DNA of 34,591 bases, taken from contig JAUHYE010000025.1 in NCBI GenBank assembly GCA_030426395.1, forward strand, positions 1-34,591. The letters run 5' to 3'. Under the pieces are notes generated by a model, which was not told the origin of the DNA, ran no database searches, and saw only the letters and a program-made list of their open reading frames with translations. How positions within the stretch are numbered: the first letter of the stretch is position 1; the number at the start of each line of letters is the position of its first letter. A program made the position numbers and the translations under genes. This DNA is from Phycisphaerae bacterium (GTDB lineage: Bacteria > Planctomycetota > Phycisphaerae > Phycisphaerales > UBA1924). Positions 1-34,591 of this stretch are shown in pieces.

Positions 1-1
1 G

Positions 2-199
2 TGCACGTTCTGTCTGCACCGCACCCGCAAGGGGAAGCTGCCGGCGTGTCTCGAGGCGTGCCCGACCGGCGCCCGCGTCTTCGGCAACCTCCTCGACCCC
101 AACAGCGAGATCCGCTGGGTCCTGGAGAACAAGCGGGTGTTCGTCCTCAAGGAGGAGCTCGGCACGCGCCCGCGCTTCTTCTACTTCTTCGATGAGTAG
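2..199 (+). CDS. 4Fe-4S dicluster domain protein, C-terminal part
   Basis: The 5' end lies outside the window. Reading from base 2 gives 65 residues with a CTFC motif, a basic stretch, then PACLEACPTGAR, followed by FG. This cysteine pattern is typical of electron-transfer subunits of the DmsB/PsrB/NrfC/ActB type, which pass electrons between a catalytic molybdopterin or quinone module and a membrane partner. The end, with a basic-aromatic segment closing in FFDE, looks like a natural C-terminus. An ATG at 192 overlaps the stop codon, the usual coupling to a downstream NrfD/PsrC membrane subunit, but that gene is cut short here. Family assignment is good; the exact complex cannot be decided from the fragment. 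Confidence 0.75.
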   Translation, partial: CTFCLHRTRKGKLPACLEACPTGARVFGNLLDPNSEIRWVLENKRVFVLKEELGTRPRFFYFFDE

Positions 200-242
200 G
201 CCGATGCAGACGGGATCATCGGCGAGAGCCCCGCCCGCGTGA
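192..242 (+). pseudogene. possible 5' stub of an NrfD/PsrC-type gene
   Basis: An ATG at 192 overlaps the stop of the 4Fe-4S gene and opens a reading frame of 16 codons (MSRPMQTGSSARAPPA) that ends at 240-242. In PsrB/PsrC-like operons the membrane subunit normally starts at such an overlap, so this may be its first codons, broken where the sequence switches to the permease gene. This is inference from the overlap and operon habit; the peptide itself is too short to identify. Confidence 0.25.
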
Positions 243-862
243 CCGACGTGCTTGTGCGCGCGGCCCCGGGCGTGAAGGGCGACGCGCTGGAGGCCGCCGC
301 CAAGGCCGTGTACGCCGACTTCGCCGATGCCCACCGCGGCGCGGTGCCCAGTGCTGCCAGGATCTCGATCCAGACCTACGAGCAGCGCAACGCGATGTTC
401 ATCGGCGCGGTGCAGAAGGAGACGACCTTAGTTTTGTTCATCTTCGGCGTGGTGAGCCTGACGAGCGTGTTCCTGGTGCTGGCGATCTTCTGGGCGATGG
501 TCAGCGAGAAGACGCGCGATATTGGTGTCCTGCGCGCCATCGGCGCGAGCGGCACGGGCGTCGCCGCGGTGTGGGTGGGCTACGGCCTGGCGATCGGCCT
601 GGTGGGCAGCGCCATGGGCGCGGGGCTGGCGGCGCTGATCGTCACGAACATCAACCCCATCCACGGGTGGATGGGCAAGGCCCTGGGCGTCCAAGTGTGG
701 GACCCCAGCGTCTACTACTTCACGACGATCCCCACCGACCTGGACGCGATGAAGTTCGTGATCATCGTGGCGGGCGGGATTATTGCGAGCGTTGTGGGCG
801 CGCTGGTGCCCGCGGCGCGGGCGGCGTGGATGGACCCGGTCAAAGCTCTTCGCTTTGACTGA
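239..862 (+). CDS. LolC/LolE-type ABC permease, N-terminally truncated
   Basis: The readable part is 207 residues from a GTG at 239. It has three membrane segments (about 63-88, 107-135, 172-195), the cytoplasmic loop KTRDIGVLRAIGAS (91-104), and a YYFTTIPTDLD segment before the last helix, as in FtsX-superfamily permeases of lipoprotein-release (LolC/E) type. Full-length members have about 400 residues with a first helix and a large periplasmic domain; here both are missing. The same frame stays open upstream to base 200, directly after the stop of the 4Fe-4S gene, and that upstream stretch also reads like permease (RVTDVLVRAAPGV). So the GTG is unlikely to be the true start, and the gene has probably lost its 5' half by deletion or misassembly. 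Confidence 0.7.
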   Translation: MTDVLVRAAPGVKGDALEAAAKAVYADFADAHRGAVPSAARISIQTYEQRNAMFIGAVQKETTLVLFIFGVVSLTSVFLVLAIFWAMVSEKTRDIGVLRAIGASGTGVAAVWVGYGLAIGLVGSAMGAGLAALIVTNINPIHGWMGKALGVQVWDPSVYYFTTIPTDLDAMKFVIIVAGGIIASVVGALVPAARAAWMDPVKALRFD

Positions 863-1011
863 TTTGTCTTGACGCCTCGCCGGCGGGGCCCCGGGCTTCG
901 CCCTTGCGCCGTGCGGAGCGCACGTCGCGTCGTTGGTCGGGATGCATGTGCGGCCAAACGTAAATCAAGGTTTGATGGGAGGCGGAACACTGTTGTTCCG
1001 CGTACATACAC

Positions 1012-1224
1012 ATGAAACTTCGATATGAATTTCCCGCCGACAAGGTTCGCAAGGGCATTCGCTTGCTCGAGCTCGAAGAAGCCGACGGTGGCGCGTACGT
1101 GTACCTGTACGAGGACATCGAGTTGCCGTGCACGTGGGACCACTTCTACGCGACCATCGAAGCGGCGCTGTCCGCCTGGGAGGAAGAGGGCGTGAGCCGA
1201 TCGGACTGGCAGGAGGTCGAGTAA
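1012..1224 (+). CDS. hypothetical protein, 70 aa
   Basis: A short acidic protein starting MKLRYEFPAD and ending WQEVE, with no signal peptide or membrane segment. It is predicted as a compact alpha/beta domain with many Glu/Asp residues. Base composition is less GC-rich than its neighbours, and no clear ribosome-binding site precedes the ATG. I do not recognise the family. It is kept because the amino-acid composition is protein-like and no better frame covers the region. It stands alone between the truncated permease and a non-coding repeat array. Confidence 0.55.
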   Translation: MKLRYEFPADKVRKGIRLLELEEADGGAYVYLYEDIELPCTWDHFYATIEAALSAWEEEGVSRSDWQEVE

Positions 1225-1413
1225 CGTGGCGCGGTTCGCCGATGGCGGCCTGCGGCGCGAGCCGGCGGCCGCGTACTTCCGCCGCATCACGGTGTGAGCC
1301 CCCGGACGCATCGCCCGTTGCCACCACTCGCCGCCTCGCCCCACGGCCAGCGCAACTCTTGCGCGTCCGGATAAAGAATCCGCTCTGAGAGGCCGTGAGG
1401 GGTGTTTTCGCCC
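1225..1413. other. intergenic region before repeat array 1
   Basis: No convincing gene. It is C-rich around 1320-1350. Near the end a G4/C4 inverted repeat with a T-rich loop (about 1399-1414) could form a small hairpin directly in front of the 21-bp array; there is no T-tail. Confidence 0.4.
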
Positions 1414-1748
1414 CTGCGCACGGTGCGTAAGGCGCACCTTACGGACCCGAAGGCGCTGCGCACGGCCCGCAAGGCGCGCCTTTCGGCCCCCAAGGCACTG
1501 CGCACGGTCTGTAAGGCGCGCCGATCGGACCCGAGGACGCTGCGCATGGTCCGCCAGGCGCGTCCCATGGCCTCGAAGGCGCTGCGCACGGCCCATCAGG
1601 CGCGCCCGATGGCCCGCAGGACGCTGCGCACGCTCCGGGGTGCGCGCCCCCCGGAGCGAGGTGCGCGCCCCCGGCCCGAGGTGCGCGCCCCCCAAGCCGG
1701 CGTACGCTGCGCGCGGTCCGTGGGTGCCGCCTGCACCCCCACCTCTTG
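1414..1748. repeat. 21-bp periodic degenerate tandem array 1 (about 15 units)
   Basis: Unit starts fall at 1414, 1435, 1456, 1477, 1498, 1519, 1540, 1561, 1582, 1603, 1624 and 1645, all exactly 21 bp apart; one 20-bp unit starts at 1666, then 1686 and 1707. Odd units begin CTGCGCAC and even units CGCC, giving a 42-bp higher-order repeat. Unit positions 9-13 are mostly GGNCC, and most units end in AGGCG. Junctions between odd and even units are near-palindromic, for example AAGGCGCGCCTT around 1471-1482. Because 21 is a multiple of 3, the array is open in several frames on both strands (a 7- or 14-residue repeat), so ORFs here are probably artefacts. It lies between two plus-strand genes. Confidence 0.9.
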
Positions 1749-2008
1749 ATGACACCCGGTCGTCAGTTCGCCCCGGTGTACCGGGCCTCGCGGGGCTTGA
1801 GCAGGCCCGTCGCGCCGGTGATGGTGCCGCCCGCGGGTTGGCGCGAGGATCGTGCGTGCTCGGTGCCCTGGTCCGTCACCGCAGCGCTGGCGGGGCGACT
1901 TCCCCGATTTTCATCAAGTCCGAGAAACCGCCGTGCGCACGCCTGCGAAGCGCCAGGAGGCCCGAGGATTCGTACCCGGGCGGTCCAGCTCTCGTCTGGG
2001 GGTTCGTT
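1749..2008. other. upstream region of the dockerin protein gene
   Basis: No gene seen. It must hold the promoter of the downstream secreted protein, but no clear hexamer pair is visible. The 11-mer GTCCGAGAAAC at 1918-1928 recurs at 5257-5267 upstream of another secreted-protein gene of this cluster. GGGGG at about 1999-2003 is the likely ribosome-binding site. Confidence 0.35.
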
Positions 2009-4384
2009 ATGCCTGCGTGTTCGCTTCGGCCTTGCGTGGCCAGGCTCGTCCTTTCGGCGTTCGCGATGGCATTCGTTCCGTTGGGTGCGGTCGCCCAGAG
2101 TGGCTCCATCCTGCCCGTACCCATTGTGGCCCAGGACGACACCGCGATCGCTTCCGGCTCGTGGTTCACCGCGGCGGCCTTGGGCGATGTGGCGTCCGGC
2201 CCTGGGGGCGGGCCGGGCGGCGACGGCCTGGCCGACCTGGTCGTCACGCGCCGCGGGGCCTGGGGCACCCCCGGCGGAGATCCCGTGGAGTCCGGCATGC
2301 TGCTGGTCTATCGCGGCGATGGTGCGGGCGGCTTCGTGCCCGTCAGCGAGCTCTCGATCACGGGCGACCCCACGAGCCTCCAGTTGCTGGACGCCACCGG
2401 CGACGGCCGGCTGGACGCGGTGGTCACCGATGGGGCCGCCAGCACGCTGACGATCTATGCGGGGCTGGGCGGGGGCCGCTTCGAGCGTGTCGAGACGATC
2501 ACCACCGGCCGCACGCCGGTGGACTCGGCCCTGGCCGACGCGACCGGCGACGGCGTCCTGGACCTCCTGGTATGTAACTACGACCACTACTTCGTGGGCC
2601 TGCACGCGGGCCTGCCCGGCGGCGGTTTCGCGCCGGTGGTCCGCATCAGCGTCGGCACCCGGCCGGTCGAGATGGCCGTCATCGATCTCGACGGCGACGG
2701 TGACCTGGACGTGGTCACCGCCAACGAGTTGAGCAAGGATGTCTCGGTGGCCCTCAACGAAGGCGGCGCTTTCGCCGAGGCCGTGTCGGTCGGCATGGTC
2801 GACCGACCGACGGGCATCACCGCGGGCGATCTGAACGGCGACGGCCTGGCCGAGGTCATTGTCGCCGAGCGCGCCGGAGCACGGCTGTTCACCAACGACG
2901 GCGGCGAGCTGGCAGCGGGACCGCTGGTGGCGACGGCCGGCTCCGGCGGGGCGATGTCCGTCGTGCTGGCGGACTTCGGCGGCGACGGGCCGCTCGACCT
3001 GGGCGTGGCGGTGTCCGGGGGCGTCGAGGTGTACGCGGGTGACGCGTTGAGCGCCACGGGCCTGGCCGGCGAGGGCGGCCTGGTGGTGGCCGGCGGCCAA
3101 GTGGCGTCGGGCAGCGGTGGGCTCGCGGCCGGCGGCGTGATGGGGCGCGGCGCGGCGCTCCTGATCGTGGAGCCCGCGCGCGTGGCCATCGCCATGCCGG
3201 GCGAAGCGCCGCCCGCGGGGCTGGTGATGCCCGTGGTTCTTGCCCGGGGCATCGCTCGCACGCGGGTCGCCGGCGAGTTTACCGGCGACGGCGTCCCGGA
3301 CGTGCTGCTGGTGAGCGATGACGGTTCGTACCTGCTCGCGGGCCTTGGCGGCGGCGCCTTCGCCGACCCCACGCGCGTGGGCGTCGGGTCGTTCGCCGAC
3401 GAAGCGCTCGCCGCGCGGCTTCGGCCGGGCAGCGGCCTGGATGACGTGCTCCTCGTGGGCTCGACGCTGCTGCTGCTGCGTCCCGACGGCACGGGCGGCT
3501 TCGAGCCGCACATCGGCCTGGTCGGGGGCGTGCGGGCGGCGGCCGTCGGCGACCTGGACGGCGACGGCAACCTCGATGTGGTGACGGCGGGGATCGATCG
3601 GGCCTACCCGTTGTTCAACGACGGCGCGGGCAATCTTTCGATCGGCCCCACGCTGTTCCTGCCACGCCGCGGCGCGAGCGTGGACATCGGCGACGTGACC
3701 GGCGACGGCGTGGCGGACATCGTCGTGGCCGCCGCCGACAGCGGCACTGGCACGACGCCCTTCTATGTGTTCCGCGGGCTTGGCGGGGGCGCCTTCGGCG
3801 GCATCGGGACGTTCGACCTGGGGCTGCGTCTTGGGCTCAGCGTTCGCACCATCGACGTGGGCGCCGATCGCGACGCCGTCCTGCTGGTGCAGAGCCGCTC
3901 GATCGATCTCGTCGGCGACGTGCTGTTCCCCACCTCGACGCGCCGCCGGATCGTCACCACCAACGACCCGATCTACGACATCGACGTGCTGGACGTTGAC
4001 GGCGATGGGCGGATGGACTTCACCCTCAGCCAGCGCCAGACCGGGCTGACGGTGTGGCGGCAGGGTCCGGACGCTCGGTTCGAGCGCGCGGCCGGCTTCG
4101 GCTACTGGAGCGAGCGGGCCCAACTCACCGACGCCACCGGCGACGGCATCCTGGACGCGCTCATCGGCGCGTACTCGCTCACCATGCTGGCGATCGGTCA
4201 GGACGGCGCGCTGCCCGGCTGCGCCGCCGACCTGGACGGCGACGGCCGGGTGACGCTGCTGGACCACCTGCAATTCCAGAACTGGTTCGACGCGGGCGAC
4301 CTTCGCGCCGACATCGACGGCGATGGCGCGCTGACGATCTTCGACTTCCTGCGTTTCCAGGACGTCTTCGCTCTGGGCTGCTGA
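2009..4384 (+). CDS. secreted FG-GAP/VCBS repeat protein with GC-type dockerin-like C-terminus
   Basis: The start ATG at 2009 follows a G-rich ribosome-binding site and opens a signal peptide (MPACSLRPCVARLVLSAF..., cleavage near Ala-Gln at residue 30), giving 791 aa. The open frame extends further upstream, but only through non-coding sequence. The body holds at least ten calcium-binding-like motifs such as DATGDGRLDAVV, DLDGDGDLDVVT, DLNGDGLAEVIV and DVTGDGVADIVV, typical of FG-GAP/VCBS beta-propeller repeats. Residues 737-791 form a paired EF-hand module (DLDGDGRVT and DIDGDGALT) ending in Gly-Cys, as in planctomycete 'GC-type dockerin' proteins. Probable role: an exported, surface-anchored adhesion or scaffold protein. 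The two sorting-tail proteins downstream may be co-transcribed, since the first starts 24 bp after this stop. Confidence 0.88.
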   Translation: MPACSLRPCVARLVLSAFAMAFVPLGAVAQSGSILPVPIVAQDDTAIASGSWFTAAALGDVASGPGGGPGGDGLADLVVTRRGAWGTPGGDPVESGMLLVYRGDGAGGFVPVSELSITGDPTSLQLLDATGDGRLDAVVTDGAASTLTIYAGLGGGRFERVETITTGRTPVDSALADATGDGVLDLLVCNYDHYFVGLHAGLPGGGFAPVVRISVGTRPVEMAVIDLDGDGDLDVVTANELSKDVSVALNEGGAFAEAVSVGMVDRPTGITAGDLNGDGLAEVIVAERAGARLFTNDGGELAAGPLVATAGSGGAMSVVLADFGGDGPLDLGVAVSGGVEVYAGDALSATGLAGEGGLVVAGGQVASGSGGLAAGGVMGRGAALLIVEPARVAIAMPGEAPPAGLVMPVVLARGIARTRVAGEFTGDGVPDVLLVSDDGSYLLAGLGGGAFADPTRVGVGSFADEALAARLRPGSGLDDVLLVGSTLLLLRPDGTGGFEPHIGLVGGVRAAAVGDLDGDGNLDVVTAGIDRAYPLFNDGAGNLSIGPTLFLPRRGASVDIGDVTGDGVADIVVAAADSGTGTTPFYVFRGLGGGAFGGIGTFDLGLRLGLSVRTIDVGADRDAVLLVQSRSIDLVGDVLFPTSTRRRIVTTNDPIYDIDVLDVDGDGRMDFTLSQRQTGLTVWRQGPDARFERAAGFGYWSERAQLTDATGDGILDALIGAYSLTMLAIGQDGALPGCAADLDGDGRVTLLDHLQFQNWFDAGDLRADIDGDGALTIFDFLRFQDVFALGC

Positions 4385-4408
4385 TCCGCGAGTTGGGAGG
4401 ATTCGAGC

Positions 4409-5002
4409 ATGGTTTTCCGAACGAACGCAATCTCCGCCGCCGCGCTCCTGGCCATGGGCGTCGCGGCGCCCACGCTGGCGGACGGCGAGCGGCTCTTCTT
4501 CGAGGTGAGCAACGCCATCAGCCCCGACCAGCCCAGCGCGGTCGTGACGCTGTGGGCGGGCTTCGACGCGCGCGACTACGCGATGGCCGGCGTCGGCACC
4601 AGCGTCGTCGCCAGCGAGGGCAGTTGGTTCGCGCTCGACCTCGTGCCGCCGATGGCCGGGCCGGGCACCTCGCCGGGGTTCCGCACCGGTGGGGGCAGCG
4701 TGGTGGAGGGCATCGTCGCCGGGCAGCTTAACTTCCCGGGCGACATCTACGCCGACCCCACCAACCCCATCGCCTTCTGGCAAGCGGAGATCGAGGTCTT
4801 CGACTTCACGCCCCGGACCATCGACCTGGCGACCGACACCAGCCGCTTTGACGTCTACGTCAGGCGCGACTCGTCCTCCTCACGCTCTGCCCTGGCCGAC
4901 CTCGAGGAGGCCATGGGGTCGATCGTCGTCGTGCCCGCGCCGGCGGCCCCCGTGGCTCTCGGCGTGATGCTGTCGGTGGTCGCAGGGCGACGCCGCCGGT
5001 GA
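4409..5002 (+). CDS. secreted protein with PEP-CTERM-like sorting tail (paralogue 1)
   Basis: 197 aa. The ATG at 4409 has GGGAGG upstream. Residues 1-24 are a signal peptide (MVFRTNAISAAALLAMGVAA). The C-terminus has a Val-Val-Pro-Ala-Pro motif, a hydrophobic helix and a terminal Arg cluster (GRRRR), the layout of PEP-CTERM/exosortase-type sorting signals as used in planctomycetes. The middle shares blocks with the next gene: FFEVSN, SPxQPSAxVTLW, PGQLxFP, ADPxxPIAxWxA, DFTPR and TDxxRF. The two are therefore tandem duplicates. Substrate and function are unknown; a cell-surface or matrix protein is likely. It may be in an operon with the dockerin protein. Confidence 0.82.
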   Translation: MVFRTNAISAAALLAMGVAAPTLADGERLFFEVSNAISPDQPSAVVTLWAGFDARDYAMAGVGTSVVASEGSWFALDLVPPMAGPGTSPGFRTGGGSVVEGIVAGQLNFPGDIYADPTNPIAFWQAEIEVFDFTPRTIDLATDTSRFDVYVRRDSSSSRSALADLEEAMGSIVVVPAPAAPVALGVMLSVVAGRRRR

Positions 5003-5327
5003 TGGGTTGCTGTCGGCGGCGGGCACCGCGGTCCCGGGCCGGGTGGCATCGCTCCGACGGTGGGCCCCCCACCGGGTCGGGTGGACGCCGCACGCACGCA
5101 TGGCAACCCCGCCACCCGTCTCCAGCGCCGCGCTGACTGCCCTCCGGTCACCGCCGACCGGGGCTCGGTTCGCACCACCAAAACCGTCCTGGCGGCCTCT
5201 GGGGGCCGATTCTGGCCCTGCGGGGCCCCGTGCCGTCCCGCGGGCCACTGGTCACGGTCCGAGAAACGCTCGCGTGCGGGTGGGGCGTAGGCTCGGGCAG
5301 GAGTCCAGAGACACAGGAGACAAGACG
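5003..5327. other. intergenic region between tandem paralogues
   Basis: No gene supported. It contains a perfect 7-bp hairpin at 5058-5074 and a stretch where GGCC recurs at 5194, 5204, 5214 and 5224 (exactly 10 bp apart) and again at 5243. GTCCGAGAAAC lies at 5257-5267, and a possible -10 hexamer TAGGCT at 5288-5293 precedes an AGGAG-containing leader. Confidence 0.4.
5058..5074 (+). terminator. hairpin downstream of paralogue 1
   Basis: CGGTGGG (5058-5064), loop CCC, CCCACCG (5068-5074): a perfect 7-bp stem 55 bp after the stop codon. There is no T-run, so it could be an intrinsic terminator of the weak, high-GC kind or an mRNA 3'-end stabiliser. Confidence 0.35.
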
Positions 5328-5936
5328 ATGAGCAGCAAGACAGTCCTGGCGGGGGCGGCCGTGGCCGCCGCCGCTTTCGGTGCGCCGGCGTTCGGGCAGG
5401 TGGTGGGAGCGTTCTTCGAGGTCAGCAACGACCTGAGCCCCAGCCAGCCGAGCGCGACGGTGACCCTGTGGGTGCCCGTGCCCGACGACCTGTACGCCCT
5501 GGCGGCGGTGCGTTTTGACGCCCTGATGGACGATCCGGCCGGCCCGGTGGGCGCCTCGGCGTGGTCGGACCCGATGCGGGCGCCGGGCTTGGACGACCCG
5601 GGCACCCGGGACGGCATGGTGAGCCCCGACGGGCTGGCGGTGCTCGGGGCCCTGCCCGGGCAGCTGCACTTCCCGCTGGCGGGGCTCTTCGCCGATCCGA
5701 GCGACCCCATCGCGGTGTGGAGCGCGACCATCGGCACGACGGACTTCACCCCGCGCGACCTGACGCTGACCACCGACATCGACCGCACCCAGTTCTTCGT
5801 GTCCGAGACCAGCGCGGCGGTCATCGACCTGGTCATCGGCGACGCGCGGGCCACGGTGGTCGTGGTGCCCGCGCCGGGCGTGGGCGTGGCGCTCGGGATG
5901 GGGCTCGGATTCGCGGGCAGCCGGCGGCGGCGGTGA
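5328..5936 (+). CDS. secreted protein with PEP-CTERM-like sorting tail (paralogue 2)
   Basis: 202 aa. The ATG at 5328 (MSSKTVLAGAAVAAAAFG) is preceded by ACAGGAGAC, a good ribosome-binding site; the frame is open much further upstream, but only through intergenic sequence. A signal peptide is cleaved near residue 24. The C-terminus is Val-Val-Pro-Ala-Pro-Gly, a Gly/Ala/Leu-rich helix and Arg5 at the end (SRRRRR), a PEP-CTERM-like sorting tail. It shares conserved blocks with the preceding gene and is its tandem duplicate, but has its own leader and probable promoter (TAGGCT at 5288-5293). Likely exported and handled by an exosortase/archaeosortase-type enzyme that is not encoded in this window. 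Confidence 0.82.
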   Translation: MSSKTVLAGAAVAAAAFGAPAFGQVVGAFFEVSNDLSPSQPSATVTLWVPVPDDLYALAAVRFDALMDDPAGPVGASAWSDPMRAPGLDDPGTRDGMVSPDGLAVLGALPGQLHFPLAGLFADPSDPIAVWSATIGTTDFTPRDLTLTTDIDRTQFFVSETSAAVIDLVIGDARATVVVVPAPGVGVALGMGLGFAGSRRRR

Positions 5937-5951
5937 GGGGAACTGGGCGCG

Positions 5952-5957
5952 TAGGCT
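5952..5957 (+). promoter_or_regulatory. -10-like TAGGCT, leaderless start for nitroreductase gene
   Basis: TAGGCT ends 7 nt before the ATG at 5965, and no ribosome-binding site fits between them. Transcription would begin at or next to the start codon. The same arrangement occurs before pcrA, kmo and the gene at 22594. No -35 element is recognised. Confidence 0.4.
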
Positions 5958-5964
5958 GGGGGCC

Positions 5965-6546
5965 ATGACCGACCACGCCGCGGACAACCCCGCCCTCGAG
6001 CTCCTCCGCACCCGCCGCTCGCCGAAGCTGCGGGACTTCGACGGCCCCGGCCCCGGCGAAACCGAGCTCGAGACGATGCTCACCATCGCCGCCCGGGTGC
6101 CCGACCACGGACGGCTCACCCCCTGGCGGTTCGTGGTGATCGCCGGCGAGGGCCGCGAGCGGTTGGGCGAGTTCATCGGCCGGTGCTTCGATGCCGACAA
6201 CCCCGAGGCCATCGAGGACCAGAAGCTGATGGCCCGCCGGCGGCTGTGCTTCGCGCCGGTGGTGGTGGCCGTGGTGTCGTGCCCGGTCGAGCATCCCAAG
6301 GTGCCCGCGTGGGAGCAGGAGCTGTCCGCCGGCGCGGCGTGCATGAACCTCATCCACGCCGCGAACGCGCTGGGCTACGCGGCGGTGTGGCTGACCGAGT
6401 GGTACGCCTTCGACGATCGCGTGCTGGAAGAGCTCGGCTGCGAGCCGGGGCAGCGGCTGGCGGGTTTCGTGCATATCGGGCGGGCCGATGGGCCGCGGGA
6501 GGATCGGGAGCGGCCGGGGCTTTCGGATGTGGTGCGGTGGTACTGA
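5965..6546 (+). CDS. nitroreductase family protein (YdjA-like)
   Basis: 193 aa, the usual length for short flavin-dependent nitroreductases. It begins with an ALELLRTRRSPK segment (FMN phosphate-binding Arg pair), then AARVPDHGRLTPWRFVVI (residues 43-60), the PDHG/PWRF signature of the YdjA branch. PKVPAWEQELSAGAACMNL follows in the middle, and LAGFVHIG near the end. These enzymes bind FMN as dimers and use NAD(P)H to reduce nitro or quinone compounds; the natural substrate is usually unknown. The gene is monocistronic by appearance: a -10-like hexamer lies directly before the ATG and a hairpin directly after the stop. It is followed by pcrA with only 30 bp between. Confidence 0.87.
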   Translation: MTDHAADNPALELLRTRRSPKLRDFDGPGPGETELETMLTIAARVPDHGRLTPWRFVVIAGEGRERLGEFIGRCFDADNPEAIEDQKLMARRRLCFAPVVVAVVSCPVEHPKVPAWEQELSAGAACMNLIHAANALGYAAVWLTEWYAFDDRVLEELGCEPGQRLAGFVHIGRADGPREDRERPGLSDVVRWY

Positions 6547-6549
6547 AGG

Positions 6550-6562
6550 CCCCCGTCGGGGG
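6550..6562 (+). terminator. short GC hairpin between nitroreductase and pcrA
   Basis: CCCCC-GTC-GGGGG, a 5-bp stem 4 nt after the nitroreductase stop and just before the pcrA -10-like element. There is no T-run. It could end the upstream transcript. Confidence 0.3.
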
Positions 6563-6565
6563 ACG

Positions 6566-6571
6566 TACGCT
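6566..6571 (+). promoter_or_regulatory. -10-like TACGCT, leaderless start for pcrA
   Basis: TACGCT ends 5 nt before the ATG at 6577. The GGGGG between them is too close to serve as a ribosome-binding site. The pattern suggests a leaderless pcrA mRNA. Confidence 0.4.
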
Positions 6572-6576
6572 GGGGG

Positions 6577-8997
6577 ATGGACCACGCCCACGCCACGGAT
6601 GGCACGAAATCGCCCGATCCTTCCCAATACGACCACGACCCATACGACCCCCGCTCGTTCGACCCCGAGAGCGACCCCCTGCTGGCCGACCTCACCGCCA
6701 ACCAGCGTCGAGCCGTGCTGGCCACCGAGGGGCCCGTGCTGGTGCTGGCGGCGGCGGGTAGCGGGAAGACCCGGGTCATCACCCGGCGCATCGGGCACCT
6801 CGTTCGCTTGGGCGTGCCGCCGTGGTCGATCCTGGCGTTGACCTTCACCAACAAGGCCGCCGCCGAGATGCGCGAGCGCGTGGGGGTGCTGCTGGGGCAC
6901 GAGGGGGCCGACTCACGCCGCACGCGGGGGCTGACGGTCGCGACGTTCCACAGCCTGTGCGCCCGCCTGCTGCGGCGCTACGCCGACGACGAGGCGCTGC
7001 CGCACCTCAAGCCCGACTTCACCATCTACGACACCAGCGACCAGGTGGCCCTCATGAAGCGGACCATCAAGGACCTGGGGATGGACAGCAGCAACTGGGC
7101 CCCGCGCAGCGTGCTCAACGCCATCAGCGGGGCCAAGAACGAGCTGCGGGACGCCGACGCGTATGCGGCGGGCGCGATGGACTTCTACACCAAGCAGGTC
7201 GCGCGCATCTACGGGGCCTACCAGCAGGCGATGCGCTCGGCGGGCGCGGTGGACTTCGATGACCTCCTGCTCTTGACGGCGAAGCTCCTGCGCAAGAGCG
7301 ACACGGCCCGGGCCGAGCTCCGCGAACGCTGGCAGTACCTGCTCATCGACGAATACCAGGATACGAACCGCGCCCAGTTCGAGATCGCCGCGCTGCTCGC
7401 GGGCGAGGCCGGCAAGGACGGTCGCGGCGAGGCGGGCCCCAACTTCTGCGTCGTGGGCGACCCCGACCAGTCCATCTACGGCTGGCGCGGGGCCGACATC
7501 AGCAACATCCTCGAGTTCGAGCAGCAGTACCCGGCCTGCGAGGTGATCCCCCTTGGCGAGAACTTCCGCAGCACCGCTCCGATCCTCAAGGCCGCCGACA
7601 CGCTGATCACGAAAAACAAACGCCGCAAGCACAAGGACCTATTCACCAGCAGCAGCGGCGGCGAGCCAGTGGAGGCCGTGCTGTGCCAGGACGAGCGGCA
7701 CGAGGCGGAATTGGTCGCCGACTGGCTGAAGGCAAGGGCCGAGGACGGCCTCGAGTGGCGCGACATGGCGGTGTTCTATCGCACGAACGCCCTGAGCCGC
7801 GTCATCGAGGACGCCATGCGCTCGCACGCGGTGCCCTACCGCATCGCCCGCGGCACCGCCTTCTATGACAGAGAAGAAATCAAGAATACGATCGCCTACC
7901 TGCGCGTCGTGGCGAACCCGGCCGACAACATCTCGCTGCTCCGCATCGTCAACACACCCACGCGCGGCATCGGCAAGACCAGCCTGAACAAGCTCGACGC
8001 CGCGGCGAACATGGCGGGCGTGCCACTGTTCGATTTGCTCCGCGAATCCGAGCGACACGCCGAGGTATCCAGCCGCTCGGGCAACTCCTGCAAGGAGTTC
8101 GTGCAGATGGTCGAGGGCTGGACCGGCCACGGCAGCTTCATGGGCGCCGAGGTCAGCGCGACGCTGGCCGACCTCGTCGCGAGGGTCATCGACGATAGTG
8201 GGCTGCGTTCGATGTACCAGAGCCGTGCCAAGAGTGGCGGCGAGGAAGACGAGAGCCGGCTGGACAACCTCGACCAGCTCATCACCGGCGCCGCAGAGTT
8301 CGAGCGCGAGTACGACCCCGCGGGCGACCCCTTCGCCTTCACCGATGCCGAGAGCGCGAGCCAGGGCAACGACGCCGAAGCGCCGCCGCTGCTGGCGATG
8401 CTCCGCGCGTGGCTCGAGACGGTTGCACTGGTCAGCGACCAGGACGCCGTCGACGCGGCGGGCGGCGCGGTGACGCTCATGACACTGCACGCCAGCAAGG
8501 GCCTCGAGTTCCCCGCCGTCGCGATGATCGGCCTCGAAGAGGGAACCCTGCCGCACAGCCGGGCCCGCGAGAGCGAGGCCGAGCTCGAAGAAGAACGCCG
8601 CCTCGCGTTCGTCGGCATCACGCGGGCCATGAAGCGGCTGCTCATCACCAGCGCCCGTGTCCGCGCCGTCCGCGGCGTGCCCGAACGCACGATCCCCAGC
8701 CGATTCCTCAGCGAGATCGGCGATCAGGACGCCAGCCACGTGAGTTTCAGCGATCGCTCGGACGACTTCAGCGATTTCGGAGGTGGAGGCGGCGCCGACT
8801 TCGACCCCTGGGGCGACGACGACGAGCCCAAGACGGCGGCCCTCAGGGTCGGCTCACGCGTGCGCCACCCCCAGTTCGGCGTGGGCAAGGTGCTGAGTTG
8901 CGGCACGGGCCCCGGCGCGCGGGCGCGCGTGGAGTTCACGGGGATCGGGGTGAAGACGCTGATCCTGGAGTATGCGCGATTGACGCGGGTGGATTAG
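6577..8997 (+). CDS. pcrA: ATP-dependent DNA helicase PcrA/UvrD (SF1A)
   Basis: 806 aa. A variable acidic N-terminus of about 35 residues is followed by all SF1A motifs: Q motif LTANQRRAVL (39-48), Walker A AAAGSGKT (58-65), motif Ia TFTNKAAAEMRERV, motif II LLIDEYQDTNRAQF (about 255), motif III VVGDPDQSIYGWRGADI, LGENFRS, motif V MTLHASKGLEFPAV and motif VI EERRLAFVGITRAMKRL. The C-terminus (GSRVRHPQFGVGKVLS...) is the Tudor-like domain by which PcrA/UvrD contacts RNA polymerase. The enzyme unwinds DNA 3' to 5' in nucleotide excision repair, mismatch repair and replication-transcription conflict. uvrA lies further along in the same window (28462-31554). Start chosen at 6577 next to a -10-like hexamer. 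Confidence 0.96.
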   Translation: MDHAHATDGTKSPDPSQYDHDPYDPRSFDPESDPLLADLTANQRRAVLATEGPVLVLAAAGSGKTRVITRRIGHLVRLGVPPWSILALTFTNKAAAEMRERVGVLLGHEGADSRRTRGLTVATFHSLCARLLRRYADDEALPHLKPDFTIYDTSDQVALMKRTIKDLGMDSSNWAPRSVLNAISGAKNELRDADAYAAGAMDFYTKQVARIYGAYQQAMRSAGAVDFDDLLLLTAKLLRKSDTARAELRERWQYLLIDEYQDTNRAQFEIAALLAGEAGKDGRGEAGPNFCVVGDPDQSIYGWRGADISNILEFEQQYPACEVIPLGENFRSTAPILKAADTLITKNKRRKHKDLFTSSSGGEPVEAVLCQDERHEAELVADWLKARAEDGLEWRDMAVFYRTNALSRVIEDAMRSHAVPYRIARGTAFYDREEIKNTIAYLRVVANPADNISLLRIVNTPTRGIGKTSLNKLDAAANMAGVPLFDLLRESERHAEVSSRSGNSCKEFVQMVEGWTGHGSFMGAEVSATLADLVARVIDDSGLRSMYQSRAKSGGEEDESRLDNLDQLITGAAEFEREYDPAGDPFAFTDAESASQGNDAEAPPLLAMLRAWLETVALVSDQDAVDAAGGAVTLMTLHASKGLEFPAVAMIGLEEGTLPHSRARESEAELEEERRLAFVGITRAMKRLLITSARVRAVRGVPERTIPSRFLSEIGDQDASHVSFSDRSDDFSDFGGGGGADFDPWGDDDEPKTAALRVGSRVRHPQFGVGKVLSCGTGPGARARVEFTGIGVKTLILEYARLTRVD

Positions 8998-9000
8998 ACC

Positions 9001-9264
9001 ATGACCAGCTACGCATGTCCGTGTTGTGGCTGCTTGACGTACAGCGAGCCGCCCGATGGCGGCTATGAGATATGCCCGGTGTGTTTCTGGGAGGATGATC
9101 CCATTCAGTTCGCCGATCCTTCATTTGAAGGTGGGGCGAATCGCCCTTCGCTGAATCAGGCACGTGAATACTACAAGCAGATTGGCGCCTGTGACCCTCG
9201 CGACAAGGAGTATGTGCGCCCGTCAACCAAAGACGAACTGCCGTCGTCGAGCCGGAATGACTAA
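9001..9264 (+). CDS. CPCC family cysteine-rich protein
   Basis: 87 aa. It opens YACPCCGCLTY (Cys6, Cys8, Cys9, Cys11) and continues with ICPVCFWEDDP (Cys25, Cys28), the signature of the small CPCC family, probably a zinc-ribbon-like domain. The segment GGANRPSLNQAREYY is also typical of the family. Cellular role unknown. It starts 3 bp after the pcrA stop, so it is probably co-transcribed with the helicase. Its base composition is clearly less GC-rich than pcrA, suggesting a more recent arrival. Confidence 0.85.
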   Translation: MTSYACPCCGCLTYSEPPDGGYEICPVCFWEDDPIQFADPSFEGGANRPSLNQAREYYKQIGACDPRDKEYVRPSTKDELPSSSRND

Positions 9265-9273
9265 CAGGGAACC

Positions 9274-10284
9274 TTAGACCATCGCCCGCAGCGTACTCGG
9301 GCTCTCCGCCTGCCCCGTCCTCGCACTCAGCAACACAGCCGCCGCCATCGGGCCCAGGTGCTGGGTGTCCAGCGGCGGCGTCGCGCGGCCGTCGAGCAAG
9401 GGTGACAGGAACGCGACCAACGCGTCGATGGCGGCGCGGTCATGATCGTTTGTTTGGGAGCGCGCCCGGCGTTCGGTGCTGTCGATGATCTTGCCCGCGG
9501 GGTCGATCCAGCGGTGGCCGTCGTCGCCCAGTTCGAGGCGGCCGGCCTCGCCCAGCAGCGTGGCCCGGCGTTGCCAGCCGCCCGCGCGGTCGCTGAGCAT
9601 GATGGCCGCCGACGAGCCATTGTCGAAGCGGGCGTGGGCGGTCAGGTCGCCGGTGAGCGAGCCCAGCGACAGGTTCGCCGTCGGCTTGCTTGGTCCATTC
9701 AGGGATGCTTCCACGCGCTCGGCCTCGCCCAGCATGCCAACCAGGAGGTCCAATGCATCGACGAGCAACGCGCCCGTGGCGCCCTGGCCGGCCATCGTCG
9801 GGTCTCGAAAGCCCGCGAACAGCGCGCTGCGGACCTCGCCGAACGCGACCAGCGTCTCCTGCGCCTCCTGCACGGCCGGGCTGTGGCGCAGCAAGGGCCC
9901 GAAGCGCACCGCCTCGGTCGGCACACGGCCTTGCATCGGCGTGTGCCACGGCTCGGCCGCGTCGCTGGGCGGCATCGGCAGTGGCGAGAGCGTCGCGATG
10001 CGCCGCCCCTCGGCGGCCGCGCGTGCGACGGCCTGCGGCAGCGCCTCGCCGTAGCCCTCGCACGCGGTCGCGAGGATCACGGCCTTCGCGTCGGTGTTCA
10101 AGAGGTCGAGCAGGTCGCCGGCGAATGTCGCGCCGAGTTCGTCGGCCAGCGTCGTGCCGTGGGCGCGCACGGGCGAGGCGGCGGCGACGATCGACGCGCC
10201 GAGCTCGGTCGCGAGCGCACGCAGCAGCGGCGCTTGCTCGGGCGTGGCCCAAATAGCCAGAGAGTTGGCGAGGGTGGCGTCCAA
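9274..10284 (-). CDS. Gfo/Idh/MocA-like oxidoreductase, degenerate N-terminus
   Basis: Proposed start is TTG at 10284, with GGAG nine bases upstream; no ATG or GTG fits before the divergent rnpB gene. This gives 336 aa. The N-terminal half looks like a Rossmann fold (AIWATPEQAPLLRALATELGAS, then DLLDLLNTDAKAVILATA, then EGRRIATLSPLPMP), matching the Gfo/Idh/MocA layout where a parental-sugar 'camp' residue and Pro follow. The C-terminal half has GATGALLVDALDLLVGMLGE and ATLLGEAGRLEL, the family's beta-sheet domain. The usual glycine-rich NAD(P)-binding loop near the start is missing, so cofactor binding is doubtful; it may be an inactive or specialised relative. It runs convergent to the CPCC gene, with 9 bp between stops. 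Confidence 0.7.
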   Translation of the reverse strand: MDATLANSLAIWATPEQAPLLRALATELGASIVAAASPVRAHGTTLADELGATFAGDLLDLLNTDAKAVILATACEGYGEALPQAVARAAAEGRRIATLSPLPMPPSDAAEPWHTPMQGRVPTEAVRFGPLLRHSPAVQEAQETLVAFGEVRSALFAGFRDPTMAGQGATGALLVDALDLLVGMLGEAERVEASLNGPSKPTANLSLGSLTGDLTAHARFDNGSSAAIMLSDRAGGWQRRATLLGEAGRLELGDDGHRWIDPAGKIIDSTERRARSQTNDHDRAAIDALVAFLSPLLDGRATPPLDTQHLGPMAAAVLLSARTGQAESPSTLRAMV

Positions 10285-10308
10285 AGTCGGGTGCTCCGGC
10301 GGTGCGCG

Positions 10309-10314
10309 TATAGT
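10309..10314 (+). promoter_or_regulatory. -10 element TATAGT of rnpB
   Basis: TATAGT lies 14 bp before the first paired base of RNase P RNA, a close match to the sigma-70 -10 consensus at the right distance. No obvious -35 TTGACA is seen 17 bp upstream. The divergent TTG-started gene begins only 25 bp away, so the two transcription units share a very small control region. Confidence 0.55.
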
Positions 10315-10328
10315 AGGGGGTACGAGTG

Positions 10329-10806
10329 GTGCGGCCGGACGGTCGCGGGCGCGTAGAGCAATCTTCGCACTCGAGGAAAGTCCGAGCACGGCAGGGCAAC
10401 GGTGGTGGGTAACGCCCACCCGTCGGAACTCGACCCCCACGGGTTCGCTCTTGGGGGATTCAGGTCGCGAGCCGGCGAGGGACAGTGCCACAGAAAACAC
10501 ACCGCCGATGGCCCGTGCTTGCACGGGATCAGGTAAGGTTGAAATGGTGCGGTAAGAGCGCACCGCCCGAGTGGCGACACCCGGGGCACGGCAAACCCCA
10601 CCGCGTGCAAGGTCACGCAGCCGTCGCGATGGTGCGCACGAGAGTGAACGCCATCGACGCCCGGCCCGGGCGGCAGGCGGCGGGTAGACCGCTGAGGCGC
10701 AAGCCTCGATCACGCCGGCAACGGCGTGGCCAGAGAAATGGCCGTCATCTGCCTTGGAGGGCCGTTCGCGCCAGGGCAGAGACAGAACTCGGCTTACAGG
10801 CCGCAC
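10329..10806 (+). ncRNA. rnpB: RNase P RNA, bacterial class A
   Basis: About 478 nt. The ends pair perfectly: GTGCGGCC at 10329-10336 with GGCCGCAC at 10799-10806 (helix P1). Conserved core blocks appear in order: GAGGAAAGTCCG (10373-10384), GGTAACGCC-like and GTGCCACAGAAAAC segments, GGTAAGGTTGAAATGGTGCG, GTAAGAGCGCACCG, GGTAGACCGCTG, CCAGAGAAATGGCCGTC and AGACAGAACTCGGCTTACAG near the 3' end. This RNA is the catalytic part of RNase P, which matures tRNA 5' ends. It is somewhat longer than the typical 350-420 nt, with the extra length in GC-rich helices. The 3' end and terminator are duplicated 822 bp downstream. Confidence 0.96.
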
Positions 10807-10849
10807 GCGACCACATGACGGCCCCGGGGGAGACCTCGGGGCCGTCGCC
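10799..10849 (+). repeat. rnpB-tail direct repeat, copy A
   Basis: 51 bp covering the last 8 nt of rnpB, a 10-nt linker and the terminator hairpin. It matches 11621-11671 at 50 of 51 positions; the only difference is C at 10824 versus G at 11646. Confidence 0.93.
10817..10846 (+). terminator. rnpB: rnpB terminator hairpin
   Basis: GACGGCCCCG (10817-10826) pairs perfectly with CGGGGCCGTC (10837-10846) around a 10-nt loop, 10 nt after the mature RNA end. There is no T-run behind it. The position and strength support a terminator or processing stop. Confidence 0.65.
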
Positions 10850-10875
10850 ATTCGCATCCCGTACTCTTCGTGGCG

Positions 10876-11568
10876 ATGAGCGATTGCCCGTTCAGCATGT
10901 TGCAGGACCTCTACTCAAAGACCCTCCATCTCGGCAGGTTCGCCGGTCTCGAATCGCCGCACCCGTCATCCATCGGCGACCTCCACTTCCCGACCGACGA
11001 GTTCCGCGCGAGCGTCACCCGGTATCTCGCCGGCGACGTGCACGAGCTCGACGTGCCTGTCGCCTTGCACTTGCGAAACATCGCGAGTGCCGACGATCTT
11101 TCAGCGAAGAAGAAGCGCACCGCCAAGCAAGCCGACGTGCGTCACTTCTGCGCTTCGGTCCTGCTGACGCACTTCTCCTGCTTCGACGGCGGCGGCTTCG
11201 GCCACAACGAGATGCCGCTGGTCATCGCGACCGCCGTGGTCGGCGGCCTGCCCGACTGGGCCGAGCCCAGCGCCGCGTTCCTGACCGCCCTGCTCGATGG
11301 GCGTTGGGAGCAGGGGCTGGACGACACCGGCTTCTTCATCGAGCTCGCCCTGGCGTGCATGGGCGGCGCCTCGACCCGGAGCGAGGCCGTGCTCTCCCCG
11401 GCGTCGATGGACGAGGCCGTCGAGTCGAACATCGACGGGCACGTGCCGCTGCTCGCCGCCGGGCTCCTGGCCAGGATCGACGGATTGGCCAACGCCCCAC
11501 CCCCGGCCGCCCGCCGCTGCCTCGCGGCGCTCGCCAAGGGGAGTGCTCCGGACAGCCACGACGGTTGA
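10876..11568 (+). CDS. hypothetical protein, 230 aa
   Basis: ATG at 10876 (MSDCPFSMLQ); a GTG two codons earlier is possible. A TACTCT hexamer at 10862-10867 is placed as for a leaderless start. No signal peptide or membrane segment. The protein appears mostly alpha-helical, with a basic patch (SAKKKRTAKQ), a central FDGGGFGHNEMPLVIATAVVG and a Cys-containing helix ELALACMGG. I do not recognise the family. It sits exactly between the two copies of the rnpB tail, which suggests it entered as a unit. Codon usage is GC-rich like the chromosome, so any insertion is not obviously recent. Confidence 0.68.
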   Translation: MSDCPFSMLQDLYSKTLHLGRFAGLESPHPSSIGDLHFPTDEFRASVTRYLAGDVHELDVPVALHLRNIASADDLSAKKKRTAKQADVRHFCASVLLTHFSCFDGGGFGHNEMPLVIATAVVGGLPDWAEPSAAFLTALLDGRWEQGLDDTGFFIELALACMGGASTRSEAVLSPASMDEAVESNIDGHVPLLAAGLLARIDGLANAPPPAARRCLAALAKGSAPDSHDG

Positions 11569-11588
11569 TCGCCGGCATCCGAACGACC

Positions 11589-11626
11589 GGGCCTCCGATC
11601 CGCCCTCGCCCACCCCCACGGGCCGC
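11589..11626 (+). repeat. 38-bp intergenic repeat R, copy 1
   Basis: Matches 12248-12285 at 35 of 38 positions. It starts GGGCCTCCGATCCGCC and ends ACGGGCCGC. Its last 6 bases coincide with the start of the second rnpB-tail copy, so the two repeats are fused here. Confidence 0.85.
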
Positions 11627-11671
11627 ACGCGACCACATGACGGCCGCGGGGGAGACCTCGGGGCCGTCGCC
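11621..11671 (+). repeat. rnpB-tail direct repeat, copy B
   Basis: 51 bp, one mismatch to 10799-10849. It carries the 3' strand of rnpB helix P1, the linker and the hairpin, but none of the RNase P core. Stem GACGGCCGCG (11639-11648) against CGGGGCCGTC (11659-11668) now has one G-G mismatch; unlike copy A it is followed by CCTTTT, so it can act as terminator for the gene at 10876-11568. Confidence 0.93.
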
Positions 11672-11774
11672 TTTTCATAGAATTGGTTAGATCGCGATAT
11701 GGTCGGTCAAACCGGCTGTGAGCGTCGGTCCTTTGCGTAGATGAGTCGGTGATGTTCGAGAAGGCGGAGTGTCC

Positions 11775-12173
11775 ATGGACCACTGGGTGCAGTACCACAA
11801 CGTTGAAAAGATGGGCGGGTGGCCAACGTTGCCATTCCGCGTCCTGACGAACAAGCCCGCGAACACGGACCTGATCGGAGCGCGAGTATGGCTGATTCTG
11901 GGCGAAGGCTCCGGGCAGAAGAGATTTATGTTGCACAGCACGTTCCTCATCGACAGCGTTCGAGACTCCGACGAACGTGGATTTCATGCTGAAGTTCGGG
12001 GTTCATCGGGCACGCTCTTCGAGCCGGCTCCCGACATCGAGAGCACATACTGGTGGCAAGAACTCGAAAGATGCACCGGCAATTTCGCGTTCGGCTTTAC
12101 GAATGTCACTGGCAAGAACGGTCTTGTCGGCGGTCTGAGAGAACTTGGCCGATCGCTCGGTGCGGAGTGCTGA
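11775..12173 (+). CDS. hypothetical protein, 132 aa
   Basis: ATG at 11775 with GGAG five bases upstream; a GTG two codons earlier is less well placed. The protein begins MDHWVQYHNVEKMGGWP and contains FRVLTNKPANTD, ARVWLILGEG, a Phe/Met-rich strand (KRFMLHSTFLID) and YWWQELERC. The alternation of short strands and many aromatic residues looks like a small beta-rich domain, vaguely like PUA/EVE-type folds, but I cannot assign it. It is noticeably less GC-rich than surrounding genes and is bracketed by the two copies of repeat R, so horizontal acquisition is plausible. Confidence 0.68.
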   Translation: MDHWVQYHNVEKMGGWPTLPFRVLTNKPANTDLIGARVWLILGEGSGQKRFMLHSTFLIDSVRDSDERGFHAEVRGSSGTLFEPAPDIESTYWWQELERCTGNFAFGFTNVTGKNGLVGGLRELGRSLGAEC

Positions 12174-12247
12174 CCGGAACCGCTCGATGGGTGGTCGATC
12201 CGCTCACTGGTTCCCTGCCACAATTGGGGTGATAGGTTCGCCAGGTC
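12174..12247. other. intergenic stretch before repeat R copy 2
   Basis: No gene or clear signal. It is relatively AT-rich around 12227-12240. Confidence 0.3.
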
Positions 12248-12285
12248 GGGCCTCCGATCCGCCTTCGCCCGCCACCACGGGCCGC
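12248..12285 (+). repeat. 38-bp intergenic repeat R, copy 2
   Basis: 35 of 38 positions match 11589-11626. Its last seven bases (GGGCCGC) are also the start of the first unit of 21-bp array 2. Confidence 0.85.
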
Positions 12286-12488
12286 CCGCCCACCCCGCCG
12301 GGGCGAACGCCCGCCCGAACGGGCCGCTCGCCCCGTCCAATGGACCGCGTGCCCCGCTCGACGGGACGCGTGCCCCGTTGAACGGGACACGCGGTCGCAT
12401 GCCCGGGGCGTTCGCCCGGGCGGGGTTGGCGGGGGAAACCAGCACGGGGCACGCGGTCCGGCCGTCTGGGCGGGGGCGTGTGCGGGGC
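12279..12488. repeat. 21-bp periodic degenerate tandem array 2 (6 clear, up to 10 units)
   Basis: Unit starts fall at 12279, 12300, 12321, 12342, 12363, 12384, 12405, 12426, 12447 and 12468, all 21 bp apart. Most units begin GGG and have CCC or CCCC centred about 10 bp later, forming imperfect dyads such as GGGCGAACGCCC (12301-12312), GGGCGTTCGCCC (12406-12417) and GGGACGCGTGCCC (12363-12375). Units 12300-12383 are the best; later ones decay. The array is open in several frames as a 7-residue repeat but looks non-coding. It ends about 40 bp before the kmo -10-like hexamer. Confidence 0.82.
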
Positions 12489-12526
12489 TTCCAGGCTCTC
12501 AGGGCGGGTTCGAGACGGCCAATCCC

Positions 12527-12532
12527 TACCAT
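12527..12532 (+). promoter_or_regulatory. -10-like TACCAT, leaderless start for kmo
   Basis: TACCAT ends 6 nt before the ATG at 12539. No ribosome-binding site lies between them. Same arrangement as at 5952, 6566 and 22582. Confidence 0.4.
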
Positions 12533-12538
12533 CGGCCG

Positions 12539-14011
12539 ATGAACGCGACCCCGAATCCCGCCCCCATCCTCCTCGTCGGCGCCGGCCTGGCCGGCTCGCT
12601 GCTGGCCGTCCTGCTCGCCAAACAGGGCTTCCCGGTCGTCGTGGCCGAGCGGCGGGGCGATCCGAGGGCCAGGGGGTACGTCGGCGGCCGGTCGATCAAT
12701 CTGGCCCTGTCCGTCCGGGGCATCACGGCGCTCAAGGACGCCGGCATCGCCGACCAGGTGCTGGCCGACGCGTTGCCCATGCCCGGCCGCATCATGCACC
12801 CCGAGAGCCTGACCGACGCGACGGGCGAGGGCACCGTCTTCCAGCCCTACAGCCAGGACCCGGCCGACGCGATCCTGAGCGTCTCGCGCGGCGGGCTGAA
12901 TATTGCTTTATTAGATGCAGCGGAGCGGACGCCCGGCGTCAAATTGCTGTTCGATCATCGCTGCACGGGCGTCGACCTCGACAACGCCAGGGCCACGTTC
13001 GACACACCAAACGGCAACGTGGAATTACAAGGCCGCGTCCTCATTGGCGCCGACGGCGCCTTCAGCGCCGTGCGGCACGCGATGCAGATGACCGACCGCT
13101 TCGACTATTCGCAGCACTACCTCGACGCGGGCTACAAGGAGCTGCACATCCCCGCGCCGGACGATCTGCCCGATCTGCCCAATGGTGTTGCCGAGAAGTA
13201 CAATGGCTACGCGATGGATCCCAGGGGCCTGCACATCTGGGCCGGCCGCGGCGGCGGCGCATCCATGATGATCGCGCTGCCGAACCCGGATAAATCGTTC
13301 ACCTGCACGCTGTTCTGGCCGTTCGCCGATCCCTCCGGGAAGGGGCATGGCTTCCGCGCCGTCGAAGCCCTCGACGACGCGGGCGTGCGGGCGTTCTTCA
13401 ACCGGCACTACCCCGACACGCGCTGGCTCATGCCCACGCTCGAAGAGGACTTCCGCAAGAACCCCACCAGCAGCTTGGTCACCGTGCGCTGCGAGCCTTG
13501 GCGGCGTGGTCGCTCGCTCATTCTGGGCGACGCGGCCCACGCCATCGTCCCCTTCTTCGGCCAGGGCATGAACGCGGCCTTCGAGGATTGCCGCATCCTC
13601 TCGGAGATGATCGAAGAGGCCGGCGGCGACATCGAGCGCGTGATGGACCCCTTCTGGCAGTCGCGCGTCGAGCACGCCAACGCCATCGCCGACATGGCCA
13701 TCGCCAACTTCACCGAGATGCGCGAGAAGGTCGCCGACGCGAGGTTCCTCTACCACAAGAAGGTCGAGCAGGCCATCCATGCGGCCCTTGGGCAAGACAT
13801 GCCCGAGCGGGCCACGCCGCTCTACAACCTCGTGAGCTTCACGAACGTGCCCTACGCCGAGGCGCGCAAACGCGGCCAGCAGCTCGACGCGGCGGTGTCG
13901 GAGGTGGTGGGGCGGGTTCCGTCCGAGTTGTTGCATGAACTGGGCAACGAGCGGTGGCGCGAGCGCGTGGCCGACGAGGCGCGGCGTGTGCTCGGCGGGC
14001 AGATCGCCTGA
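12539..14011 (+). CDS. kmo: kynurenine 3-monooxygenase
   Basis: 490 aa FAD-dependent aromatic hydroxylase. Dinucleotide-binding loop GAGLAG at residues 14-19; family-specific GRSINLALSVRG at 50-61; ADGAFSAVR; second FAD motif GDAAHAIVPFFGQGMNAA from residue 330. The RSINLALS block and the tail (TPLYNLVSFTNVPYAEA) separate KMO from other hydroxylases. It converts L-kynurenine to 3-hydroxykynurenine with NADPH and O2, on the tryptophan-to-quinolinate route that can feed NAD synthesis. No other kynurenine-pathway gene is in the window. The gene has two small AT-rich patches with TTA codons (12899-12921, 13023-13028), unusual for its codon use. An array of 21-bp repeats lies upstream. Confidence 0.94.
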   Translation: MNATPNPAPILLVGAGLAGSLLAVLLAKQGFPVVVAERRGDPRARGYVGGRSINLALSVRGITALKDAGIADQVLADALPMPGRIMHPESLTDATGEGTVFQPYSQDPADAILSVSRGGLNIALLDAAERTPGVKLLFDHRCTGVDLDNARATFDTPNGNVELQGRVLIGADGAFSAVRHAMQMTDRFDYSQHYLDAGYKELHIPAPDDLPDLPNGVAEKYNGYAMDPRGLHIWAGRGGGASMMIALPNPDKSFTCTLFWPFADPSGKGHGFRAVEALDDAGVRAFFNRHYPDTRWLMPTLEEDFRKNPTSSLVTVRCEPWRRGRSLILGDAAHAIVPFFGQGMNAAFEDCRILSEMIEEAGGDIERVMDPFWQSRVEHANAIADMAIANFTEMREKVADARFLYHKKVEQAIHAALGQDMPERATPLYNLVSFTNVPYAEARKRGQQLDAAVSEVVGRVPSELLHELGNERWRERVADEARRVLGGQIA

Positions 14012-14047
14012 CGCGTCCGGCTAGCATCACCCCGAAAGGGACCCGCC

Positions 14048-14797
14048 ATGCACCGATGGATCTGTACGTCCGCGCTCTTGCTCGCATCGCTGCTCGCCGC
14101 CTGCGGGGAACAAGCGCCGCCGGTGGTCGCGCAGGCCGATCCGCCGGTGCCCGGCGACGCGGGCGAGGAGTACTTGTCGCTGCACGCGGCCATGGGCCAG
14201 CCGTTCTTCGATCGCGTCGCGATGGTCGAGGGCGCGCCGAGCGCCGAACTCGTGCAGGAACTCGAAGCCAACGCCGGCATGATCGACCGCCTCGCCTACG
14301 CGACGCGCATGGAGGCGTGCGACTGGGGCGTTCCGGATGATTTCGACATGGAGACGCTGCTGCCGCACCTGGGCAAGGTTCGAGCGCTCGCGCGGACGCT
14401 GAACGTCGACGCCCGGCGACTCGCGGCCAGCGGCGACGGCGATCGTGCCTCGCGCCGCGTGGCGGGGCTCGTCCGGCTGGCCCGGCACACCGCCGACTCC
14501 GGGGCCGACTCGGTCATCGAGTGGCTCGTCGGAATCGCCGTCCTGAATCTCGCCACCGATGCCGCCGTGTACTGCGCACCCGACTTCGACGCCCACCAGC
14601 GCGGGCGCGTGCTGGCCGAGTTGCAGAAGGTTGACCTCGAGGACCCATATGGCCTCGACGCCACGCTGGCATTCGACCGGCAACTCGCCGGCGATGCCGG
14701 CGTCGCGCCGGCCGACGAGACCCGGATCCGCGAGGCGGTCACGAAGACCAGAGGCGAAGTCGAACGCGCGATCGCGGCGCTCGAAAGCGGCTCGTAG
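14048..14797 (+). CDS. predicted lipoprotein, 249 aa
   Basis: ATG at 14048 with AAAGGGAC upstream. The first 19 residues form a lipoprotein signal peptide with lipobox Leu-Ala-Ala-Cys (Cys19). The rest is helical, with repeated Leu/Ala/Arg-rich segments (VRALARTLNVDARRLAASGDGDRASRR) like TPR-type or helical-hairpin domains. I do not recognise the family; planctomycetes have many such lineage-specific lipoproteins. Likely anchored in a membrane facing the periplasm. The next gene begins 15 bp downstream in the same direction, so co-transcription is possible. Confidence 0.75.
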   Translation: MHRWICTSALLLASLLAACGEQAPPVVAQADPPVPGDAGEEYLSLHAAMGQPFFDRVAMVEGAPSAELVQELEANAGMIDRLAYATRMEACDWGVPDDFDMETLLPHLGKVRALARTLNVDARRLAASGDGDRASRRVAGLVRLARHTADSGADSVIEWLVGIAVLNLATDAAVYCAPDFDAHQRGRVLAELQKVDLEDPYGLDATLAFDRQLAGDAGVAPADETRIREAVTKTRGEVERAIAALESGS

Positions 14798-14812
14798 CCC
14801 GCTCTCTCGCGC

Positions 14813-15703
14813 ATGCTCCTCATCGACACATCCAACGTCCTCCACGTCACCGGCGTCCTGCCCCCGCACATGGCCGGCCTCGACGTGCCGGGGCTGGCGC
14901 GGCTGATCTCGACGAGCCGCTACGGCAAGCGGCGGGCGGTGCTGGTGTCCGATGGCGTGGGGCCGCGTGCGTCGGCCGGCGTGGGTGATGGTGGTGGGGC
15001 TGCTGAATCGCTCACGCCCGTGAACACCGCGCCCTCGGGCAAGGAGATCGCCGGGCTCGACCTGGTCTACGCCGGGGCCGACCGCGAGGCCGACGACGTG
15101 ATCGAGTTGCTGATCGCTCGTGACAGCGCGCCGCGTCGGTTGCTGGTGGTCTCGACCGACCGCCGCCTCGTCCGCGCGGCCAGGCGGCGGCGGGCCCAGA
15201 GCATCACCAGCGAGGCGTTCCTGGGACACCTTGTCCACGACGCCGAGAAGCCCAAGGCCAGGCCCCTGCCCGGCTTCGCCGCCCAAGTGCCGCTCAACGA
15301 GTACGCCGTGGGCTATTGGATGGCTCTCTTCGGCTACGGCGACGAGCCCGGCGAGGAACGCACGCCCGGCAACGGCCCGGTGGCCGACATCTCCGAGGCG
15401 GCGCGGCGGGGCCTGGACGACGACCGCGCGAGGAAGCGGGCGAAGGGACCCCACGCCCACGAGCGGCTCAAGATCCCCAAGGACCTGCTGGGCGCCCAGG
15501 GCAAGACCAGGCCGCCGCCACCGCCGCCACCGCCTCCCAAGCCCATCGCATCCGAGCCCGATCCGCCCGCCCCGCCGGAGGCCGACGACCTGCCCAGCGA
15601 CCTCGCCGACCTGCTCAAAGATTCCGGCCTGAGCCTCGACCCGGCCGATCTGGACATGACCAAATGGCTGCCAAAGGACGACAACTCGCCGCCATCGCTC
15701 TAA
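14813..15703 (+). CDS. NYN/PIN-domain ribonuclease, YacP (Rae1)-like
   Basis: 296 aa. Residues 1-135 match the NYN/YacP fold: MLLIDTSNVL at the start (Asp5), VYAGADREADDVIELLI with Asp90, Asp94 and Asp95, then LLVVSTDRRLVRAARRR with Asp116. These acidic residues form the metal-binding nuclease site. YacP/Rae1 proteins cleave mRNA at the ribosome in Firmicutes; whether that holds here is inference. Residues 136-296 are a long disordered tail with a run of ten prolines (about 232-241) and acidic ends, not found in Rae1. The 3' end overlaps the next gene by 40 bp. Confidence 0.78.
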   Translation: MLLIDTSNVLHVTGVLPPHMAGLDVPGLARLISTSRYGKRRAVLVSDGVGPRASAGVGDGGGAAESLTPVNTAPSGKEIAGLDLVYAGADREADDVIELLIARDSAPRRLLVVSTDRRLVRAARRRRAQSITSEAFLGHLVHDAEKPKARPLPGFAAQVPLNEYAVGYWMALFGYGDEPGEERTPGNGPVADISEAARRGLDDDRARKRAKGPHAHERLKIPKDLLGAQGKTRPPPPPPPPPKPIASEPDPPAPPEADDLPSDLADLLKDSGLSLDPADLDMTKWLPKDDNSPPSL

Positions 15704-16077
15704 TGGCTTGCCTACTCGCCGGCTGCCAGACCTCCGAGCGATACCAGGGCGAGAGCCGGACCGTCGCCACCTGGCGAGGCCGGACGCTCACTGCCGAACT
15801 GCCCGACGCCGTCACCGTGCCCGGTGCCCACTACGCCGCCGTCGAGGCCCTGCAGGCTCGCGGCTACGCCATCGAGGCCGACGAGGCGACCCGCGACCGC
15901 GGCTATCTGGCCGCCAAGGGGCCCGACGGCACCACGCTTGGCGGCTACAAGCGGGTGGTCGTCCGCACCGGCCTGACCCCCTCGGCCGTGGGCCTTGGCA
16001 TCACCCTCGAGCCCGCCGGCGACGAGGTGATGGCCCGGGGGATCCTCGACGACGTGCTCGTTCGGCTGGGGCTGTAG
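15664..16077 (+). CDS. small predicted lipoprotein, 137 aa
   Basis: ATG at 15664 inside the end of the NYN gene, in another frame. The start (MAAKGRQLAAIALMACLLAGC) is a lipoprotein signal peptide with lipobox Leu-Ala-Gly-Cys (Cys21). The body contains a YAAVEALQARGYAIEADEATRDRGYLAAKGPDG segment and a beta-rich end, like small periplasmic DUF3568-type domains that carry a RVVVRTG strand; this resemblance is weak. The overlap indicates translational coupling to the nuclease gene. Confidence 0.75.
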   Translation: MAAKGRQLAAIALMACLLAGCQTSERYQGESRTVATWRGRTLTAELPDAVTVPGAHYAAVEALQARGYAIEADEATRDRGYLAAKGPDGTTLGGYKRVVVRTGLTPSAVGLGITLEPAGDEVMARGILDDVLVRLGL

Positions 16078-16198
16078 GGCGTCCGACGACGCAAGTATCT
16101 TGTTTTCAATGCGTTAGGATATCACGGAGGCCGGCGTCCGGAGCCCCGAAAGTTGACTTGGGCGGGCCGATAGACTTGGATTGACCACGAGGACCGCC

Positions 16199-16612
16199 AT
16201 GCCAATGCCCGCCATTTCGACCCTTCCCCTGGCACTCATCGGGCCCCTGGGCCCGCTGGAAATCGGGGCCATCCTGATCGTGGCGGTGCTGCTGTTCGGC
16301 CGCCGCCTGCCCGACGTGGGCCGCAACGTGGGCCGGGCCATCATCGAGTTCAAGCGCGGGGTGAAGGGCATCACCGACGAGATCGAGGAAGAGTCGCGCA
16401 AGCCCGATCCCCGCGACGTCGACCCCGCCCGCGACAGGTCCGACTACCCAACCAAGCCCTTCTCGCCCGAACTCGAGGCCCCCAAGGGCACGCAATACCG
16501 GGGCGATTCCTTCCACGACGAGCCGCCCGCCGGCGACGTGGGCCGCCCGGACCCGGTGCCGGCCCGCCCGGCGGACCCCCCGCGAGGCGAGGGCCAGCCC
16601 CGGACAAGCTGA
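16199..16612 (+). CDS. tatA: twin-arginine translocase subunit TatA/TatE family
   Basis: 137 aa. ATG at 16199 with CGAGGA upstream (a TTG at 16181 is less likely). A short polar lead is followed by LGPLEIGAILIVAVLLFGRR: a single membrane helix (about 19-33), the conserved Phe33-Gly34 hinge, and then an amphipathic helix (RRLPDVGRNVGRAIIEFKRG). The C-terminal 70 residues are polar and disordered, rich in Pro and Asp. TatA oligomers form the pore for folded proteins carrying twin-arginine signals. No tatC or tatB is nearby. The tRNA gene follows 79 bp downstream. Confidence 0.92.
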   Translation: MPMPAISTLPLALIGPLGPLEIGAILIVAVLLFGRRLPDVGRNVGRAIIEFKRGVKGITDEIEEESRKPDPRDVDPARDRSDYPTKPFSPELEAPKGTQYRGDSFHDEPPAGDVGRPDPVPARPADPPRGEGQPRTS

Positions 16613-16647
16613 GGCCGATCGAGCCAGAACCGGCGGGCCAGCCCCGC

Positions 16648-16653
16648 TATCAT
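16648..16653 (+). promoter_or_regulatory. -10 element TATCAT of the tRNA gene
   Basis: TATCAT, close to the sigma-70 -10 consensus, 38 bp before the tRNA. That would give a 5' leader of about 30 nt, to be removed by RNase P. No clear -35 is seen. Confidence 0.4.
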
Positions 16654-16691
16654 CCCGACCCACCGCTGGTTTTGGACGGTCGGGATTTCCA

Positions 16692-16766
16692 GGCGAGGTA
16701 GCTCAGCTGGTCTAGAGCGCTGGATTCATAACCCGGAGGTCGAGGGTTCGAGTCCCTCCCTCGCCA
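16692..16766 (+). tRNA. tRNA-Met (CAU anticodon)
   Basis: 75 nt cloverleaf. Acceptor GGCGAGG (16692-16698) pairs with CCTCGCC (16759-16765), discriminator A. D-stem GCTC/GAGC, anticodon loop TTCATAA, T-arm GAGGG-TTCGAGT-CCCTC. The CCA end is not encoded. The anticodon stem CTGGA/CCCGG has a G-U pair and an A-C mismatch at the loop-closing position. The initiator tRNA is excluded because the acceptor starts with a normal G-C pair and the stem lacks three consecutive G-C pairs. The CAU anticodon could also belong to tRNA-Ile2 (lysidine-modified), so the amino acid is not certain. Confidence 0.9.
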
Positions 16767-16787
16767 CTTTCGAGCGATTTCAAGCGA

Positions 16788-16813
16788 GCCGGTTGCCACG
16801 CAGCCGGCCTTTT
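16788..16813 (+). terminator. tRNA terminator
   Basis: GCCGG (16788-16792) pairs with CCGGC (16804-16808) across an 11-nt loop, followed by CTTTT. It sits 22 bp after the tRNA and ends at the stop codon of the convergent DUF305 gene. Confidence 0.5.
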
Positions 16814-17391
16814 CATTCCGGCGACGCGTCGAATTCCGGCACCGGCCGGGCGTTGGCATCGCCTTGGTTCTGCGCCACGCCATGCTCGCGGATGTCGGCG
16901 ATGAGCCACTCCATTTCTTTGATCTCGCGTCGCTGGGCCTCGATGATCTCGTCGGCCAACTCGCGTACGCGCGGGTCCTCGATGCGGGCACGCTCACTGG
17001 TGAGGATGGCGATCGAGTGGTGGGGGATCATGCCCTCCATGTAGTCGGTGTCGCTCACGGTGATCTGGCTGCGCACCAGGAAGATGCCCGCGGCAATCAG
17101 CACGACGCCTACGCCGAGAGTCGCGAGATTCTTCGCCGTGCTCCGGTACATCCCAAGCATGTACGCCAGCATGACGATGACCATCCCCCCGCCCATGATG
17201 AGCGTCATGAACAGCCGCGTCTCGCTGAACCACGCGTGGTCGATGAGCTGGTATGAGTGCAGGTACATCAGGCAGAACATGACCACCATCGACGTGGCGA
17301 TCATGGCGAAGAAGCGGACGTACGAGCCGCTTCCGGGGTGCTGGTGCCGCTGCTCGTTCCCGGTTTCAGGTTGATTCGTTGTCTCGGTCAT
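16813..17391 (-). CDS. DUF305 membrane protein
   Basis: 192 aa. The ATG at 17391 is preceded by AAAGGA. Three membrane helices (about 25-45, 59-82 and 90-108) are followed by a DUF305 domain beginning DYMEGMIPHHSIAIL (His124-His125) and continuing in a long helix VRELADEIIEAQRREIKEMEWLI. DUF305 is a ferritin-like four-helix family whose conserved His pairs suggest metal binding; it is often found near copper or heavy-metal genes, which are absent here. Function remains inferred. It is convergent with the tRNA and downstream of the GDPD gene on the same strand, with 70 bp between. Confidence 0.85.
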   Translation of the reverse strand: MTETTNQPETGNEQRHQHPGSGSYVRFFAMIATSMVVMFCLMYLHSYQLIDHAWFSETRLFMTLIMGGGMVIVMLAYMLGMYRSTAKNLATLGVGVVLIAAGIFLVRSQITVSDTDYMEGMIPHHSIAILTSERARIEDPRVRELADEIIEAQRREIKEMEWLIADIREHGVAQNQGDANARPVPEFDASPE

Positions 17392-17461
17392 CGGGGCAGT
17401 CCTTTCGCGTTGAGCGTGCGAAACAACCCCGTTCCCAATTATCCCTTGCCCCAGTATAGGG

Positions 17462-18457
17462 CTACCAGTGCAACCCTCGCGATCGCAGGTACTCCAGCAG
17501 CCTCTGCGGCTCGTCGGTCTGGATCACCGTTACGCCGTGATCGACCATCCATCCCCAGACCGCGTGCGGATCGTCGACGGCCTGGGCGTCCGACCGGCCG
17601 CCGGAGATCGAGTCCCAGAGGGAGTTCATCCAAAAACGGCTGTGGCCTTCGAGTTGCTCAGCGACAGGCGCGATCAGTCGATCGCCCGCGCCAACTCCAT
17701 CGAAACACACCTCAATGGCCGGGGGGTCGAGCACTCGCAATGACGACAGGTCATGTGAAACGTCCGCCGTGTGTGCGTCGACCTTGTATGCCACGATGGG
17801 CATGAAGCTCGGCGTGTGTTGCGAGTGGCCATCGGCGAGATCGCCAAGGCCATGAGATCCAAGGTATCTTTCGGCGTCCTCGGCGTCCACCTTCGCCTTC
17901 AGCACCACATGGTTGCGCATGTTTAGTTCAGTCGCCAACGACAGGCACTCGGCGAGGTAGCCGCTCACCTTGTCGAGGTTCACCATGATCCTGCTATGAC
18001 ACGCGATAAGCGCCTCGCGAAGCGTCGGCACGCTCAGATCAGTCGGTTGGCCATCTTTATCGAGCAATCGTAATTTGCGGACTTGCTGCAGCGTCATCGC
18101 ATCCACGCGACCGGTGCCATTGGTCGTGCGATCAACCGTCGAATCGTGCATCAGCACGAGGTGCTCATCTGCGGTTCTCCTCACGTCGACCTCGATCATG
18201 TCGCAGCCCATGGCGATGGCGGCCTCGATGCTGGGGAGCGAATTCTCTGGTCCTCCCGCTCCCGGTCCGTGATGCGCCGCACGATGCGCGACCACGAGCA
18301 CGGTGGGGTCATCCGCATCGCGCCACGCTCGCAGGATGCGATCGACGCGATGAGCATCGGCGACAATTGGAACTTCGGATTGCGACGTTGGCTGCGCGAT
18401 CGCGACGATGGGAAGCACAACATTGAAAGCAAGAAGACAAATCCAAGCGTTACGCAT
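17462..18457 (-). CDS. glycerophosphodiester phosphodiesterase family protein, secreted
   Basis: 331 aa. The ATG at 18457 is chosen because GGAG lies nine bases upstream and a signal peptide follows (MRNAWICLLAFNVVLPIVAIA); the frame opens 26 codons earlier without such support. The GDPD catalytic set is present: His58-Arg59 (AHRAAHHG), Glu71-Asn72 (PENSLPS), Glu89 and Asp91 (MIEVDVRRT), His104-Asp105 (LMHDSTVDRTTNGTG), and VIQTDEPQRLLEYL at the end. These TIM-barrel enzymes hydrolyse glycerophosphodiesters to glycerol-3-phosphate and an alcohol with Ca2+ or Mg2+. Export suggests phospholipid or teichoic-type substrate scavenging. Confidence 0.9.
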   Translation of the reverse strand: MRNAWICLLAFNVVLPIVAIAQPTSQSEVPIVADAHRVDRILRAWRDADDPTVLVVAHRAAHHGPGAGGPENSLPSIEAAIAMGCDMIEVDVRRTADEHLVLMHDSTVDRTTNGTGRVDAMTLQQVRKLRLLDKDGQPTDLSVPTLREALIACHSRIMVNLDKVSGYLAECLSLATELNMRNHVVLKAKVDAEDAERYLGSHGLGDLADGHSQHTPSFMPIVAYKVDAHTADVSHDLSSLRVLDPPAIEVCFDGVGAGDRLIAPVAEQLEGHSRFWMNSLWDSISGGRSDAQAVDDPHAVWGWMVDHGVTVIQTDEPQRLLEYLRSRGLHW

Positions 18458-21265
18458 TGCGACCAGCTCCGTATACCCCGTGGGGAACGATGCTACCCGT
18501 GCTTGCCATGAGCTGCGCAAAGGTTCTGTGAACAAGCGGTTTTGTGTCAGCCTCCGCGAGCGCTTAGTAGCTCTAGCGGCTTACGCCGCCCCAGCGCGAT
18601 GACCGCCGGCGCGGCCGCTAGCAGCGTCAGCACCAGGGTGACGCCCCAGCTAAACGCCACGGGCCCGATCGGCGGTCGAATCGACAGCGACAGGCCAACC
18701 AGCAACGCGTACATGCGCTGCCCCGCCCACGCAGCTTGGAAGCCGAGCATGCTGCCCAGCACGATGGCGCCGATGGCGATGAGGATCGCCTCGGCCAGGA
18801 TTAACCGCGCGACGACGCCGCGGGAAGCACCGATGGCGCGCAGCACGCCGAGCTCGTACCGCCTGGCGTGGATGCCCGCGACCACGAGATTGGCCACGCC
18901 GAAGCAGGCCACCATCATCGCCATGATTGCCACGGCGGCGAAGACTGCCAGCGTCGTGCCGGCGACCGATTCGATCTCGCGCTTGATCTGCCGCCCGCTG
19001 CCCGCATCCAGCACGCCGCTGCCGAAGAGCGCATCGCGGATCTCGGCGACGGCCACCGCGTCGTCGATCTCTTCGTCGAGATCGATCTGGATCAGGTGGA
19101 TCGCATTGACGCCGAACTTGTCGATCAGGTCTCGACGCGTGCCGAGCACGGCGTGCACGGCCTGCCTCGCGAGGTCCTCGCCCACATTGAAGTACTGCCC
19201 GACGATCTCGAGCCCCGGGCTGGCGACGACGCCGACGACCTCGAACTCGTGCTCCACACCCTGCACCCGGCAGGTAAACGTATCACCCACGCCGATGCCC
19301 TGCGCAACGTAGAACTCGCGGGCCACGAGCACGCCGCCGCCCTCGTTCAGGCGGCGGATGGCGGTCTCCTGATCGCCCTGCACCCACACGAGGTTGTTCA
19401 TGGCAAAGAACGGCTCGGGCTCGAAGGCGACGAAGGTCGTCTGGTACGTCTGCAAGGCGCGGATGCCGAAGGCGTCGGTCTCGACGGGGAACAGCGTGAT
19501 GGCGCACGTGCGATCAACGAACGGCAGGTCATCCAGCGTATCGCGGCTGTCCTCGCTCAAGCGAATGCCGCTGACGAAGGCGTCGGAAAACTCCATCTGC
19601 CCCAGCCAGTCGCGCAGCATCGCGCCGCCGGTGATCCAGTTGGAGATCATCAACGCCAAGCCGGTCATCAGCGCGCCGGCGGTGAATCCCAACCGATACG
19701 GCATCGAACGCACGCTGCGCTTCACAACATTTGCGGGCAGCCGAAGTAGCTTCGAGAGCGGCCCGGCGCACCACGATGCCAGCACGTACACTACCGGCGG
19801 GCCGAGCAGGAAGTACCCGATGAACATGCACGGCAGGCCGAGCGTGACGTAGCCCCAGAACACGACCTGGCCGTCATCGGGCAAGCCGACGACCAACGCC
19901 TGCACCATCAGCAGCACGCACCCAAGCACGGCCAGCACGACCAGCCCGCGCGGCTGCGGAACAACCGCCCGGCTGGCCAACGCACGCATCGGGCTCGTGC
20001 GGCTTGCACGCAGCGCGGGCCACACGGCGCCGCCGAGTCCCGCGGCGATCGAGCCGAAGAACGCCAGCGCGAGCAGCGCCGGAGGCGTGGCCAGGCCGGT
20101 CGGCAGCACCTCCCGGTAGTACCAGGCTCCCGCCGCCGCGACGCCAACGCCCAGCGGCACGCCGAGGCACGCGCCCACCACGCCGATGAGCAACCCCTCG
20201 ACGAGCTGCGCCTGGGCGATCTGCCCTCGCGACGCCCCGATGCACCGCAGCATTCCCAGCTCGCGTTGCCGCTCCACGACGCCCGCGCCGAGGCCTGTCA
20301 CGATGATGAATGCCGCCGAGAGCAACGCCAGCATGATGGCGATGGCCAGCCCGAACTGGCTGCTTCGCATGTTGCGATCAAGCCCGCTGGTGATGCGCTC
20401 GGTCGTCTGGAGCAGTGCGCCCTCGGGGGCTTCGCTCTGGTGGGTCTCGACGAACGCCTCGGGGTCAACCCCCGGCTTGAGCGTCATATCGACCTGCGTG
20501 AGTTCATCGGCGCCATCCTGTCCGAGCGCCACGCGCAGCGCGTCGAGGGTCAGGAACGCCTGCGGCCGCCCGCCCAGGGGCGGGGGCTCGCTCATGCCGA
20601 CGACGGTGAGTTCCTCCGAGCCGAAGAGCCGACGCACGGTAACGGTGTCGCCCAGGCGAACGCCCTGGAGCTGGTTGAACGCCTCAGCTTCCTCTTCGTT
20701 CGTCGGTGCTTTGGTCGGCGGGCCGGGAAGCGCTGGTTCGCCATCCTCGGCGATCAACGGCTCGGCCCGATCGAACACGCCGATCTTGCGGACCTGCTCC
20801 AAACTGCCCTGCCACGTCAGCCGACCGGCGAGCGTCCCGTCGATGACCACCTCGCCCGGACCCTGCGGCGCCCGCCCGGCGATGATGCGGATCGGCCGCA
20901 TCGCCGTTTCGGCCTGAGGATCGATGCCGATGCCCATGGCGTTGACGCGGAAGTTGGCGGTGCGCTTGTAATACCGGCCTTCGGGATCGTCCTCGCGCGG
21001 CGTGTAGACCACGCGTGAGACCTCGAGCGCCAGGTCCTTCGACAATCTCGGGGCGGCCAGCTCGACCTCGGGCCACGCGCGCACGACCGCGAGCGTGCTG
21101 TCGGGCATCATCCCGCCGCGGCCCGATGGCTCCAGGCGTACCTCGGCGGTGCCGAAGGTCGCGTCCATGCGCGAGGTGACGGCGTTGTTGGCCGACGACA
21201 ACGCGCACGCCACAGCGGCGATGAGCGCCGCCGACAGCGCGACGGCCGAGGTCAGCAGGGCGGTC

Positions 21266-22003
<738 letters not shown>

Positions 22004-22046
22004 GCCACTTGTTGGGCAATGGGTTGGGCGGGTTGCGGAGGGATGC

Positions 22047-22427
22047 TCAGGCCCCGCCGCTGCTGGCGTAGGCGCCGGCGTCCATCATCGAGTCGAGCTG
22101 GCCCGTGTCGCTAGCCTTCACCTTCACCAGCCAGCCCTTGCCGTAGCAGTCCTCGTTGATCAGGCCCGGGTTGTCCCCCAGCGCCTCGTTCACTTCGGTG
22201 ATCTCGCCGTCGACATGGCAGTAGATGTCGCTGGTGGTTTTGACCGATTCGACCTCGCCCACGGCGTCGCCCTTGCTCAGGCTCGTGCCCGCGGGCTTCA
22301 TCTCGACGAACGTCACGTCGGTGAGCTGGTCGACGGCGAACTGGGTGATCCCGACCACCACGGTGTCGCCCTCGAGCTTGTGCCATTCGTGGGAGTCGCT
22401 GTAGCGGCGGTCGTCGGGAGCGGGCAT
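22047..22427 (-). CDS. gcvH: glycine cleavage system H protein
   Basis: 126 aa from ATG at 22427 (MPAPDDRRYSDSHEWHKL), with AAGGA eight bases upstream; the frame continues upstream without support. SDSHEW at the start, GITQFAVDQLTDVTFVEM, and lipoyl-lysine motif VESVKTTSDIY (Lys63) are standard. The C-terminal GWLVKVKASD is conserved. GcvH carries the aminomethyl group between the P, T and L proteins of glycine cleavage; its lipoyl arm can also donate lipoate. No gcvP or gcvT is present in the window and no glycine riboswitch is visible upstream. Confidence 0.96.
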   Translation of the reverse strand: MPAPDDRRYSDSHEWHKLEGDTVVVGITQFAVDQLTDVTFVEMKPAGTSLSKGDAVGEVESVKTTSDIYCHVDGEITEVNEALGDNPGLINEDCYGKGWLVKVKASDTGQLDSMMDAGAYASSGGA

Positions 22428-22581
22428 GGTCGGGTTGTCCTTCGCGGGATTGGTCGGCTGGCGCCCGGCTCCGGCTGCCTGGGGCGATCGGGCCAATGCT
22501 ATGGGCCACGACACCCAAGACCAAGACCCCCGGAAACGGCCCCTGTGGATCAGGAACGGGGATGCCCAGCGACAGGGCGAC

Positions 22582-22587
22582 TACAGT
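22582..22587 (+). promoter_or_regulatory. -10-like TACAGT, leaderless start
   Basis: TACAGT ends 6 nt before the ATG at 22594. Same spacing as before kmo, with no ribosome-binding site between. Confidence 0.42.
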
Positions 22588-22593
22588 GCCCCG

Positions 22594-23835
22594 ATGCTGC
22601 TCGCCCTTGCCGCCCGTTCCTTGCGCTCCATGCTCGTGGGCAAGGACGCCAGCCTGACGCTGACCGACCTGCCGCGCTTCGCGCACGAGCAACTGGGCCT
22701 GCACGGGCTCATGCTGTCGGCCGACCTCTTGGCCGGCCGCACACGCGACGACCTGGCCCGCTTGCGCGATGCCGCCGACCGGGCCCGGTGCTCCTGCCTG
22801 GTGCTCTTCGAGGAAGACCCCCAGAAGCTGGCCGCTGCTGATGGCAGCGCCGCCGAGGAGCGCATCCGCCGGGTCATGGCCGCCGCCAGCCTGCTGGGCT
22901 GCAACGCCGCGGGCGTCGCCATCGACGCCCCGGACACGCCCGACGCGCTCGACGTCGTGTCCGACCGGCTCAAGGCCCTCATGGCCGAGGCCGAGCAGCG
23001 GGAGATCAACCTGCTCGTCATGCCCGGGCCCCTGGGGTCTAGCCAGAACCAGAGCCAGGGCCTGACCTCCTCGCCCGAACGCCTGACCGAGTTGCTCAAG
23101 AAGGTCGGCGGCTTCCGCGTGGGCACCATGCCCGACTTCGCCGACGCCGCCCGGGCCGAAGACATGCCCGCCTACCTGCGCAAGGTCACGCCCTACGCCT
23201 CGGCCGTGCTCGGTTCGACGCTGGGCTTCAAGGCATTGGATGGCGCGTTGGACGACGAGCGGGCCATCGTCGAGCACGAGGGCTTCGACCTGGCCGCGGC
23301 CGTCGAGGCGATTGCCGCCGTGGGCTACGACGGCGCCGTGGGCCTGGACTACCGCGGCCCGGGCGACCTAGGCATGGGTCTGCGCCGCAGCCGCGAGGGC
23401 TTCTCGCTGGCGATGGAGGGCAAGGGCGGCCCCTTCAGCCTCGTGCACGACGAGGAAGAGTTCGACGAGGAGATGGACGCCGCCGCCGCCGCGTTGCTCG
23501 ACGCGATCTTCAACGACGAGAGCGACGACGAGGACGAGGAGGACGACGGCGACGAGGACGACGCGACCCGCGGCGAGAGCGACACCGACGACGACGCGTC
23601 TGAGGACGGCGACGTCGACGACGAGGACGACGCCCCCAGGCGGGTCGTGACCAGGAAGAAGACGACGAAGAAGGCCTCGAAGGAGGCGCCCGAGGGCGAC
23701 GAGTCCGCGGCCCCCCAAAAGAAGACGACAAAGAAAACGAGCAAGAAATCCTCGAAGAAGACCACCAAAAAGGCCGCCAAGGGCCCATCCGATCCAGAAG
23801 CCCAGCCCCGGGACGACGACGGAGACGAGGCATGA
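22594..23835 (+). CDS. TIM-barrel (xylose-isomerase-like) protein with acidic and lysine-rich tail
   Basis: 413 aa from ATG at 22594, chosen because a -10-like hexamer sits just before it; the open frame further upstream is spurious. Residues 1-285 resemble sugar-phosphate isomerase/epimerase TIM barrels: LTLTDLPRFAHEQLGLHGLML, CNAAGVAIDAP, INLLVMPGPLGSS, LTELLKKVGGFRVGTMPDF, GYDGAVGLDYRGPGD near the end. The usual metal ligands are not all obvious, so activity is uncertain. Residues about 306-346 are almost all Asp/Glu, and 349-398 are a Lys/Thr/Ser/Ala tract (KKTTKKTSKKSSKKTTKKAA) like a histone H1 tail. The tail may bind DNA, RNA or ribosomes; that is inference. The stop overlaps the cmk start (ATGA), so the genes are coupled. 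Confidence 0.78.
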   Translation: MLLALAARSLRSMLVGKDASLTLTDLPRFAHEQLGLHGLMLSADLLAGRTRDDLARLRDAADRARCSCLVLFEEDPQKLAAADGSAAEERIRRVMAAASLLGCNAAGVAIDAPDTPDALDVVSDRLKALMAEAEQREINLLVMPGPLGSSQNQSQGLTSSPERLTELLKKVGGFRVGTMPDFADAARAEDMPAYLRKVTPYASAVLGSTLGFKALDGALDDERAIVEHEGFDLAAAVEAIAAVGYDGAVGLDYRGPGDLGMGLRRSREGFSLAMEGKGGPFSLVHDEEEFDEEMDAAAAALLDAIFNDESDDEDEEDDGDEDDATRGESDTDDDASEDGDVDDEDDAPRRVVTRKKTTKKASKEAPEGDESAAPQKKTTKKTSKKSSKKTTKKAAKGPSDPEAQPRDDDGDEA

Positions 23836-24674
23836 CCCCGCCGCGGGATACCCTCCGCTCGGCGGCCGTCGTCGTGCCGGCGACGCGCGACCGAAGGCCC
23901 CCCGAGGGCAGCCCCGGAAGGCGACCCAGCGTGATCCCTCGCGACGTGGACATCATCGTCACCATCGACGGGCCGGCGGGCACCGGCAAGAGCACCGTGG
24001 CCCAGGCCCTGGCCGAACGGCTGGGCCTGGACCTGCTGGACACCGGCGCCATGTACCGCGCCGCCGCCGCCATCGCCATCGACGAGGGCCTCATCGACGC
24101 CATCGCCAACCGGGATGGTCCAGACAACGAGGCCGCCATCGACCGCTTCGTCGAGATCATCGCCCGGGCCGATCTGCACTTCGATTGGCAGACCGACCCG
24201 CCCGCCATCATGGCCCTGAATCCGACCACCAACCGCTTCGAGCCCATGAACGAGCGCATCCGCACGCCCGACGTGACCAGGGCCGTCTCGGTCGTCGCGG
24301 GCATCACGCCGCTGCGCCGCCACATGGTGCGCAAGCAGCGCCTCATCGGCCAGCAGCACCCTCGATTGGTGACCGAGGGCCGCGACCAGGGCTCGGTCGT
24401 GTTCCCCGATGCGCTGGTCAAGTTCTTCCTCGACGCCGACCTGAGGGTCCGGGCCGAGCGCCGGGCCGACCAGCTCCGGGCCGCGGGCTACCCCGTCGAG
24501 GCCGACGAGCTGATGGACGACCTGGCCCGCCGCGACGAGTCGGACCGGAATCGAGACGAGGGCCCCCTGGTGTGCCCCAAGGACGCCATCACCGTCGACA
24601 CGAGCGACCTGAGCTTCGACGGCGTGGTCGACCGCCTGGAGCGCGACGTGCTCGATCGCGTCGGCGTCGCGTGA
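23832..24674 (+). CDS. cmk: cytidylate kinase
   Basis: 280 aa from the ATG that overlaps the previous stop. A GTG at 23931 with GGAAGG nine bases upstream would give 247 aa, closer to the family's 220-230, so the first 33 Arg/Pro-rich residues may not be translated. Walker A GPAGTGKST (47-55 in the long form), LLDTGAMYRAAA, VTEGRDQGSVVFPDA and RRDESDRNRDEGPL are the CMP-kinase landmarks. It phosphorylates CMP and dCMP with ATP. The middle segment (DFDWQTDPPAIMALNPTTNRF region) holds the family insert. Order cmk-plsC is a common operon arrangement; plsC starts at the overlapping GTGA. Confidence 0.93.
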   Translation: MTPPRDTLRSAAVVVPATRDRRPPEGSPGRRPSVIPRDVDIIVTIDGPAGTGKSTVAQALAERLGLDLLDTGAMYRAAAAIAIDEGLIDAIANRDGPDNEAAIDRFVEIIARADLHFDWQTDPPAIMALNPTTNRFEPMNERIRTPDVTRAVSVVAGITPLRRHMVRKQRLIGQQHPRLVTEGRDQGSVVFPDALVKFFLDADLRVRAERRADQLRAAGYPVEADELMDDLARRDESDRNRDEGPLVCPKDAITVDTSDLSFDGVVDRLERDVLDRVGVA

Positions 24675-25480
24675 GCGATTCGGACAAGCCCGTGAGCGAT
24701 CCACAGAACCCCGTCTCGGACTCGCCCGAGAACGAGGAAGACAAGCCGCACACCGGCCCCTTCTTCGACGAGCGGCAGAGCTACGTCTCGCCCAGGGCCA
24801 GCCTGGCCTACCGCATCGGCCAGCCCATCACCCGGGCATGGTTCCGCACGCTGCACGACGTCCAGTGGTTCCACCCCGAGCGCGTGCCGCACCGCGGGCC
24901 GGTGCTCGTCGTCGCCAACCACCAGAGCTACTACGACCCGCCCCTCATCGGCGGGGGCATCACCAGCCGCCCGCTGGACTACCTCGCACGGGCGGGCCTG
25001 TTCTCCAACCCCCTCTTCGGCCGCTTCATCAGCGCCTTCAACGCCTTCCCCATCAAGGAGGACAGCGGCGACCGGGCCGCCCTCGAGGCCGTGATCGGCC
25101 GCCTGCGCGCGGGCGGCGCGGTGCTGCTCTTCCCCGAGGGCCGGCGCACGCGCGACGGCCACGTCATGCCGCTGAAGCGCGGCATGGCCCTCATCGTGCG
25201 CAAGGCCCGCTGCCCGGTGCTCCCAGTCGCCATCGACGGCGTCTTCGACGCCTTCCCGCCCGGCCAGGGCAAGCCCACGCTCTTCAAGGGCCCCATCGGC
25301 GTCCACTACGGCCGCCCCATCCTCCACGACGACCTGCCCCGCGACCCCACCGCCATGCTCACCCTGCTGCACGATCGCATCGAGGCCCAGCGCCTCAAGC
25401 TGCGATTGGAACTGCTCAAGAAGAGCGGTGGCCGGTTCCCAGCGCCCCTGCCGCCGAAGACGCCGAGAGCGGTGGAGTAA
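24671..25480 (+). CDS. plsC: 1-acyl-sn-glycerol-3-phosphate acyltransferase family protein
   Basis: 269 aa. The GTG at 24671 overlaps the cmk stop (GTGA), an overlap that fixes the start. The first 40 residues are polar and low-complexity. The acyltransferase motifs follow: VVANHQSYYDPP with the HX4D pair (His84, Asp89), then FNAFPIKEDSGDRAA, LLFPEGRRTRDG and VLPVAIDGVFDAFP. It transfers a fatty acyl chain to lysophosphatidate on the inner membrane face in phospholipid synthesis. Third gene of the TIM-barrel/cmk/plsC operon. Confidence 0.92.
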   Translation: MSDSDKPVSDPQNPVSDSPENEEDKPHTGPFFDERQSYVSPRASLAYRIGQPITRAWFRTLHDVQWFHPERVPHRGPVLVVANHQSYYDPPLIGGGITSRPLDYLARAGLFSNPLFGRFISAFNAFPIKEDSGDRAALEAVIGRLRAGGAVLLFPEGRRTRDGHVMPLKRGMALIVRKARCPVLPVAIDGVFDAFPPGQGKPTLFKGPIGVHYGRPILHDDLPRDPTAMLTLLHDRIEAQRLKLRLELLKKSGGRFPAPLPPKTPRAVE

Positions 25481-25527
25481 CGAACACCGCGAACCGGTCT
25501 GGGAACGCTCAATACACGGAGATGGTT

Positions 25528-26337
25528 ATGTCCACATTGCGCTGCCGGGGCGTTTCTTGCCCGCTCGCCGCACTCGGGATCATGTGCTTGCTCATGCCCG
25601 TGGGATGTGCGGCGACCGGGCAAGAGACTCAATCGCCCAAGGCAACCGCGGACGCCCAGACCGCGACGTGGCTCGACTGTGACGACCGGGAGCATCGGGA
25701 GGCGTTGCTGGCCCTCGTGCGCGAGCACGTGGCATCGCCGCCCTCGCTCGTCGCCCAGGACGATCTGCGGGCTTGTTTGGACGCGGTGCTGCGTTCGTTC
25801 TGCGGGAAATCATCCAAGCCCTTCCGCGATGGGCTGCTGGTTGCGCCGCGCACGCTGCACGCCGAGCCGTTCGTCGAGTTCCTGCGGACGGAAGTGCGGC
25901 CCGCGGTGCTGCCCGAATCGACCGCTGAGTTGTCGCCCCGAGAGGCCTTCTTCTATCTCCTGGACCATCCCGGGCACCGCAACATGACGCCCGTGCGGGT
26001 CGCGCGTTCGAGCATCACGGCCGGTCGCGGGCTGGCGCTCGAGCAACGCGAAGAATGGAACTCGACGAGCGTCTTCGCGCAGAAGAGCATGGTGCAAACG
26101 CCCAAGGGCGGCTTCTTGACGAGCGATCAAGTCGAGGGGCTCGATCATGGCTCGCAATCCTTCTGGCTCGACATGGTCGTCGAGTTCGCCGAGGGCTACC
26201 GGTCGCGCGTCAGGATCATCTTCTATTACAATACCGAACACGAACGCTGGTTCCCCACCGCGATGATCGTTGAAGACCCGATGATGTCCCTGAAGGACGA
26301 TCCGGCGATCATGCTGCGGCCCTGGCCGATGATCTGA
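25528..26337 (+). CDS. predicted lipoprotein, 269 aa
   Basis: ATG at 25528 with GGAG six bases upstream; an ATG two codons earlier is worse placed. The start is a signal peptide ending in a Pro-Val-Gly-Cys lipobox (Cys27). The body has CDDREHREALLALVREHV, a Cys-containing helix, then a beta-rich part with VRVARSSITAGRGLALEQREEWNS and a membrane-free end rich in Met and Trp. I do not recognise a family. It lies 47 bp after plsC, possibly on the same transcript. Downstream is a non-coding repeat array and a convergent permease gene. Confidence 0.75.
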   Translation: MSTLRCRGVSCPLAALGIMCLLMPVGCAATGQETQSPKATADAQTATWLDCDDREHREALLALVREHVASPPSLVAQDDLRACLDAVLRSFCGKSSKPFRDGLLVAPRTLHAEPFVEFLRTEVRPAVLPESTAELSPREAFFYLLDHPGHRNMTPVRVARSSITAGRGLALEQREEWNSTSVFAQKSMVQTPKGGFLTSDQVEGLDHGSQSFWLDMVVEFAEGYRSRVRIIFYYNTEHERWFPTAMIVEDPMMSLKDDPAIMLRPWPMI

Positions 26338-26404
26338 ACCCGATCGAGCCGGTTCGATCGGTTGTGTTTCCTCTTTCGAGCGCACACCCCATCGCCCACC
26401 ACCC
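26338..26404. other. intergenic lead-in to array 3
   Basis: No gene. The stretch 26391-26404 (TCGCCCACCACC core) resembles the TCGCCCGCCACC part of repeat R copy 2, which also lies directly before a 21-bp array. Confidence 0.3.
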
Positions 26405-26572
26405 GTCGACGTCCCCGGGCCCGCGGTCGACGCGCCCCGATACCCCGTCGACCCGCCGCCGCGGACGGTCGACGGCACCCGAACAATGGTCGACCATCGC
26501 GTGCGTGCGGTCGACCGGATGGCGCGAATGGTCGACCGGATGGAGCAAACGGTCGACCGTTGGGGCCCGATG
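26405..26572. repeat. 21-bp periodic array 3: eight GTCGAC palindromes
   Basis: GTCGAC starts at 26405, 26426, 26447, 26468, 26489, 26510, 26531 and 26552, each exactly 21 bp after the last. The 15 bp between them are largely unrelated. Some flanks extend the dyad: ATGGTCGACCAT at 26486-26497 and AACGGTCGACCGTT at 26548-26561 are perfect 12- and 14-bp palindromes. All frames stay open as 7-residue repeats, so ORFs here are artefacts. The array lies between convergent genes (a lipoprotein and a MacB-type permease), where a promoter function is less likely. Confidence 0.95.
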
Positions 26573-26661
26573 GGGTGTGCTGGCGGCCTCCGAGGGCCGT
26601 TTTCCCGAACAATGCGCAAATAGAAACGAACGCGGCCGCGCACCCGGCCGCAGGCCGCGCC
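26573..26661. other. intergenic region after array 3
   Basis: No gene. GC-rich inverted repeats of GCGGCC around 26630-26660 (GCGGCCGC, CGGCCGC, GGCCGCG) could terminate the minus-strand permease transcript, but no T-run follows. Confidence 0.3.
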
Positions 26662-27990
26662 CTAGTCGTGCCGCAGGGCCACGATGGGGTCCTGCCGGGC
26701 CGCCTTGCGGGCGGGGTACAGGCCGAAGATCAGCCCGGTCAGCACCGCCACGGTCATCGCGACGACCACCGACCACCAGGCCAGCTGCGTCGGCAGGCTC
26801 GCGTCGGCGGGGATGAACCGGCCCAGCACCGGCATGCTCGGCAGCAGCGGCACCGCCCAACCCAGCAGCAGGCTCAGCCCCACGCCGATGGCCACGCCGA
26901 TGAGCCCGCCGATGAGGCTCAGGACGCTGGTCTCGACCAGGAACTGCCAGACGATGTGCTTCCTCGTCGCACCGAGCGCCCGGCGGATGCCGATCTCCCG
27001 CGTGCGTTCGGTGACGGTCGCGAGCATGATGTTCATGATGCCGATGCCGCCCACCAGCAGGCTGATGCCCGCGATGGCCATGAGCATCAGCGTGCCGCGC
27101 AGGGCCGCCCGCTCGGCGTTCTCGAGCAACTCGAAGGGCACGACCATGGTCACGTCGGTCATGCCGTCGCGGCGGGTCTCGAGCACGCGCTGCAAGCGGC
27201 TGGCCAGCCCGAGCACCTGCTCACGCTCTGGCACCGTGAGGTACAGCTCGCTCACGTGCACCTCGGCCGCGTTGAACGAGCCCGATGTGCGGCGGAAGAC
27301 CGAGTCGCCGAAGACGTACCGGGCCGTCTCGATGGGCACGTGGATGTCCTGGTTGAGGTCCCGCCCCACGAGCGCCGAGCCCGCGCCGCCCGCCAGGCCG
27401 ACGGGCTCGAGCACGCCCACGATGCGCATGGCCTTCTCGTCGATGCGGATGGTGGCGCCCAGGGGGTCCTCGATCGGGAAGAACTGGCGGGCCACCTCCC
27501 AGCCGATCACGCACACCATCGCCCGCTCGGTGTTGTCGCCGTCGGTCAGGTAGCGGCCCCGGTTGATGCGGAGGTTGGCCACCTCGGCCAGCTGCGGGTC
27601 GACGCCGTAGGCCTGGCTGGTGCGCTTCATGGGCCCGCGGATGATCTCCGAGCCGATCTCCTTGAGGGCGACGATCCGCGCATCGTCCGAGAAGTTGTCC
27701 TCGATGATCCGCAGGTCGTTCCAGGTCAGCCCGTACTTGACCATGAACGACCGCTCCTGGCCCTGCTGCTGCTGGGCCTCGGGCGGCCGCTGGCTGCGGA
27801 TGATGATGTTGCGGGCGCCAAGCTGCTCGATCTGCCGCAGGGCCTCCTGTTTGCTCCCCTCGCCGATGGACACCATACAGATCACGGCCGCCACGCCCAA
27901 AATGATGCCCAGGGCCGTCAGAAAGCTGCGCAGCTTGTGCAGCCGGAGGTTGGCGATGCCCAGGCGGATGGTTTCGAGCAGGAATGCCAA
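26662..27990 (-). CDS. ABC transporter permease, MacB type
   Basis: 442 aa. The start is a TTG at 27990; an in-frame stop lies two codons upstream and no ATG is near. Classic MacB layout: N-terminal helix (SFLTALGIILGVAAVICMVSI, about 22-42), a 200-residue periplasmic domain, then three helices with TVTERTREIGIRRALGATRKHIVWQFL between the first two and GLYPARKAARQDPIVALRHD at the end. Such permeases couple ATP hydrolysis to mechanotransmission for efflux of peptides, lipoproteins or toxins with a TolC partner. No ATPase or adaptor gene adjoins it in the window, so partners must be elsewhere. It is divergent from the small gene at 28129. Confidence 0.9.
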   Translation of the reverse strand: MAFLLETIRLGIANLRLHKLRSFLTALGIILGVAAVICMVSIGEGSKQEALRQIEQLGARNIIIRSQRPPEAQQQQGQERSFMVKYGLTWNDLRIIEDNFSDDARIVALKEIGSEIIRGPMKRTSQAYGVDPQLAEVANLRINRGRYLTDGDNTERAMVCVIGWEVARQFFPIEDPLGATIRIDEKAMRIVGVLEPVGLAGGAGSALVGRDLNQDIHVPIETARYVFGDSVFRRTSGSFNAAEVHVSELYLTVPEREQVLGLASRLQRVLETRRDGMTDVTMVVPFELLENAERAALRGTLMLMAIAGISLLVGGIGIMNIMLATVTERTREIGIRRALGATRKHIVWQFLVETSVLSLIGGLIGVAIGVGLSLLLGWAVPLLPSMPVLGRFIPADASLPTQLAWWSVVVAMTVAVLTGLIFGLYPARKAARQDPIVALRHD

Positions 27991-28128
27991 GAGGAATCAC
28001 CCGATAGAAGGCCAAGGGAGCCGGAAGGCCGCGGTCAACGAATAGATCCCGGCCAGACGCAAGGATGGTAGAAGCCCCCTCGCCCGTCGCGATCGGGGCT
28101 GACAGATTCGCAAGGGATACCGAAAGGC

Positions 28129-28449
28129 ATGCCACAGGCTGCGGAGAACATCGAGGTCGGCGTCGAGACGGCAACCAGCCGCGGCTGGCTGTACGAGGTC
28201 ACCGTCACCACCCGCGGCACGTCCACCAGCCACGACATCGCCCTGAGTTGGCACGACCACGACTACTGGTGCGGCGGGGCCCTCGCCCCCAGCCGCCTCG
28301 TCGAGCGCCTGCTGGGCCTGCTCACCCGCCACCTGGGCAAGGGCTCGATGCCCGCCACCCTGCCCGCGAGGTTCGACTGCGCCACGGCCCGCCGCTGGCT
28401 GCCCGAGATCGACGACCTGCTGCGCGAGGGGCCGATGGGCGCGGCCTGA
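28129..28449 (+). CDS. hypothetical protein, 106 aa
   Basis: ATG at 28129. The protein reads as a beta-rich domain: RGWLYEVTVTTRG, then DIALSWHDHDYWCGG, followed by a helix LVERLLGLLTRHL and RRWLPEIDDLL. No signal peptide or membrane segment. The DHDYWCGG segment with His, Asp and Cys might bind metal. I do not recognise the family. It is convergent with uvrA, with only 12 bp between the two stop codons, and divergent from the MacB-type permease. Confidence 0.65.
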   Translation: MPQAAENIEVGVETATSRGWLYEVTVTTRGTSTSHDIALSWHDHDYWCGGALAPSRLVERLLGLLTRHLGKGSMPATLPARFDCATARRWLPEIDDLLREGPMGAA

Positions 28450-28461
28450 CCCCGCGGCCAC

Positions 28462-31554
<3,093 letters not shown>

Positions 31555-31709
31555 GCTCGCTGCTTCCGTGCTCAATCGTGGGTTCCGTAGGTGATTCGCC
31601 GACCCGGACCCGCACGATAGCGCGCCCGAACACCGAACGAACACCGGGAATCCCGACGCGACGGATCACCCCTACGGCGGTACATTCCTGTGGACGCACC
31701 GGAGGCCCC

Positions 31710-32675
31710 ATGCACAAACTCGCAGCTCATCTCGCCCTGCTACTCGCCCTGCCACTGGTCGCGTGCTCGACGGCGCCGCCCAGCACCGCCGAGGCGCCGC
31801 CGCAGGCAAGCCAAACCACGTTCACCCCGGCCCAGCCCTTCTTTCCCCGCGAGCCCCGCTGGCGGCCCATCTTCCAGGGCATCGACCACGCCGAACTGGC
31901 GACCGATACGCCGCGGTATCTGGTTGTCCAGGCCCTCCGCATCGACACCAGTGCCGAGGGGCTCGAACTCTCCACCACCCCCGGCAACGCCGAGGCCCCC
32001 CTGGACACCAACGGCCAGACCACCCGCGCCTTCCTCGAAGAGCACGGCCTGAGCGTGGCGATCAACACCCACTTCTTCAGCCCGTGCTGCAACCGCGTCG
32101 CCGGCGAGGCCAAGGACCTGATCGGCCTGTCGATCGCCCAGGGCGAGATGGTCAGCCCGCACACCGACACTGGACAGCGCGACCTCTTCATCTTCGAGGC
32201 CGGGTTGTACGACGATTCAAGCATGGACGTCGTCATGCTGCCCGAGGATTCTCTTGAGCAGATCGCCTCATTTACACCGACCCATGCCATCGCAGGCCGC
32301 GCCGTTCTTCTTAACGGCGAGTCGCAGGACGGCCGTGACGATTTCTCGGCGAGCCGCCACCCGCGCACGCTCGTCGGTCTGAGCGACGACCACAACACGC
32401 TCTACCTCGTCACCATCGACGGCCGGCAGCCCGCCTTCAGCACGGGCGCGAGTCTGTCCGAGGCGGCGGCCATCATGTCGTACCTCGGCGCATCCGATGC
32501 GATCAACGTCGACGGCGGCGGCTCCACCACCATGGTGCTGCGCGACCCCGACGGCGCGAGCCAACTTCTTAACAGCCCCAGCGGCGGGAACGAGCGCGTC
32601 GTGGGCTCGAACCTGGGACTTCGAGCAAGGGCTCTACCGGAACGCTTCCATATGGAATCGAGTCAAGTTCGCTGA
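31710..32675 (+). CDS. phosphodiester glycosidase family lipoprotein (NAGPA domain)
   Basis: 321 aa. ATG at 31710 with GGAGG five bases upstream; a TACATT hexamer at 31681-31686 is a likely -10. A signal peptide with Leu-Val-Ala-Cys lipobox (Cys19). The catalytic domain shows AINTHFFSP, ATHAIAGRAVLLNG-type strands, SRHPRTLVGLSDD, LYLVTIDGRQPAFSTGASL and INVDGGGSTTMVL (about 263-275), the signature of phosphodiester glycosidase / NAGPA proteins. These remove N-acetylglucosamine linked through a phosphodiester in animals, and act on exopolysaccharide or cell-wall material in bacteria; the substrate here is not known. Divergent from uvrA. Confidence 0.88.
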   Translation: MHKLAAHLALLLALPLVACSTAPPSTAEAPPQASQTTFTPAQPFFPREPRWRPIFQGIDHAELATDTPRYLVVQALRIDTSAEGLELSTTPGNAEAPLDTNGQTTRAFLEEHGLSVAINTHFFSPCCNRVAGEAKDLIGLSIAQGEMVSPHTDTGQRDLFIFEAGLYDDSSMDVVMLPEDSLEQIASFTPTHAIAGRAVLLNGESQDGRDDFSASRHPRTLVGLSDDHNTLYLVTIDGRQPAFSTGASLSEAAAIMSYLGASDAINVDGGGSTTMVLRDPDGASQLLNSPSGGNERVVGSNLGLRARALPERFHMESSQVR

Positions 32676-32718
32676 GCGGTTGTCGCTCGATATCGAAGGA
32701 TTTGACGCTATTCCCGTT

Positions 32719-32727
32719 TGCTATGAT
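32719..32727 (+). promoter_or_regulatory. extended -10 promoter TGCTATGAT
   Basis: TG-C-TATGAT, an extended -10 element, with TTGACG at 32702-32707. The gap between the hexamers is only 14 bp, so the extended -10 may work without the -35. Transcription would start near 32734, 44 bp before the glycosyltransferase ATG. Confidence 0.5.
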
Positions 32728-32777
32728 GGCCTCCGACGCCCGCGTTTGCCGCCAGAATATGCCAGGAGCTCACGTCC

Positions 32778-33980
32778 ATGCCCGAGCCTTCGAACGAGCG
32801 ACCGTTGACCTTCGCGTGGGTGATCAACGGCGACGAGGGTTACGGCGTTCGGCGCGGCATCCTCACGCTCACGGCCACGCTCGCCAGGCGCGGCCACACG
32901 CCCATCGTTCTGTCATTCCTCGATGGTCCGCTGACCGAAGACCTGCGCCTCGCCGGCCGCGAGGTGATCGTGCTGGGCGACCGAAAAGCCCCGAACCTCA
33001 TCGGCGGCGTCCTGAGCAAGCCCAAGCAGGCGCTCGCGCTGTGGAAGTTCCAAAGGCGGCTTTCCAAGCGCATCGTCGAAGTGCTGTCGGGGCGCGGCGT
33101 CGACGTGCTGCACATCCGCCGCCCCTCGCACGTCTCCATCGCCGGCCACGCCGGCCGCAAGCTGGGATGCCCGACGATGTGGCAGATGCCCGATCCGATC
33201 AGCACACGCTATCCGTTCGGCCTGAACAAGAAGCTCTACCACCGCGCGTGCGTGCGTCTCAACGTGCTCCCGATCGCCAACAGCGCCTACACCGCACGCA
33301 CGCTCATGCCCGGGCCCGCCGAGGTCGAGATGCTGCACCTGGCTATCGAACCCGACCACTGGGATCCGGCCCGCGTCGATCAGGTCACGCGCAAAGAACT
33401 GGGCATCGACGGTACCTGGATCACCTTCTCGATCTTCGGGCGGCTGGGAAACCTGGAAAAGGGCCAGATCCCCTTCCTCGAGGCGATGCTGAGCATCGAG
33501 GATCCGCCCGCGCCGCTGTGCTTGCTCGTGGTCGGCGGGCCAACGGACGGCCCCGTGGCCGCGCGGCTCGGGGAGATTGCCGAACGGCATGGCGCGAGCG
33601 ATCGCGTCATCCTTACCGGTTTCGTCGACGATCCGCAGCGGTACTACGGGGTGACCGACATCGCGGTGAACTCCCGCGTCGACGCCGAAGCGTTCGGGCA
33701 CTCGGTCATCGAAGCGCTGATGATGGGCAGCCCCGTGCTCGCGCACGCCCTCGGCGGGCCGGCCGAGACGGTCACCGACGGCAAGACGGGCTGGCTGGCA
33801 CCCGATCCATCGGTGCAGACGTTCGCGGCCACCATCCGCCGGGCATTGGCCGATCGCGACCGCTGGCCCGAGATGGGTGCGACGGCCCGGGCCGAAGCCC
33901 TCGAACGCTTCTCGATCGAGCGATACGCCGATCGCTACCTGGCGCTGGTGCGATCCCGACTGGCGAAGACCCGCAACTAG
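32778..33980 (+). CDS. glycosyltransferase, GT4 family
   Basis: 400 aa, GT-B fold. ATG at 32778 with AGGAGCTC upstream. The N-terminal half starts FAWVINGDEGYGVRRGILTLTATLARRGH, the acceptor-binding Rossmann domain (GVRRG loop). The C-terminal half has WITFSIFGRLGNLEKGQIPFLEA, then LLVVGGPTDGP, VILTGFVDDPQRYY and the EX7E motif EAFGHSVIEALMMGSPVLA (Glu at about 302 and 310), followed by GGPAETV. These retaining enzymes transfer a sugar from a nucleotide-sugar donor in lipopolysaccharide, exopolysaccharide or glycoprotein synthesis. The donor cannot be told from sequence. It adjoins a phosphodiester glycosidase, which may act on the same polymer. Confidence 0.9.
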   Translation: MPEPSNERPLTFAWVINGDEGYGVRRGILTLTATLARRGHTPIVLSFLDGPLTEDLRLAGREVIVLGDRKAPNLIGGVLSKPKQALALWKFQRRLSKRIVEVLSGRGVDVLHIRRPSHVSIAGHAGRKLGCPTMWQMPDPISTRYPFGLNKKLYHRACVRLNVLPIANSAYTARTLMPGPAEVEMLHLAIEPDHWDPARVDQVTRKELGIDGTWITFSIFGRLGNLEKGQIPFLEAMLSIEDPPAPLCLLVVGGPTDGPVAARLGEIAERHGASDRVILTGFVDDPQRYYGVTDIAVNSRVDAEAFGHSVIEALMMGSPVLAHALGGPAETVTDGKTGWLAPDPSVQTFAATIRRALADRDRWPEMGATARAEALERFSIERYADRYLALVRSRLAKTRN

Positions 33981-34026
33981 GAACATCGCCACAGCGTACA
34001 GAACGGAACTCGTGGAGGGACCCGCC

Positions 34027-34591
34027 ATGCCGTTACCCCGCCTCGCACGTGTTCTGGTGTTGGTGCTCTGCATCGCCGTGCCCTTGCAAGCCCAGGACGA
34101 CGCCCCCCCGCCGCCCGAGATGACGGCGATGATCCAGGCGCGCAACCTCACCATGGCGGTGATCATCTACACCGACGCCAACAGCACCATGCCCGCGAAC
34201 ATCAAGGCACTCGCCGATGGTGATTACCTCCCTGGCACCGGAACCGTCGGAGGAGACGGCGCCACCTGGGTGCACGAAGGCGTGCCCTACGAGTACCTCG
34301 GCGTCAAGGGTATTTCCTCCGGCGAAGTCCCCGATTGGGGCGACATCGCCACGTATAGCGACGTGGGAAGCTCGCCCGGCTGGTACGAGTGGGATGTTAC
34401 CGGCCTGGCAAAAAGTTGGTTCAATGGCTCCAACCCCAACGATGGGGTCTTGGTCCAGGGCAATGAGGTGCCTTCGGAGCACCAGCGCGCATTTCGTTCG
34501 CGCCAGGCGGGCAGCAATACACCCCAGTTGTTAGTGGATTACACGGCCGCTGCGCCCGACAACACGCCCCCCACATCCCAGGTCGTGCGCC
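34027..34591 (+). CDS. secreted protein, 5' part; pilin-like N-half joined to DNRLRE-like C-half
   Basis: Runs off the window. ATG at 34027 with GGAGGG upstream. A signal peptide (MPLPRLARVLVLVLCIAVPLQA) is followed by a region like type II secretion pseudopilin heads of planctomycetes: MTAMIQARNLTMAVIIYTDA, MPANIKALADGDYLPG, YEYLGVKGI, VPDWGDIA. After about residue 108 the protein changes character: WYEWDVTGLAKSWFNGS, LVQGNEVPSEHQRAFRSRQ and TPQLLVDYTAA match DNRLRE-type (disaggregatase-related) surface domains. The base composition also drops there. The two halves do not normally occur together, so a gene fusion or an assembly join is likely (see finding). Confidence 0.65.
   Translation, partial: MPLPRLARVLVLVLCIAVPLQAQDDAPPPPEMTAMIQARNLTMAVIIYTDANSTMPANIKALADGDYLPGTGTVGGDGATWVHEGVPYEYLGVKGISSGEVPDWGDIATYSDVGSSPGWYEWDVTGLAKSWFNGSNPNDGVLVQGNEVPSEHQRAFRSRQAGSNTPQLLVDYTAAAPDNTPPTSQVVR

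What the first reader, a model, noticed from the sequence alone, without database searches (positions are those of the whole stretch)
1414..1748. Fifteen-unit 21-bp array with alternating odd/even units and a GGNCC core
Twelve units follow one another at exactly 21 bp, one is 20 bp, and two or three more follow. Odd units start CTGCGCAC and even units CGCC, so there is a 42-bp higher-order repeat whose junctions are near-palindromes (AAGGCG against CGCCTT). The core GGNCC is itself a dyad. The pattern predicts two classes of phased sites interleaved on one DNA face. The region lies upstream of a surface-protein cluster.
Basis: seen in the sequence. Interest (0 to 1): 0.68.

Follow-up and report, generated by a model that had tools for sequence, protein, structure and literature searches.

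The report
Helix-phased 21-base repeat arrays
The repeat is real and is one of many non-coding arrays in this bacterium that all repeat every 21 bases (two DNA turns) although their sequences differ, and in this genus such arrays sit in front of most copies of one expanded gene family, which gives a first handle on a kind of bacterial repeat whose role is unknown.

Summary
The array is real: 12 exact 21-bp units from 1414, a one-base slip near 1672, about 14.8 units to 1724; lag-42 identity 0.75 against lag-21 0.58. It is not coding. It is one of many: in 435 kb of this Phycisphaeraceae genome, 15 of 16 non-coding arrays found at lags 10-63 have period 21, with unrelated unit sequences. Over 39 arrays (456 units, 2,233 non-consensus bases) only 4 register shifts occur, and indels inside orthologous arrays are exactly 21 bp. 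Units are dyad-enriched at DNA level, with no strand bias. Orthologous sites in congeners carry 21-bp arrays of unrelated sequence. This fits the published 'constant size, variable sequence' 20-21-nt bacterial tandem repeats. New here: a ~230-aa gene family with an Fn3-like domain (41 copies here, 13-27 in five congeners, none in one) has such an array on its 5' side in 29 of 39 testable own-genome copies, on the 3' side in 0 of 41, against 22 of 378 control genes. The window's own array lacks that gene; it stands 285-337 bp before a surface-protein gene. Most likely function (inferred): a helically phased DNA platform for a protein assembling along one face.

The parts
1414..1724 (.). 21-bp array of the finding: 12 exact units 1414-1665, one-base register shift near 1672, decayed units to 1724; 42-bp higher-order period
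12264..12419 (.). second 21-bp array (7.4 units), different unit sequence, upstream of a kynurenine-3-monooxygenase-like (FAD) gene; conserved at the same place in congeners G004 and G003
   Evidence: gene domain (specific enzyme name recalled)
26389..26573 (.). third 21-bp array (8.8 units, GGTCGACC-type core), between convergent genes
2009..4384 (+). secreted FG-GAP-repeat protein with dockerin-like C-terminus; start codon 285 bp after 1724 (337 bp after 1672)
   Evidence: no match at E<=1e-30 in 6 congeners
1012..1224 (+). small gene on the other side of the array (70 aa, no Pfam match)
1402..1749 (+). open frame across the array (115 aa); judged not a gene

Best explanation
The feature is a non-coding array of about fifteen 21-bp units, each two helical turns long, belonging to a class of arrays with constant period and freely changing sequence. 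SHOWN: period 21 is almost the only non-coding tandem period in the sampled genome; register is kept while bases change; arrays gain and lose whole units; units tend to be dyads without strand bias; arrays stand mostly between genes and, for one expanded gene family, on its 5' side about 300 bp before the start codon. INFERRED: the array works as DNA, as a phased platform on which a dimeric or oligomerising protein of low or locus-specific sequence preference assembles along one face of the helix, and so controls or insulates the neighbouring transcription unit. Whole-unit gain and loss changes the size of the platform without breaking its phase. In the window the likely target is the surface-protein gene at 2009-4384.
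For: Period: outside called genes, lag 21 gives 15 arrays, lag 15 one, all other lags from 10 to 63 none except the multiples 42 and 63. Register: 39 arrays, 456 units, 2,233 non-consensus bases, 4 shifts. Indels inside orthologous arrays all 21 bp (G000/G004, G000/G003, G004/G003, G000/G006), other intergenic indels in the same alignments 1, 2, 4, 10, 29 bp. Dyads: 22 of 24 arrays positive against dinucleotide-preserving column permutation, mean z 1.64, Stouffer 8.0. No RNA-like strand bias: on the sense strand of 9 arrays between co-directional genes 97 G-T and 149 A-C pairs. Same place, other sequence: upstream of an ATP synthase alpha/beta gene four congeners carry arrays whose units match 8-12 of 21, chance being 10.4. 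Linkage to a gene family on the 5' side: 29 of 39 against 22 of 378.
Against: No binding protein is identified. No motif is shared by the 24 arrays tested, so one sequence-specific binder for all is unlikely. Covariation that preserves dyads is weak overall (mean z 0.69 over 23 arrays with the best axis chosen). Intrinsic curvature is not above control. Arrays lie in all gene orientations, also between convergent genes, where a promoter role makes no sense. The window's array has no copy of the linked gene family near it. Arrays are found by an ungapped lag score, which favours arrays without indels.
Confidence: 0.42

Rival explanations
1. Mutational ruler without function: a replication or repair process in this genus duplicates DNA in 21-bp (two-turn) steps, helped by quasi-palindromes; arrays expand, drift and move by recombination.
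For: Sequence is free, edge units are more decayed (0.68) than middle units (0.80); arrays copy themselves elsewhere, e.g. 300 bp at 85% with a long identical core, homology confined to the array; arrays were not found in the genus member G001 in 100 kb sampled.
Against: Near absence of register shifts despite about 20-25% non-consensus bases; persistence at orthologous sites while the units change; strong one-sided linkage to one gene family.
Confidence: 0.27
2. RNA function: the array is transcribed and its hairpins act as RNA, for instance as an RNA partner of the downstream protein, as in type III toxin-antitoxin loci where repeats precede the toxin gene.
For: Arrays fold better than controls: better-strand mean z -4.45 against dinucleotide shuffles and -3.2 against column permutation, 24 arrays; position 5' of the gene family.
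Against: Both strands fold about equally; sense strand is the better one in 4 of 9 arrays between co-directional genes; no excess of G-U pairs on the sense strand; the linked protein has an Fn3-like, not a nuclease, domain; arrays also lie between convergent genes.
Confidence: 0.12
3. Recombination site: arrays are the junctions at which gene cassettes (surface proteins, the Fn3-like family) are exchanged or copied between loci.
For: Arrays border variable gene content between conserved genes (FtsX to UvrD interval); array copies exist at other loci with and without the linked gene.
Against: An array on one side only (0 of 41 on the 3' side); no target duplications or flanking repeats were looked for; no RAYT (PF01797) or Cas1 (PF01867) match in this genome.
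Confidence: 0.13
4. Coding repeat: the 115-aa open frame 1402-1749 is a basic 14-residue-repeat protein.
For: 21 is a multiple of 3 and the frame is open.
Against: Over 24 arrays non-consensus bases are spread evenly over codon positions (0.403 against 0.410 simulated, p 0.76); in this array codon position 2 of that frame varies most (12, 30, 23); no Pfam match; a one-base shift at 1672 breaks the frame of the repeat; orthologous intervals have units unrelated to the window's.
Confidence: 0.03

Closest known systems
Constant-size, variable-sequence non-coding tandem repeats of 20-21 nt (40-42 nt) in bacteria (Subirana and Messeguer; PMC8161180 passages and named sections read; their J Bacteriol 2020 paper, doi 10.1128/JB.00229-20, not held and not read)
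   Same: Fixed repeat size of two helical turns, many arrays per genome with different sequences, mostly non-coding, occasional double-size repeat, species-specific families, function unknown; those authors already note two turns of DNA and propose a polymerising protein or small RNA.
   Different: Here in a Phycisphaeraceae genus; no short sequence common to the arrays was found, whereas they report one for most arrays of a species; dyad enrichment, whole-unit indels, same-site arrays of unrelated sequence and the one-sided linkage to an expanded gene family are added here (the words palindrom and hairpin have 0 hits in that paper's main text).
Intergenic tandem repeats of lake Planctomycetota (PMC9426551, passages read)
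   Different: No period or sequence is given in the passages seen; different lineages.
Type III toxin-antitoxin loci such as ToxIN (recalled)
   Same: A tandem array stands 5' of a protein gene and its sequence differs from locus to locus.
   Different: Recalled repeats are longer and few and are transcribed; the protein here is Fn3-like and there is no RNA signature.
REP/BIME elements with RAYT transposases (recalled; GTAG-REP paper PMC3733652 seen in a search listing only)
   Same: Intergenic palindromic units in clusters, in alternating arrangement.
   Different: REPs share sequence across the genome; here arrays share period but not sequence, and no Y1 transposase match in this genome.

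Membership tests
Constant-size variable-sequence 20-21-nt tandem repeats | At least four tandem units of constant 20-21 nt | tested here: met
   12 exact 21-bp units; 39 arrays of period 21
Constant-size variable-sequence 20-21-nt tandem repeats | Many arrays in one genome with the same size and different sequences | tested here: met
   15 non-coding arrays in 435 kb; most of 741 unit pairs match as by chance, a few families exceed it
Constant-size variable-sequence 20-21-nt tandem repeats | Not part of protein genes | tested here: met
   codon-position test, intergenic position; one further array, L032 1171-1441, lies in a called frame and may be coding
Constant-size variable-sequence 20-21-nt tandem repeats | Short characteristic sequence in most arrays of the species (reported, not strictly defining) | tested here: not met
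Type III toxin-antitoxin | Repeat array 5' of a protein gene | tested here: met
   29 of 39 copies of the linked family; for the window's array the neighbour is another gene
Type III toxin-antitoxin | ToxN-like endoribonuclease | tested here: not met
   Fn3-like C-terminal domain, PDB 3mpc E 1.5e-6; no PADLOC match in 18 members
Type III toxin-antitoxin | Transcribed repeats that bind the protein as RNA | not testable with these tools
   no RNA data
REP/BIME | Genome-wide shared palindrome and RAYT transposase | tested here: not met
   no common unit; PF01797 no match in G000
CRISPR array | Constant repeats with unique spacers and Cas1 | tested here: not met
   no spacers; PF01867 no match in G000

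The most novel reading that the evidence does not exclude
Array and Fn3-like gene are the two halves of one expanded, dispersing system: each of up to 41 loci carries its own 21-bp array as cognate nucleic-acid partner (operator or RNA) of its own protein, and stand-alone arrays such as the window's are platforms that have spread from it to other genes.
Probability: 0.13. Interest if true: 0.85.

Novelty: new variant of a known kind. Interest (0 to 1): 0.6.

Why it matters
Bacterial arrays that keep their period and not their sequence have been described, but their role is open. This genus offers what was missing: orthologous sites at which sequence turns over while period stays, whole-unit indels, dyads without strand bias, and a gene family that carries an array on its 5' side and that is single-copy, or not found at the cut-off used, in the genomes of other genera where small samples showed no arrays. 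That turns 'why 21?' into tests on named loci.

Tried and rejected
Coding repeat: rejected. Shared motif or GGNCC core for the class: not found. RNA hairpins read from one strand: no sense-strand preference and no G-U excess. REP/RAYT and CRISPR: no matching enzyme in this genome. Compensatory change inside arrays: weak. Association with dockerin-type genes: 5 of 29 flanks against 21 of 378 genes, p 0.016, post hoc with a home-made pattern that missed at least one member, not pursued. Viral relatives of the linked protein: none by tblastn in two scans. Remnants of the linked gene near the window's array: only chance-level scores. The codon-position control on coding arrays stopped with an error after 9 of 16 and was uninformative. 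The neutral indel yardstick rests on a few alignments only; a third, non-array intergenic alignment there was too diverged to trust.

Limits: gene calls are my own script, not a standard caller. The lead to the gene family was found after the fact from one flank; leaving out the two own-genome copies known before the census gives 27 of 37. Two tiny contigs of G010 were fetched and not used.

Full report
OBSERVATION. The array is there. At 1414-1637 lag-21 identity is 0.58 and lag-42 identity 0.75, both far above 1000 dinucleotide shuffles. Twelve units start at exactly 21-bp steps; a profile model adds a one-base shift at 1672 and decayed units to 1724, 14.8 units in all. The alternation of odd and even units is real (lag 42 exceeds lag 21). 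GGNCC is exact in 7 of 12 units and the junction palindrome is perfect once.

NOT ALONE. I scored lags 10 to 63 in 434,591 bases of the same genome (the window and 20 stretches of 20 kb; about 12%). Outside my gene calls, 15 arrays have lag 21 (12 also pass at lag 42, 7 at 63), one has lag 15, and no other lag gives any. Inside genes the lags are multiples of three of many sizes. The 15 arrays are 98-345 bp long, in all gene orientations. Extrapolated, the genome would hold about 120. Among 37 arrays with enough length, 23 have lag-42 above lag-21 identity.

WHOSE GENOME.

DISTRIBUTION. Same genus, stretches chosen by place: G003 2 arrays in 60 kb, G004 1 in 80 kb, G005 1 in 60 kb, G006 0 in 40 kb, G002 0 in 40 kb, G001 0 in 100 kb; G006 and G002 have them at targeted loci. 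Eleven genomes of other genera, about 340 kb in all: none of period 21. In 78 named loci of other taxa, 1.1 Mb, lag 21 occurs at 2 places among many other lags.

NOT CODING. In 24 arrays non-consensus bases are even over codon positions (0.403, simulation 0.410, p 0.76).

WHAT IS CONSTRAINED. (a) Register: 39 arrays, 456 units, 2,233 non-consensus bases, 4 one-base shifts; edge units are more decayed (0.68) than middle ones (0.80). Detection by an ungapped score favours this result, so I let the model extend 150 bp each way with indels allowed. (b) Indels between species inside two orthologous arrays are 21 bp in every pair compared; in the adjoining intergenic DNA they are 1, 2, 4, 10 and 29 bp. 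Few events, but clean. (c) Dyads: mean z 1.64 over 24 arrays, 22 positive; two arrays are negative, one of which may be coding. For the window's array alone z is 1.1. (d) Strand-symmetric folding: better-strand z -4.45 and -3.2 on two controls, without sense-strand preference or G-U excess. (e) Not constrained: sequence and modelled curvature.

SAME PLACE, OTHER SEQUENCE. In the interval that runs from an FtsX-type gene to a UvrD-type helicase gene, the window, G003, G004 and G005 each have a 21-bp array near variable genes (in three of the four directly before a surface-type gene); the units of G003 and G005 are related (17 of 21), the others match as by chance (10-11 of 21 with the window's). 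Upstream of an ATP synthase alpha/beta gene G000, G003, G004 and G006 have arrays with 8-12 of 21 matches, chance mean 10.4; none was found in G001, G002 and G005. By contrast the array before the monooxygenase is the same in G000, G003 and G004 and absent there in G005, G006, G002 and G001.

MOBILE ARRAYS. The array L049 17836-18180 has a second copy in the same genome, 300 bp, 85%, no gaps, homology confined to the array; another has copies at 82% and 73%. The window's array has no second copy (next best E 0.03).

A LINKED GENE FAMILY. A flank of one array led to a protein of about 230 residues. At E 1e-10 there are 41 copies in this genome, 27 in G004, 23 in G003, 19 in G006, 14 in G005, 13 in G002 and 0 in G001; in 14 genomes of other genera two have one each and twelve none. 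Of 30 loci fetched over six genomes, 24 have a 21-bp array 5' and 2 have one 3'. Full census here: 39 of 41 copies have at least 700 bp upstream; 29 of these 39 have an array 5' (58-463 bp), 0 of 41 have one 3' within 900 bp; of 378 called genes 22 have one 5' and 25 one 3' (Fisher 1.4e-22 for the 5' side, and 0.16, not significant, for the 3' side). One more copy has a 63-bp-period array. The gene has a ribosome-binding consensus before ATG, and the median distance from array end to start is 303 bp (47 loci). Unit similarity follows protein similarity only at the top (13.4 of 21 in 11 pairs above 70% identity, 11.8 at 55-70%, about 10.5 below; overall rank correlation nil). The protein has an Fn3-like C-terminal domain (3mpc, E 1.5e-6), a variable N-terminal half, only isolated weak Pfam matches, none in PHROGs (3 members) or PADLOC; the only NCBIfam listing was chance-level. 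Five of 16 arrays of the sample (15 plus L044 3150-3367) stand 5' of this family; the others, the window's among them, do not.

MECHANISM. Shown: period, register, whole-unit change, dyads, position. Inferred: a protein assembling along one face of the DNA. Two turns per unit keep every site on the same face, and whole-unit change keeps phase. The one-sided position about 300 bp before a start codon suits an upstream regulatory platform; arrays between convergent genes argue for a wider or older role, or for drift. A two-turn mutational ruler remains the strongest rival.

KNOWN. Subirana and Messeguer described non-coding repeats of constant 20-21 nt size and variable sequence in Bacillus and other groups, noted the two turns, and left the function open (PMC8161180: passages, part 1 of the text, sections 3.3 and 4.1). 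Planctomycetota of lakes have many deletions in intergenic tandem repeats (PMC9426551, passages). My searches listed no paper whose title or shown abstract treats 21-bp arrays in Phycisphaerae or their link to a gene family; most subscription papers are not in that library.

Noticed in passing
window 1-862: The FtsX-type gene at the contig start (200-862) has a 220-codon open frame where six congeners have open frames of 535-632 codons, preceded by an iron-sulphur-like fragment: truncation, fusion or assembly join.
   Followed up: no
L031 18493-19098 and L042 16391-16972: Two similar genes for secreted proteins with PEP-CTERM-like ends, each with a 21-bp array on the 5' side (179 and 137 bp); possibly a second linked family.
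   Followed up: partly
L034 14162-14682, L045 8011-8377: Coding 15-bp-type repeats for Lys/Arg/Thr/Ala-rich stretches, like histone H1-type tails.
   Followed up: no
window 23513-23632: Repeat for an acidic stretch inside the xylose-isomerase-like gene 22501-23835.
   Followed up: no
L302 2324-2429 (G012): The single copy of the linked gene in another genus also has a short array 5' (lags 14, 16 and 21), perhaps a 7-bp-based forerunner.
   Followed up: no
L150 7530-7700 (G004), L159 1286-1409 (G013): Non-coding arrays of other periods: 45 bp and 19/38 bp.
   Followed up: no
L273 upstream of the family gene: Array with 63-bp period (3 x 21) without significant lag 21.
   Followed up: no

Follow-up and report, generated by a model that had tools for sequence, protein, structure and literature searches.

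To our knowledge, operators, iterons, CRISPR repeats and antitoxin RNAs are recognized through their sequence or through a specific structure. The antitoxin repeats of type III toxin-antitoxin systems are about 35–48 nt long. In these systems (ToxIN and relatives), the tandem array is located upstream of a small protein gene (PMC8860590, PMC5772629). Intergenic tandem repeats of other kinds include the BrickBuilt MITE minisatellite of Porphyromonas gingivalis, a 23-nt array with 12-bp inverted-repeat ends that is present in about 19 copies per genome at sites found both empty and filled, with one repeat sequence common to all copies and no constant gene partner (PMC4596501). The TAACTGA and other heptamer repeats (STRRs) of Beggiatoaceae, Cyanobacteria and Bacteroidetes have a fixed 7-bp sequence and no common function of the downstream genes (PMC4679880), and the tandem repeats of Borgs, which are extrachromosomal archaeal elements, are not tied to one gene family (PMC9879509).

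The DNA analyzed here, referred to as the window, is a stretch of 34,591 nucleotides from a Phycisphaerae bacterium of the order Phycisphaerales. Between two convergent genes ending at 26337 (+ strand) and 26662 (- strand), that is, in an intergenic region as an earlier note on this DNA had placed it, the palindrome GTCGAC is found at 26405, 26426, 26447, 26468, 26489, 26510, 26531 and 26552 with zero deviation in spacing, again as that note had described. Given how often GTCGAC occurs in the window (9.0e-4 per base), 1.4e-20 such eight-member chains would be expected by chance. Two dyads that had been said to extend to 12 and 14 bp indeed do so (ATGGTCGACCAT, 26486-26497, and AACGGTCGACCGTT, 26548-26561, respectively). 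The sites lie where that note had put them; its coordinates leave out a 13-nt inverted repeat that brackets the array and a hairpin that follows it. The features of the window are as follows.

26405..26557, no strand assigned: array of eight GTCGAC dyads with an exact 21-bp period (from motif positions and a chance estimate)
26382..26394, + strand: left arm of the 13-nt flanking inverted repeat, GCACACCCCATCG (from inverted-repeat finding)
26568..26580, + strand: right arm of the 13-nt inverted repeat, CGATGGGGTGTGC, resembling the flank of the array on contig C29 (from inverted-repeat finding)
26580..26603, + strand: terminator-like hairpin and T-run after the array, CTGGCGGCCTCCGAGGGCCGTTTT (TTTT)
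25481..26661, no strand assigned: own-lineage insertion of about 1.18 kb comprising an ORF and the array (from congener comparison)
25528..26337, + strand: rare lipoprotein-like ORF within the insertion, start codon uncertain
1414..1690, no strand assigned: second member of the class in the window, an orphan with a period of 42/21 and another sequence (CTGCGCACGGTCCGTAAGGCG...)
12266..12400, no strand assigned: third member of the class in the window, also an orphan, with a 21-bp period; its dyads include CCCGTTGAACGGG
10327-10812 and 16692-16767: genes for RNase P class A RNA and for tRNA-Met

The acyltransferase and permease genes that flank the insertion are directly adjacent in four congeners (G002-G005), whereas about 1.18 kb with an ORF and the array lies between them here, and the permease gene (the - strand gene ending at 26662, whose product we take, from reading its sequence, to be a MacB/FtsX-type permease) is without an array in all six congeners checked. 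The window array is therefore a lineage-specific copy at a new place. It is also an orphan, gene-less member of the array class described below, the lipoprotein-like ORF in the same insertion being outside the protein family to which these arrays are linked. A sigma-70 scan near the array found no promoter, and an Rfam scan of the window matched only RNase P and one tRNA, with no CRISPR family.

Repeated GTCGAC-N15, the signature by which the earlier note had expected the element to be traced in the genome and its relatives, recurs in two more arrays of the same genome (contigs C29 and C68) and in the relatives G005, G006 and G014; the reversed control pattern gave zero arrays in these four genomes. 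The 15-bp spacers, said to be almost unrelated, do show only a weak likeness within the window array (mean identity 0.38, with 0.31 expected) but are not arbitrary, since they are matched in three other GTCGAC arrays: those of C40 (the window), C68, C29 and G006 share spacers that follow one order when counted from the 3′ end, with an identity of 0.53-0.67 for most pairs. The C29 and G006 arrays are orthologous, each being located directly upstream of the same gene (66% identity). A CRISPR array was considered and rejected, given the constant part of 6 bp, the recurrence of spacers in order at other loci and the lack of an Rfam CRISPR family.

The GTCGAC pattern also matched termite-gut Tannerella, Treponema and others. 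Matches in Actinobacteria, Halobacteria, Geomonas and others were left out, being regarded as coding repeats or as minisatellites unrelated to the class; the A3 protein family was absent from the 15 genomes tested among them. Possibly non-coding GTCGAC-N15 arrays are present in Amycolatopsis and Saccharomonospora (L044, L045, L047, L052, L063, L088 and L147) and share the spacer parts ACGCGTGAT and CCGCGA; the A3 family is missing in both of these genomes that were searched (L044, L088), and the arrays are perhaps a separate actinobacterial repeat.

The class to which the window array belongs was surveyed in 676 kb from its own genome, G005 and G006, 77 kb of which are intergenic according to a home-made caller based simply on codon usage; the array thresholds are likewise our own. 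At the 0.60 threshold, intergenic self-similar arrays number 10 with period 21, 11 with period 42 and 6 with period 63, and at most one with any other period. Almost every locus has a repeat sequence of its own (e.g., GACGCCCGGCGTGCCGGATGC, ACCGCGTTCCACGGAGCAATG, CGACTGGAAGCTCTTCCCAGT). GTCGAC accordingly fails as a general motif, the cores of other arrays of the class being quite different, and for the same reason a single sequence-specific GTCGAC-binding protein serving the whole class was rejected. The wider proposal of the earlier note, that selection acts on the period and the dyad and not on the repeat sequence, is supported in that these are what is preserved, at the window locus and far beyond it. 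The arrays at 1414-1690 and 12266-12400 of the window are intergenic as well, differ in sequence and adjoin no family gene.

Right after the C29 array comes the gene for a 219-aa protein that has 58 homologues in its own genome and 2-39 in six congeners. Of the 40 homologues fetched (own genome and G004), at least 32 are preceded by a 21/42-bp array, and not one is followed by such an array. By a single fixed criterion, an array of period 21, 42 or 63 lies within 900 bp upstream of 33 of 41 family genes as opposed to 15 of 469 other genes (Fisher p = 9e-33); with the control periods 18, 20, 22, 24, 40 and 44, the count is 0-1 of the 41. In unbiased stretches, an array was found at three of six family genes, and fewer than half of the intergenic arrays adjoin a family gene, so orphan arrays like that of the window are common. 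The gene family is present in 24 of the 61 genomes of the taxonomic family, with upstream arrays in other genera too. Such an array typically makes up the first part of a two-part module, which runs from a 21-bp array through a leader, sometimes with a terminator-like hairpin, to the gene for a protein of about 220 aa; an Rfam scan of 16 module loci returned one tRNA and no other match.

Several of the termite-gut arrays adjoin a gene for a protein of about 230-246 aa. Although the termite genomes were found through GTCGAC arrays, loci were then selected for testing on the basis of the protein. This family is encoded in 10 of the 10 genomes reached through such loci, with 1-29 copies in each; a Bacteroidetes MAG and a distantly related member of Phycisphaerae are among them. 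Of 30 protein-chosen loci, 28 have an upstream tandem array (25 with period 21/42, two with period 22 and one with period 14/21/28), and none has a downstream array of that kind; further sets agree, among them three of four loci in Bacteroidales genomes that were not picked via arrays. Family members were also detected in a Dysgonamonadaceae MAG and in an Azoarcus termite MAG (G271). The latter, assigned to Pseudomonadota, contains eleven family matches (L342-L356, even numbers), and arrays lie upstream of most of those that are full-length; these copies could result from phylum-to-phylum transfer or from bin contamination. Modules were found in genomes of one Phycisphaerales family and of termite-gut Bacteroidota and Spirochaetota, with 1-58 of them per genome; the known spread of both protein families is based on about 575 searched genomes. 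One A3 member searched against phages and plasmids with tblastn gave no match.

The Phycisphaerales and termite-gut protein families are homologous as judged by profile comparison: hhalign aligns them over 133 columns, mainly in the N-terminal domain, with E 3.6e-7 and a probability of 93% when 13 sequences are used, an earlier comparison from 5 sequences having given 8%. AlphaFold2 models of both families (pLDDT 91) predict N-terminal helices and a C-terminal FN3 domain. No significant match to the module protein was found in Pfam, NCBIfam, PADLOC or PHROGs. With median pI values of 5.1 and 6.6 in the two families, the N-terminal domain is not basic, and it shows no recognizable DNA-binding fold; the protein has no nuclease fold either, its predicted helical and FN3 domains being unlike a ToxN-type endoribonuclease, and no signal peptide is seen by eye in its sequences.

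Across about 150 upstream regions of family genes (a few loci being counted twice), the fundamental period is 21 bp in 109, 22 bp in 3, 20 bp in 1, another short period in 7 and none in 32; in a heptamer test, periods of 14 or 28 bp appeared at few loci only, the fundamental period being 21. The 22-bp arrays are at L315, L330 and L367 and the 20-bp array at L376; genome G249 has two 22-bp arrays and the 20-bp one beside many 21-bp arrays. At L164:352-520 (congener G006), 7/14-bp repeats of TTAGGGAT-like heptamers that resemble cyanobacterial STRRs adjoin a 21-bp array, and it is possible that the 21-bp unit originated as three heptamers. At L182:13518-13700, a 42-bp array is next to a perfect hairpin of about 22 bp (GGCGTGCCCTGCGGTCATGTTT / AAACATGACCGCAGGGCACGCC), which suggests an inverted duplication of the unit.

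Within arrays the register is nearly invariant: neighboring units fit better when shifted in 4 of 586 pairs (mean identity 0.62) and in 1 of 300 pairs (mean identity 0.69), that is, in 5 of 886. Orthologous modules retain the array at the same place with the sequence partly or wholly replaced. The repeat sequence is not predicted by protein identity (Spearman 0.03 and 0.05), and because proteins that are 79-91% identical can carry arrays no more alike than random pairs, the period and a partial dyad symmetry persist while the sequence turns over. Recognition of the repeat by the neighboring protein via its sequence was rejected, protein and array similarity being uncorrelated.

These observations bear on two alternatives. 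Orphan copies, the 13-nt flanking inverted repeat and the location of the window copy in a lineage-specific insertion are all compatible with a passive minisatellite or a non-autonomous, BrickBuilt-like mobile repeat that descended with the modules, its period being inherited rather than selected. Such a repeat appears improbable in view of the 5 slips in 886 pairs at 62-69% neighbor identity, which would imply far fewer indels than neutral drift, of the persistence of arrays at orthologous sites as their sequence changes, and of the strictly upstream position relative to one gene family in unrelated phyla. The many paralogues with a tandem array before each could instead point to contingency loci, in which changes in repeat number would vary the expression of a multi-copy family. 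We consider such a switch quite improbable: many arrays are degenerate (mean neighbor identity 0.62), unlike fast-slipping repeats, a fixed 21-bp unit would be unnecessary, and the proteins lack a signal peptide visible by eye.

Dyad symmetry exceeds column-shuffled controls in 46% of 69 Phycisphaerales arrays and in 18 of 26 others, and some arrays (e.g., L229) have no dyad beyond chance. Row-wise covariation at the dyad is positive with z of about 5, an optimistic value given that the same data had served to choose the centers, and G-U pairs are not favored over A-C at dyad pairs. Codon-position-specific conservation, which the earlier note had named as the sign of a translated region, is not seen: a third-position excess with p<=0.05 is present in 7% of arrays, and the median p is 0.57. 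The notion that the arrays encode a heptad-repeat peptide, 21 bp being 7 codons, can draw on the retention of at least one open frame in every array and on the genuine coding heptads among the genome-contig matches of the GTCGAC pattern, but it is rejected by the codon-position test, and with GTCGAC invariant at all codon positions and with units of 20 and 22 bp in existence, we give it almost no credence.

The reading that we favor, albeit tentatively, is that the array works as DNA, with phased dyads that are occupied cooperatively and control the module gene. Dyads spaced by two helical turns would line up as a series of sites in phase; a protein dimer or oligomer would bind them cooperatively, reading spacing and symmetry more than sequence, and the bound array would control the promoter region of the module gene beside it. 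Concerted evolution would then replace the repeat sequence at a fixed unit length because only the period and the symmetry would matter. The window copy would be a derived array that reached a new place within an insertion of about 1.2 kb, its gene left behind; it could still serve as a sink or a boundary, or may be decaying. This model explains the 21-bp unit, the freedom of sequence, the dyads, the lack of a G-U preference and the orphan arrays, and dyad covariation without a preference for G-U over A-C is as expected for DNA rather than for one RNA strand. The earlier note had taken 21 bp as two turns that place all dyads on one helix face, as for a cooperative dimer; the 20- and 22-bp periods weaken the strict version, and phased dyads remain the interpretation of choice. 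Against the DNA model are the non-basic protein and the lack of dyads above controls in roughly half of the Phycisphaerales arrays.

Evidence that the arrays may be transcribed counts against it as well. A terminator-like hairpin on the gene-ward strand follows 19% of Phycisphaerales arrays compared with 3% in shuffles and is enriched on that strand only (19% vs 3-5%), hinting at transcription; a motif like the hairpin and T-run of the window array trails many module arrays. The array could instead be an RNA hairpin array: transcription would run toward the gene and stop at the terminator-like hairpin, and the RNA would bind the module protein or another RNA-binding protein, in the manner of a type III antitoxin, each unit of about 21 nt forming a hairpin with a stem of about 7 bp, a loop of 4-7 nt and a short linker. 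The order of repeat array, terminator and ORF, the strand bias of the hairpins, the folding of the window array, which beats shuffles (z -4.3), and the tolerance of 20-22-nt units agree with such an RNA, as do several termite arrays that are near-perfect hairpins with 4-5-nt loops (L324, L327, L333, L338). A terminator-like hairpin follows 0 of 7 testable termite arrays. Yet G-U is no commoner than A-C mismatches, although an RNA made from one strand should tolerate it; the symmetry often crosses the dyad center and leaves no loop (GTCGAC); arrays such as L229 lack a dyad beyond chance; and there is neither an Rfam match nor a nuclease fold in the protein. An RNA hairpin array is the main rival and seems somewhat less likely than phased DNA sites, which are retained as the preferred reading.

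On balance, we lean toward a horizontally spread two-part system, undescribed in the sources searched and present in at least three phyla, that combines a dyad array of about 21 bp, in which unit length and symmetry would be selected, with a multi-copy partner protein of predicted helical and FN3 domains, the window holding an orphan array. It is unusual for a non-coding element to keep its repeat length in several phyla with a sequence that is free to vary. The close tie of the arrays to a protein family that the major family libraries lack, and that reaches 58 copies per genome, suggests a system overlooked by annotation, the array having the appearance of junk and the protein that of a hypothetical one. 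It opens the way to direct experiments. A description of the module was not found in open-licence papers, which were partially covered; the system is apparently new in the sense that it shows the defining features of no known kind and that no description was encountered in those sources.

Among known systems, the modules resemble the heptamer STRRs in being intergenic, often just before start codons, in a period of which 7 is a divisor and in a patchy distribution across phyla, and differ from them in a 21-bp unit, a variable sequence and the link to one gene family. With Borg repeats they share fast-evolving intergenic tandem arrays. BrickBuilt is similar in its intergenic tandem array and possibly in short inverted-repeat ends and in empty and filled sites: the window locus has the 13-nt inverted repeat and is empty in congeners, but the inserted DNA extends beyond the array, and a target duplication was not found; unlike BrickBuilt, the modules have their own sequence at each locus, a 21-bp period and one gene family. 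Type III toxin-antitoxin systems are alike in the tandem array upstream of a small protein gene, which holds for the family genes but not for the orphan window copy, as well as in the locus-specific repeats, the spread across phyla and possibly, at some loci, a terminator-like hairpin between the two. The modules are set apart from them by a shorter (20-22 bp), partly dyad-symmetric repeat, by up to 58 copies per genome and by a protein that is predicted to consist of helices and FN3 rather than to be an endoribonuclease.
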